DNA of 64,000 nt, taken from Xestospongia muta. Its lineage: Eukaryota; Porifera; Demospongiae; Haplosclerida; Petrosiidae. The position numbers and the translations under genes are program-made. The notes below the pieces were generated by a model. The model was not told the origin of the DNA and ran no database searches. It saw only the letters and a program-made list of their open reading frames with translations. Shown here one piece after another: positions 1-64,000 of this stretch. The stretch is from assembly GCA_963693285.1 (NCBI GenBank), contig OY848917.1, forward strand, positions 8,866,192 to 8,930,191. The letters run 5' to 3'. The stretch's first letter is position 1; the number at the start of each line of letters is the position of its first letter.

Positions 1-338
1 CTGTGTTTTGTCGAAGTACTGATAAAAACCTTGCAAATGAACAATTTGAAACAGATTGAACATACATTTATCACACTCTTGCTACAATACTCGTGACCAA
101 AAGATTCATTATCACATGAGAGAAGAATGCAGAATATGCTTGAATCTTATTGCTAATTTTTGTTCTAAAGGACTACACTGGTCATTTGTAGATCTCTTAA
201 ACTAGGTCTAGGTTAGTTCAAATTTTGATTATCTGTTATATATAAAATACTTTCATGAGTTATGTCCTTTTATATATACTTATATAATAGTTACATTTAT
301 ATACTTATATATAAATCAATACAATATTACCTTTACAG

Positions 339-842
339 TTCCATCATTGTCTTTAAGAAATTCATTTTTGTTCACAAGTGACCTCATCACAATTAACCAA
401 GTGCTAAGAGATGGACACTTACTGAAGGATAATGTAAGTGAATATATCCACTTCTAACAAAGTTTCTATTTACGTTTCTCTTGTTTATGTATTAATTTTA
501 CCTATATACATATCTATGCTGCTCAGGAGTTTGCAATAATATGGTGTAGTGAGAAATGCTAATGAGGGATAACTTTGAAGAAGTTATCTGAAATGGATTC
601 CTGGAGTTGTACTTTATTTTAAAAATGCTTAAGTCAAGAATACTGCTTTAAAACAGATCACTTCAAGCTATAGTGATGATAGCTTTATTGATAAATATAA
701 GGTATATGCTAACATAACATGACTAACCTTTTGTGTAGATGAGTCTGCTTTATTGTCACTAAAATGTTTAGTGCTCTTGTTGCTTGGCCCTTAATCTCAG
801 GAGTGTGATGGGGATGTTCCATTTTTAGTCAAGTTTTTACAG
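339..842 (+). CDS. possible two coding exons of an unassigned gene (339-433 and 801-842)
   Basis: Two segments look like internal exons. The first follows TTTACAG and runs 339-433 to a donor GTAAGT; read in its third frame it is open and ends with residues NQVLRDGHLLKDN in phase 0. The second follows TCTCAG, spans 801-842 to a donor GTATGT, and encodes ECDGDVPFLVKFLQ, also phase 0 at both ends, so the two join in frame. An alternative final exon at 527-562 (CTCAG acceptor, stop TAA) is also in phase. No domain was recognised and the gene would start left of the window. Support is only splice signals plus matching phase. Confidence 0.3.
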
Positions 843-1275
843 GTATGTACTTGTCTTGTAGTCAATACACTCAGTGTTAGTTACAAAAAGAGCTTTTAGG
901 TGAGGAACTATTGATGTTTTTATAGTCTTGGGAACAGTATTTAATAGAAATGTGTCAACCAGCCTTCTCACTTCTGATTACCTTATTTAATCATAAATAT
1001 TATTTCCAAAAAGATGATGCTAGAGATTGTTATTGGATCTGTTTAGCTATTCCAATGCTTTAACCTTATCCCAGTAACCCTAATATATAGGAAAGGTCTT
1101 TAGCTATTATTGGTAGTGTCATCATTACATTAATATAATTTGTTTACTGTATGTTTTTTGTGAAGTATACCAGTACATTACTTATCTCCATTATTTTCAT
1201 TAACACAGCATGGAACACTCTGATCAGAGGCTACAGACTGAGCCAATAATCAACCACATATTATGATATTTACAG

Positions 1276-1700
1276 GTGGTAATACTTATCATGATGATGA
1301 CCCATTAAAACAGTACTTCACAGCAGTTGAGCAAAGTCTATTGATGCAATGTAGTAATGCTAATTCATTTTCTTCTTGTTGGATGAACATATATATTTAA
1401 TATGGCATATCAGATCATTTTGAAACAAATGATGTCCCAGCATTTCTCCTACGCAAGTTTGCAATCATATTTTCACAAGTCAGTTTCAAGTGGGACATAG
1501 TATAACTGGTACACATGTCTGGCAGCAAAGCTTCATCTATACATGGACTCAATCTTTACCTTATTGATCTACTGCTGTTGTGTCTGGGATCCACATTTCA
1601 AGAAGTATATTAGAGATCTCACAGCGTTTCAAAAATTTGTTATAGAATTATCTTTAGCAACTGATAAATTTATGTTCTTTTCTGTTTATAAGGGACAATC
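1276..1700 (+). pseudogene. decayed coding remnant, family unknown
   Basis: After TTTACAG at 1271-1275 a frame stays open from 1278 to a TAA at 1398-1400 and reads like real protein (HDDDPLKQYFTAVEQSLL near the start). After the stop, other frames continue with protein-like runs (for example ETNDVPAFLLRKFAII) broken by several stops to about 1700. This looks like an old coding exon with nonsense and frameshift changes. No family was recognised. Confidence 0.25.
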
Positions 1701-1946
1701 TTGATCAGTTCTATTTTGTAACATTTATTACATCAGTAGTGTCACAATAATTACATCTTCTAGATTTATATATCTCCTTAACTTTACAATTGTTGGTAAA
1801 GAAGGCTGTCAAAGTAAGTAAATTTACCATAACTTCAAAACGAAAAAATTTATATAAGCAAAATATTTAACTTTAGTCGTTTCTTTGTCAACTTTTGTGT
1901 GTGGAGTGTTGTTGAGTTATAGCCGTTCAAAGTGCATTGCCAGCTA

Positions 1947-1969
1947 ACACACACACACACACACACACA
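1947..1969. repeat. (AC)n microsatellite
   Basis: Uninterrupted AC dinucleotide run of about 11 copies in otherwise unassigned sequence. Confidence 0.9.
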
Positions 1970-2296
1970 AAAGCGAATACTCTGACCCTCGCCTTCGAAA
2001 GTTTATTACGCCATGCACAGTCTTCAATTCAGAGATATTTGTGATTGCCATTTGATGGGAAGAGACAATTAATTACTGCTAATAGCAAACTTCTGAAGCT
2101 AAAAATTATAAAAATGCAGTATTTCTTTGATGTTTGACTGTCGGTTAACTTGGAAAATGCGATTTAGTTAGCAATGGACGTTTTCTATATACAAATGTTC
2201 GCTAGTGAAAATACTTGAGTAACAACAAATAACTGATACTATCAAATCAACAAAGAACTGCTGTTTACATCTTTTTCGATGAATAACAAATCTAAG

Positions 2297-2298
<2 letters not shown>

Positions 2299-2343
<45 letters not shown>
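2299..2343. repeat. (AT)n microsatellite
   Basis: Uninterrupted AT run of about 22 copies. A spurious tyrosine/isoleucine-rich reading frame across it on the minus strand is a by-product of the repeat. Confidence 0.95.
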
Positions 2344-2347
<4 letters not shown>

Positions 2348-2500
2348 GTATATCTCCATTCATAAACGGAGATCATGTTTTGCTTTGACTCAAAGATGGC
2401 AAACTACTTTGTGTATTTTTGTGATTTAATTACAACATTAATGTCAAAACAAAAGGATAAAAAATCAAGTTCATCCATCCATCCATCACCTTAGGTCTCT

Positions 2501-2655
2501 GTATCTTCCAGCTGGTGACATTGATCAAAGCTGTCTTTCACATTTTTTTTCATTAATAAAAGTCCTTTATATTACCATGGCCTTATAAAGCTTTAATTTA
2601 CCCCATTCTTTCTCTATGTTTTACAAATATTCATAATCCTGTAAAACATGATTAA
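2501..2655. repeat. dispersed repeat, copy 1 (partner at 63090-63243)
   Basis: About 150 bp matching 63090-63243 in the same orientation. Shared landmarks are GGTGACATTGATC, AAAGTCCTTTATATTACC and TTTACAAATATTCATAATC, with scattered substitutions. No inverted ends or coding potential were recognised, so the class of element is unknown. Confidence 0.75.
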
Positions 2656-3048
2656 CAACTGTGATTGGTGACCTAAAATTCCTTCGTTGGGCGAGTCTGA
2701 CTTGTGGATCTGAAGGTTGGTAGCACAGATATACCCTTGGCAATTAAGTTTTGAACCATTAAAGAAACGGACAATAAACGTCGTAAATACGTAAGTTTTA
2801 TAATTTTGGCAGTTATAATATTTATAGATCTGGTAAGAAATCCTTTCCTCCGTGTGCGTCAAAGTGATGACCTTTGGCGTTGCCGCCCCTTCGATAGCTC
2901 GGTACAGAGTAGGTGGCGCTCGCGTAAAAAAGCTAATAAGATTAACCATCGTACAAAACTCTTCATGTAAGAATTGTTTGTATTTATAATCCTGAATATT
3001 TCTGTATGCTGTTAGATCTACTAGTACATAAGTCTCTCTCTTAACCAT
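2614..3048 (-). CDS. hypothetical 144-residue ORF
   Basis: Open minus-strand frame starting MVKRETYVLVDLTAYRNIQD in a stretch richer in GC and CpG than its surroundings (about 2860-2950). No domain, signal peptide or relative was recognised. The last 40 bases of the frame lie in a dispersed repeat, which argues against a complete intact gene; it may be one exon plus read-through. Confidence 0.2.
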   Translation of the reverse strand: MVKRETYVLVDLTAYRNIQDYKYKQFLHEEFCTMVNLISFFTRAPPTLYRAIEGAATPKVITLTHTEERISYQIYKYYNCQNYKTYVFTTFIVRFFNGSKLNCQGYICATNLQIHKSDSPNEGILGHQSQLLIMFYRIMNICKT

Positions 3049-3759
3049 AGTAAGTACAGCTCATTGATGAGTGGTATAGGCTAGAATCAGAAAGTTAAAA
3101 AATTCAAGCTTTTATAAATACTCTTTATTAACTTGGTAGTACGTTTCTTTCTTTCCTTTGGGACTATTTGGAGGAAGATGTATTACAATTCTTAATTCTT
3201 ACAAGAATTAATAAAATCTGTTAATTGCATTCTTTTTTGCAATCAAGATCATGTGATTGATGACATAGCACCAATCTTCTCTCAATATAGTATACAGTTT
3301 CTGTGTCAGAATGGAATGTAGGTTTGTTTTAGATAGTGCTTTGTTGATTGGATTTGTTGATTTTTAAAGCAGTTTTCTGGTGACACTAACATTGTTTGAT
3401 TCAATTTTTTTCTTTACTTAACAAAGAGAGCTTATGACTGTTAGAAAGTGATTTTGAAGATTAAATTTTAATTCAAAGCAAGAGAAAAAACATTTGACTC
3501 TCAAGTTTACTATGGCTCCTACATACACAATGACAAAGGTTGTTTCAAAAAAGTCTTGGCTTTCTAGCTTCTAACAACAGTCAAAATTAGAACTATTATA
3601 GACAGTTTTTTTTACTAAGTTTTAAAGTTGCATCTTATATGAAAACATCAGAGTAAGGTCTTTTATCGCCTGATCGATTATTTTGAGGTATTGCGTTATG
3701 GATATGATACCTTAAGAAAGTTTTTTACTCCAAACTATCCGTGCTGCTAGTATTATTAC

Positions 3760-4800
3760 TATGACGCATGCGCAGTGACTAAAACGCGGAGCGAGAGTAC
3801 CATGACCCGTCGCTTAGAATCAAAAACTTAGCGACTGAAGCCAAGGACGGCACATATTCGTTACTCAGAAATAGTTAAATAGGAAATACGGCTTGGGGAT
3901 AGCGCGTTAAATAGAGTGAGCATCACTATGGTTCGATTCTGCTGTGTACGCAGTTGTTCGAGTAATTCTATTGGAGAGTCAATAGAGACTCTCACTTCTC
4001 TTTCTTTCGACTGCAATTAAGTAAGAAATATCATTTAAAGCAATAGGTTCGCGCTATTTGGAGGAAGAATTTGCCTATCAACTCTAATACACGACGAGTC
4101 TGCACTAAACGCTTTATTAATGCATCTGGACGATAATTGAATCGTGACGAAGTTCCTTCTCTATATCTACCGGTCCTATATCGAATTCCAACTAATGAGA
4201 GAAAGCCACCTAGAAGACAACTATTACCCATACAGTTCCCAAGTGACCCTTCACCTACTGACACCTCAACTGTTATTAACATTGTTCATGTTGTTGATAT
4301 TTGTACACAAACAGAAGAGAACTTTGATAAGATTAAGGTGGAGTTGGCTTCAGCTAGAGAAAAGATCTTATTTCTGTAGCAAAAAACTGAAGAAAATGAA
4401 TAATGAAGAGTTAAGATTAAACAATATAAAGTATGGTGATTATAAGGTGGCATTCTTTAAAGGGTATACTAATTATGGAGTACTTAAAGCTTTATCAATT
4501 TTAGGACCAGCTGTTGATGCTTTGAGCTATTCTTACAAACACAATGAAGACAGATTTGGTGAAAATCCAAATAAGCATTGTTGGCCATGAACATTACCTC
4601 CACAAGAATTTTTTAAATTACATTAATTCCTCTTCAATTAGGACACTCTAACAGGACCTTACTTATTGTTTTGGTAAATCCCAATCAACGGTTTCTAGAA
4701 TTATCATTGCTTAGATTAACTTCCTGTTTTTGAAGTTTAAAGAAATACAATCAGGGCCTCCAAGAGCACTGATAAAAAGGAAATCCCAAAGAAGTTTAGA
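3760..4800 (+). pseudogene. THAP zinc-finger / DDE transposase remnant, copy 1
   Basis: A start at 3928 gives MVRFCCVRSCSSNSIGES, the beginning of a THAP finger (C-x2-4-C type). After a frame break, residues resembling the later THAP part follow near 4070-4130 (NLPI, then VCTKRFINASGR), where the zinc-binding Cys/His positions of the family are partly lost. Downstream, at about 4390-4740, frames resemble the helix-turn-helix segment in front of Harbinger/DDE_Tnp_4-type transposases (ALSILGPAVDALSYSY; later EFF and a leucine-rich stretch), interrupted by stops. THAP domains are often found on P-element- and Harbinger-like transposases. The reading is broken in several places, so it is a relic. 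A second copy of the THAP part lies about 1.6 kb downstream. Confidence 0.5.
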
Positions 4801-5329
4801 GTAAATACCCAACTACAAGAGTAATACTAGCTGCCACACAAATTTATATTAATCAGTCTTAACTTGTCTTCTTGAGCTAAAGCAAATGACATTTGTAATG
4901 ACAAAAATTACAACACATTATTGGTATCTCTTCTGATGGTTTAATTATGTTCATGATATTCCTAAGAACTCATGTGTAATGAGCAATGAAAACAATAAAT
5001 AAATTTTGACAGGTTATTGCTTCTTCATTTAACTGATGTTGCTGATAGAATTTTTTGGTTTATTGTTGTTTATCTAATCTTCATCCATGCTTAAAAGTAA
5101 CTGTAAGATTTATATCTTTTGGACAGAATCAAACGTGAATATAATAAACAATACTATAAGTAATAATTATGTTTGTTCTTGGGAGAAAGCAATTCTGGGA
5201 AGATATTATCGGAGAAACAGCTATCAAGCACAGGACAATATATATCTTGCCATACAAGGTCTGGATATATGTGGTCTACTGCTACTCCCGTTGTGGTATA
5301 TATACAAAAGTCACATCATTTACTAAAAT

Positions 5330-5480
5330 CAGTCAGCGTTTTTTCTTTGGTAGTGGCTCGGACGATACTTAGCCAATGCTTGAGCTCTGTAACTTTTAAG
5401 TCCTCTACGTTTCTTCCAGCTAAAGAAGGTCCCACAATATTAGGTTGTGGCTGCTCTCCTACTTCGATAATGACACATAT
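5330..5480 (-). pseudogene. SAP-domain-like coding remnant
   Basis: On the minus strand from about 5478 down to 5330, one frame is open and contains GRNVEDLKVTELKHWLSIVR, which resembles the SAP DNA-binding helix pair (pattern LKVxELKxWL). In sponges and cnidarians such SAP segments often start proteins of SWIM/YqaJ-type mobile elements; that association is from general knowledge and is not shown here. The frame ends at a stop near 5325. It sits head-to-head with the adjacent THAP remnant. Confidence 0.4.
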
Positions 5481-5529
5481 TAATTACTCAGAAATGGTTA
5501 AATAGGAAATACGGCGCGAGGGGTTGCGC

Positions 5530-5760
5530 ATTAAATAGAGTGATCATCACTATGGTTTATTTCTGATGTGTACGCAGTTGTTCGAGTAATTCTATTGGAG
5601 ACTATCGCTTTTACTTTCTTTCGACTGCCATTAAGTAAGAAATTTCTTTTAAAGCAATGTGTCCACGCTATTGGGTTGAAGAATTTGCCTACCAAGACTG
5701 ATACACAAGTCTGCTGCAAACATTTTATTAATGCATCTGGATGACAATTGAAATTAATGA
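5530..5760 (+). pseudogene. THAP zinc-finger remnant, copy 2
   Basis: Similar to the THAP part of the copy at 3.9-4.1 kb: both share the block TACGCAGTTGTTCGAGTAAT and the residues VC(C/T)K(H/R)FINASG. This copy keeps the Cys and His of VCCKHFINASG but has early stops (TGA after MVYF, TAA after the first third). No transposase part follows, so it is a truncated relic. Confidence 0.5.
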
Positions 5761-5799
5761 ACCAGTGTATTACTTTCAATTTCTTATTCCATTCTTATA

Positions 5800-6990
5800 A
5801 CATGTGCAATTTCTATTTGAATTAGGCTTTTCTTGCTGCCTAATAAAACACAGGCACAAGTACCACAATCTGTCTCTTAGCTAGAATGAGCATCAATGAG
5901 GCATTTCCAATTGGGTTGGGTTACTGATTTTGTTTGTAGGTTTGTCAGATACAGAAACTGAGGACAGATATTCCATATATGGAAATTGAGGATGGAAATT
6001 CCATCTCAGTATTGTCATTTACAAAAGCTGAGGACAGAGATTCCAACTTTGTATAACCTCAGTTGATTGTAATTGGAAATAGGAATTGGAATGTCTGCCT
6101 TGGATTCCATAAAATATAAAGTGATCGGTGTTTTTTGCATTTCAGTATGTGATTCATGCAAATGTGCATATTATGAATGCTGGGACAAGCATTTTTAAAC
6201 TGTAGCAAAAGTTTTAAAAAGATAAAAAATGTCATTTATAGCAAAGGTGATCAGATAAAAAGCTATTAAGAATTTAAATCAGATAAAAAGCTACAAATAA
6301 CTTTTATAAGTTAGACCCCACAAACTGATAAGCATATTAAAGACTCAATGCCATGACCAAGTTAGGTTAATGATGTTTTGATTCTTTTAATTCCTCAACA
6401 ATGCTGGGATATATGTCAATGGTCAAACTAGAATTGAACATGAGTATAGTCTATTGGGGTGGCTGTTCCTTGTTGCTTCACAAGAAGGGTCGAGCAAATG
6501 TTACATTAAAACATAAAATCCATCATGATAAGTATAAATAAGGAAATTATACAACAGTAATGACCTTACCTCTAAGTACAAAATTGCCGATAACAATCAT
6601 GAAACAGATTCTTTGGTAGACCTTTTATGCTCATCACCAAAGAGGAGGGTCAGTCTTAATGGACTAAAATTGTATCTAATCACTGATAAACTCACTTCTA
6701 TTGCATATAAATGTGTAGTGGTTATGCTAACTTGAAAATTATCATAATATCTTGTGCTTTCATGTTGTTTGTTAAATAGAATCATGTCTGCATACTCCCA
6801 ACACACCTTATGTACAGTTAAATAAATTTCTTCAAGTGTTCTATGATAATGAATTAGTACTAAAGCTACCAGTTTTAGTACATTGTTTCTTGTATAAATT
6901 TTGCCAACTCTATTAATAATGTATTATTATAACTCCACTAGTGATATTTCTGAGTATAGTTAACTATTTCATTTATGTGCATTAACTTTT
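5800..6990. other. no gene recognised
   Basis: AT-rich sequence between the THAP relic and the first exon of the GTPase gene. It holds a short family of degenerate direct repeats at about 5945-6080 (variants of ACTGAGGACAGA and ATTCCA). One 69-codon minus-strand frame at 6597-6806 resembles nothing known. The promoter or 5' UTR of the next gene may lie here, but no element was identified. Confidence 0.5.
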
Positions 6991-6996
6991 CTTTAG

Positions 6997-7039
6997 AAAA
7001 ATGGCTACAGGAATGACTAAGAAGGACAAAAAGTGGACT
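6997..7039 (+). CDS. first coding exon of the GTPase gene
   Basis: Follows acceptor TTTCTTTAG (ending 6996) and is cut by donor GTAAGT at 7040. ATG at 7001 has A at -3 and G at +4. It encodes MATGMTKKDKKWT, basic and hydrophilic, and ends exactly after a codon. That phase is what single-codon exons require. The acceptor in front implies an upstream non-coding exon or trans-spliced leader that was not located. Confidence 0.6.
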
Positions 7040-10000
7040 GTAAGTTTACTAATTAAAAATTTAATTTTCCATAAAATCTGTAAAGTATACATGTAGGCTA
7101 TGTGTATCTTTTTTGAAACTTTGTATAAATTACATTGAACTACATTACTATACTTGATCCTCTACATCAAATGTGTAAATGTATTACTATTTTACTCACA
7201 ACAAACTTGCATAAGTATCTTAATAGGGAATTCATATCACATAGTAGGAATGAGCATTTAGGCTTCACCCTTTCTTCCTTTAAATGAACTAACTGTTTAG
7301 ATATCATGGTGTATGACAAGGTCATCCAGAGTACTGTCCCATTTCAACAAATGTTCAAGGTTTCATGTGTTGATAGAAGTAGGTATAGGTTTGTGGGTAT
7401 GGACATTAGTGTTCTCTGTAGGTATAATCAATAATACCATATCCAAGATACATTCCACACCATTATTTCCATTGAATTCTATAGAAATATGCCATAAATT
7501 TAGTTCTTTTAGAAAGTATACTCTATTGTCTATTGAGTTCAAAACAGATATGCCTATAGAATTTACCCTAGTTACCTCAATAATAAACAACACTAAATAA
7601 TGTTTTTCAAGATTTATGTTCTGTTATGACAATCAACCTTAATGACTAGTTCCATAATATGAACTACAATATAATGTATACATTGCTAAAGTAAGATTTG
7701 TTTAGGAAAAAGGATTGTTGTGACTAGGGTACATTCCATAGTTTATATATTTTACTTTGAAATTGACAAGAATACTAGACAACTTACAAGAGCCATCATA
7801 TATAATAATTCAGTATTTTTGTAAATACCATTAAAGTAGAGAATACTGTATACTTTTTAACACTTGAGGACAAAACATACAGTAATTTCTATATAGTTAC
7901 AGTGGACTGGAATGTACTCCAGATATGATACTATATAGTTATTACTGTGTCATTTACGACACCCACATTCCTGTCTCTTAAATAAAATGTTAACTACGAG
8001 CACTAAGGAAACATCTTTGCAGGATAATTGAACTTACTGTCAGCCCAAATCTCTTTCTTAGGTTTTGAACCTTGTCCATTGTCTCTATGAAGTGCTTTAA
8101 GTATATAAAGGACAACAATAAATTAATGTTAGCAGTAATAATTAATTAGCCACATTCTAAAATTTACTTGTAGGTTAAACTTTTTTGGAGCATAGTTCAA
8201 ACTTACATTTTTGAGAGGTTCCTTTTAACTGTTACTCTATTACTGATATATTATTGTAATATAATAAGTAACTATTAACTAATGAAATATGATTATTTTG
8301 AAAGTTTGTTTAATCCTTTTGTTTCCTTCTCTTCCCTTATATTTCATGTTAGTACCTGGCCTATTGATGTATTATTATATAATAGCCAATAAGTCTGGTC
8401 TATGCTAGTATAATAAGTAAACTCTTAAGTAATGAAATATGGTTTTTATCATATATTTTAACCCTTTTGTTTCCTTCTTTACCTTTATATTTAATGATAC
8501 TACTGGATCTTTTGATATATTATAATAGTGGGTAAGTGTGATCTATCTTAGTATAATAGGTAACTATTATTAACTAATGAATATGTCTATTGTCATAGTT
8601 TGTTTATCCTTTTGTTTCCTTTTCTATTTTTGATATTACTACCTGACTTATGGATGTATTATTATATAATAGCGGGTAAGTATGATCTATTGTAGTATAA
8701 TAAGTAAACATTAATTATTGAAATGTGGTTATTGTCATAGTTTTTATCCATTTTGTTTCCTTCTCTACCTTTATATTTGATGTTACTACCTGACATATGG
8801 ATGTATTATATAATAGGATGTAAGTATGATTTATTGTAGTATAATAAGTAACTATTAATTAATGAAATATAGTTATTGTCATAGTTTGTTCATCCCTTTT
8901 GTTTCCTTCTCTACCTTTATATTTGATGTTACTACCGGACATATGGATGTATTATATAATAGGAGGTAAGTCTGATTTATTGTAATATAATAAATAACTA
9001 TTAATTAATGAAATATAGTTATTGTAATAGTTTGTTTATCCTTATTGTTTTCTTCTCTATCGTTATATTTGATGTTACTACGTGACATATTGATGTATTA
9101 TATAATAGGTGGTAAGTCTGATTTATTATAGTATAATAAGTAACTATTAATTAATGAAATATAGTTATTGTCATAGTTTGTTTATGCCTTTCGTTTCCTT
9201 CTCTACCTTTATATTTGATGTTACTACCTGACATATGGATGTATTATACAATAGGAGGTAAGTCTTATCTATTGTAGTATAATAAGTAACTATTAGTTAA
9301 TGAATATGGTTATTGTCATAGTTTGTTTATCCCTTTTGTTTTCTTCTCTACCTTTATATTTAATGTTACTACCTGACATATGGATGTATTATATAATAGA
9401 GTGTAAGTCTGATCTATTGTAATATAATGAGTAACTATTATTATTGAATTATGGTTATTGTCATAGTTTGTTTATCCCTTTTGTTTCCTTCTCTACCTTT
9501 ATATTTGATGTTCCTACCTGACACATGGATGTATTATATAATAGGATGTTAGTATGATTTATTGTAGTATAATAAGTAACTATTAATTAATGAAATATAG
9601 TTATTGTCATAGTTTGTTTATCCCTTTTGTTTTCTTCTCTACCTTTATATTTGATGTTACTACCTGACATATGGATGTATTATATAATAGAATGTAAGTA
9701 TGATTTTTTGTAGTATAATAAGTAACTATTAATTAATGAAATATAGTTATTGTCATAGTTTGTTTATCCCTTTTGTTTCCTTCTCTACCGTTATATTTGA
9801 TGTTACTACCTGACATATGGATGTATTATATAATAGGAGGTAAGTATGATTTATTGTAATATAATAAGTAACTATTAATTAATGAAATATAGTTATTGTA
9901 ATAGTTTGTTTATCCTTATTGTTTTCTTCTCTACCTTTATATTTGATGTTACTACCTGACATATGGATGTATTATATAATAGATTGTAAGTCTGATCTAT

Positions 10001-13000
10001 TGAAGTATAATAAGTAATTATTAATTAGTGAAATATAGTTATTGTCATAGTTTGTTTATCCTTTTTGTTTCCTTCTCTACCTTTATATTTAATGTTACTA
10101 CCTGACATATGGATGTATTATATAATAGCTGGTAAGTCTGATCTATTGTAGTATAATAAGTAACTATTAATTAATTAAATATGGTTATTGTCATAGTTTG
10201 TTTATCCTTTTTGTTTCCTTCTCTACCTTTATATTTAATGTTACTACCTGACATATGGATGTATTATATAATAGAATGTAAGTATGATTTATTGTAGTAT
10301 AATAAGTAACTATTAATTAATGAAATATAGTTATTGTCATAGTTTGTTTATCCCTTTTGTTTCCTTCTCTACCTTTGTATTTGATGTTACTACCTGACAT
10401 ATGGATATATTATATAATAGGAGGTAAGTCTTATCTATTGTAGTATAATAAGTAACTATTAATTAATGAAATATAGTTATTGTCATAGTTTGTTTATCCC
10501 TTTTGTTTCTTTCTCTACCTTTATATTTGATGTTACTACCTGACATATGGATGTATTATATAAAAGGAGGTAAGTCTGATTTATTGTAATATAATAAGTA
10601 ACTATTAATTAATGAAATATAGTTATTGTAATAGTTTGTTTATCCTTATTGTTTTCTTCTTTACTGTTATATTTGATGTTACTACCTGACATATTGATGT
10701 ATTATATAATAGATTGTAAGTCTGATCTATTGTAGTATAATAAGTAACTATTAATTAATGAAAAATAGTTATTGTCAGAGTTTGTTTATTCCTTTTGTTT
10801 CCTTCTCTACCTTTATATTTGATGTTACTACCTGACATATGGATGTATTATATAATAGGTGGTAAGTTTGATCTATTGTTGTATAATAAGTAACTATTAA
10901 TTAATGAAATATGGTTATTGTCATAGATTGTTTATTCCTTTTGTTTCCTTCTCTACCTTTATATTTAATGTTACTACCTGACATATGGATGTATTATATA
11001 ATAGAAAGTAAGTATGATTTATTGTAGTATAATAAGTAACTATTAATTAATGAAATATAGTTATTGTCATAGTTTGTTTATTCCTTTTGTTTCCTTCTCT
11101 ACCTTTATATTTGATGTTACTACCTGACATATGGATGTATTATATAATAGGAGGTAAGTCTGATTTATTGTAATATAATAAGTAACTATTAATTAATGAA
11201 ATATAGTTATTGTAATAGTTTGTTTATCCTTATTGTTTTCTTCTTTACCGTTATATTTGATGTTACTACCTGACATATGGATGTATTATATAATAGATTG
11301 TAAGTCTGATCTATTGTAGTATAATAAGTAACTATTGATTAATGAAATATAGTTATTGTCAGAGTTTGTTTATTCCTTTTTTGTTTCCTTCTCTACCTTT
11401 ATATTTGATGTTACTACCTGACATATGAATGTATTATATAATAGATTGTAAGTCTTATCTATTGTAGTGAGAATAAGTAACTATTAATTAATGAAATATG
11501 GTTATTGTCATAGTTTGTTTATTCCTTTTGTTTCTTTCTCTACCTTTATATTTGATGTTACTACCTGACATATGGATGCATTATATAATAGCGGGTAAGT
11601 CTGATCTATTGTAGTATAATAAGTAATTATTAATTAGTGAAATATAATTATTGTCATAGTTTGTTTATCCCTTTTGTTTCCTTCTCTACCTTTATATTTG
11701 ATGTTACTACCTGACATATTGATGTATTATATAATAGGTGGTAAGTCTGATCTATTGTGGTATAATAAGTAACTATTAATAAATGAAATATGGTTATTGT
11801 CATAGTTTGTTTATCCCTTTTGTTTCCTTCTCTACCTTTATATTTGATGTTACTACCTGACGTAATGATGTATTATATATTAGGTGGTAAGTATGATTTA
11901 TTGTATATAATAAGTAACTATTAATTAATGAAATATAGTTATTGTCATAGTTTGTTTATCATTTTTGTTTCCTTCTCTACTATTATATTTGATGTTACTA
12001 CCTGACATATCGATGTATTATATAATAGGAGGTAAGTATGATTTATTATAGTATAATACGTAACTATTAATTAATGAAATATGATTATTGTCATAGTTTG
12101 TTTATCCCTTTTGTTTCCTTCTCTACCTTTATATTTAATGTTACTACCTGACATATGGATGTATTATATAATAGCTGGTAAGTCTGATCTATTGTAGTAT
12201 AATAAGTAACTATTAATTAATGAAATATGGTTATAGTCATAGTTTGTTTATTATTTTTGTTTCCTTCTCTACCTTTATATTTAATGTTACTACCTGACAT
12301 ATGGATGTATTATATAATAGCCAGTAAGTCTGATCTATTGTAGTATAATAAGTAACTATTAATTAATGAAATATAGTTATTGTCATAGTTTGTTTATCCC
12401 TTTTGTTTCCTTCTCTACCTTTATATTTGATGTTACTACCTGACATATGGATATATTATATAATAGGCGGTAAGTATAATTTATTGTAGTATAATAAGTA
12501 ACTATTAATTAATGAAATATAGTTATTGTCATAGTTTGTTTAACCCTTTTGTTTCCTTCTCTACCTTTATATTTGATGTTACTACCTGACATATGGATAT
12601 AATATATAATAGGAGGTGAGTATGATTTATTATAATATAATAAGTAACTATTAATTAATGAAATATAGTTATTGTCATAGTTTGTTTATCCTTTTTGTTT
12701 CCTTCTCTACCTTTATATTTGATGCTACTACCTGACATATTGATGTATTATATAATAGGCGGTAAGTATAATTTATTGTAGTATAATAAGTAACTATTAA
12801 TTAATGAAATATAGTTATTGTCATAGTTTGTTTAACCCTTTTGTTTCCTTCTCTACCTTTATATTTAATGTTACTACCTGACATATGGATATAATATATA
12901 ATAGGAGGTAAGTATGATTTATTGTAATATAATAAGTAACTATTAATTAATGAAATATAGTTATTGTCATAGTTTGTTTATCCTTGTTGTTTACTTCTCT

Positions 13001-16000
13001 ACCTTTATATTTGATGTTACTACCTGACATATGGATGTATTATATAATAGATTGTAAGTCTGATCTATTGTAGTATAATAAGTAACTATTAATTATTGAA
13101 ATATATTTTTTGTCATAGTTTGTTTATCCTTTTTGTTTCCTTCTCTACCTTTATATTTGATGTTACTACCTGACATATCGATATATTATATAATAGACTG
13201 TAAGTCTGATCTATTTTAGTATAATAAGTAATTATTAATTATTAAAATATAGTTATTGTCATAGTTTGTTTATCCCTTTTGTTTCTTTCTCTACCTTTAT
13301 ATTTGATGTTACTACCTGACATATCGATATATTATATAATAGACTGTAAGTCTGATCTATTGTAGTATAATAAGTAACTATTAATTAATGAAATATAGTT
13401 ATTGTCATAGTTTGTTTATCCCTTTTGTTTCCTTCTCTACCTTTATATTTGATGTTACTACCTGACATATGGATGTATTATACAATAGCCAGTAAGTCTG
13501 ATGTATTGTAGTATAATAAGTAACTATAAATTAATGAAATATAGTTATTGTTATAGTTTGTTTATTCCTTTTGTTTACTTCTCTACCTTTATATTTAATG
13601 TTACTACCTGACATATGGATATATTATATAATAGATTGTAAGCCTGATCTATTGTAGTATAATAAGTAACTATTAATTAATGAAATATAGTTATTGTCAT
13701 AGTTTGTTTATCCTTTTTGTTTCCTTCTCTACCTTCATATTTGATGTTACTACCTAACATGTGGATATATTATATAATAGATTGTAAGTCTGATCTATTG
13801 TAGTATAATAAGTAACTATTAATTAATGAAATATAGTTATTGTAATAGTTTGTTTATCCCTTTTGTTTTCTTCTCTACCTTTATATTTGATGTTACTACC
13901 TGACATATGGATGTATTATATAATAGATTGTAAGTCTTATCTATTGTAATATAATAAGTAACTATTTATATTAAAATGTGGTTATTGTCATGGTTTGTTT
14001 ATCCCTTTTGTTTCCTTCTCTACCTTTGTATTTGATCTTACTACCTGACATATGGATGTATTATATAATAGGAGGTAAGTCTTATCTATTGTAGTATAAT
14101 AAGTAACTATTAATTAATGAAATATAGTTATTGTCATAGTTTGTTTATCCCTTTTGTTTCCTTCTCTACCTTTATATTTGATGTTACTACCTGACATATC
14201 AATGTATTATATAATAGGATGTAAGTATGATCTATTGTAGTATAATAAGTAATTATATATTAATGAAATATATTTATTGTCATAGTTTGTTTATCCCTTT
14301 TGTTGCCTTCTCTACCTTTATATTTGATGTTACTACCTGACGTATGGATGTATTATATAATAGATTGTAAGTCTGATCTATTGTAATATAATAAGTAACT
14401 ATTATTATTGAAATATGGTTATTGTCATGGTGTGTTTATCCCTTTTGTTTCCTTCTATACCTTTATATTTGATGTTACTACCTGACATATGGATGTATTA
14501 TATAATAGGAGGTAAGTCTGATCTATTGTAGTATAATAAGTAACTATTAATTAATGAAATATGGTTATTGTCATAGTTTGTTTATTTCTTTTGTTTCTCT
14601 CTCTACCTTTATATTTGATGTTACTACCTGACATATCAATGTATTATATAATAGGATGTAAGTATGATCTATTGTAGTATAATAAGTAATTATTAATTAA
14701 TGAAATATAATTATTGTCATAGTTTGTTTATCCCTTTTGTTTCCTTCTCTACCTTTATATTTGATGTTACTACCTGACATATGGATGTATTATATAATAG
14801 TCAGTAAGTCTGATGTATTGTAGTATAATAAGTAACTATTAATTAATGAAATATGGTTATTGTCATAGTTTGTTTATTTCTTTTGTTTCCTTCTCTACCT
14901 TTATATTTGATGTTACTACCTGACATATCAATGTTTTATATAATAGGATGTAAGTATGATCTATTGTAGTATAATAAGTAATTATTAATTATTGAAATAT
15001 AGTTATTGTCATAGTTTGTTTATCCCTTTTGTTTTCTTCTCTACCTTTATATTTAATGTTACTACCTGACATATTGATTTATTATATAATAGACTGTAAG
15101 TCTGATCTATTATAGTATAATAAGTAACTATTAATCAATAAAATATGGTTATTGTCAGAGTTTATTAATTTTAGACCTTCTTACTTTTAATTGAAAACTT
15201 AGTTTTTTATTTGTACTATTAACGTTTCCATGACAATAATAATTCTAAAATTTTAATATTTGTGATCTATAATTATATGTATTATTTATCATGTAATTGT
15301 AATAATGCTTACTTTAATGTTTTTTTTTATATTCTCTCTTGTCTAGAGAATGGAATTAAGAGGTCAGTTCTAATTGTCTCAGATAATTTGCATGTGACAT
15401 TTAACTATATTCGTAATCAGAAATTTAATTTTAAGATTGTGCTGCACTTCTATTTCTTACTGTGAATAGTTTTTATCTTGCCATTACTGCCTACTACAAA
15501 GAGCATGCTACTTTTGGTTTTAAGCCATGTGTGAATATACGAATATGTCCATTGTTGTCATTTTATTCTATAGCTGTTAAAGTTTGCTTTCTACATTTAT
15601 TTTTTCCCCATAGACATAGTTCCCAACTCTCCTATTTTGACAACTATAATATTTTCCTATATAAAATGATTATATTCCAAAATTTAGATATTTTATATGA
15701 TTCTAATATGTTTAAAAATACAGAGTCTTATAAAAGAGCTCTAGCTGATGGAGAGAGGAATGTACCTTATGCTCGAGTCATGCTTCTCGGCACAGCAGGT
15801 GTAGGAAAGACTACCTTTAAGCGATCGCTGATGAAGCTACCATTTGAGCGTGACACTATTAGCACTGGTCTTTCAGATATATATCGTATTCGCCCGTTTG
15901 GCCATGAGTGGAAAACTTTGAAAGATGATCAATGGAAAGTAGCCACATATGAAGATGAGTTGGAGGAGATGGCACACCTCCTGTCATCTATTTACAAAGA

Positions 16001-19000
16001 TAATTTAGGTGTACAAAATCCAAGTGATGCAATTAAAGCATCATTGCTTTATGATGCTACTAGTGCACAGTTGTCACTTGATGTTGCTGAGGATCAAATT
16101 AAAAAAGTGGAAGAAAGGAAAGTAAACAAGATTCTTAGTGAAGCTATTGACATAATTGATTCTCTAACAGCCACCAATACCGATGCTCAACCATTTTTAC
16201 ATATTTGGGATTGTGGTGGTCAACCTGCATTCCTTGAACTTCTACCAGCATTTCTCACTCCTCGTACCTTGTTTGTTCTAATGTTTGATGCATCAAAAGG
16301 GCTGAATGAAAGATGGAGATCTGTGCTGAACAAAGATGGTCATGAAAACGTACTTGAAGAAGTTAACATGACCACTCTACAGCTTATGCTTAGTTGGATG
16401 GCAAATATTCATGGTCATCTTGCTAAAGGTGGTCTAAGTAAAAGCTTTCCTGGCTATCCTCAATTGCTTTGCATTGGTACTCATGGAGACTGCCTGCAAT
16501 CTCTAGAGCAATGCATTGCAGTTAAGCTTGAATTGGAGTCTCATATTAAAGGAAAAGCATTCAGAGAGCTTATTGAAGATGTCATAATAGTTGATAATAC
16601 AACATCTGGCTTTTTGAAGGATGAAGATCCTAATCTAGAACGCATTCGAAAAATAATTAGTACATTTACTTATGAAAAGCTCATTGTCAAGACACCTGTA
16701 AGCTGGGTACTCTTTCGGAAGGTAATCCAAGCCTTGGAAGAAAATGTAGTGAGTCTTAAAGAAGCTCATATCATTGCACGTGCTTGCAAAATTTCACCTG
16801 ATGATGTTCCTAAAGTCCTTCTCTTTTATCACGATTTAGGGGCTTTACTATTCTATCCTCACATTGAAGGTCTTAAAAACAAAGTTGTTGTTAGCCCCAA
16901 ATATTTTGTTGATATGATTGGTAAATTGTTTACCATAGATGATTGCAGTCATAACTTCCGTTTACTTGACATTTGGGAAAAGTTTCAAAAGAAAGGAATT
17001 TTAATTGAGTCTTTGTATAAATTTGTTTGGGAAGAAAGTAAAGATTTCCATCCTGATGCTCTGATAGATCTCTTAGTAGATTTTCGTATAGCTGCTGAAG
17101 TTCATACCAATATACATCATGATCCTAGTATCAAGCAGTACTTCGTACCTGCAATCCTGAAATCATTTCCTGGAGATCCTTACAAGGTTTTAACTGGTAG
17201 TTGTATGCATGCGTCACCTTTACACATCTCATTTTCAACTGGTTTCGTACCACCAGGTTTTTTTACACGTTTTGTCACTACTATCGCCAGTAATCCTACT
17301 TATAAACTTTGTTTTGATCATGGTGTTTATAGAAACCATGTGACTTTTCGCTGTGATGATTCATTTGTTGCTTTCACAGACCTTCAAAATGCAATACTTG
17401 TTGATGTAGCGAGCTATGATCGAACTAATTTCATTATGCCATTTGTTGAATTCTGTCAAGACCTCAAAGTGCTTATTGAGAAAAGTGCAAAAGCAGTTGA
17501 AATAACACTTAATAAGTCACAGACAACATTTACTGAAGAAACGTCTTATCATGTCACTTTTGAAATTAAATATGTTTGTCAATCAGATGAGTGTACTCAT
17601 CAACTAGATCATCGACATTATATTGAGACTTCTACAAGGCAAACTAATAGTAACTTTGTCTATTGTGAGAAAAGTGAAAAGAAATTTCCATACCGTCCAT
17701 TATCTTCAATGGAAGTATACTGGTTCAAGGATGACATGACAAATCAGAAGGTATACTGTAGATTTCACTATTGTTTCATTTGTATGACCATTTTGTACTT
17801 AGAAAATACAGCATATCCCTCATGACAACACAAGTCAGAAGTGCTCTCAGTGAGTATTTCAAATAGTTTTAGCTGATGCTATTGTCATTTCAGAGTAATT
17901 GACAGTGAAGATCACATTGCTAGTAATGAAGATACACATGCAAACATAGTTAGTTAAAAATTAATTATTATATAACTTTATAGGCTGTGTTTACAATCCT
18001 GACAGTAAATACAATAATTCAATGATCAATTAATACTGTACCCTATACCATAAATCTTGGAACCTAACTATATTAGTTTCACATTAAAGTATATGGCTTT
18101 TTATTTAGATTTGTAGGTTTTGATAGGAATTGTATGCATAGTGACTGAAAAAAGAAATGATTTGCTACAGATATTTTAGCATCATTAATTATAATAATTT
18201 TTTTTTCAATAGGTTAGACAAAAGAAGCCCAATAAAGGTAAAATATTCTAACAAATAAATCTGATGTGACATATCAGAATCATATATATTTCACATAGCC
18301 ATAGTTATTGTTATTATGTCTTTTCAATTCTATTCTACATTTTTGTATTACATCTAGGTTAACATTATGAACTTTCTAGGCCATGTGATTTGTAAATCAA
18401 CAGGCTCACATCTTTAATTTTAATGTTAACATAGTGTTTTCGTCTTGTATTCATTCCATAACTCTTTTAATGACAATTATCATGTCATGCACCACACATG
18501 CTATATTTCGTTAAAAAAATGCCTCCCATGCCTTCTTATGTTTATTAAAATTAAAGAAGCCATGAAAGTAACTGCAAAGAATTTTCTCCATTTAAAGTTT
18601 TCATTGTTTACTGATAAATAGAATCTTGTCTTACAAAATGTCATGATGTCTTACATCAAAATAAACACTGGTCTTGAATAATAGCCTCCCTCAGGTGGAT
18701 CATAAAAACATAGTATTCACAGCTGCTATTTAAGGAAGTATAGTACTATGAAGGTGTTACCATGATATAGTTTTAGATATTGTACATACCTTTGATGTCT
18801 CATAATGAGGTGACATGATCGTGCCTATTATTTGAAAGTGTCTATAATTGTATATAATAATTATTTTTGCATTTACCTTAATTTTCCATCTTATAACCTT
18901 GTTACATAATAACTATTAATAAAATAGTTCAAATTACTATATACTATTCATGTATACCTTTAATACCATATCTATAATTATGTTACTAGAGCTTTCTATC

Positions 19001-19414
19001 AGTGGATCCAGATAGTAGGGACATTTTGTAAGGACTTTATAGAAGTGGTTAATTTTTGAAAATAATATATAAGACTCAGTTTAATCAGTCATTAGTAATG
19101 GACTATTGTTTTTTCTAGATATTTTAAAGGAAAGTCCCAATCACAAGGAAGCTGTTACACTTTTGACAAATGTTAGTGCTGATTGGGAAGTGATTGGTAT
19201 AGCCCTCAGTGTTTCACAAAATGATTTGAAAGGCTTACAACCAGAAAGCATCAATATAACAGTAAAGCTTTCCCGAGTAATAGCTAAATGGATGGAAACT
19301 GAGTCATCATCACCTGTTTCCTGGGAGACGTTGATTTCTGCCATTGAGGGGCCTATTGTTAATAACAAACAGAAGGCTAAGGAGATACGTGATTACCTCT
19401 ATAGTCAATATTAA
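7001..19414 (+). CDS. Roc-COR-type GTPase with C-terminal Death domain, N-terminus encoded by about 46 single-codon exons
   Basis: Inferred multi-exon gene. Coding pieces: 7001-7039 (phase 0 end); 47 units with 3-nt exon candidates between 8386 and 15095; 15347-15362 (16 nt, ends phase 1); 15724-17750 (ends phase 0); 18214-18238 (25 nt, ends phase 1); 19119-19414 with stop TAA. All junctions use GT-AG and phases agree throughout. The protein would be about 850 residues: a short basic start, an acidic/aliphatic segment, a Ras-of-complex GTPase, a COR-like region, a Cys/His-rich stretch and a Death domain. Roco and Death-domain proteins act in cytoplasmic signalling, often stress, death or innate immunity; the partner here is unknown. 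Intron 1 (7040-8385) is 1.35 kb and shows nothing else. ATG at 7001 is chosen for its AAAAATGG context and because the frame joins the array; a further upstream exon is not excluded. Confidence 0.75.
8386..11740 (+). CDS. single-codon exon candidates, units 1-24
   Basis: Start of each 3-nt exon and its codon, by unit: u1 8386 CCA (donor lost), u2 8529 TGG, u3 8673 CGG, u4 8817 GAT, u5 8963 GAG, u6 9109 GTG, u7 9255 GAG, u8 9400 AGT, u9 9545 GAT, u10 9691 AAT, u11 9837 GAG, u12 9983 ATT, u13 10129 CTG, u14 10275 AAT, u15 10421 GAG, u16 10567 GAG, u17 10713 ATT, u18 10859 GTG, u19 11005 AAA, u20 11151 GAG, u21 11297 ATT, u22 11445 ATT, u23 11592 CGG, u24 11738 GTG. None is a stop codon. Each lies between a preserved AG and, except in unit 1, a preserved GT. 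In phase 0 they continue directly from the exon ending at 7039. The evidence is sequence pattern and phase only; splicing is inferred. Confidence 0.7.
11884..15095 (+). CDS. single-codon exon candidates, units 25-47
   Basis: Start and codon by unit: u25 11884 GTG, u26 12029 GAG, u27 12175 CTG, u28 12321 CCA, u29 12467 GCG, u30 12613 GAG, u31 12759 GCG, u32 12905 GAG, u33 13051 ATT, u34 13197 ACT, u35 13343 ACT, u36 13489 CCA, u37 13635 ATT, u38 13781 ATT, u39 13927 ATT, u40 14072 GAG, u41 14218 GAT, u42 14364 ATT, u43 14509 GAG, u44 14655 GAT, u45 14801 TCA, u46 14947 GAT, u47 15093 ACT. No stop codon occurs. The branch-like CTGAC becomes CTAAC in unit 38, which still fits CTRAY. After unit 47 a normal donor (15096) opens a 251-nt intron to the acceptor GTCTAG at 15346. 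Confidence 0.7.
15347..15362 (+). CDS. 16-nt exon joining the array to the GTPase domain
   Basis: Preceded by a strong acceptor (pyrimidine-rich TTCTCTCTTGTCTAG) and followed by donor GTCAGT at 15363. Read in phase 0 after unit 47 it gives R-M-E-L-R plus one base, G. That G combines with AG at 15724-15725 to make a Glu codon and restores the frame of the GTPase exon. This 0-to-1 phase bridge is the strongest single argument that the array is in the transcript, because a phase-0 array could not join the GTPase exon at acceptor 15723 directly. Confidence 0.6.
15724..17750 (+). CDS. main exon: Roc-type GTPase plus COR-like region
   Basis: The exon starts after AAATACAG (15716-15723) and ends at donor GTATAC (17751), phase 0. 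The open frame reads back upstream of 15724 to 15462, but that part looks like intron. Near the start is the P-loop GTAGVGKT (15789-15812); switch II is DCGGQP from 16209; the G4-like motif is GTHGD with its Asp at 16488, as in Roco proteins where THxD replaces NKxD. A winged-helix/COR-like segment follows (VVVSPKYFVDMIGKLF, then a region around FVPPGFFTRFV), and then a Cys/His-rich segment (CQSDECTHQLDH) before the splice site. About 675 residues. The reading is intact, with no stop or frameshift, which supports a functional gene. The exact Roco subfamily could not be settled by eye. Confidence 0.85.
18214..18238 (+). CDS. 25-nt exon between the COR and Death regions
   Basis: Follows a T-rich acceptor ending CAATAG (18213) and stops at donor GTAAAA (18239). 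It encodes VRQKKPNK plus one base. Phase 0 in and phase 1 out match the exons on both sides (the leftover G plus AT at 19119 gives Asp). It is a basic linker. The donor is weaker than the consensus. Confidence 0.55.
19119..19414 (+). CDS. last exon: Death domain
   Basis: The acceptor TTTTTTCTAG ends at 19118. The exon encodes about 98 residues and ends with TAA. Death-fold signatures are visible: DWEVIGIALSVSQNDLKGL (helices 1-2 with the conserved Trp), KLSRVIAKWME (helix 4) and SWETLISAIEG followed by a final helix KAKEIRDYL. Death domains form homotypic signalling assemblies. Downstream (19.4-19.9 kb) is AT-rich 3' sequence containing the short repeat motif CCTCGAATAGAGGCA. Confidence 0.8.
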
Positions 19415-19914
19415 CATTACAAGTGGTATATGTGTTACCATATGATTACATTCTGTGCTTACACAAAAACTGAAAACATGTTTTGTTATTTTATGCTACT
19501 TATATTTTATTATGCACAATGCTAATACCTTGCTGCTATTTGTTTGTAAATATTTATGCTAAAACGTTGCATGTGAATATAATATTATTTACTCTATTTC
19601 CTCGAATAGAGGCATGGTCTAGAGCTTGAATTGGGGTTGGGTTATAGCCACAGGCATTAGACAAATGGAATGAAATTTATTAAATTGATGTAGCACATGA
19701 CTTCACTTTTGTCTTGTGTTTGAAAAGTTCAAAACCAATATCTCAGTTTCAATTTCTCTACCATCAGATGAGCTCTAATGTTTCCTATCTCTCATTAGTA
19801 CTAGGCTACCAACAGATATATTGTAATAGACAATGGGTTAGGATGGTATATCTGGTGTCTTGATCCTAACCAACTTCTCTTAACATGATTCCTTCACCTT
19901 TCTTACAATTTTTC

Positions 19915-21445
19915 TCTGCAATGCTGCAATAAAACTGGTAAAATTGCTGAAGATAATCAAGAAATCCAAATGTTAGCTTGTTGTTGCAATGTATGGACAA
20001 ATGGCATTTATTGGGAGAGGGAGAAAGACAAAGTTATTATTGAGGTAACAGAAAACTATCATTGTGTTACAATAGTTACATCAATAGATAATGTCATGAA
20101 AAGCTGCATATTTTTCAATATTGCTATTAAGAGCATATTAAAGTTGGGTCAGATGCACTCATTTAAATGTCAGAAATACCTCATTGCTCCTAGCAATGTA
20201 GCAAAAGCTCGTAGTCTTCCTGTTAGTGAAGGCATGCTTTATAGTATAAAAGATAATACTCAATCAGTGAGTTCAAAATGTGATATTAGTGATAACAATG
20301 ACACCAATAATGAGGATATTGAACAAATTGTGGGAGGTAATTATCCCATTCTTTGCATTATTCCTTCAGTGACAAAAGCACTTTTCAATGCTGAAATGCC
20401 ACTTCAAGAGGACCATTTTTAATTTAAAATAGATGTTCTTATGAATAGACGTTCTTATTTCACATCCTCACTTTTATCATCAAGTCACTTGTCAATCAAG
20501 GATCATTGCAGTCAACTCAATGTGTTTGCTGGACATAATCCTTTGGTAAGTATAAATTAGTTTGAATATGTAAATCTTATGGCAATCATCATACTTGTAC
20601 CACATTAATTTTATACTATATCACACTTACACCACACTGTACTGTATCATAATTCATTCAGTTATAGAGTCTTTGTTATTCTCCATTAAATGAATATGAG
20701 ATAGAAACTATATCTGATCGACTCATCTTAACAGGTCAGTGTATAGTGTTAGTGATTCATTATTGGTCATAGCCATCTTTTTGGGATGTATTGTAAATAC
20801 AGTGTGCTATGTAGTAATACAAACCTGAGGATTGTTATGTCACAGCATATGCTATATGTGTAATACAGTATGATGCAGGTTGGGCTATAACATGCTTATG
20901 GCTTGATACCGTGGACGTTAAAAATGATGTCTCAGTCCAGTATTAACTAATGTTAGTGCTTTATCTGGATATGAATGACACTTTATCAAGCCTGAGCACA
21001 TGTAATCAACACTTTGAACTTCAATGTTATTACATCACCACTTCTTTATTTAATATTGACCATAACATAATTATAATTATCTTATTTTTAACAACAAAGT
21101 TTATTTTGGTATCTCAATACAAACATGTTTTTTTATTTTCGTAAAATAGGTAATTTGGCTAAAGAAGTATCTACTATACCAGATAGTGTATTGGATTAAC
21201 AACCTCCCATTCTAGAAATAACTACACAAGCTAAAACTGCAGAGTGGAATCAATTAGGTGTGCAACTAGAACTGAACGATGTGACCTTAGCTGGATCTCA
21301 TGACTATACCAAGATGTATCAGTTATGGATTATGGAGAAAGCTGAAAATGCAACTCAAAGGAAATTAATATCTGCTTTAAGAGCAATTCAACAAAATAAT
21401 TTAGCATATAAGTATGAACAACGTCTGAAAACAGTTTCCATATGA
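19915..21445 (+). pseudogene. broken paralogue of a GTPase C-terminal half with Death domain
   Basis: From about 19915 an open frame runs to TAA at 20420-20422 (WTNGIYWEREKDKVIIEVTE near its start); it resembles the region after COR in sponge Roco-type proteins. A second coding block at about 21148-21445 ends in a Death-domain-like sequence (AEWNQLGVQLELNDVTLAG, later LWIMEKAENATQRKLISAL) and a stop TGA. In that block an in-frame TAA (21197-21199) interrupts the linker before the Death domain. No P-loop part was found upstream. I read it as a truncated, inactivated tandem relative of the gene ending at 19414, although an unusual exon structure could rescue part of it. Confidence 0.5.
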
Positions 21446-21663
21446 ACCTAAGATATATTTCAAATTCCTCCACAATCAGACTTTGTCTGATTGCAATCTT
21501 TTTCTCTTTCGGTTAAACTGTATGCATTTTCCTATGTTGTATGTTTGGTTATTTGTATTTACCATTTGAGAAATGTAGTTACTTTATGTTTTCTAAATAT
21601 TTCCTCATCAAATTGTGTTTTTCCCTTTTCATTTCATTAAAGTTGATTACTTTGCATACCAAT

Positions 21664-21666
21664 ATA

Positions 21667-21713
<47 letters not shown>
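21664..21713. repeat. (TA)n microsatellite
   Basis: TA-dinucleotide tract just downstream of the broken Death-domain copy. Confidence 0.9.
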
Positions 21714-21716
<3 letters not shown>

Positions 21717-21719
21717 TAT

Positions 21720-24700
21720 TTTATTTTTAGTATAAATTTTGACCTTAATTGATTATGTATTTTTAGTGAACTATTTAATTTGACTAATTTAGTTCAAGAT
21801 TGCAACCTTCCTTATTTAATACTTTTGTCAAGGTGTGAACATTTTTTTCAAAGAAGACTTTTTTGGTCTAATATCGTCAATATAGCACTGTTCACATAAT
21901 CAATTCTATAATTATACAAGCTTTAATAAAGAGTATTTAAGAAACTTATCAAAGCTATTTTCCCAAGAGACAGTAGCAGATTTGAAAGTAGTGAAGATTT
22001 TCCACTACTACAACAAGATGATTTATTTCAATATGAAGAATGGGAGCCACACAATTGAGAGTGAGCTAATTAAGGATATAAAACTTTATTAATTGTTGCA
22101 TGTTTTACATGTATAATTCATTACAAGTACTCTTTTTCAAGCAAAACAATTAATTGATATTATTATAATAATCATCAATTTGTTTCCGAGTTAACTGAAA
22201 ATTTATAGTATCTTTTTCTTATAATTGTGATCCTTATATATATTGTAATATTTTAATTAATGTAATTAATTACATGTTTGATATAATTAAAGCACACATT
22301 CTATTATGGCTGATGGTTTAGGTCAAATGAATGATGTCTGATCATAACAAACATGTCCTTTTTGAAAACAAATAATGATTTACTTATGTACAAAGCAACA
22401 TAGTAAAATTATTTGCAGATATGGCAAAAACTGTCAGCAGTTTTGTTGTTTATAAAATACTATCAGTGATTAAAGTAATATTGTACATGCTTCCTTTTTT
22501 ATGGTACTATATTTAATGGTTACTTTATTATCAGTTGATAAGCATTTGTATAACAATACCCTCATTGACAGTTAGAATCCTAACAATATAGCATAACAAA
22601 ATGTAATTTTATCATAATGGATATAACTATTCATCATTCAATGAATGCTGTTAGTGGTCATGGATCATATAGATCTATATTAGTACATATTGGATTTTAA
22701 CACAAGATTGATGCCTCTATTTATGTTAAAACAACACAATCAAATATATAGAGTAATTAAGAGTAAATAATAAGAAAATGTTATAGATTTCATTTAAAAT
22801 TAAGACGTTACCTCTTTTTATAGTTACATATATACTCCTACTAGTAGTGTAGTTAAAGTATGAGTGTTTGCTACATTGTATATACTTTAGAACTATGACA
22901 TTTAAACAATGCTTGGCAAATCTTAATTTGGCAATATTGTTAGGCAGTTTTATAAATTGTAGTAATTGAACATCAGAAGAGGCAGATTGTATTTTAAACA
23001 CATAAATAATTTTTGATAATGATGCATGTCTTTTGTAACCAATGTATGCAATCTACTTATGTTGTTTGGACAAGAAAGTAAACATTTATTTATCAAATAT
23101 TAGACTTATATTTAAATTTAAAAAGGGCACCTGTTACATTCACAAGTGAAACAATTATTGTAGTTGTAACTATTATAAGAAAAGCTTGAAAAAGCAGAAT
23201 AGTGTTCATCAATAATAATCAATAATGTTAATGTTCATCTATATATACATAATGTATATAGTAACAGTAATGCAAGCTCCCTTGTAGACATAGTATCTGA
23301 CAACTTAATATTCATACAAAGTTGAAACAAAGGTTAATATTAGAGGTATATAGGTATTTACAAGTTGATAAAAATGTCAAACAGTTTATTAAAATTTATT
23401 AAATGTAGTGATGGAGGTGCAAATATTTCAAACAAGACTAAAGTAGGAATAGATGTATAGACATCTCTACATAGTAGCCACATATATATCATGATTATAA
23501 TGCTTATTGTCACAATAGATGTAGACCTTTGAGGCAAACAGTCAATCATTAATTTGAACTCTGAAATCCTACAGTAATCTGATGAAATTATGAAAATATT
23601 AGATAAATGTTGGTAAAGATTTGAAATCTTTGAAAATTTATTAACATACCAGGATTTGAATGATCTCTTATCTGCCAGTGTCATATATGTGTGTGTTTGC
23701 TTCATCATCTAGTCAAACTGTTTTGAACACTTTAAAAGCTAGCACACATTTCAAAGATTCCTGATGGTATATAGTTAACTTCAGATGACTAATTTGAATA
23801 CATTGAATCTGTCTAAATTTTATGTATTAAGATTTATTACCTCATTGATTCATATCACTTTGCCATAAATATATAGAAAAGAATAACGTCTACTGCTTCC
23901 CTTAAATTACACAATAACATTATTTGGAATTGACATTGTGGACTAAATCACTGTACCTGTATTGTTTGACAGCTCAAGCAACTAACTTTTTTAATCCAGA
24001 ATGACCAATCATTTATTAACAATTTTTCACTCCTCCACTCTCTTAAAAAGAATTACCAAATAAATTTAAAAATTTGAGTCAAACTTTAAAGAAAAAAATG
24101 AGGTAAAACAGCAAGTGATTTGATGATACAGACTAGTAATGAAGACATGATAACTTGACAAATGTCCAATGGAGAATTTGTATACACTCTCTTTTCAATT
24201 GAATATATGATTTAAATTGTGAATGTTTAACTACTATGTTTCAACTCTATTAAGATAGATTTTAATATTTAAGTGGCGACTGGGTTATTGGTTTATTGGT
24301 TTTGATAATCAATGTCTTTTTTTCACCAGATAAGATATATCTATAGGATTCATTTCATTTCAAATAGAGTAATAAATAAGAGTGAGATCAGGACACAAGG
24401 AGTCATCAATATCAAACTTTCACAGAAGGAAGATATTTGCATTGTTGGAGTGTTAGCTTTAGTAATATTTATGTGGCAAGAAGGTAACATTAAATCTGAC
24501 AAATCTTGTGTTAGATGTATGACAACATGTTGAATTAAATCACACTCCTAAATATAGAATTCCTTTTAGAGGTAACTCTGTGTTTGCTCATCTGAATCTT
24601 CAAACAATCTGTCACTATAATATAACAGTGATATTGGATTAATCATTAGTTCAAAATCAAATGTTATTGTTACAGACAATTCTTTCAGTCTAAATAAACA

Positions 24701-25580
24701 TCATGCAATGATAACTACTACCTTTTCTAGTTATCACTCATCCTAGTATTTCATTCAGCAATGATACAGATAAAACCCGTTGCATTGTTTCTTAATCCCT
24801 ACCTTTTAAACTAAAACCTACTTTTGTTAAAAATTCATTCATTAAAGCTAACAATCACTACTGTTCATTTTAAAGTATTTAAATAAGACTTTCAAAGGCA
24901 AAAACCTCATATATATCATAAATTTCTACATGAACATAGTTTTTAATTTAAGAGCCTTCTCTTTCTGGAGTTACCAATGAAAACAGAAGGAATGAAAGAG
25001 TGCCATGTCATCCCTATAAAGACAATAGTACTCATTATACATCTTAATACAAATATATTGCTGTTTAATAAAAATACTCTAACAACGCTTAAATTATAAT
25101 CAATCTCATTTATTAAATAAACAGTTTTGTTTACTACAACTGTTGTTGTGTGTACTATAGGTATATAGTAAATAGAATACATCTGTTATTTCCATTACTT
25201 TAATTATTACATGAATACATTTGCTTTTAGTTTGTAAACACTCTGTCAATTAAGTCTAATTAGACGTCTAGTCGCCCATTAACTTTGTGTGCATAAATAC
25301 TATATGGGCAAACTATTTCAGATATTGTCAAGTAAATACTTACATTAATTTTGTAGAAGCTATTTAATTAGGACAATATTTGTATCTAGTCAGTAATAAT
25401 AAATATAATTAATTGTCTTACTAATCTCAAGATTATGTAGCACAATATACTCCATAGATCACTAGTTAGATAAAATAGTATAGATATACAACAACATGAT
25501 TTTATTTAAAATAACAATAATTATTGTTATTCTATTTTAATATTCCAATTAAAATATTATTGTTGAATCATCAATTGTTA
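21720..25580. other. AT-rich region without a recognised gene
   Basis: Nothing firm was found. At 21900-22080 two overlapping plus-strand frames are open and protein-like (one ends EEWEPHN then TGA, the other ends ELIKDIKLY then TAA); one may be a terminal exon, but no partner exon was found. Minus-strand frames at 22726-23001 and 23358-23708 look like chance frames in AT-rich DNA. A repeat copy lies at 24790-24885. Confidence 0.4.
24790..24885. repeat. dispersed repeat, copy 1 (partner at 28885-28975)
   Basis: Shares CTACCTTTTAAA, TTTTGTTAAAAAT and ATTTTAAAGTA with 28885-28975 in the same order and orientation. The two copies flank the broken transporter. Confidence 0.6.
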
Positions 25581-25584
25581 GGAG

Positions 25585-27115
25585 ATGGAGACACTTTATC
25601 TAACTTGTTCTAAGCAAAGGATTACTTCTAAATCAGTGATACTTCTCATTCTCTGGCATGCTATGATGTTTGTCCATATCATTTCAATGCAATGTATTGG
25701 TGCAACTGTCTTCAACAACAGCAATATTAGCCGCTACACTGTTTTTGGTATAGGATTGTGTCTGATATACCTTTCATTTCCACTGTTTGGTCTACTTGCT
25801 GATGTAAAGACAGGTGGATATAAAACTATCATTACTAGTGTATACTTCTCGTTTTTGTCATGGATAATTGGTGGCTTGGCAATTATTTTTAAGACATATT
25901 TGCCAGAGAATGACACTTTTTTCTTGATAGCCTTTGGTATAGGTTTTATACTGAAATTGATTGGTATATGTTGCTTTTTATCCAATATAGTTCAATTCAG
26001 TCTTGATCAAGTAATAGGAGCATCAGCTGATAAACTAAATGCTATTATCTATTGTTTTATAATGTGCATATCTTTATCTCATGTCATTTTAGAAATTGGA
26101 CAATGTATGATCAAACGGTTTTTCATTGTACTAGTAGTGACATTATAGCATCAGGTATGACTGTATCTGTAGTATTAATAACTGGTTATCTCTATAAATA
26201 TTGGCTTGATACTACTTCAAAAATTGTCAATCCAGTCAAACACATTGGTCAAGTACTAAATTATGCCAGAAAAAACAATTATCCAAGAAATCATAGTGCT
26301 TTAACCTACTGGGAGGAAGACTACCCTTCACGTCTAGACTTCGGTAAAGAAAAATATAGTGGGCCCTTCTCAGTGGAGCAGGTAGAGGATGTTAAAACAG
26401 TTTTAAGGTTAATTTCCTTGTTAATCTCTATAGTGGGCCTTTTTTGTGCAAGAGAATTTACAGTGAATTTTTTTTCAATCCCAAACAAAACATCACAGTT
26501 CATTTCTTGCTTTGTCTTGAATGATTCATTATACTTCTCAGTAGCTGTAGTTCTTATTCTTCTCTATCAGTTGTTGATATATCCATGTTTCTATAAATTC
26601 ATTCCTAGCATGCTCAAGAGAATTGGTATAGGACTTACTTTTACTTTATTGACAACATTATACTATGTTATCATGTTGGCTTGTAAAGACAGTTTATATT
26701 TAAATACCACTTCATACAATGCAGTTGTCGTTCCCCTAATTTTGTACGGGATTGCTTGTGCATTTATTATTCCAACATCATTAGAGTTCACAATAGCTCA
26801 GTGTCCACATGAGATGAGAGAATTTTTAGTTGGACTTGGTATGCAGCAATTGGATTTGGTGGTTTTATTAATGTAGGTGGAAAGTATCTGTTTAGTTGCC
26901 AAGGAGAAACACACTGTCAGAGTCTTTACTATTATGTATTAAAGAGTGTCATTATTCTCATAATACTTATTATGTTCCTGATACTAGCCAGGCGTTATAA
27001 GTTTCGAGTCAGAGATAATGAAATCAACGTACATTTAATAGCTGAGGAATATTATGAAAGATATTTGAATCAAGAAATTCAATACAGAAGAGAAATGGGA
27101 CTATCACTTGAATGA
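25585..27115 (+). pseudogene. POT/SLC15-like transporter, disrupted by two one-base frameshifts
   Basis: Three successive plus-strand frames together make one membrane protein of about 510 residues. Frame 1 (ATG 25585 to about 26125) holds several hydrophobic segments. Frame 2 (about 26125 to 26836) has family-like blocks including YWLDTT, INYxARKN-type VLNYARKNNYPRNHSALTYW, and further membrane segments. Frame 3 (26837 to TGA 27113-27115) holds the last membrane segment and a charged tail (RVRDNEINVHLIAEE). Each switch behaves as a one-base loss relative to the intact frame (near 26100-26150 and at 26835-26837). No GT-AG intron explains the switches. POT family members move small peptides or related solutes with protons. 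Because everything else is preserved, this is a recent pseudogene or carries sequencing errors. Confidence 0.6.
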
Positions 27116-27399
27116 ACAAATTAATTACATTTCTTTAGTATATTAATTTAGTGTCAGTTACCTTTGCTTACAAAATGAACTTGTTGTTATACTTTAACCA
27201 ATTGCAATAGTATGTTGTATCTGTATTCTGTACATCTATTAGACATTTGTTAAGTTTGTTGGTTTGTTTTATTTAAAAAACAGGAAATATCACATCAACA
27301 AATGGGGATCATTAAAAAAAAAGAAGCTAAGGAGAGTCCATAGCATTAATTGAGCAGTTATGACATTTTACAAGTGCACATGACAAATAAAAATGCAAG

Positions 27400-27640
27400 T
27401 TAATAATGATTGGTTAAATCACCCAATTCATTTTTAAAGCTGCATGCACTGGTTAAAAAATCAATATAATTTGTATCTGAAAATGAGTTGATGAAACAGA
27501 TAAAATCTGATGGGAGAGAGTTAAAGGTTGGCACTATTAAAAACTGAAATGAATATCTGTAAGAATTTATGTTTGCTCTCATTAGATGCAGTTTGTGCTC
27601 ATCTCTAGTGCTTTGGTATCCAAATTGTCTATTTATTATG
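27400..27640 (-). mobile_element. non-LTR retrotransposon 3' ORF fragment
   Basis: A minus-strand frame of about 75 codons contains KLHLMRANINSYRYSFQF and later FNSLPSDF, matching the usual C-terminal pattern of Jockey/L2-like reverse transcriptase ORFs (R-x-N-x(3)-YxYSF ... WNSLP). The usual Trp of WNSLP is Phe here. It is a short 5'-truncated relic. Confidence 0.4.
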
Positions 27641-30540
27641 AACTACAAGAACAGACAGATAGGATCTCTACAGTATACATAAACAGTGGTGAACATAGAA
27701 TTTCCATTTGAAAAGGAAGAATTTGAGGAGATTTTATAATGTTTTACTGAAAGAATGCCACATAACTGCTTTGGACTAATTTATTTACACTAAAGTTTTT
27801 GAATTTACATACCTATAGGTAAAGGCATCTTTCAACTGCCAGCACTGAGTACATAGGAAGTGTTATGATCTCCTTTAATATAAATTAAGTGTTAAATAAA
27901 TTACAACAATAGAAAATCAACAAGTAATTATAATTATGAATATAAATGCAAGTATTTATTGTTTAAAGCAGAAAGTTTATCTACAATTATTAAAGAGGCT
28001 GTCAGTTTACTTGATGCAATGAGGTAATATGTTTAGAAAAATTTTCACGGCAATATATAGATTTGTGTTTTCTTATAGTTTTCCAGGTATTTTGTTTCTG
28101 TTTATCAACATTGGCAAATAATAAGTAAATAAGTAATTTAATCTGAACATTCAAAGTCCAGTTGAGTGACTGAAACTGATCAGGTTTGTGAATATATCTT
28201 GATTAATGCTAGAAAGTATGTTCAAATTTATATAAATTGTTTTCAGCAAGAATTCATTTAGTGACTGCTTTTAATACTTTGTAATGGCAGTCATTTTGTT
28301 CTTAATAGTGACTAAACTATACTGCAGACAAAATATGTGACTGGCAGAGTTTTATGGATATTTAAATGATATCCTGTTTTATATTATTAAAAGAATTAAA
28401 CTAATTTGGATTGTAAATTTATTTGAGGCTTTTTAAACAGAATGTGGACTACAATACTCTGTAGTGTGTACATTATTGTTTATCTTGTTAAAAATGTTGA
28501 CTTACTTGTTTGTACAGTAATATATTATGTGAGAAGCCTTACTTATCTTCTTTTCAAGGTTGATGTGTGACAAAATGTTACTTTATTTTAACACCCATTA
28601 TCACAGCTGTCCAACTTAAATCATTACTTTATTAATGTTCAATCCAGATATCTAAACAAAATTTTAAGGATCATCATTGTATTTGTACGATATATATACC
28701 AAATTATTATAGTACAGGCCATATGTCCTATGGTTACTCTAGTCATGAGTAGGTGTGTCCTTCATTGTAATAGGTATTGATATGTGTAGATGTGCAAAAA
28801 ATATAGAACTATACTGGTATGTCTCTAATGAAAATAAAGGAATTGGAGGACAGTCAGCACACATCTATCAGCCACATACTGTTTTCTAATCTCTACCTTT
28901 TAAAATAAAAGCTAGTTTTGTTAAAAATGTGTTAATTAAGGCTAAAAATTCACTACTTCTATTTTAAAGTACTTGGTTGTTTGAGAGGATTCTAGTATGA
29001 ATATCCTCATGCTTTTCATTGTAAATTAAAGAAGAAAGAAATAGAACATTGTACCATAAATAGCCAGGTTATTAACATTAATGACAGGCTGTTCAGTACA
29101 ACTTCACTATACACTCTGTTAATCCCATATACACAACACTGCAATAATTATAAATACAATGCCCATCATTAATTGTACTGATTGGCTCCTTATGTAAGGA
29201 TTTTATAATGGATTTATGTTTTCATTCCAACCTTGTTTCTTTTCTTTTTAGCATTGTTGTGATATGTTCTTTATTCCTTGTATAGCAAGGATGATATCAA
29301 CTACGAGGTATGTTTATTAGATAATCTCAGAGAAAGTCACGTTCATCTTCCTATGAATTTACAGTATATTGGGAAGATTATCTCTCGAATTTCTAAATAA
29401 TCTGCACAGTTTTGTCTTATCTCAGCTATTTTTTTGTCACATTTCACTTATTTCCTTTTTAGTAAATTAACTAAACATATGGGTGTGGCTAATGTTTCAT
29501 GTGAACGCTTGAGCAACTGCACCAATTAAACCTAACTCCAGCTGTGAGAACTTGGAAGGGTGCAGCCAACCAGCAGTACATGTACATGTCTCACTCTGTC
29601 AGTCCAATAAACGAATGCAAATAATATAGCAGGGATGACAATTGTATTATCCCTAAATAGGCACAGAATTCATGACTATATCACTGGTATTATTTAATAA
29701 TAATGGGGAATACTTGTTTGCTTTATTTTTTAAAAATTCAAGTTTTTGATAGCCAATAGTGAAAGATGTAGTATAGTGGAAAAGACTCCATGCATGTTTT
29801 ACTATTTGTGATATTAACTTTTGCTAATGGTGATTACAGTCAGTGATAACAGGAAGTTAGTGGAAACGTAGACTTGTTACATTAGTTAGAAAGAAGAGTT
29901 TCTAATCTAAAAACCATCTCTCACTCAATGAGTGCTTATTAACTCTGACATACTGGTGGTCTCAAGAACCTCCTCTATCTATGACATTCATGAGACAGGT
30001 CATTCATCCAACACAATTATAGATCGTTATAACTTTCACTGAGATGGATGTACATAATATAAACTTTTATTGACCATCCAATAAAATTCCTGAACATTTT
30101 ACTGAACAATTCTCTTTACCTTAATATTAATTTTAACACATCATATTTTGGGTTTCCCTTACGTCATCTAAAATGACTTACATCTGAGAAACAATTAAAA
30201 ATTGCTACTGTAATTACTTAATTTCCTTTCTAAATGTGAGATATATTTGGATAGTTTATTTGAGATTATAATACATCTGTGAACCATCTTGTACATACTG
30301 AGTCATTGTGGTGGACAAAGAAAAAGAAATATGAACAATTCAGCATTTTCACTAACTTCTATTTAGAAACTTTGCTTTAGCCTATCAATTATTTATAACA
30401 TGTGAATTTTTCTAGGGAGTATTGAGATATTCTGATGTGTTCTGGGTACATATGTTTTTGGCTAATACATTGTTTCAAGCCAGAACATCCGTAGATAAGC
30501 AATACTGATGTGGCCTAATAGTGAAAACCCAAATTCAGCC

Positions 30541-30541
30541 T

Positions 30542-30572
<31 letters not shown>

Positions 30573-30600
30573 GTATGTATATGTACACATGTATGTATGT
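30541..30600. repeat. compound TA / TATG microsatellite
   Basis: TA run followed by several GTAT copies and a degenerate tail. Confidence 0.85.
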
Positions 30601-31257
30601 ATTTTATATTACAATAAAGAAAAAAATACTATTAAATTATTACAACCCTACTCACAATGCCGTTAGCTCAGACTACACATAGTGTCACAATCCAGATCCA
30701 ACTTATATGATTGAACAAAGGACAAGGACATGACAAGTGTGAGGTTCAGTTATACTCACTGCATAATTATTGGTCACTGTTATCATATGCAATGATATAT
30801 CAGAGTTCTTGTATGTGATTTTTCAGTTATCCACTTGAGAAGACCATACAATAGATTGTGCCAGAATTATATTCCGTACTACTTATTATTCTGTACTGTC
30901 TGTGTATTATCAGTACTGACACTGTATTAATTAATTGCTTCATTTAGCCATATATGGTTATAAAGGTTATATATATGTAGCAAGATATTTGTTGGAATAA
31001 AGTAAACATTGTATACTTTTTTCTTTGCTTATGTAATAAATGTACCATAGAATTGACTTTTCATGTAAATAATTGTTTGAACTATGATGATAAGACATTG
31101 GACCAGAGCTGTTACTATGAAATTTATACATACACTACAATGTAATTTGTATAGATGAATGAAACCAAAATGTATATCAATTCATTTAAATAATCAATTT
31201 ATTTTAGCAGTGAGCACCAATCTGCAGATCAAGACAAGTAATTATGTCTTTGGACGA

Positions 31258-31915
31258 TTTGACACTAAAGCACCATTTTAGACAAAATGGGATTAGATGA
31301 AGAGGCACTAAACCGGGAGGATGCAACCTGACAGCCCTGTACTTCTTTTACTACCAACATTAATTGTTATTAAAGGTCACTGCTGTGATTTGTAAGTTGT
31401 CAAATTGTTTCAGTATAAATGTTTGTTCCCCTCTCGAGATGTTCAGTAGACTGTGGCTGTATTCACTTCCTACTACATGACTATGTGATACTCTTCATGT
31501 TACTAAAGAATGTGTTATAGAAACAGCATATACTATATGATTCCTTTTCATCATGGAGAAAAAGAATTGTGTATGTAACCATTTTATTGGTGACAAAATA
31601 TACTAAATAAAAAGTGAAAATTGTCCCGAAACAAGCTTATATCCAGTAGTTGGCACCAAAGCATGCATTTTAGACAAAATGGGATTTGATGAACTGGCAT
31701 CAAACCAGAGGGGTACAACCTGATGACACTGTATGTTTCTGACTACCAACATTCATCATTACTAACAATATTGCTGTGATTTGCAATGATGTGACAAATT
31801 GTTTTAGTCTAAATGTTAGTTCCCCTCTTTAGATGGTCAGTAGATTGCAGTTGAACTCTCTTCCTACTACATGACTATATGATAGTCTTCATGTTACTAC
31901 AGATTGTGTTATAGA
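31258..31915. repeat. direct duplication of about 265 bp, offset about 396 bp
   Basis: 31258-31520 and 31654-31915 share landmarks in order: TTTTAGACAAAATGGGAT, ACTACCAACATT, GTTCCCCTCT and CTTCCTACTACATGACTAT. Divergence is substantial. It lies immediately upstream of the fibrinogen-like gene, so it may be part of its 5' flank or a repeated element. Confidence 0.7.
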
Positions 31916-32055
31916 GACATTCCATAGTAATTATCTTCAATTTCTTTGTTTATTTAACAAATGTAACCCATAGCTTCCCTGCATATGCATCCATGACACT
32001 ATGTTAGCTGTCTGTATATGATAATACTGACATAACAGGATCCAGACCAACAATC

Positions 32056-33102
32056 ATGTCTTGTAAGCTGTCATTTGTCTTTCTTGTCATGATTTTTATT
32101 ACCTGCTCTGCTGTGGAAGGTTCCTCTCATTGTATGACTGATTGCAACAGTTTTGGCCAAAGATCATTCACTGCTTATGAAGGGTTGTGCTGTTCACCAT
32201 CAAACAAAGGAGATATTATTTGTGTCACTAAAGATAATGGTCGCACTGGTTATGTAGTATGTCCAGATACTATACCAAAATGGTGTTTTGAATTCAAAAT
32301 TTGTTATGACATTCTACAATCAGATCAAGGTGCTCCCTCTGGCTATTACAACATAACAGTCAATGGTAGCTTAGTTGAAGTGTATTGTGACATGATGGGT
32401 AGTAACTGTGTTGGAGAGGGTGGCTGGACTAGAGTAGCATTTGTTAACATGAGTGAGCCTGGGGCATCTTGTCCTCCTGGACTAGAAGAATATGACATCA
32501 CTAATGGCAGCTTACTTTGTTGGATAAATAATGAACACTACTATTATGGTTGTAACTCTGCCTTCTTTCCTACTTATGATGTCAACTATACAAAGGTGTG
32601 TGGTCGTGTTAGAGGATACCAGTATTGATATCCTTATGCTTTTAATTGGAACTTAAACAACTATAACTGCTTTGATCCTCAAATAAAAACATATGGAGTG
32701 ACTCTTACCTACAGTAATAATCCTTGTAAACATATTTGGACTTATGCTGGTGGCCACTATGAACAAAGAACACAATCATATGATTGTCCTTGTAACAATG
32801 GCAGTCAATACCAGAACCATTATATACCATTTGTTGGTAATGATTATTACTGTGAATCAGGACGTAGTGTTGGTAAAGGTGGTTACATCTTATATGCCAA
32901 TGATCCCCTCTGGGATGGTCAGGATTGTCCTGGACTTGAGGCTACTTGTTGTACATCTTCTAAGATGCCATGGTTTGTGAAGACATGAAATGAAACAGTT
33001 AATGAAGACATTGAATTGACTACATGTGGTCATAAGTACTATTATTATCTGACATATGTTTATGGTACTCCTCTTGACCTTATAGAACTTTATATCAAAT
33101 AA
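32056..33102 (+). pseudogene. secreted fibrinogen-like protein gene with two in-frame TGA codons
   Basis: One frame runs 349 codons from ATG 32056 to TAA 33100-33102, interrupted only by TGA at 32626-32628 and 32986-32988. A signal peptide is obvious (MSCKLSFVFLVMIFITCSA). Further on are a fibrinogen-like start (SGYYNITVNGSLVEVYCDM), the GGWTRVAFVNM signature, many cysteines and N-glycosylation sites. The product would be extracellular; relatives act as lectins or adhesion proteins. The first TGA follows GYQY, where relatives usually have Gly, so a GGA-to-TGA change is likely. The second follows FVKT. No indel occurs, so the damage is recent. Stop readthrough cannot be excluded without RNA or protein data. 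Confidence 0.65.
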
Positions 33103-33204
33103 CCTACACATGCACTTTTTACTGAAATTGCTGCATATATTTACACACTGTTTTTTATAGAATTATTATGATTATCTAATTAGTAATACCGTATATCCTC
33201 GAAT

Positions 33205-33440
33205 AGAGGCACTGTCATAGCAATTTTTTGTTCTTTCACAAGCAATTTTTATCCTAGGACAAGAAATATCGGAAATTTTTATCCTGCCAAGAAAAAATTA
33301 TCTTAGGATATAAAAATAGCTTATTGCCAATTTTTTTTATCCTATAGGATGAAATATCTCAAGATAACTCTTATCCTAGGATGATATTTCTCACAATAAT
33401 TTTATCCTAAGGTAAATATTTCAAGGCACTTTTATGTGCT
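33205..33440. repeat. degenerate short-motif repeat region (TATCCTAGGAT)
   Basis: Several imperfect copies of a roughly 35-40 bp unit centred on the palindrome-like TATCCTAGGATGA, alternating with ATTTTTATCC blocks. It follows a CCTCGAATAGAGGCA motif at about 33196 that also occurs near 19600. Confidence 0.6.
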
Positions 33441-33444
33441 AAGA

Positions 33445-34165
33445 CTAATTTATGAAATCGATAGGAAATTGTAAGTTACTCATCTTAGGTGAATACATAG
33501 CAATTAGTATTAATGATCTTGTTGAATAATGTAAACCTTTTTTAATTTAAGATCTCTGATACGTTTTGTCTTAAAGTAGTAACATGTAATTAATATAAAA
33601 ATATCTAAAAACATAAAGTCCATGATGACTTCTCAAAAATTACTAGGACAAAATATAACAGTTGCAACTGTTGCAATACCAACATACAACTCTATTGTTA
33701 TGCACTACATCTGGTATATTTACTCATAAATACTATATGATAGCGCTCTTTGCTTGCATCACGTTTCATTATCTCTCCTACTTTAGGGATCTTGCATGAA
33801 CAGTATATGGAATATGTAAGCATAGCCAAGAATTTAGTATTTTTTCTTCTACTCATTCTTGTTGGAAAATCTTTAAAGCTATACCTTCAGACAGACATAA
33901 ATGTAAATGACTTCTCATTTTCTTTTGTTCAAAGATGTGATGACTAGGATTGTCTCCTTTGGTTAGAATTGAGAAATATAAAAGAGCAAACCACCCACAA
34001 TCGGTTGATCCAACTTGTGATTGATAATAACAGTAGCTACATAAGTAAACAACAAGATAAATAATAAGTAATAGTGTAACTGTTCATACTCGAGAGTGAC
34101 TACATTCTTTTGTATTGGAAGAAACAAAATGGCAGTGTTTGTCTTTTAATACTGTCAGTTAGAGC
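33445..34165. other. no gene recognised
   Basis: AT-rich sequence between the TATCCTAGGAT repeats and the inverted-repeat element. A 65-codon frame at 33750-33947 has no recognisable feature. Confidence 0.4.
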
Positions 34166-34172
34166 AGACCTC

Positions 34173-34404
34173 ATACTTATGGGGTGCCGTTTGTGTTAAT
34201 ATTTGAAAATTATCATGATATATTAAATAAGTCATTATTTATTAAATAACTCTTGATTTACTACTTATTTATTTAATAAATTATACATTATTTAGTAAAT
34301 CACAATTTATTTAACAAATAATGAGCATTAAAAGTAAATCATAACTTGTTAACTGTACCATTGAATGGATTCAATTTTGACACAAATGGTGCCCCATACA
34401 TACT
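34173..34404. mobile_element. MITE-like element with terminal inverted repeats
   Basis: 34173-34197 (ATACTTATGGGGTGCCGTTT and following) is the imperfect reverse complement of 34378-34404 (ACACAAATGGTGCCCCATA). The interior is AT-rich and itself partly palindromic (TTATTTATTAAATAA). No coding capacity. The size (about 230 bp) and ends fit a non-autonomous DNA transposon; no target duplication was established. Confidence 0.55.
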
Positions 34405-35322
34405 ATCACAAACATTAACCTTGGCTAACATACCAATAGTTCAAACAGCAACTCAATGACCACATCCAGCATGCATATGTAAATGCTGGACAAAATCTGG
34501 TGTCATATTAAAAGCCAATGTCAGGTCTAAATTTGTATTTTAAAAACCACATGTGTGATGAGCCATGAGGTTAGGTTTTGGGCTACAGTCACTATAATTT
34601 AGTATATAATATAGATTGTCATTTAGCCAGTCTTCCTTGTCAGAATATGTTCATCATAATTATTTAGACAATCAATCCACCCACTTCTCTTGTACATGTT
34701 TCATCATCTGTTAAATAGTAAAGTGTATTGGCTAACAAAGGATTAATACAGGCAAATAACTTGCTTATCTTTCCTTAATAAATAAATTCGTCATGATATA
34801 CAACAAACTTCTCTGCCTTTTTGTTATTTGCTTTTTTTGGTAGCAGTGTATTATTCTGAATACCTTTTTCCATAATATATATATATACAGGTATCTCTCT
34901 GCCTCTGCCATTCTTCTTAGCTTTCCTTTCAAAAAGTAACATGTTACTGAAGGCCAACAGCTTTCTTTGATACTTTCCTGCATTTTTGAGTTAGTACAAG
35001 TATTTCTTGTCAGTTTACTGTATTCTTCGACTATGCTATAGACTACAATATATTGATAGCCATTAGCCGGAGAAGGTTATCCAAAAATTTAACCCTTGTA
35101 TTCGCTTACGTGTTAGTAAGTACTTAGTACCACACGTGATCCACCACATTGAGGCACTAAACACGCTAAGTATCTGTCAAGAAGCTAAAGGACATGAAGA
35201 AGAGGGTCTTATGCCTCAGATTTGTATTTATTATTATTATATGCAATGAGAGGATATAACAACACTAATCAGAGGTAAGAAAGAAATATTATACACTTTA
35301 AAATCATTTTGTTTCTTTGATT

Positions 35323-38300
35323 TTACAAAAATGACATATATAATTCGCTGGTATAGTAGTTAGTTGTGGTTGTGTGCAATAGAGATGTAACCATACTGTC
35401 CCATCTGTCACATTGTATCCATTCAATAGCATCAACTGTAGTTGTGTCATCTTTCAAACAGCCACTGCAGAATTTTACGTCAGCACCCTCAAAGTCTTTT
35501 TCAATTTTATTTATTTCTTTAACAGTGGGTTTTGACAGAGTTGGAGTAGAACTGTACCTTTTCTTTTTTGTAGGAAAAAAATTTTGATGTTCACAGTTTT
35601 GATTTGGTGACACCTTTTGCTTGACAGGTAGCTTTTTTAGTGCTTTGTTTGTTTATAGCAGTTATTACAGAGATAACAGACTGAACATGTCTGTTAGCAG
35701 TCTGAATAGCATCGGTATTTTGACAGTAACTATTGCTTCAAGTTTTAGAACTTTCTTTAATAAGGTTGTTTTAGTTTGTCTCAAAGATGTGTCAAGTTTC
35801 TTGTCAGATAACAGGCTGGTAAAGTAAGAGTAAGTATCAGCTAACAGAGTAGGATCTTCTGAAATACTGTCTGTGTCCTTTTGCATATAATTCATATGTA
35901 CAAAGTGAACATGTTTACATACTGTTGCGTGTAAGATAGAATCTAAGCAAGTACAAGTGTAGTTATGGGCACAAATTTGACAGTCTGTACATCGAAGCCT
36001 ACATCCACAGTTTTCTTGAGCTTTCTCGACCACATAATTTGTATCAGGAGATGATTGTGATTGTACTTTCCACTTTGTATTTTCAATTTGTGTAGCAGAA
36101 GACAATTTTAACAATAGAGCTTTCTTGTAGCATTTGTTTACCTCACATATTCTATGTGAATTTTTTCCCATTTCTAACTTACGAAAACATTCAAATACTT
36201 TATCTCTAGCTACTCTCATTAATGTAATAAGTAAACTGTCAATTCTTCTATTTTGTTTGTGGTTTAAGTACAATATTTTTAGGACTCTATGAAGTGATTC
36301 AAGGTACATGTTAGTGTTGATTGTTGTTTGAGTACGGTAACACGCTGCCCATTGTGGTAACTGTGAGCAATAATTTGTAGTAAAGTAGGCAAAAAAACAA
36401 GCATGTTCTTTTTGTAGGTGTGTGAGAAAAGCTTGCAATGTAACTCTAAATTTAGCTTCATCTCTTTCATTAAGTAAAATGCTTAGTTGATGGTATATTT
36501 TATATGATCTTTGTCTCTCACAGTTTCTACTAATGCTTTTCTCCATGTTCTGTCTATGAGCCAAGCACAAAGGATTTTCTTAGTATCTCCTTCACCAAAT
36601 ACTGCTTTCCATGCATTGAAGTAATTGTCAGCATCATCTGACATGAACCATGATTGGAGTAATAACACCACTACTACATTTAATGGCTTCAAAGAAAGGT
36701 ATCAATGATATTGTGTCTTCTCGGTTAGAAAGCATCCAAGCTACTGGTATACCTTCCCTGTATTCATCAATCACAACTAGAGTTATTAGATTAAAATGAT
36801 ATATGTTGGTGCCATGTGTGGTATCTATGCATACTGTGTCATACCCAAAAGCCTTTAGCATATCCCTCTGAAATTCTGTTTGAATGCATAACAGAAAATC
36901 ACCATCTGCCAAATTGTCTAAATTATCTGGTTGTGGTCTCCCTTGCTCTTTATAAATTAAAATGGGGTTATAAGGAAGTGCTTGCATATCTAATATCCAG
37001 GCGTTGACACTAATTAAGTTGTTGGCATGACGATTAATACATTGTTATATTAAGTTTTTATGTTGTGGATGTCTTGTCTGTTAATTAAGTGTTCTCGATT
37101 GATGTTGTTATAAACTGACTTGCGGATGCTATCTAAAATATGCTCTATACTCACTCCCTCTTTAAGCTTCTTAGCAATATCCTGTCAAATTATCAAAGGT
37201 ATTCGTAGATAAGCTAACTGTGTTGTGTGATTATAGTGTGTAGGGCAATAGGGAGTTAGGGACAATGAATTTTTAGTGTTTTGATGTCCTGCACTGCTTT
37301 GATATAAGCAGAGTACTGTGATCCTATATTTGCTGTTCCTTGTGTTTTTAATTGACGTTTTCCAGCTCCCTTAGATTTGTATGTGCCTGCCCTGTTACAG
37401 TAATAGTAAAACACCTTCATTCCATTGGAGGAGACCTGTGGTACACACTTAAGAACAAATAAGGAACGTGTAGTTATTTCAAACTCTTCCTTCCATTCAT
37501 AAAATTCTTCTAATGTATTGAAACTTATTTCCTTTTTTTCTATAGACAGTTGATGTAGTAGTTTTTGAAGACTTGCCACTCTTTGGTAAAAGACATGAAT
37601 TAAAAGGTAATAAACACATGTACACAAACCTGCTATTACATATAGTACATGTAACCAGACCACTTTCAACATCATTATGTGCACTCCTCATGTGTTTTGA
37701 GAGACCACTTCGAAATGAATAACCCCGTCCACAAATTGAACATGTATGTTTTTCACCAGTTGACTTAGATAGATTTGATGGAAGTTTTGTAACTGTTACC
37801 AAATCAGTGAACAACAATATGTGTACTTTACATTCAGTATTACCTGCACACTTTGTGTAAAGTTGTGTATCACTTTTTGTCTTAATAGAGGTAGCATGAA
37901 ATAATACTGACTTCTTCAGAAATTCATTGTTGAAGCTATCAGATTTAATTGTTTTATTCTTCTTTTTCAAAGAAAGAGAGGTTTTAGATGTTAATGCTGG
38001 CTTAACAACCCCAGGTTTACTAATTAGTGGATTGTGTAGGCATTTAGCTTCTTCAGGTTCTAGAAAGACAGGTTGATAGTTGAATCCACTCAAAGGAATT
38101 GGTGACTGTAGTAGTGATGCTCTGATATTATATTTTCTGCAATTTACAGTTGAAAATGGATCAAAGTATGCATCACGAAGACTCACAACAATTGTCCACA
38201 TAAAATTTCTTCTACTAATATTTTTCTTAGCAGTCCCATGTGTTCCTATAGTTAAAGAAAGTTTAAGTATGATCACTGTGTAATTGTAAAACCTGATCAA
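35323..38300 (-). pseudogene. MULE transposase (C2H2 finger, FLYWCH/FAR1-like, DDE, SWIM, PHD-like), frameshifted
   Basis: Minus-strand pieces in order. 38300-37620: basic N-terminal part with a C2H2 finger (CSICGRGYSFRSGLSKHMRSAH). 37560-37260: a segment of the FLYWCH/WRKY-GCM1 kind (EFYEWKEEFE, then YYYCNRAGTYKSKGAGKRQ). 36987-36600: the MULE catalytic region, with the first Asp in VCIDTTHGTN and a later MSDDADNYFNAWK. 36500-35900: a helical region, then a SWIM-like zinc site (CTCLDSILHATVCKHVHFVH). 35613-35400: a PHD-like Cys cluster (FCSGCLKDD). The catalytic region is split by at least two frame changes (near 36670 and 36510), so this copy should not make an active enzyme unless short introns repair it. 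Enzymes of this family excise and reinsert the element by its inverted repeats. Confidence 0.7.
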
Positions 38301-38500
38301 AATCCCAAGTCATATCAAAGACACAGCAATAAGCAAATTGTGTGACAAACACACCACAGTCTACACCATTAGTTTGGAGAGGTTGATCCTATGATTAAAC
38401 TGTCATAATACATACCTCACTTCTGTTACATACTGTTCTGTGAATATACTTCCATTGACCCAGTTAGGTACTGGTATGTTTCTTCCAATGCATCTGTGTT

Positions 38501-39076
38501 CTAAGAATAACCTGATTTGAATTTGAAAAAATGTTCTTTTAAGTAATGACTATAGTACTTTAATTTTGTCCAATAACTCTGCACAGATCCTTTGTATGAA
38601 TCAAAATATTCTGCTTGTCTCTGGTTGAAGTCTATAACCTGTTTTGTGTACAGAAGTTGTAATATAGTAATATGTAACTGATTTTTGTACCAGTAATGTC
38701 CAATGACATGTAGCATGGTTAATAACACACAGTAGTAGATCTTGTTCTGTAAGGTTGACCTGTGTACCAGTAAATGACATTTTGGCTTTAAAGATTGTTC
38801 ACATGCATTTCTATACAATTTGTAACTGACTTGTATCCATCTAAACATAACTTCTTGATAAACTGTGACCCTAATACATAAACTCTTTTTCCGTTCTGAC
38901 AATACAGATAATACACAATAATAAGTTAGGTTTATCATATTGTTGTTAACGCCTTTGTTGCTACGATGTCCATGTACGCCTGAATGACCTGAAATGATTT
39001 CTTTCTTCAGAATGATTATATGTGTACACATAGTATTCACCTCATCTGTTAGGTAGTCCATTGTAGTGAGACACAT
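38501..39076 (-). CDS. unassigned 191-codon ORF inside the MULE
   Basis: Open minus-strand frame between the protease and the transposase. It is rich in aromatic and basic residues (for example YYCVLLTMLHVIGHYWYKNQ) and matches no domain known to me. It may be a third element gene, a C-terminal extension of the protease after splicing, or a chance frame. Confidence 0.3.
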   Translation of the reverse strand: MCLTTMDYLTDEVNTMCTHIIILKKEIISGHSGVHGHRSNKGVNNNMINLTYYCVLSVLSERKKSLCIRVTVYQEVMFRWIQVSYKLYRNACEQSLKPKCHLLVHRSTLQNKIYYCVLLTMLHVIGHYWYKNQLHITILQLLYTKQVIDFNQRQAEYFDSYKGSVQSYWTKLKYYSHYLKEHFFKFKSGYS

Positions 39077-39194
39077 GTGTTGTTTCTATTGCCTGCAAGT
39101 TTACATTTTCTATATGAAGAGTGCATGTACATTTGTACCTTCATCTAATTGATAGAAAAGCATGAATGGATCTTGTTGAATGATTGTTGCTGTA

Positions 39195-40545
39195 CTAACA
39201 GGAGTAACCTGTATTATTGGTGATTGATTGTATGAAATACAATTTTGTACATACATTAGTGTCACTGATATAAAACCATTGAGTATTGTTTTCTGTGGAA
39301 CGTATAAATGAGGAGTAGTGTCTATTATGATACTTCACCAATCCCACAAGTTTGTAAATGGCACTGCCTACTTTTAATGTAGTTTTCTGTATGTGATATA
39401 AATAAACACACATACAGTGTTAACAAATATATATATATATCTTTTCTTGTACAGCTACATACATCTTGTCTAATGTTTTATAGCTGTACTTGAACAACCG
39501 GGCACTCAGTTAAGTCTATTAAACATAACAATTGGTGTCAAATGTTATTAGTTACATACATTATGTTTGACTAACAATGTTGAAGTCTTTGTTATGTGAA
39601 TACATAAAAGGTTGGCATGTTTTGTTACATTAATAGTCTGAACAGATTCACCACAGCTTCCACACCTAGATTTATATTATATTAAACTTAGGGACAAATC
39701 TGTGACTGATCTTGTCAAACAACAGGATTATATGTACATAACCTTCACAAATGTAGTCTATAATATTGTCTGAATTATCTAACTCATTAAAAATCAAATC
39801 CTGAAGGTGGATTTTCTTGTTACCCTGTTCAACATAATATTGAGCACTATTCTTAATATAATTACTAATGTGTATTTTTAATTCAAGCACACTACTAGTC
39901 TGTGTCTTACTGTCTCTGTAATTACATTTATTACATGTCACTGTGATAAAAAGAGTCAGATAGGTGATAAAAATATTACTGTTTCCATCTAGTCATCAAA
40001 AAAAATTGTTCTACTAATTGTTTTGTCCTGTAGTCAATAATAAATACTTTAAAATGTGATATAAGGTCTTACCTTGTATCAAATAGTTCAGTTAAATTAT
40101 TGACTAGTTGGATGTAATACTCATGAGCATCCTGGTATCTACCAGGAACAAATGATGCATGCATATCTGTTTGCAAAAATAAACTCTGATATTTATTGTA
40201 TTTTTTCTCTTTTACTTGATAGAGTTTGAACAAGAGATTCTGATGGAAGTGTTGTTGCACCACTGCTATACCTGTACATGCTGTATAGGTTCAGTAATAC
40301 CTTCAGTAAACATACTCCTGTGTGACAGCATAACTTTGTATTAATTTGAGTTTTTTTTAATTTTAAATACAATATATACTATACCTGCTTTGTACATTCA
40401 CAACATGTATGTTTGCTGGTTGATCGCAGGAATTCTAAAAACTATGGTGATTTAGCAGACACTGGAGGACACTACTAACATAGCAATTGCTAGCTGTGTT
40501 GGTGATACCAGGAGGCTGTAATCCTATGTAAAACAGCATGGCTAT
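39195..40545 (-). pseudogene. ubiquitin-specific protease (USP, peptidase C19) carried by the MULE
   Basis: Three USP signatures occur in order on the minus strand. At about 40528-40440 is the Cys box (GITNTASNCYVSSVLQCLL), with the nucleophile Cys in NCY. At about 40270-40069 is the conserved block FVPGRYQDAHEYYIQLVNNL, ending at a donor GTAAGA. At about 39940-39700 is a Cys-pair zinc segment (TCNKCNYRDSKTQ). At about 39370-39260 is the His box region (KLVGLVKYHNRHYSSFIRST, then WFYISDTNV). Exons are separated by introns with GT-AG ends. One base appears to be missing in the T run after the Cys box (NHHSF then stop). USPs remove ubiquitin from proteins; here the enzyme would act on host or transposase substrates. 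It lies inside the TIRs, so it is cargo. Confidence 0.7.
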
Positions 40546-40738
40546 AACTTTATTCCCTGGAATGAACGTGTGTATTTTGTTTTTGCGCATGCGTGGGCCA
40601 GTATTGGACAAAAGGGTTAAAAATTGAAGGATAACCTTCTCCGGCTAATGGCACTCTAATATATTGGAATCGGCCATTTTGGTTTTATAGGAAAAAAATT
40701 TACAACAGGAGACAAAATTTCAGCAAACGGTTAAAATA

Positions 40739-40981
40739 TTATATTCTAGGGCAAAATTTTTCCGGAGAGGACAAGTTTTTTCGTGACAACACTCGAATTG
40801 AGACAAGCTGCACTCTGCCTGGACTAAAATAAGACGTTTGCGTGCCATGCACAGCAGCACAGATCTTAGCAAGTTGGTGCTGTGAGAAGAGATTATGAGT
40901 GTTCCCAAATGGATTAATGATTCTTGCTCGAATAAAGGGCTCCATCAATTGGAGGCTATTTCCATTTAAAGGCCTGATCAA
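40739..40981 (-). CDS. hypothetical ORF next to the MULE
   Basis: An 80-codon minus-strand frame (starts MIRPLNGNSLQLMEPFIRAR) in a patch of higher GC just outside the transposon. No domain was recognised. It may be an exon of an interrupted gene or part of a repeat. Confidence 0.2.
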   Translation of the reverse strand: MIRPLNGNSLQLMEPFIRARIINPFGNTHNLFSQHQLAKICAAVHGTQTSYFSPGRVQLVSIRVLSRKNLSSPEKFCPRI

Positions 40982-41855
40982 AAATCCTAGAAAAGAAATA
41001 GAAGCCTAGACCCTCTACTCAAGGAAGACTACAAGTGTTAATTTGTACGTAACACATTTTGCTATAATTGCACTATTATCATGTATGTTTTTATATCTGA
41101 TCATCAGCAAGGATCTGAAGTAAGTTATGTACAAAATAGTGACTACTTTGATTGACAGTAATTTTTTAATTTAAATTACAATATTTACCACACATTCTAG
41201 CTTCCATAATTCTTACATAGCAAACAATGATTTTGAATTGGGCATGACTGATCACACTCTATAATGTCTCTTGAGTACTTTATTAGCTTATGACAACTCT
41301 CCAGTCTTAAATCTTATCAATAATCTACAAAAACAACAGTACAATAAAAATAATTTTAATACAATTCTTTAGAATTGTTAAATTGCACCATGACATCAGA
41401 GAGATTAACAAGAAGTATATATAAAACAAGACATCACACTCACTATTAACATGTATAAATATGTATGACAAAATTTTGATCATTTCTTATCAATGTATGT
41501 CACTAGTAATAGCGTTAACTATATGAACTTATATCAACAAACACATGTTGCACTAACTTTCTTGTACAACTTCCTATTTTGTATTTTCCAACTAACATTA
41601 TAATAGACTAAATTTTGCCAAAGATGTATTTATTTTATATACACAGGACATGCTTGTACCAAAAATTACAATAAGCAGAAATGAGACTATGGCTCTAAAG
41701 TAATAACTTTGTTTTTATATCAGCCTTTAATATTTAAAAATTATTGTAACAACAAAATAATAATTTATAGAATATTGCATTAACGGATTTTATAAAATAA
41801 ACTTTACATATTATTATTGGGAAATAAAAACAAGATCATTAATATCATTGTAATA

Positions 41856-43861
41856 TCAATCAGTACTAAACAAATCATCACAATTGTCAGTTAAGAATTT
41901 AACCAAAGCATTAGCATTACTTGGTGGTAAATTTGGAAAAAATGATGGTCCACAAGAAGTGGCTATAATACCACTTGTCATGTGGTTTTCTTCAGAATAG
42001 TCAATTATCTGTAAAATGAAGACATATTAACATTAATAGATCATGTATAAATGTACAGATAAAATGTAGTCAAATAAACAAGAGTATTATTATCATTAGC
42101 TTTGAAGACAGTATTAATTACCAGAACATGAAAAATGGACTTCATAAATGTGCATTTTTTATATTATTATATGATTATTATTTTGTTGTTACTGTTGAGA
42201 ACATTCTACCTTTTTGAAAAGTTCAGACAACATCCTCAAAGAAGCAACAGAGACTTCATCAAGACTCTGTAGTAATTCCTTGAAGGCATCTACCTGTAGG
42301 AATCATATATAGGATTAGTAGTTTCTATTGATGTATTTGACAATTAAGTAATTGTCCCGTGTCATATACAATCAATTCATATACACTATGAAATGAATTG
42401 ATTGATTTAACCAATCTGTTGTCATTTTTATTACATATATTACATAATGAGATATTGAGATATTTAATATACACAACTCAGTTCAAGTCATATTAGAAAA
42501 TAGTCAACTTATTTCTGTATACACAATGTAGTCTATTGTCTTAAGTTTCTTATTACAATTAGTAAAGTCTTGGCAACTGTAGTGGTAGTCTATTGTCTTC
42601 TTCTTATGTTTACACTGTAGTAACATGAAAGGATAGAACATCTGTTATCTATTTCTGTTTACACCATTACTATCACTAATATCTTGGCAACTGTACTATA
42701 ATAGTAATTAAAACATAGTGATGTTTACTATATTACTCAGTGTCACATTATGTACTATTTGAAATAAATCTGTCAATGGATTGATTAAATTGTAGTGATA
42801 GTTATATTGAAGGATTAATAATATATGTTGATCATTCTATAATTACTTATTTCTGGAAAGCTGTAAAAGATTATTCAGTGAAATTATAGAAATTCTTTAA
42901 GTCATACAATGTATATTACATATATATTTACTACACTACAATATATTTATTTTAACATTTAAACATACTATAAATCTTCTAAGATAACTCTTACATTTTT
43001 TGTCTTTACTGCAGTAACAACTTGATTCAATGTTTGTCTTGATGGGATGAGAGATGTGGGTTTTTCCCCGAAATGCACTTTTAATAGACCAGTGACAATG
43101 TTTGGATCTCGTATTTCAGCTACTTCCTCACTTAAAATAATAGATAATATTATAATTAAAGATATAATTATGTAGTGTCATGTTCCTCATTGACAATATA
43201 ATTGTATGACACACCTCTATTATTATTATTATACAAAACAAATATTATAATAAACATATGAATGTTAATGACAGTTTCTTTTAAGATGAGACTTTAATGT
43301 AAATTTACATGTGCTTTTAATTAAGGCCAAAGAAAAAGGCTTCGTAAATATTCTATGAGGTAGTCACACCATACAATGTCAATTTATTGAGTACATGTTT
43401 ACATACTAACAATAAACTGACTTCTAAGACGTTTGATGATAGTGATATCACCAGGGATACAAAATAGTCCAGATTCTTTAAGGACTTCTTTATTTAAATA
43501 GCTAACACATTGTAACAACAATGGATCAACAACACCAGTAGGAAGTTTATCTATAAACAAAATCAACATATAAATGTATTAAAGTAATATGAACATGAAA
43601 ATGATATCTTTTAAGATGTAAAAAGAAAAGAGAGTTTACATGTATTTAGAATAATCAAGTAATAATTTCCTCTCACTATGTTGTACATATATGGTAATAC
43701 ATGTGGACCCTCAGATAATACTAGCTATACAATAAGCTTCAACTACATTATACAATTATACAAGCTGTCAATGTAAACAAAACCTGTGACTTATATATAC
43801 AACATCAGTGTATATGACTTACCAGGATATCTATCTTGATCATACTTAGGAATAACTGGAG
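41856..43861 (-). CDS. RhoGAP-domain protein, C-terminal exons, catalytic Arg replaced by Cys
   Basis: Five minus-strand exons join in phase: 43861-43823, 43550-43411, 43126-42995, 42293-42210 and 42008-41856 (stop TGA). Together they give a RhoGAP fold: KLPTGVVDPLLLQCVSYL (start of domain), ESGLFCIPGDITIIKRL (arginine-finger region), NIVTGLLKVHFGEKP, LLQSLDEVSVASLRMLSELF, and NHMTSGIIATSCGPSFF (the NKMT...GP block). RhoGAPs speed GTP hydrolysis on Rho proteins using an Arg in GxFRxxG; here that position is Cys (GLFCIPG), so catalysis is probably lost while Rho binding may remain. Upstream exons are not certain: at 43.87 kb the sequence changes to a plus-strand collagen-like fragment. The gene may begin in the duplicated minus-strand exons further right. 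Confidence 0.7.
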
Positions 43862-43867
43862 CTGTAT

Positions 43868-44077
43868 TTGTTAATGTGTTACCTCATGGCTGAGAGATTC
43901 AACCACAAACATAATGCAGTCTATGAATGTATTAATAAAGATCCTGAATCTATTCCTAGAACTGTTGCTAACACTAATGGTGCTTTATTCTCTCATGTTC
44001 AAGCTCAATATAATGGTCTCCTCTATCCTCTATATGATAGTGAGAAAGAGTTAGCCTGTGTGGTGTGTACCAAGTGA
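43868..44077 (+). pseudogene. C-terminal fragment of a sponge collagen-like secreted protein
   Basis: The frame to TGA 44075-44077 closely matches the end of the copy at 46.5-46.8 kb (YLMAERF, VYECxxKDxESI, LACVVCTK). The rest of the gene is missing. It abuts the last recognisable RhoGAP exon, which suggests insertion or rearrangement. Confidence 0.6.
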
Positions 44078-44084
44078 ACAAAGC

Positions 44085-45225
44085 TATTATTCAAATAAAC
44101 TTGTGACATTGATTTGGTTCTAAATGATTTTTGTACTTTGTATTTTGTGATACAATATTTTTGAAAATAGAAATTTAAATTTACTTGTTAAAGCTGTCAG
44201 ATATAACACATTTTAATGTACTCTAGAACACAATTAGCATCAAATATATAAAATGATCTAGTATAACTCTCTCAAAGAGTACTAAACAACAATGTGGTAG
44301 TTGATAACACTTTTTTCTGATAGTTTTAAGTATCATTATTACAAATAATGGTATGTATACTTATTCAATCCTTCATTAATGTCATGAAAGTACATTATAC
44401 ATATTAGGGACCATGTAGATGGAACAGCCCTAATTATTTGGAGTGGGTGTGGCTATCTACATGATCCCAAAGATGTTAGGACTAACCTGAAGAGTTTATG
44501 GAACAATTTCTAATGTTTTTGACATGAACTGATCTCTTAGTGTAGGCCTAGCATGGCCATTTCAACTTCAAATAATGTAATCAGCCTTAAATTCTTAAAT
44601 GTAGGCCTAGCATCATCGGGATCATGTAGATGGGCATATACCATTTCAAATAATCGAGGTGCCATTCATCCACAAAATCCCATATTACTTTGCTTAAGCA
44701 CAATTGATTTTGAATCAAACATAAATTATGTTCATTGACACTCTGTCTACCAATATGACTTCATCTAATAACAAGTAACTGTATGTATAGCAAATAGTTT
44801 TAAAAGGACAGAGCTGGCAATTAATCATAATGGGTGTGGCATTGACTACTGGCATGTCATGCAAGTGACAATGTTTTAAGCTCTTTATTTTACTGATATA
44901 GGTAACAGACAGACAAACAGACACACAAAACAAGTACTGTAACCAGTACCCATGCAGAGAGTGGAGAGGGTAATAATATATTATTTGTTGTTATATATTT
45001 TGATGAAGTCCATGAGCAATAAATTGATACCATAATCATCTATTATTATATGCTATAAGATATTTTTATCAGAAAACTTTTCACATAAGTAATGATTACA
45101 ATTCTTAAAAATCAACTTTATAATGCTCAGTTTAACTATAAACATTAGTTTAACTTTAATAGTATTTTCTGTATATTCCATTAAACTAGTAACATAATGT
45201 ATTACATTACAATAATATCTTTGAT
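44085..45225. other. no gene recognised
   Basis: AT-rich sequence with short internal repeats: GTAGGCCTAGCAT occurs near 44541 and 44600, and GGGACCATGTAGAT (about 44408) pairs with ATCTACATGATCCC (about 44455) to form a hairpin-like inverted repeat. Confidence 0.4.
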
Positions 45226-45230
45226 ATACA

Positions 45231-45309
45231 TTAGAATTCTTCAGACATGTGACATATTGGATGTTTAAAATCAACAGTCATCTGTCCTAAATGTTGAAAC
45301 TTATCATCC
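45231..45309 (-). CDS. terminal exon of an unassigned minus-strand gene
   Basis: The acceptor TTTTTTTCAG is followed by 79 nt encoding DDKFQHLGQMTVDFKHPICH and five more residues, then TAA. It probably ends one of the minus-strand genes with exons at 47.97-49.69 kb. The intervening collagen-like copy on the plus strand would lie in its intron. No domain was recognised. Confidence 0.4.
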
Positions 45310-45804
45310 CTGAAAAAAAAAGGAAATAGTTATGATATATAGAAAATATGCAACTAAACTACAGACAAATCAAGTGTTATTAACAAGATATAAAATCAAT
45401 TACAAGATATAACATCAATTACCTAGTAGTGTAACTGTTGACATACTTTGATAAAAAGGTTACAAGGTTGTCTTAAAAGTATCAAATTTATACATACATA
45501 TATATTATATAACATAAGGCTTAAGGTGTAGCTTAAAATTTAAAGACAAGTTCATTATTGTCTTAAAATAGGAACTACAGCTACAGGAAGTGTGTTAGAA
45601 CAATGAAACTAAAACTTTAATTTCAATAGTTTTCTAGAGACATATAAACTCCAATGGTAGCACATAAAATGCTGTATTACAACATTGTAATTTTATAGAT
45701 TGATATAGACATTCACAAAAATTCAGTAGAAATACTTTTTATTGGAAAAAATAGTTATAAAAATAATAAAGATTGATAAGACAAAGTTGAATATTATCTA
45801 TTAG

Positions 45805-46776
45805 TTTTAATGACAAAGACAACATGTCCTTTGGGTTAGGTCTTTCTGACCAAGTAACCTAACCACTGTACTGATAACTATTACATCTGTGAGAAAGGGA
45901 AGGTCTAATCTACTCCTTTGTCTCTTATGAATAGAATAATGTACTACAGCTGCTATACAAGGTAATCATATCATATTAAAAGCATTCAATTTCAATTAAT
46001 TTATTATAGAAACGAGTCCAGATAAGAAATGTATCTCTCCTAGACCAAATGTCACTACCAACACACCTTATATTCAAATACTACAAGAACGTGATGGTCG
46101 TGATGGCATACAAGGTCCTCCTGGATTAGCTGGTACACCTGGTAGAGATGGTACCAATGGTAAAGATGGTAGTAAAGGAGACAAAGGAGAATCTGGACCA
46201 CAAGGAACTCCAGGATCAAGACATGGAGGTGTGGTCTTTACTAGATGAGGACGTACCACCTGTCCTATAACCAATGATACAGAATTACTCTACAAAGAAA
46301 AATCTGCCAGGAGTTCCTGAGATCAAACTGGAGGTGGAGCAAATTACATTTGTCTACCTGATAAACCTGAGTTTCTATCCTATACACCTGGTATATCTGA
46401 TCACCAGTCCTACATCTATGGAACAGAATATGAAATTTACCAAAACAATGGTCCTTTTTCTCCACTCCATGATCATAATGTCCCCCGTGTTATATGTTAT
46501 TTTTCCACTAGAGTATCATATCTAATGATACCAGCAAAGATTATATGTCCCAAAACATGGACCACAGAATATCAAGGTTACCTCATGGCTGAGAGATTCA
46601 GCCACAAATGTAATGTAGTCTATGAATGTGTTGATAAAGATGCTGAATCTATTCATGGCAGTGTTACTAACACTGATGGTGCTTTATTCTACCATGTTCA
46701 AGCTCAATGTACTGGTCTCCTCTGTCCTCCTTATGACAAAGAGAAAAAGCTAGCCTGTATGGTATGTACCAAGTGA
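45805..46776 (+). pseudogene. short collagen-like secreted protein, two in-frame TGA codons
   Basis: A damaged signal/leader exon (to about 45962) is followed by an intron ending TTTATTATAG at 46010. The second exon stays in one frame to a stop at 46774-46776: a linker (NVTTNTPYIQIL), about 14 Gly-X-Y triplets (GRDGIQGPPGLAGTPGRDG and on), and a Cys-rich C-terminal domain (GGGANYICLPDKP, YGTEYEIYQNNGPFSPLHD, LACMVCTK). Two TGA codons interrupt it, in TR-x-GRTTCP (relatives have Trp) and after ARSS, with no frame change. The family is known from sponges as short-chain collagen-like proteins. Partial copies lie at 43.87 and 55.4 kb. The 5' flank (about 45810-45930) is also shared with the 55 kb copy. 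Confidence 0.65.
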
Positions 46777-46799
46777 ATAAAACTATTTTCTAAATTGTT

Positions 46800-47773
46800 T
46801 GACTATGGTTTTAATTTGAGCAATTAATACTTAATGATATATTCTTCGTAATACAAATTTACATTTGTTATAAAAGCTGTCAAATGTACATGTTAAATAC
46901 ATAATGGACAGACTAAAAAGGGAAAATCACATTTGTCATTAAATCTAGCCTATCATTGTGTGAGGCAAACACTACATATTATATATATGATTCCTAGTAA
47001 AATTATTGAACATATATTTAGCAATTTTTTTCAAAATTTCAAACATGTACTTGCTATTAGAACTGTAAAAATGTACTTTAGAGCAATACTTTAAGACAGC
47101 TCAGCCAACAGACTATCTTTTTGAGTATTAATATCATAAATTAATTAATAGTCTCTAGTCTTTATGACTTGAATCACATGCTTACCCGCTTAATTATGTG
47201 AGAAAGAGCTTTCCTTGCATTAAATCAGAGAATTCTGAGTAAAAACTATAGCTTCTCAATTTTTATCTTGTTACTATTTAAATAAGTCAACCACATCTCA
47301 AGGATAAAGTAAACTTTAGCATTTGCAACATAATTTATGTATAACTAGCTTCTAACTTAGCCCTTGAAGTTATTCAACTTCACATTCCTCTAGATGTCTT
47401 ATAGATATCTTTTAGTTGTTTTAAAAATATTTACTTTTTCTTTCTTCAAGTTTACTTCGTTGCTAACATCAAGTAGATATTCTTGCTGCGAACATAACTT
47501 ATCATGGTTTTTGTATACCTGTGGTTCCAGGCTCCAGTAAAGAAATTATTGCATTTCTAAGTGTGACCAAACCACACGCACATATATATATAAACTAAGG
47601 TGAGATTTTGTTGTTCAGTATATTCGCCTTGTGCTAAGGCACTTGGCAATAAGTCAAGTTTTAAAATGAAAATAGTGCCATGTTTCCAATGTCAAATGAA
47701 AACAGTGGTAGTTAGCTCTTACAGTAGTGTTAATTAAGTTTGCTGTGCATGGGCGCAAAGTGAGGTAGTCTGT

Positions 47774-47814
<41 letters not shown>

Positions 47815-47970
47815 TCTGCACTGCCTGTTACCAGGGATTGTGTTTGAACTACTAGAGACACATAAAAACAGTGGTAGTTAACTCTAACAGTAGTGTTAAT
47901 ATTACTGTAGTCATTATAATTATATTATCAATGTGATATATCGTTTTACTAATAGTTAACTAGTATGTAC
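46800..47970. other. no gene recognised; (TG)n at 47776-47815
   Basis: AT-rich spacer with a TG microsatellite. A block of about 40 bp (AACAGTGGTAGTTA...CAGTAGTGTTAAT) occurs on both sides of it, at about 47700 and 47867, as a local duplication. Confidence 0.6.
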
Positions 47971-47974
47971 TTAC

Positions 47975-49690
47975 AATAATGAAATCTTTCATTCTATCTT
48001 TTTGTTCTTGTTCTTCATATAATGAAAACACAGCTCCAGCAATAATAGTACAATGGACATTATTTTCATGACCTACATTATGTAAAATACTGGCTCTCAT
48101 TAAATTAACAGGAACAATAACATTATTAACCATAGTACATGGACTATATAGTATTGATAGCAGGGAGAATGTACCTTTAAAATTGGTAGAAATTGTAATC
48201 CTCCTTTCAAAGCTAATTCAGGTAAGTACACACTCACAAATATTAGAAAGAAAAATCAGATTTGTTTGTCATCTATAGAGGTCAATTAGTACTGTCTACT
48301 TCTTCTCTCTCTATCTCACCACAATGAACTTTTATAATTTTAAACAGAAGTGGATCAACATCACATAGTCACACTCAATACCAGTAGTAGTGGTCATAGG
48401 ACCAGCAACCTATACATGTACATGTAATATATGTTATTGAACATGTAACATACCCTGGAGTCTTTATCACTGAGATTAGACTTAAAGTCCAATGTAAAGG
48501 AAACCATGAAGGGTATCTTCCTCTCGAGGTCTACTTTCAATGCTTGAAGAGTAAGTTTCTAAATGCTAGTAGAATACCAATAATGACAGTATGATGTATT
48601 AAATGATAATTACCTATACATGAACAGACTATATTGTTACATATACCACATGTTGTGTTGGTGTGTGTGTTAGGAATTACTCTTATTGGAACAAGTCTAT
48701 CTACTAGGACAGTTCTAATATTAGGACACCTTATTACATTACTGGCATAGCATTACATTACTCCTTTAAAGGTGATGTATATTTTATTAGGACATAATAA
48801 TGACCTGTTAATTAGTTCATATTGTAAGTGTACTGACCTTGAACATCTAAATATTATTCAGGTTTACATAGTACAATACAATGATAGTAATAACATTTCT
48901 AATAATAACAATAAACAAACAAGTAACACTAAACATTATTTGATATATGACTTACCTTATAAAGAGATCTTCTTATGAGAGAGAAGATATTTCTTTGGAG
49001 TAAAGGTATGATCTCAGTCAGATATCTAAGAAAGGTTGTCACTGCATGACACAAGTTAACTATTGTTGTCAAAGCAGCTTCAGAACTACACAACAGATCA
49101 AGTGAATGTACATGTACACAAAACAGCAGAAGATAACTTGTTCTTTCTTCATGATCTATAACTCTCCAGTCCAGGATGAACCTCTTGTGGAGATACTTTA
49201 CTCTTATCTTATTGGATGCTGAACCCTATAATGGCCCACTCCTTGAGATACATGTAACTATAATAAATAATTACATAGGACAATATAAACTGGTATTAAT
49301 TTAATACTACATATATAGATATTAATCTGTTCAGTATTAGACACTACAATATAACAATTTATTACTAACCACTTCATCTCTTTTGCAATGATCAGCACAC
49401 AACTGTCTCATAACAGTCATTACTTCCTTAGCAATTTGTTCCAGAAATCCATTAATAGAATTCATACATTTTTCACTAATTTGAGGTCACTATCAAATAT
49501 GTAAAAGAACTAGTCAACAACATATATTATTGAATTGAACTACATATTTACTAGTTAATATAGTGAGTGATATTACTCTTTAGGTGGTAGTGTCAATTGA
49601 GAAACTTAGAACTCAACATTGAAAATGATATCAGATATTGTTGCTGTTGTTTTGGATACTTTTGACAATGTCCAAATATTTGCTCCAGTT
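47975..49690 (-). pseudogene. duplicated multi-exon gene, copy A (status unclear)
   Basis: Minus-strand exon-like blocks in order. About 49690-49595: QLEQIFGHCQKYPKQQQQYL, then a stop TGA. About 49485-49379: a helical piece ending in KRDEV. About 49150-48957: SLDLLCSSEAALTTIVNL, then FLRYLTEIIPLLQRN, to donor GTAAGT. About 48545-48453: ALKVDLERKIPFMVSFTLDF, to donor GTATGT. About 48110-47975: VNLMRASILHNVGHEN, then KDRMKDFII, to donor GTAAGT. The blocks resemble copy B (51.2-52.8 kb) exon by exon, but the first carries a stop, so this copy is damaged or rearranged. The helical, leucine-rich sequence suggests an alpha-solenoid-like protein; no family is assigned. It may be the N-terminal part of the RhoGAP gene downstream. 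Confidence 0.45.
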
Positions 49691-49695
49691 GACAA

Positions 49696-50352
49696 CATAA
49701 GAAACTACAAGTAAAAGAATAAAACACAATAAATATTTTATTAGTAATTCTTAATGTACATATTTTAGTAAATATTAATGTATATGTACATGTATATATG
49801 ATGAACATATACTTACCACATAAATGAGAGATCAGATGAACTAATCAATGTTTCCTCAAAGTTTTCAATGTATGAAGTATGAACAGCTACCATATTCATA
49901 GTACAGACTAACTTACAATTAATTTGTTTCCATAACTTACACAATATCATATCATAGATCACTTTATAGAGCATGTACTGTAGGTCATCTGATCTCTCAT
50001 GATGTAGGGACTACATCTAGATTGGTTTAGACTAATACATGTACTAACCAGTGTTTATTAAGTGTCATTAAAGTAAGTACATGATCTATAAAGTGATCTA
50101 TATATGACACTTTGTAGGTTATGGGAACAAACTAATTATCAGTTAGTCTGGACTATGAATATGGTATCTGTTCATACTTGATATATTGATAACTTTGAGG
50201 AAACATTGATTAGTTCATCAGATCTTTTATTTATGTGGTAAGTATATGTTCATCACATATACATGTACATATACATTAATATTTACTAAAATGTGTACAT
50301 TAAGAATACTAATAAAATATCTATTGAATTTTATTCTTTTATTTGTAGTTTC
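49696..50352. repeat. inverted duplication, arms of about 285 bp
   Basis: 49696-49980 reappears as its reverse complement at about 50070-50352, with a spacer of about 90 bp. Landmarks on the left arm such as ATGTACATGTATAT, AACTAATCAATGTTTCCTCA and ACTTACCACATAAAT are found inverted on the right. A third copy, direct, is at 57250-57490. Transcription through both arms would give a long hairpin RNA. Confidence 0.8.
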
Positions 50353-51242
50353 TTCCTTTGTCAAGTAGAAACATTTGAAAATTAGAAATTTGGACATTGT
50401 CTAAAATATTCTTATTAACAAAAATATCATATTCATAGTCCATGTTTTGATCTGTTGTATAATTTGTATATCAAATAAAACACTGACCCTGACTAGAATT
50501 AATACTATAGTAACAGTGATTTGAATGGAGAACAACAGTGTTTTATTATCCCAATTTCCATGTTATAGGGGTGTGGTTTTGTATACTGTTTAAATATTAT
50601 TCCAAAAAAATTATGAATTCAAAAAATGATTGAATACATACACAAACTAATTACACAGTTCTTATACATATTATAGTATTCTACAGTAATAATCTATAAT
50701 ATTAACTAGTTAAAATACTACACACTAAGTTATCACTAAAACTATAATAAGTTTTAGTTAGACAATCTATTGAACTAAAATTACGTCTCAATATCAACTT
50801 CTTTATCCTTTTTCTTAGATGTCTATTAAAGATACAAACAATACACATATTAAATATGTTATAAATTATATAATAATATAATATAATACTCAATAACATT
50901 GGATGATATTATTACTACTTAAATTTGTAGTAAAATAATTGTCAATGACAATTTTATCTTCAATGAGCATCATAAATTACAATGAAATTATTAATTACAA
51001 AGTTGTCTTTGAAAGGATAAAAAGTTCATTTCGAATGTTCTAGTTAGATAGTAACTCTTTAGCCTAGTTTTAACTATAACAGTCATACTATGACTATATG
51101 TAATGATAAAGTACTTATTATTATATTATATCTATAATATTATACACTTACAACAGGTCTCCTGTATACGTGTCAGAAAAAGAAATTCTGTAACAAACTA
51201 AATTAAAGAACAATGTAACATATGTTAATCTATTACACTTAC

Positions 51243-52817
51243 TAAATCCATTAGAACATAATATGGCTTCTATAGTTTTGGGAACATCCTTTTGATGATC
51301 AACTTCTTTGGCAAGTGTCTTGATACAAGATGAAGTCAACTAGGAGTTAAATAACTTATAAGTACAATGTGTATAATGAACTCATTACTAATTTATTATC
51401 AATGTACTATATTATGTTACTATAATGGTTAACTAGTATATACTTACAAATAATGAAATCTTTCATTCCATCTTATGTGTTTGTTGTCCAAAGAATACAA
51501 ACACAGTTAACAAAAGCCACTCTATTATTTCTGAACAAATTCCACCTAGATAGACCCTCTTTAACATAACATTATTATACCTACAAGATAAATACAATAT
51601 TTATATGATAATCACATAATCTCATTAATAGTCCAGGTGATATATACAGTATAATACATATACTTACCAGGTGGTATAAATATTAGTAATGGTAGCCTCT
51701 CTTTTAATTTTTAATAGAGTTTCTTGAAAGAGAGCTGATGTCAGAACTTGAGTCATATCAACTGTAGTAATACAAAACAATATCACTTACATACCTATAG
51801 TTACTAGAGTACTAGTGTCTGTATATATACTCATAGTACATAGTATATTGTGATATTATATCACTACACTATATACTGACTATACTATTATATGCTATTA
51901 TACTACTTCTCTTACCATACAATTCCAGACTTATCAATGTAGATACATAGGATTGAATATGTAACAAAACTACTGAGGATCTTGCTAACTCTTGAGTCTC
52001 AGAATTATAGTTCAACATAACTACAACATTTCTAATAATAACAACAACAAGTAACACTAAACATTATGTGATATATGACTTACCTTATAAAGAGATCTCC
52101 TGATGTGAGAGAAGATATTCCCTTGGTATGATCCCAGGAAGATATGGATCGAAAGGTAGTCACTGTATGACACAAGTTAAGTAATCTTGTCAGAGCAGCT
52201 TCAGAACTACACCATAGATCAAGTACATGTACATAAAACTCTACAATACCTCTCCTGTCTGGATAAACTTCTTTCAATTGTGGTGGTACTTTAAGTTTTC
52301 CTTTAATCTTTGTCTTACTTGGATGTTGAGCCACGTAATGGTCTGCTCCTTGAGATACATGTAACTATAATAAAGTAAATATGTAGGACAATGTATACTG
52401 GTAAATAATATAATACTACATGTATAGATATTCAACTACTCAGTATTAGACACTACAATATAACAATGTATTACTAACCACTTCATCTCTCTTGTCATGA
52501 TCAGGATACAACTGTTCCATAACAGTCTTTATTTCATTAGTAATCTGTTCCAGAAATCTATTAATAGGATTCACAGCTTCTTCACTGATTTGTAGTATTA
52601 TTAAATATATATAAAGATCTAGTCAACAACAGACATTAATGAATTGTAATACATATATAATATAGTGAGGGATATTACCTCTTCAGGACAGTGCATAGTA
52701 CAATTGAGGAACTCAGAGTTCACAATCGGAAATGCTATCAAATATTGTTGTTGTTGAGAATGCCTTTGACAATGTCCAAATTTTTGTTCCAACTGATGAT
52801 TAGTTTGTTCCCATAAC
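51243..52817 (-). pseudogene. duplicated multi-exon gene, copy B
   Basis: Minus-strand exons with GT-AG ends: 52817-52679 (LWEQTNHQLEQKFGHCQRHS), 52584-52479 (VMEQLYPDHDKRDEV), 52364-52084 (PPQLKEVYPDRRGIVEFYVH, then LDLWCSSEAALTRLLNL), 52031-51916 (LNYNSETQELARSSVVLLHI), 51761-51668 (TQVLTSALFQETLLKIKREA), about 51589-51450 (YNNVMLKRVYLGGICSEIIE) and 51339-51243 (SCIKTLAKEVDHQKDVPKTI). Phases agree for most joins. In the sixth exon the frame breaks near its end (HKMEx, where copy A has DRMKDF), and parts of the third differ in frame from copy A (FRSISSWDH against FLRYLTE), so this copy is at least partly decayed. No domain family was recognised. Confidence 0.5.
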
Positions 52818-52869
52818 CTACAAAGTGTCATGTCATAGATCACTTTATAGTCCATGTACTTACTTTAAT

Positions 52870-53540
52870 GGAGCTTTATAGATACTGGTTAGTACTTATA
52901 GTGGTTTAAACCGATCTAGACATAGTGTCCCTCAAAGTCATACTCTATACAATAATATGTAATTTAAACCAAAGTTTAAATGTTGTTAATGGAGATGGAT
53001 CCAGGCCATAGCATGCATGTGCAGTTTAGATAATAACACATGCCCTGCTCGCTAGGAAAGCTAACAGATTTACCCACCCTCCATGCCTAGTATGGTATAG
53101 TTTGGTTCATTATAACTTCTATCTGAGTTCAGATGTGACAGAGGATCTGGGCAATGGGTTGAGCATGCACTCACTCCATCCAGTCGTATCACCCAAGAAC
53201 ATGCCTCATTTCAGAATTTATAAATGATTGGGGCTACCATGATTCATTTAGGGATCATTTAGCTCGATTAACCCCTTAAAAGTAGAGTCATGTACTTTAA
53301 TGATTTTATGCGCCCAGCCTGGATCCTCCTCTTCCCATACTATACTGTTCTGAAAAGTAGGGAGGCAACAACAGAATATTCCTTATGTTTAAAGGAGGGT
53401 TCAAAATGTAGCATCAAAAAGCTAGACCAAACTATTATCATATCAGCATTAACCACTATATCATAAACATATACATGTAATGTTACTATTACAAACATGT
53501 ATTATAAATGTAACTGTTGTATTTAACATTAGTAGATTGT
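52870..53540. other. no gene recognised
   Basis: A patch of higher GC at about 52990-53350 without an open frame of note. It may be a decayed element. Confidence 0.4.
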
Positions 53541-53548
53541 CAACTTAC

Positions 53549-54556
53549 TTTCTTATGAAGCTGACTATCAATAGAAGATACCATTAAAATGGACTTCTCC
53601 TCAGGAAACACTTTTGTTCTCTCTACACACATAATTATGTTATTATTATCTTAATATATATCATAATTATCTTACTTTTTTTGTTTTGTAAATGAGATAG
53701 ACTATCAACAAAAGATGTCATTAAAATAGACTCTTCTTCAGGACATATTGTCATCCTTTCTACACATATAATCATGTAACAAGTAATAAAAAATAATTTT
53801 AGAAATTGAAAGTAGATATAGTGATGACAATGCTAAAAAAAATGGAAATAGAATAGGAATAATACATACAAAGTCCCTACATAAGTAGCCTAGTACTATC
53901 AGTAAGTTATACATTAAAAAATGTAACGATATTGTGTCACTTACTTACTAATAATTGCTATGTGCACATAGTTCAGAATTACTATACTATACAATATTTC
54001 AAACCTGAATAAAATAATTGAAAAGAAACAAGTCATTTAATATTACATCACATTACTTATGTATGCATATTAAAAACAATATCAAACAATAGTGGATGTG
54101 ACTGACCTTTGAGACAACTGTTTCAAAGATAAATTTTGGTATAGCTGGTTCTGAAAAATACTTAAATTTTAAATTTAAGTGGTTAAATTTTGCATTTTTC
54201 TTTGGGCGTGGTCATATTGTCATCTTATGTTATAAAACATATCTCATCTTTAGAGAGAGAGAAAGAGAAAGAGAAAAAGAGAGAAAGACAGACAAAGACA
54301 GAATAAAATAATGTAAGAAGTGCAACAAGACATTATACAAAGCATTACTGAAAATGAGGAGAATTATTCTTACATAATATCTATCTTGTTATAGCTTCTA
54401 ATTACAGAGTCTCACAAGGTAATTCCTACTCAAATTTGAATTAAGAACAGTAAGAGAAGAACATGATAGATTTAGTACTTGTTGTTGAAGTTGATCTGCT
54501 GATAAGTTATGTCTCAAGAACACTATATACAAAGATATAACAGCTTGAGTAACAAT
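53549..54556 (-). CDS. minus-strand exons including a tandem exon pair and a terminal exon
   Basis: Four exon-like blocks. 54556-54398, after acceptor CCTCTAG, encodes IVTQAVISLYIVFLRHNLSA and 32 more residues to TAG, so it ends a gene lying to its right. 54151-54108 encodes PAIPKFIFETVVSK before donor GTCAGT. 53759-53676 (TICPEEESILMTSFVDSLSH) and 53622-53549 (TKVFPEEKSILMVSSIDSQL) are two diverged copies of the same exon, also seen at 57.7 kb; their intron spacing suggests a tandem exon duplication. The downstream partner would be the first exon of copy B. No domain was recognised. Confidence 0.4.
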
Positions 54557-54559
54557 CTA

Positions 54560-55395
54560 GAGGAGATATTAGGAATGTATTAGTAGACATGTGTATATAA
54601 GGTTGCCTTCATTGTTTCAACAAATTAAGTTAAAACTCAAATTAAACTTTAAATGTCAAAACACTTGATAGACTATAACTATAGTTTCCTAAATTGCCTA
54701 TAAATATAATAATATTACAGTATTATTATTAAAACTAAATAATAAGTACAAACTAAATAGATAATATAACAATCACTATAATAGTGTTGTGATATATGAG
54801 ATTCACTTATTGGATCTTTTGATTTTATAATCTATGCTTACACAACATTTATTAAAACCTAATGTTACTCATAAAGTAATGTACATTGGAATTTAAGATC
54901 ATAAAGAATGCTTTGTATATAAAATGGAATAAATCATTAAAAATCATTTCTTTAAAAAGATACATCATATAACCAGATAAAACCAGATTGAATAATATCA
55001 AAACTGTTTATGACAAAGATAACACTCTAAATCAACATGTCCTTCCTGTTAGGTCGTCTACCTTTCAAGTATCCTAACCACTATACTGATAACAAGATCA
55101 TTAGTAAGATAAGGGATGGTCTTATCTACTCCTTTGTCATCATAAAGGATAGTTTTCCCTGACCTCAACCTTTGACATACATGTCCTCCTGTTTCCTTTG
55201 ATCATTATGGCAAACCCATAAGGGAATGAATGGTCTCTTGATTTACAAACATGTTTACATTTTAAAATTTGATCAAAGTTGTCAATAACTGATGACTGAA
55301 TAAAAAACTGACAGACAGAAATTTAAGCATCAGAAAATAATTAACATACAAGTAAAGTGAACTTTCAAGCTCTTCAAGGAAACATCTTAAACTTT
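54560..55395. other. no gene recognised
   Basis: AT-rich. The part at about 55010-55150 matches the 5' flank of the collagen-like copy at 45.8 kb, including the block CCTAACCACT-TACTGATAAC. Confidence 0.5.
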
Positions 55396-55636
55396 CAAGA
55401 TGATGATATAGATATTATCATTGTTGCTTGTCCTCTTACTAACTGTAGAACAATGTACTACAGCAGCTGTACAAGGTAATCATATTGTTTTAAAAGCATT
55501 GAATTCCAATTCATTTATTATAGAAACCAGTCAAGATAAGAGATGTACCTCTCCTATACCAAATGTCACTACAAACACACCTTATATTCAAATACTACAA
55601 TGTGGGGAGTACAATCCATTGTTATATTGTTTATAG
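55396..55636 (+). pseudogene. 5' fragment of a collagen-like secreted protein, copy 3
   Basis: A leader exon with a hydrophobic core (LLLVLLLTVEQCTTAAVQ) ends at donor GTAATC. An intron ending TTATTATAG follows, then the linker (ETSQDKRCTSPIPNVTTNTP). The presumed start is followed by TAG (MMI then stop), and after YIQILQ the sequence departs from the family and stops at 55634-55636; the Gly-X-Y region is missing. It is a truncated duplicate of the 46 kb gene. Confidence 0.6.
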
Positions 55637-56009
55637 CAAACTAATTGGTTACTAAGCACATTAGCAGTTACAGTATATTGTTCAATTTTCTTCCTTGTTC
55701 CATACAACAATAGAATAGAAAGATGAGAAAAGGATATAACTAAGTTATACAGCTCATAAGAAGAATTAAACCTAGTTCAAGTGTTTATAATAGTTTTAAT
55801 TCTGACAAAGGTATGTAATCTATTAAAATCATACTCATAGTTTGGCTTTGGCTGAGTCATCAATCTTATCTTATAATCTGTTCAGTTTGAATTTGATGAT
55901 GTGCACAACAGATATGGAGCTTTTCACATGTCTCTGACTTCTTAAAAGAAGAAGCATGGTGCTAAAGATATAATACTGAAAAGTCAAAAGGCATACGATA
56001 AGTATTAGC

Positions 56010-56206
56010 CATAGTGGGAGGTACTAGTTATAGTGGGAGGTACTAGTTATAGTGGGAGGTACTAGTCATAGTGGGAGGTGCTGGTCATAGTGGGCAGTAC
56101 TGGTCATAGTAGGAGTTACTAGTCATAGTGGGAGGTACTGGTCATAGTGGGAGGTGCTGGTCATAGTGGGAGGTACTGGTCATAGTGGGAGGTACTAGTT
56201 ATAGTG
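56010..56206. repeat. 19-bp minisatellite, about 10 copies
   Basis: Unit TATAGTGGGAGGTACTAGT with small variants (CATAGTGGGAGGTGCTGGT, CATAGTAGGAGTTACTAGT). Confidence 0.9.
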
Positions 56207-56290
56207 CAAAATTGACCATTTAACACACCACTATAACTAGTACCAAGGTATTAGTCATAGTGGTATGTTACATGGTCAATTTTCACTCTA
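56199..56290. repeat. perfectly nested hairpin adjoining the minisatellite
   Basis: AAAATTGACCATTTAACACA on the left pairs with TTACATGGTCAATTTT on the right. The stem continues through CCACTATAACTAGTACC against GGTATTAGTCATAGTGG, leaving almost no loop. The arm contains the minisatellite unit, so the array probably grew from one arm. Confidence 0.75.
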
Positions 56291-57240
56291 ATTATTTAAG
56301 TGCAATCAAAAATTAAGCATAAAGCAAAAAGGTGTCCAATATTAGAGCATGATAATATATGGTAGGTAGACACTGTACTAGAGAGTACCTACATTAGAAA
56401 CTATATGGTAATTACATTCCACAAAAAATTTACATTATAACTGCTTTTGCTGAGTCATTCGTCTTAATATGAATAGAAACAGCGTCAAAACTATGAGACC
56501 ACATCCATGTTAGGTTGATGTTATTTTCATTAGTTTGTATTATTGAAATTCACAAAATAACCTTAACCTTACAAATTTGGCAAAGTCATCTTAGCTTGTT
56601 AAAGGATTATAGTTGTAATTTATTAGCTTAAAAGTTCTCACTCTACCTTACAATGAAGCAAGATTTACATAATCATTCATTAAGTACTCTAACATCAAAA
56701 GGAATCAAAAGAGAAATACACAAATAATATATAACACATGACCTAAAATAATACTTAGACTGTTTGACATGTAAAGTGTACCTGAAGGCTGCATAAACTT
56801 ATCAATAATAATGTTTTTGTATTTATTTGAATATCCAATTTATTATTATTTTCAATTATAGTGTATTTAACTGATAATGATATGGAACCACTTTATATTT
56901 AAAAAATAGATAGCATTTCCAAAAGACAACATATCACTGACTTTCTATCATATAATCACTTCATAACAAAATTAGTTTGTTAATTTGGTCAGATTATAAT
57001 TATATAGTACATTAATACCTTTGATAAAAGCTATGTCATGTGATACCTGTCCTAATTGTGAGATATTAGTGACCATCTCTAGAGAATAAAGAGAAAAGTG
57101 ATTATTAATAAATATTTCATTTTATAAAAAAATCCTTTAAATCATATCAATCAACTCCTTACCCTGAATAAAGAATTGAGACGTTCCAATATTAGTATTA
57201 GTAACTCCACATTAATGATGTTGGGTGTGGTTTAGGGTTT
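56291..57240. other. no gene recognised
   Basis: AT-rich sequence; no open frame or repeat of note apart from short A/T runs. Confidence 0.4.
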
Positions 57241-57249
57241 ACCTACAAA

Positions 57250-58065
57250 TAAAAGAATAAAAGACAATAGATATTTTATTAGTAATTCTTAATGTACATA
57301 TTTTAGTAAATATTAATGTATATGTACATGTATATGTGATGAACATATACTTACCACATAAATGAGAGATCAGATGAACTAATCAATGTTTCCTCAAAGT
57401 TGTCAATGTATCAAGTATGAACAGATACCACATTTATAGTCCAGACTAACTGACAATTAGTTTGTTCCCATAACCTACACAGCATCTTGTTATGACCATT
57501 TTATAGATGATGTACTTACTAATGGAGCTTTATAGACACTGGTTAGTACTTGTAGTCTAAACCAATCTAGATGTAGTCTCTCAAAGTCATACTCTATACA
57601 ATCATCCACTATATATCATAAAACATATACATGTAATGTTAATATTACAAACATGTATTATAAATGTAATTGTTGTATTTAACATTAGTAGATTGTCAAC
57701 TTACTTTCTTATGAAGCTGACTATCAATAAAAGATACCATTAAAATGGACTTCTCTTCAGGAAACACTATCATCCTCTCTACACACATAATTATGTAATA
57801 AATGTTGATATACACATGTAACATACCACAACAATTTCTCTCATTTGTGCAGCATCTAATCCTACCAGAAATATTCATATAATAGTTCTGAATTACTTTA
57901 CAGTATTTGCTCACTAAAGCTGAATAAAGAAAATAAAGTTAATGCATACTAGTGGATGAGACTGACCTATGAGACAAACTGTTTCTGATAGAGTTAGGTC
58001 TGAGTAATTGTTGGAGTTGGGTTTGTATTTTCCTGTAATTGTAGGCACATTGTCGTGATTTATTA
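57250..58065 (-). pseudogene. duplicated multi-exon gene, copy C (5' part)
   Basis: Exons on the minus strand: about 58034-57967 (KIQTQLQQLLRPNSIRNSLS, donor GTCAGT), about 57920-57831 (LVSKYCKVIQNYYMNISGRI, then CCTNERNCCG, donor GTATGT) and about 57787-57708 (MIVFPEEKSILMVSFIDSQL). Further down, 57250-57490 is a direct copy of the arm at 49.7 kb, including the TAGGTTATGGGAACAAACTA block that in copy B starts the exon LWEQTN. Here that exon has diverged and stops early. This appears to be the oldest 5' end available for this gene family; a start codon was not settled. Confidence 0.4.
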
Positions 58066-58180
58066 TCCAATGTATCTCATAATTAGCTAAAGTAATATGG
58101 AGAGAGACACATAGAGAAAGAGAGAGAGGAAGTCCTTTAAGTCTTAAATCACATGATATGCTCTATATTTATCTTAGGTC

Positions 58181-58498
58181 CTAAAAACACTCAAGAGTGA
58201 TCAGATAAGAATGTATAAAATATGTACAAAAAACATATATAGCTTTAAGGTGTGAAATATCTGATATTAGGTCAGAGAAAAGCAAGAGGTAAGACTTGAT
58301 AAACATGGGACAAGTGTAAGGGAGATTGTCAATGATGACTAGAGATACCTTGACACAGTCACAATGAGACCAACTTGAGCACATTTCATACTGAACTATC
58401 AGCAGAGACTTATCACAGGATGAGTATACACATTTTACAGTATTATTTGGAAGGCCAGGGTTAGACTTTACATCACCACAAAGTAGTAACTGTAACAA
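58181..58498 (-). mobile_element. non-LTR retrotransposon ORF start with 2A-like motif and PHD-like fingers
   Basis: The frame begins MLQLLLCGDVKSNPGL. LLLxGDVExNPGP is the usual opening of CR1/L2-type ORFs and resembles 2A ribosome-skipping motifs; here Glu is Lys and the final Pro is Leu, so skipping would probably fail. A Cys/His cluster follows (CVYSSCDKSL, then MCSSWSHCDCVKVS), like the PHD finger found there in these elements. The rest is missing. Confidence 0.6.
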
Positions 58499-58499
58499 T

Positions 58500-59575
58500 A
58501 AGAGTGTAAGTAGTGTAAGTCACCACAAGAGACACAGATAGAGAGATGACTGTGCTTGGTCTTAGGTGAGATCATTGGTGACAAGGTGGATAAGAAGAAA
58601 CACAATGGTCCTGCCAGCCAACAGAGAACCAAGAGGTAAAAGAGTGAGTGTTAGACTAGCAGAAAGCTAGTAAGTAACAAGAGTTTATAACAACAAATGG
58701 CCACCTTCGAATCAGTTTTATTAATACCTTCAGGCAAATTTGTGATGGACTTCAATTTATCATGTAGTTCTACAAGTAATTTTCATAAAAACAGTTACAT
58801 CTTTAAGAAATTGTAGACTAAGGTAGTTTGCACATCTCTTAGATTTTAAAATCCTTGTAGCAGCAGCCTTTTATCTTTGAGATATGAGTGGATAAGGTTA
58901 TGTCTGCTTTATGGAATAAGTCAGTTTCAGAATTCAACAAGTGGTCAGGGTCATCTGCAGTTTGTCTTGAAAGATTGGAAACAAACAGATTAAAGAACAG
59001 ACTCAGATTTCATGAGTAAGTCATACACAGTTTCTGTAAACTTTGACAACAGCTAATGCAGGTTGTACGTCTGTGTGAATGGACCCTTTGGATATATTTA
59101 ATCAATTACATGAGACTTAATAGATAAAGCAAGCAGAGTAGGTAGACTTTGACACTTCCAAGATCCATGGGCTACTTGTAGAAGGAAGATAATCAGCACT
59201 TCAGATTCAGCACAATTTCTAATTTCTAAATAATACCCAATCTATGCGCATGCGCAATAGCAATTTTTTCAACTGCATCAAGCGAACTGGTTCTTTCTGA
59301 TGGAGTGTAGTGCTGTGTTGGAACATTTGTCGGCTGATGGACGTTTGTGTTCCTATTATTCAAAGGAATCCCCCAAAATTTTCGGACAACTTACAATGAG
59401 TGATGGATAGCTCAAAAAGTTGCTGAGAAAATACCCGATAGAGTCAAGCTAAAAAAAGATATTATATATAGACAGTGCAACATTTACTCAGAAGGTAAAT
59501 AAATTGATCTGTTGTTTTTTTAATGATAATGTTATACCATTATCTTATGTAAGAAAACAGTAGTCTTGACATCAA
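58500..59575. other. no gene recognised
   Basis: No supported gene. A short open stretch at about 59300-59405 (MECSAVLEHLSADGRLCSYY, then stop) could be a first exon but has no visible partner. Confidence 0.4.
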
Positions 59576-59578
59576 TAG

Positions 59579-61135
59579 CCTGGGTCACCAGCCAACTACT
59601 GGAAAAACTCCAATATTGTACCTATTCCCAAATCGAAAACCTCTTCTTCATTCCCTTCAGACTATCGTCCAATCTCTCTACTTTCCCTCCCAAGTAAGAT
59701 CATCGAATGTCACATATTTAACTATCTGTACGAATTTTGTTCTGCTCACAATATCCTCTCTAATTGTCAGTTTGGTTTCTGACCAGGATTCTCAACTAAA
59801 ACAGGTATATTATCTACTATTAATTATTGGTTTTCTTCACTGGATCACAAAAATTCCGTCTGTGCAGTTTTCTTTGATCTCGCAAAAGCATTGGACTCTG
59901 TCCCTCACTTGACTCCTTATCTTCGCTCAACCTTTTTTCCTCTTCTTTTGTCTTGGCTCCATAGCTACCTGCAAGGCCATACTTAACAAGTAATCATAAA
60001 TGCTTCTCTATCTTCTAAATCTGAAGTAACCTCTGGTGTGCCTCAAGGTTCCATTCTTGGGCCTCTCTTATTCATCATCTATAGAAATGACATTGCTAAA
60101 TTGTCCCTCTTCTCTTCAGCCACCCTCACTCTTTATGCTGATGACATTATTCTCTCGCAAGAATTTCTTCTACAACCTCAATGTCCACTGTTCAGTCCAA
60201 CATCAACCTTATTTCATTGTGGATTACCTCTCATCATCTTATCATCAACTCCAAAAAAAACAAATAAATGATTGTCTCTCGTAAGTCTCTCTCTTTTCTA
60301 ACCTCCCTCCCTCCTCTTTTCTTAGATGGCTCTCAATTTGAACAAGTCAAATCCTTCAAATATCTTGGTATTATTATCACCACTAATTTATCATGGTCTC
60401 CTCACATCCAATCAGTCCACTCTAAAACTCGTCAAACTATTGAAATCATCTACTGTAATTTCTATAAGATGCTTCTCCTTATACTCTTCTCACTTTATAT
60501 CGCTCTCTTGTTATGCTCCTCTGTTTGGGATCCACCCGTATCTTCCACTAATGCTGAAATTCTCGAGAAAACCCAACACTTTGCTTTAAAAATGTGCTCT
60601 CATAAATGGGACAATGATTACTCATCTCTCCTCTCAACGTTTAACCTTCTGACCCTCTCAACTTGTCGCTCTATTTCGAAATTATGTCTTCTTTATAAAA
60701 TCACTAACAACCTCCTCTACTTTCCTTCCGATATTTTCATTCGCAAGCCTCTACCAAGTTATGCTTCTCATCACTTTGATCCTCTCACCTTTACCATCCC
60801 TTTTTTCTCACTCATCTGCTTCACAAAACTATTTGTCCCTTCTGTTTTCTCTCTTTGGAAGTCACTTCCTCATCATGTAAAATCTAGCTCATCTCTAAAC
60901 ACTTTTAAATCTAAAGTAAATATGCTTTTTTACTAACCATCAACACACCATCACTTATCACACTAAAACCTATCATATACAATCAGTCACTTATTCTATC
61001 ACTGTACTATATATGATACTATATCCTGTACTTTAATACCTTAATCCTGTATTATTAATTGTTGTTCTATTCAGTTTGTGCCCTTTAAACTAGCAGTTGC
61101 TATTGGGCATTCATTTTGTCAATAAAAAAACTACA
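59579..61135 (+). mobile_element. non-LTR retrotransposon reverse transcriptase, 5'-truncated and broken
   Basis: Recognisable reverse transcriptase blocks run across several frames: IVPIPKSKTSSSFPSDYRPI (start, about 59615), QFGF then TGA, VFFDLAKALDSVPH, GVPQGSILGPLLFI (about 60038) and YADDIILS (catalytic, from 60134). The thumb part SFKYLGIIITTNLSW follows, and then a long frame to TAA at 60934-60936 with a typical C-terminal region (SVWDPP, SLWKSLPHHVKSS). An A-rich end AATAAAAAAACTAC lies near 61122. The order and motifs fit Jockey/L2/CR1-like elements. Stops and frameshifts make it inactive. Codon use is more CT-rich than in neighbouring sequence. Confidence 0.85.
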
Positions 61136-61139
61136 AATG

Positions 61140-63085
61140 TTGTTCAGCAAAAATCTATATCTGATGATACTTGTTCCTTGATTTCAGATATGGCATCACA
61201 CATTTGTGATAACTTCTGCTTTCTCTTTTAGAACAAAGGAAACTTTAGCCACTGGACAATTTACTTGAAGAGTAAGAACAGAGATTATTCCATCTCTCTC
61301 AACATTTGATAATGGTACATACAAGAAACTCTTCAAGTGATCAATACAACACTGTATGTCATAAACATGATTAAAACCTATCCAAATGTTAAAAGATGAA
61401 ATTGATTCTACTGACTATGATAGTGTATGATAATTTTTCATTGTAAACTTGTTATGAAGAATTTATTAATTTCTCAATAAATTCAAGTTTCTTTGTCATC
61501 TATCTGCTTCTAAAATAGATTTTGTAACTACTTACACTCTCCATAATGCGGAAGACCTTTAAATGTCTTTGAAGTGACCCATTCTCTTGAAACCATACAG
61601 TCTTGGACCAGCAGAACATTTTCTAGACAGAAATTGATAATGAATTTGAACCTCCAGTTTTGGAAATCCATGAGCAATACCCATCATTGAAGGTTTGGAA
61701 AATACTTAGTTGTTAATAAAACTTGTTAATATCATTATCATTGTTTACATGTGTTAATTTCTTCTCTATTCCAGCTGTTTAGGATAGAATTCAGAACTGT
61801 TATCAGGTTGGATGAAGGATCAGCATCCATTCATTCATGGAAAGTTGCCTGACTTGAAAAAAAAGAATGATTACTTTTTCTTGATTGAAACTCAAGCATA
61901 GGCCAAATTGAAACAGCTTCTCTCCACTCTTGATTACAAGAAAAGCAAAGAACTTGTGAATGAAGGTATTTTATTCAATGTATGTATGACATGATGTTTT
62001 AATAGGTCTTGTAGCTTTTTCAGTTATTATATGAACTGTTGATCCCTAAAATCTGCATTGAGAAACTAGTACAGTTAGTGAAGGTAATGTAACTGTAGAT
62101 AGTGTTGTCTGTTATCATGGATAAAAAGTCAAATGTAAATACATCAGTCATTTAGGAGGCAGTACTTGACTAATTTTATCCACATTGTTTAAGTGTCTGC
62201 ATTTTAAAGCGTGGTAAAGCTTTGATTCCTTGTTGTTTTAAAGTTTGTCAATAACTTATACAATGCTCCTTATTGTCTAACAACTTTTAGTAGTTTTCTG
62301 AATAACTGTATATTTACAGTCATAACAAACCCTTTTGCTGGGTTACAATGAATGGGTCCAGCTAGGCACACTAATTACTTTGTATTAAAAATATTTTATG
62401 ATCAAAGTATAATGTGGTAAGCTAACATCATTATATGTTGAATTACCCTTAACATGTTTAATTTTGTTCAGTGATTCATACATGATCATATCTGTTGAAG
62501 AGACCTCTTTCCATATCATAGTAGAGGAGAAGTTATCTGTGATCTGAATTCTTTTGAGAGTACCTTAATCCACATGATGTGTTGTTACTTTGTTTATGAC
62601 ATTGCATACTTAATCCTCTCCAGTCACTTCTATTGATGATCCCCTACTATATGTTTGGACTAGAAGACTCGCAAAAAGATACATCTGCACTCATAGAGAT
62701 TGAGATGGACAATAGTTTGTAATTATAGAGTAACTCAGAGTTATTATATATATACAGTTTATTATATTGTATACGTATATGTCATCACTATTTAACTCTT
62801 ATTAAGTTCAAGTATTTTTGTTATACTTTTCTAATGTTCTAAACATACTTCTGTGTAAGTAGTTTTTTCTTCAATTTTAAAACAGTTTTGAATTTACAAT
62901 CACAAGAGCTGCAATACACAGTTATAAAGTGTAAATCTGGTCCTATAATTTATACTCTAGGGTTAGTACAGAAGATGAGAATGGACATTTCTATTTCCTA
63001 TTTCTTCTACATTATGTCTTTATATAAATGAATATTTCCAATGTGAAAATACTAAAGGTCACATGAAGTTACTAAGTATTGCTCA
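61140..63085. other. decayed sequence without a supported gene
   Basis: Short protein-like runs occur (about 61590-61700 and 61760-61970) but are broken in every frame. They may be relics of a coding gene or element. The rest is AT-rich. Confidence 0.35.
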
Positions 63086-63089
63086 GCCA

Positions 63090-63243
63090 ATATCTTTTCA
63101 GTTGGTGACATTGATCGAAGCTGTCTTTCACATTCTTTTCATTAATGAAAAGTCCTTTATATTACCATGGCCTTATAAAGCTGTAACTCGCCCCATTTTT
63201 TCTCTATGTTTTACAAATATTCATAATCATGTAAAACGTGATG
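63090..63243. repeat. dispersed repeat, copy 2 (partner at 2501-2655)
   Basis: Direct copy of the repeat near the left end of the window, 60.6 kb away. The order of landmarks is the same, with scattered substitutions. Confidence 0.75.
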
Positions 63244-63489
63244 AATGAAAGGCAGTAAAGTGCTGAACCTCGCTGTAGTTTCAAAGTTATTTATAAATAT
63301 CATGCCAGCTTAGGCCCAGCTATGATGTTGCTAGGTAGCATTGTAAGAAAATTTATTAACATTCTAGAAGGTGTGGTCACATTTATCAATATTTCATATA
63401 CAAAATTTATTGTAACTTGAAAATGAAACGTTCTTTGGAAACGTCCCGTGGTACAAATATAAACACTATCTCTTCCAAACATCAAGTCA

Positions 63490-63750
63490 TTTTCACTCAG
63501 GAAGTCAGCTGAAGAGAGCATCCTTTAACAGCTCGAAACACTCCGCTATGGGTGGCCGAAGAACTCGATTTCATGGTCATCATCAGAGATACCGTCGTGC
63601 TCCTAAGAGCAAGGAAGCACGTTACCGTTGTGAGACTAGATGTATATGACTCCATTAGTCCAGCTACACCTAAGGCTTTGCCTAGCCCGCCTCCACACAT
63701 CTGGCCACTTTGGCACCATCCGTCTGGAAGAAAGACCATGCTTCATTGAA
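63490..63750. CDS. GC-rich patch with overlapping open frames, identity unknown
   Basis: About 250 bp clearly richer in GC and CpG than the surroundings. Plus frames include MGGRRTRFHGHHQRYRRAPK (from 63547 to TGA) and MAEELDFMVIIRDTVVLLRA (63552-63749); a minus frame spans 63497-63739. Only one at most can be real. The patch may be a first exon with promoter, but no family was recognised. Confidence 0.2.
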
Positions 63751-64000
63751 CTTTTGTAGTAGTTTTACCTTATTTGGAGTTTTGTTTATTCAGTCATGTA
63801 CTGCATCATACTTGTTTACAATGTATGAATGTTATTATCTAGTCTATATAAGTCTCTTTATTTGGTTGCTTTTTTAGTGTACTGACTTTGAAATTAAATT
63901 TTCAAAACTTAATATATCTTTAAGAAATAACATGAAGTAAATATAAATCAATATATTATCTATTGGTAGCAATTTGTCAGTGCTTTGAGACGTTTTCTGA

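Follow-up and report, generated by a model that had tools for sequence, protein, structure and literature searches.

The 64-kb window (the whole stretch of sponge DNA analysed) carries a Roc-COR gene that belongs to a tandem cluster, and between phase-0 exon ends of this gene, with a Death domain close by, lies an array of 47 short repeated units. The features, from 5' to 3', are the following.

7001..7039, + strand: predicted first coding exon, MATGMTKKDKKWT, with acceptor TTTAG at 6992-6996 and a phase-0 end before GTAAGT
8240..15163, + strand: tandem array, 47 units each about 146 bp long (tandem-repeat finding and unit scan)
Exon starts, units 1-12, + strand: 8386 (no GT), 8529, 8673, 8817, 8963, 9109, 9255, 9400, 9545, 9691, 9837, 9983
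Exon starts, units 13-24, + strand: 10129, 10275, 10421, 10567, 10713, 10859, 11005, 11151, 11297, 11445, 11592, 11738
Exon starts, units 25-36, + strand: 11884, 12029, 12175, 12321, 12467, 12613, 12759, 12905, 13051, 13197, 13343, 13489
Exon starts, units 37-47, + strand: 13635, 13781, 13927, 14072, 14218, 14364, 14509, 14655, 14801, 14947, 15093
8529..15095, + strand: 46 triplets with AG and GT; their ordered conceptual joining (not from RNA) is WRDEVESDNEILNEEIVKEIIRVVELPAEAEITTPIIIEDIEDSDT
15347..15362, + strand: 16-nt exon AGA ATG GAA TTA AGA G, phase 0 to phase 1, acceptor TCTAG, donor GTCAGT
15724..17750, + strand: large Roc GTPase and COR-A exon of 2,027 nt, predicted 3' end CAGAAG before GTATAC
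19085..19414, + strand: open frame, Death-fold-like by eye
21200..21442, + strand: open frame with a Death domain (Pfam)

The reading frame of the large exon runs on from the 16-nt exon, and its product displays a Roc domain (PF08477, 1.4e-9) followed by COR-A (PF16095, 2e-11), both above the Pfam cut-off; a Roc GTPase domain and then COR is the arrangement of ROCO (Roc-COR) proteins. A search of solved structures with this exon returned only short matches to the LRRK2 Roc domain (E about 2e-4). The open frame at 19085..19414 presumably resembles a Death-fold domain, for which Pfam gave no support, while the frame at 21200..21442 has a Pfam Death domain above cut-off (PF00531, 5.7e-5) and is likely a C-terminal exon of the gene, the product of which would probably be a sponge Death-domain protein. 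By eye, exon 1 encodes no signal peptide. Among database proteins the nearest ones (P0001-P0007, from ENA) are without the leader, and since P0001-P0004 begin in intron-derived residues they were called from DNA. The COR-A family is expanded in this genome, with at least 148 members above cut-off (150 of the 261 candidates scored), and an Rfam search of the window gave no match.

Array units and exon length

The first-pass annotation had read this apparent satellite as about 46 tandem single-codon exons, and the count bears this out: 47 units are present, with AG in 47/47 and GT in 46/47, the sole GT-less unit being the first one (CCA followed by ATAAGT at 8386). Four further hits (9137, 12057, 12641 and 15121), each with 4 mismatches and 28 bp past a real unit, were dropped as spurious. 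The acceptor and donor motifs claimed for every unit occur in most of them, ATAATAG in 43/47 and GTAAGT likewise in 43/47, the remaining units deviating. A branch-like CTGAC, placed by the annotation about 24 nt upstream, was found 15-35 nt before the acceptor in 42/47, with its A at -24 in 41, and the proposed frame neutrality fits the exact 3-nt length together with phase-0 neighbouring exons on both sides. The triplets span 8386-15095, with 36 of the 46 spacings at 146 bp, none of the 47 is a stop codon, and the conceptual peptide WRDEVESDNEILNEEIVKEIIRVVELPAEAEITTPIIIEDIEDSDT holds 16 D/E and 3 K/R.

We scanned for [CT]AG-N(k)-GT[AG]AG[TA] with k from 0 to 15 on both strands. On the + strand the window array has 43 sites at k=3 and 0 at all other k, and on the - strand a single site, also at k=3; the remaining 47 kb of the window has 0-4 sites per k and strand. 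In the 15 paralog regions there are 561 sites at k=3 versus 5 at k=0, and across the rows no length but k=3 is strongly enriched. These regions also show 12 sites at k=7 on the + strand (0-1 per region), and 22 three-nt sites on the - strand (0-3 per region, few distinct sequences).

These lengths bear on recursive splicing. At a ratchet site the acceptor is directly followed by the donor, so that a zero-nt exon is formed and nothing is left in the mRNA; the array could accordingly be a set of ratchet points removing one 8-kb intron stepwise, with the triplets as a by-product in the mRNA. An acceptor that nearly abuts the donor recalls such sites, but the units hold three bases where a ratchet site holds none, k=0 is absent from the window array and found 5 times in the paralog regions against 43 and 561 sites at k=3, and diversity sits in the triplets and not in the flanks, so that we regard this explanation as highly improbable.

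The same spacing prevails genome-wide, where TAG-N3-GTAAGT occurs 12,865 times versus 2,296 for N4 and 2,574 for N6. The excess of 3-nt sites is about 10,000, and the window array is part of this genome-wide class. Reversed-pattern controls gave 960 + 1,046 (N3), 928 + 1,025 (N6), 4,686 + 4,939 (N4) and, for the two-site N4 pattern, 456 + 543 versus 6 + 8 for the pattern itself; because the reversed N4 counts are inflated by some other sequence, the forward N4 and N6 counts were used as length controls. With up to 2 mismatches, TATTATATAATAGNNNGTAAGT has 5,745 matches in its own genome versus 37 for the reversed pattern.

Stop avoidance and conservation of the plan

Stop codons are avoided, with 1 in 771 units versus 25.6 expected (range 14-41 in 2,000 column shuffles), and with 1 in 446 versus 14.1 expected (range 5-27) in a reduced set that leaves out the first four units per array, the C1_30775k array and duplicates. 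A strict census of loci chosen independently of stops gave 2 in 789 units, and ATATAATAG-TAA/TGA-GTAAGT has 0 occurrences genome-wide. All 12,865 three-nt sites together hold 147 stop triplets, which is below the yield of 2,300-2,600 background sites at a stop rate of 9.4% (29/307 AG-NNN-GT sites in the window from 17 to 64 kb; 4/29 for TAG-NNN-GTA). Counting against the one-codon-exon reading are 1 TAG in the C12 array, 2/16 stops in L040 and 1/13 in L044, the latter two loci having been fetched since a stop search led there.

In the window gene and 15 close paralogs the arrays range from 27 to 104 units and add up to 700, of which 663 have an intact GT donor and 697 an intact AG acceptor; the 37 units without GT and the 3 without AG likewise count against the one-codon-exon reading, and 25 of the 37 sit in the first three positions of their arrays. 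Exon 1 was found in 15/16 of these genes, window gene included, with 5 or fewer mismatches over 54 nt and a phase-0 end in 15/16, and the 16-nt exon in 16/16, with 0-3 mismatches of 31 and a phase-0 start in all. One may ask whether the rows are decaying remnants of a once-translated segment that is now bypassed. Stops or lost donors in some rows would fit such decay, as would the close family member C1_8648k, in which exon 1 could not be recognised within the stretch examined; the 663/700 donors, 697/700 acceptors and 1/771 stops make it very unlikely.

Distant paralogs keep the acceptor-NNN-donor plan, with introns that have no detectable similarity to those of the window. Of 10 further rows compared with the window array by blastn (E 1e-3), seven (L029, L030, L031, L035, L036, L037 and L038) gave no match; L033 matched over a piece of 25 nt, whereas C1_30775k (82%) and L041 (69%) were genuinely similar. 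The rows are partly non-independent: L030 resembles L035 at 87%, L029 and L038 have stretches in common with these two, and C1_30775k and L041 resemble the window array. In L037 there are 19 sites of exactly 3 nt and none at any other length between 0 and 10, and tandem repeats with units above 36 bp are lacking; L033 has 8 three-nt sites. A small phase 0-to-1 exon was detected by script in 3/8 distant loci (L029, L035, L038) and in none of L030, L031, L033, L036 and L037. The 4 kb upstream in 3/8 further paralogs (L032, L034, L039) held 0, 3 and 1 sites and no row.

A non-exonic intronic satellite, with splice-like motifs in its unit by chance, would account for the tandem repeat that TRF reports (47.4 copies of a 146-bp unit with 90% matches), but we consider it extremely improbable, given that the 3-nt plan recurs in rows without detectable unit similarity and at loci that lack any matching tandem repeat, at a constant location between phase-0 exons family-wide, with stops avoided and hypervariability limited to three bases. 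Related candidates were rejected: chance or a satellite origin, by the length spectrum, the dissimilar rows and the rows without a matching tandem repeat, and a satellite of nucleosome length (146 bp), by the units at other loci, which measure about 137-207 bp or vary irregularly. Introners (transposon-derived introns) are marked by a target-site duplication at both ends of the inserted intron; in a check for this, positions -3 to -1 (TAG) and +1 to +3 (GTA) were nearly constant while the triplet varied, so that no copy of the triplet is present at the opposite end of the intron.

Triplet variability and unit turnover

In the pooled arrays (554 units, 13 arrays) variability peaks at the three exon bases, with diversities of.72,.74 and.56 versus a mean of.127 and a maximum of.485 in the 90 flanking columns. 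The exception is C1_8936k, in which the third exon column (.14) ranks 31/93; in the other arrays the lowest exon column ranks 3-8. The leader intron differs by 6.6% on average in 11 of these genes. Selection would account for the pattern, though homogenised introns could instead explain part of the triplet diversity. Among 700 units, C occupies the first position 264 times, the second 166 times and the third 17 times, and this avoidance of C at the third base is as a donor would demand, judging from the base counts. The third base showed no link with donor strength, GTAAGT following 360/405 triplets ending in G versus 271/298 others (p = 0.45).

Gene copies with 0/5,405 aligned intron differences are 6 units apart, in one block, and copies with 3/4,261 are 14 units apart, in two blocks; neither pair shows a codon change. 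Targeted hypermutation of the triplets on the shortest times is unsupported, as three near-identical gene pairs, with 102, 78 and 93 aligned triplet sites, show not one codon difference. In two diverged pairs, where unit homology is partly ambiguous, 5/69 triplet versus 48/3,831 intron sites (p = 0.002) and 19/87 versus 84/4,676 differ. Among units that share identical 90-nt flanks the triplet differs in 399/781 pairs, which is not taken as a rate because the flanks are too similar overall for identity to imply close kinship.

Proposed one-codon exons and known systems

The predictions of the one-codon-exon reading that were put to the sequence hold, and we favour it with a probability of roughly 0.8: the 46 complete acceptor-codon-donor units would be spliced in frame as one-codon exons before the Roc-COR GTPase. 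We strongly infer inclusion of the triplets in the mRNA and their translation, and each array would most likely encode a rapidly changing stretch at the N terminus of a Death-domain GTPase, a stretch lengthened or shortened by single residues. Splice sites only 3 nt apart should compete, and the dozens of splicing steps in series constitute a cost argument against this reading. The exons might be real and yet mostly skipped, the mRNA running chiefly from exon 1 to the 16-nt exon with few variable microexon triplets. Competition between the sites, the open frame left by any subset of units and the tolerance of first units without donors in the family all agree with skipping; it is nevertheless rather unlikely, as rarely used exons would hardly stay stop-free with intact splice sites, an upkeep that lasted while the L037 introns lost any matching tandem repeat.

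Serial one-codon splicing would presumably work by intron definition, each intron of about 140 nt being recognised as a unit and excised in turn, given the mutual hindrance expected of splice sites that lie only 3 nt from one another. The mostly perfect GTAAGT donors may free the codon from donor pairing, avoidance of C at the last base excepted. Gain or loss of units by unequal exchange, or skipping, would alter the protein by one residue with the frame kept, and leaders could in this way diversify fast from one gene copy to the next. Speculatively, the leader may serve an immune-type receptor family in recognition or tuning; as a Roc-COR gene in a tandem cluster with a Death domain nearby, the window gene is a concrete candidate for how an early-branching animal might diversify its sensing. 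A tentative and doubtful extension is that the rows form a combinatorial splicing library, in which in-frame residue subsets per transcript would give an enormous somatic repertoire of leaders for receptor-like death-signalling proteins from about ten thousand exons in a limited set of genes, the germline library being renewed as single-codon cassettes are gained and lost.

If translated, the arrays would represent the limit case of split genes, in which an exon is a codon, in long series; they would force a test of how the spliceosome handles dozens of exons below its footprint, offer a new route for residue-wise evolution of a protein segment without frameshift, and constitute a class of coding sequence unseen by ordinary aligners and annotation. 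Among the matches listed for open-licence PMC literature (titles and abstract starts), none describes single-codon, tandem or clustered, or sponge microexon arrays, nor such arrays in Amphimedon Roc-COR/Death proteins; rows of one-codon exons thus appear as an extreme gene layout for which a previous description was not found in that literature. Annotated Roc-COR proteins of Amphimedon queenslandica have leaders of very different lengths, and the N-terminal part of one (P0106) aligned with relatives over just 27-51% of the searched length, differences that are compatible with the one-codon-exon reading and no evidence for it.

Schistosome micro-exon genes (PMC5825161) have symmetric exons of 6-36 bp over about 80% of the coding region, and products nearly always secreted or membrane-anchored. 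The sponge genes share the tiny frame-neutral exons, for which protein variation by alternative splicing was proposed in schistosomes, but differ in that exons are all 3 nt, 27-104 per row in the close family, and that a 2,027-nt exon fills much of the coding region, which places them outside that class. Brown-algal ROCO genes (PMC11378527) are expanded and carry tandem, exchangeable, frame-neutral LRR exons of 72 bp in phase 2, with diversifying selection and alternative splicing reported and a role as immune receptors proposed. The ROC-COR superfamily, the family expansion and a row of frame-neutral units are common to both; however, the algal exon is one LRR (72 bp, phase 2) whereas the sponge unit is one codon in phase 0 and does not belong to that exon type. 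Finally, single 3-bp microexons are reported as spliced in homothorax, troponin T and NCAM (PMC7392893). A full acceptor and donor around three bases is likewise found in 46/47 window units; in those genes, as described there, the one-codon exon stands alone, whereas the sponge arrays present dozens in series.

Array units and the gene around them

The array consists of 47 tandem units, each with an acceptor, three bases and a donor, as the first-pass annotation had read it in proposing about 46 consecutive single-codon exons; AG is found in 47/47 and GT in 46/47, and the branch-like CTGAC, placed by that annotation about 24 nt 5' of the acceptor, lies 15–35 nt before it in 42/47, its A being at −24 in 41. 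The claim that the length is exactly 3 nt also held, with 43 sites of [CT]AG-N(k)-GT[AG]AG[TA] in the array at k=3 and none on the same strand at k=0–2 and k=4–15. Stop codons are absent from the 47 triplets (0/47).

Features of the array and its gene (window coordinates)
7001–7039, +: predicted exon 1, 5' of the array, reading MATGMTKKDKKWT; ATG at 7001, end in phase 0
8386 to 15095, +: triplets of the array, spaced 146 bp apart in 36/46 cases
15347–15362, +: 16-nt exon 3' of the array, starting in phase 0 and ending in phase 1
From 15724, +: big exon continuing the frame of the 16-nt exon; Roc and COR-A above Pfam cut-offs
21200–21442, +: Death domain (Pfam), 3' of the Roc/COR-A exon and probably part of this gene

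Among the best 120 of 488 matches, all named relatives are Amphimedon queenslandica Roc-COR proteins (43–47% identical), which makes a sponge other than Amphimedon the likely source. The annotated Amphimedon proteins P0051, P0106, P0121 and P0122 have N-terminal leaders unlike in length and sequence, and their Roc part aligns to P0106 at 80–90%. Elsewhere in the window, a frame at 32008–32628 resembles a fibrinogen-related domain by eye, with no Pfam match; a C2H2/BED-type zinc-finger frame (37497–38309, −; Pfam below cut-off) and a frame resembling by eye a LINE reverse transcriptase end (60268–60936, +) are likely mobile-element remains. A 19-bp tandem repeat (10.8 copies) occupies 56002–56206.

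Variation among close Roc-COR genes

The Roc-COR exon has at least 68 matches in its own genome (66 of 742 candidates scored), and COR-A was above cut-off at 148/150 scored places (150 of 261 candidates scored). Sixteen matches are 83–100% identical, 15 of them on contig 1 (8.19–9.05 Mb) and one on contig 12, and this close family has an array 5' of the exon in 16/16 genes, with 27 to 104 units each and 700 in total (AG in 697, GT in 663). The 16-nt exon and the Roc exon start are recognisable in 16/16, exon 1 in 15/16, the exception being C1_8648k. Read in order, the triplets spell peptides that differ between most of these genes and are alike in a subgroup of five; block repeats occur in them, ESELLVS and PRVVPSPRV for example. 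GT is missing from 37 units, 25 of which stand at positions one to three of their array. Array-start units CAC and CCA or TCA (for example at window 8386) have ATAATT, ATAAGT or ATAAAT in its stead, at a place conserved across the 16 genes; these may be non-exonic start elements.

Over 554 units from 13 representative arrays, diversity in the three exon columns is.72,.74 and.56, against a mean of.127 and a maximum of.485 in 90 flanking columns. Hardly any variation is seen at AG or at the T of GT. When columns are ranked by diversity within each array, the lowest-placed of the three exon columns comes 3rd to 8th of 93 in 12 arrays; in C1_8936k it comes 31st. The leader intron differs by 6.6% on average among 11 of these genes; the 12.7% of the flanks thus indicates no unusual constraint on them. 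GC content is 58% in triplets versus 26% in flanks. A C before GT weakens the donor, and over the 700 units C occurs 264 times at the first triplet position, 166 at the second and 17 at the third; the triplet therefore bears a coding and a donor signature together. Alanine (3 versus 45.7), glutamine (7 versus 37.2) and glycine (11 versus 32.6) are rarer than column frequencies predict, and serine, aspartate, proline and glutamate are commoner.

The gene copies compared lie on one contig, although an assembly fault may account for differences in unit number: one pair with 0/5,405 intron differences differs by 6 units in one block, another with 3/4,261 by 14 units in two blocks, and a third with 10/4,931 has the same units; none shows a codon difference. 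In two more diverged pairs, whose unit homology is partly ambiguous, 19/87 triplet sites changed versus 84/4,676 intron sites, and 5/69 versus 48/3,831. Since near-identical copies differ by units and not by codons, the fast mode of change is gain and loss of one-codon cassettes.

Stop avoidance and genome-wide counts

Only 1/771 units carries a stop (TAG, unit 20 of the contig 12 array), whereas 2,000 per-column shuffles gave a mean of 25.6 and a minimum of 14. With units 1–4 of every array, the C1_30775k locus and duplicates left out, the count is 1/446 against 14.1 shuffled (minimum 5). A stricter census of loci not chosen by stops gave 2/789; the second stop falls in L034, a stretch 5' of a distant Roc-COR exon, at one of its three sites. 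Rows with stops do exist, as L040 (2/16) and L044 (1/13), both loci fetched because the stop search pointed there, hold them; these rows are possibly decaying.

Across the genome (158 Mb, 28 contigs), TAG-NNN-GTAAGT occurs 6,189 + 6,676 times (12,865), versus 1,086 + 1,210 with four bases and 1,356 + 1,218 with six. The excess at exactly three bases, about 10,300, is an estimate, because some of the sites counted belong to another gene family, where they stand alone at intervals of about 30 kb. Reversed controls gave 960 + 1,046 (three bases), 4,686 + 4,939 (four) and 928 + 1,025 (six); TAGNNNNGTAAGT read backwards is itself abundant in this genome, pointing to another repeated sequence. TAGATGGTAAGT is found in C1:0.72–1.15 Mb as solitary copies roughly 30 kb apart, and the one example examined (L042), which is in no row, may mark where an ordinary exon of a different gene family ends. 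Stop triplets number 106 + 41 among the 12,865 sites; at the background rate of 9.4% (29/307 AG-NNN-GT outside the window array; TAG-NNN-GTA 4/29), 2,300–2,600 background sites alone would yield more stops than that.

Rows at other loci, proposed splicing and known systems

Eleven stretches 5' of more distant Roc-COR exons (L029–L039) were searched, and five contain tandem-repeat rows (L029, L030, L031, L035, L036).

Rows in distant stretches and at C1_30775k
L029: 183-bp unit, 12 sites
L030: 205-bp unit, 20 sites
L031: periods 141–157, 21 sites
L035: 206-bp unit, 18 sites
L036: mixed unit types, including one of 137 bp; 13 sites once 2 overlapping ones are dropped
L038: 6 sites with surroundings alike, no TRF row
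L037: 19 sites 78–534 bp apart, no matching tandem repeat, no repeat unit above 36 bp
L033: 8 sites, no matching tandem repeat
C1_30775k (L027–L028, C1:30775000–30794999): 72 units, then a 16-nt exon of the same type and later a ZU5-domain frame (L028:6795–7388, Pfam 1.6e-5)

L032, L034 and L039 have no row (0, 3 and 1 sites, respectively). In the distant rows k=3 stands out, other k giving 0–3 sites per k and strand, save for 5 overlapping sites at k=7 in L036. By blastn (E 1e-3) the window array matches C1_30775k (82%) and L041 (69%), has no more than a 25-nt match with L033, and has no match with L029, L030, L031, L035, L036, L037 or L038. L030 resembles L035 at 87%, and pieces of both recur in L029 and L038; the introns of L037 and L033 have no more in common than short, weak similarities (best E 2e-5). 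Because of these likenesses and non-matches, the rows are taken to comprise several unrelated-looking intron types rather than eleven independent ones. No Roc exon was found 3' of the C1_30775k row within C1:30775000–30794999, and one-codon rows may be used by more than a single gene family. The acceptor type CAATATAATAG, common to L041 and part of L040, is two mismatches from a longer unit pattern searched genome-wide and may account for many of that pattern's 3,513 reverse-strand matches.

We propose that the units are exons, which would be spliced by intron definition over introns of roughly 140 nt; with just 3 nt between adjacent sites, removal would be serial. Past the fourth unit of an array, the donor is exactly GTAAGT in 631/703 units. 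A leader of some 20–100 residues would be added to the predicted protein between its basic start and the GTPase; a sensing role, hinted at by the Death domain, the clusters and the variability, is speculation.

A literature search of open-licence PMC titles and abstract starts found no description of rows of one-codon exons among the entries listed. Single exons of 3 bp are established for several genes (PMC7392893), and schistosome micro-exon genes have symmetric exons of 6–36 bp (PMC5825161). In brown-algal ROCO genes, LRR exons of 72 bp are shuffled, and both diversifying selection and alternative splicing are reported (PMC11378527), a striking parallel to the sponge rows, with the protein superfamily in common.
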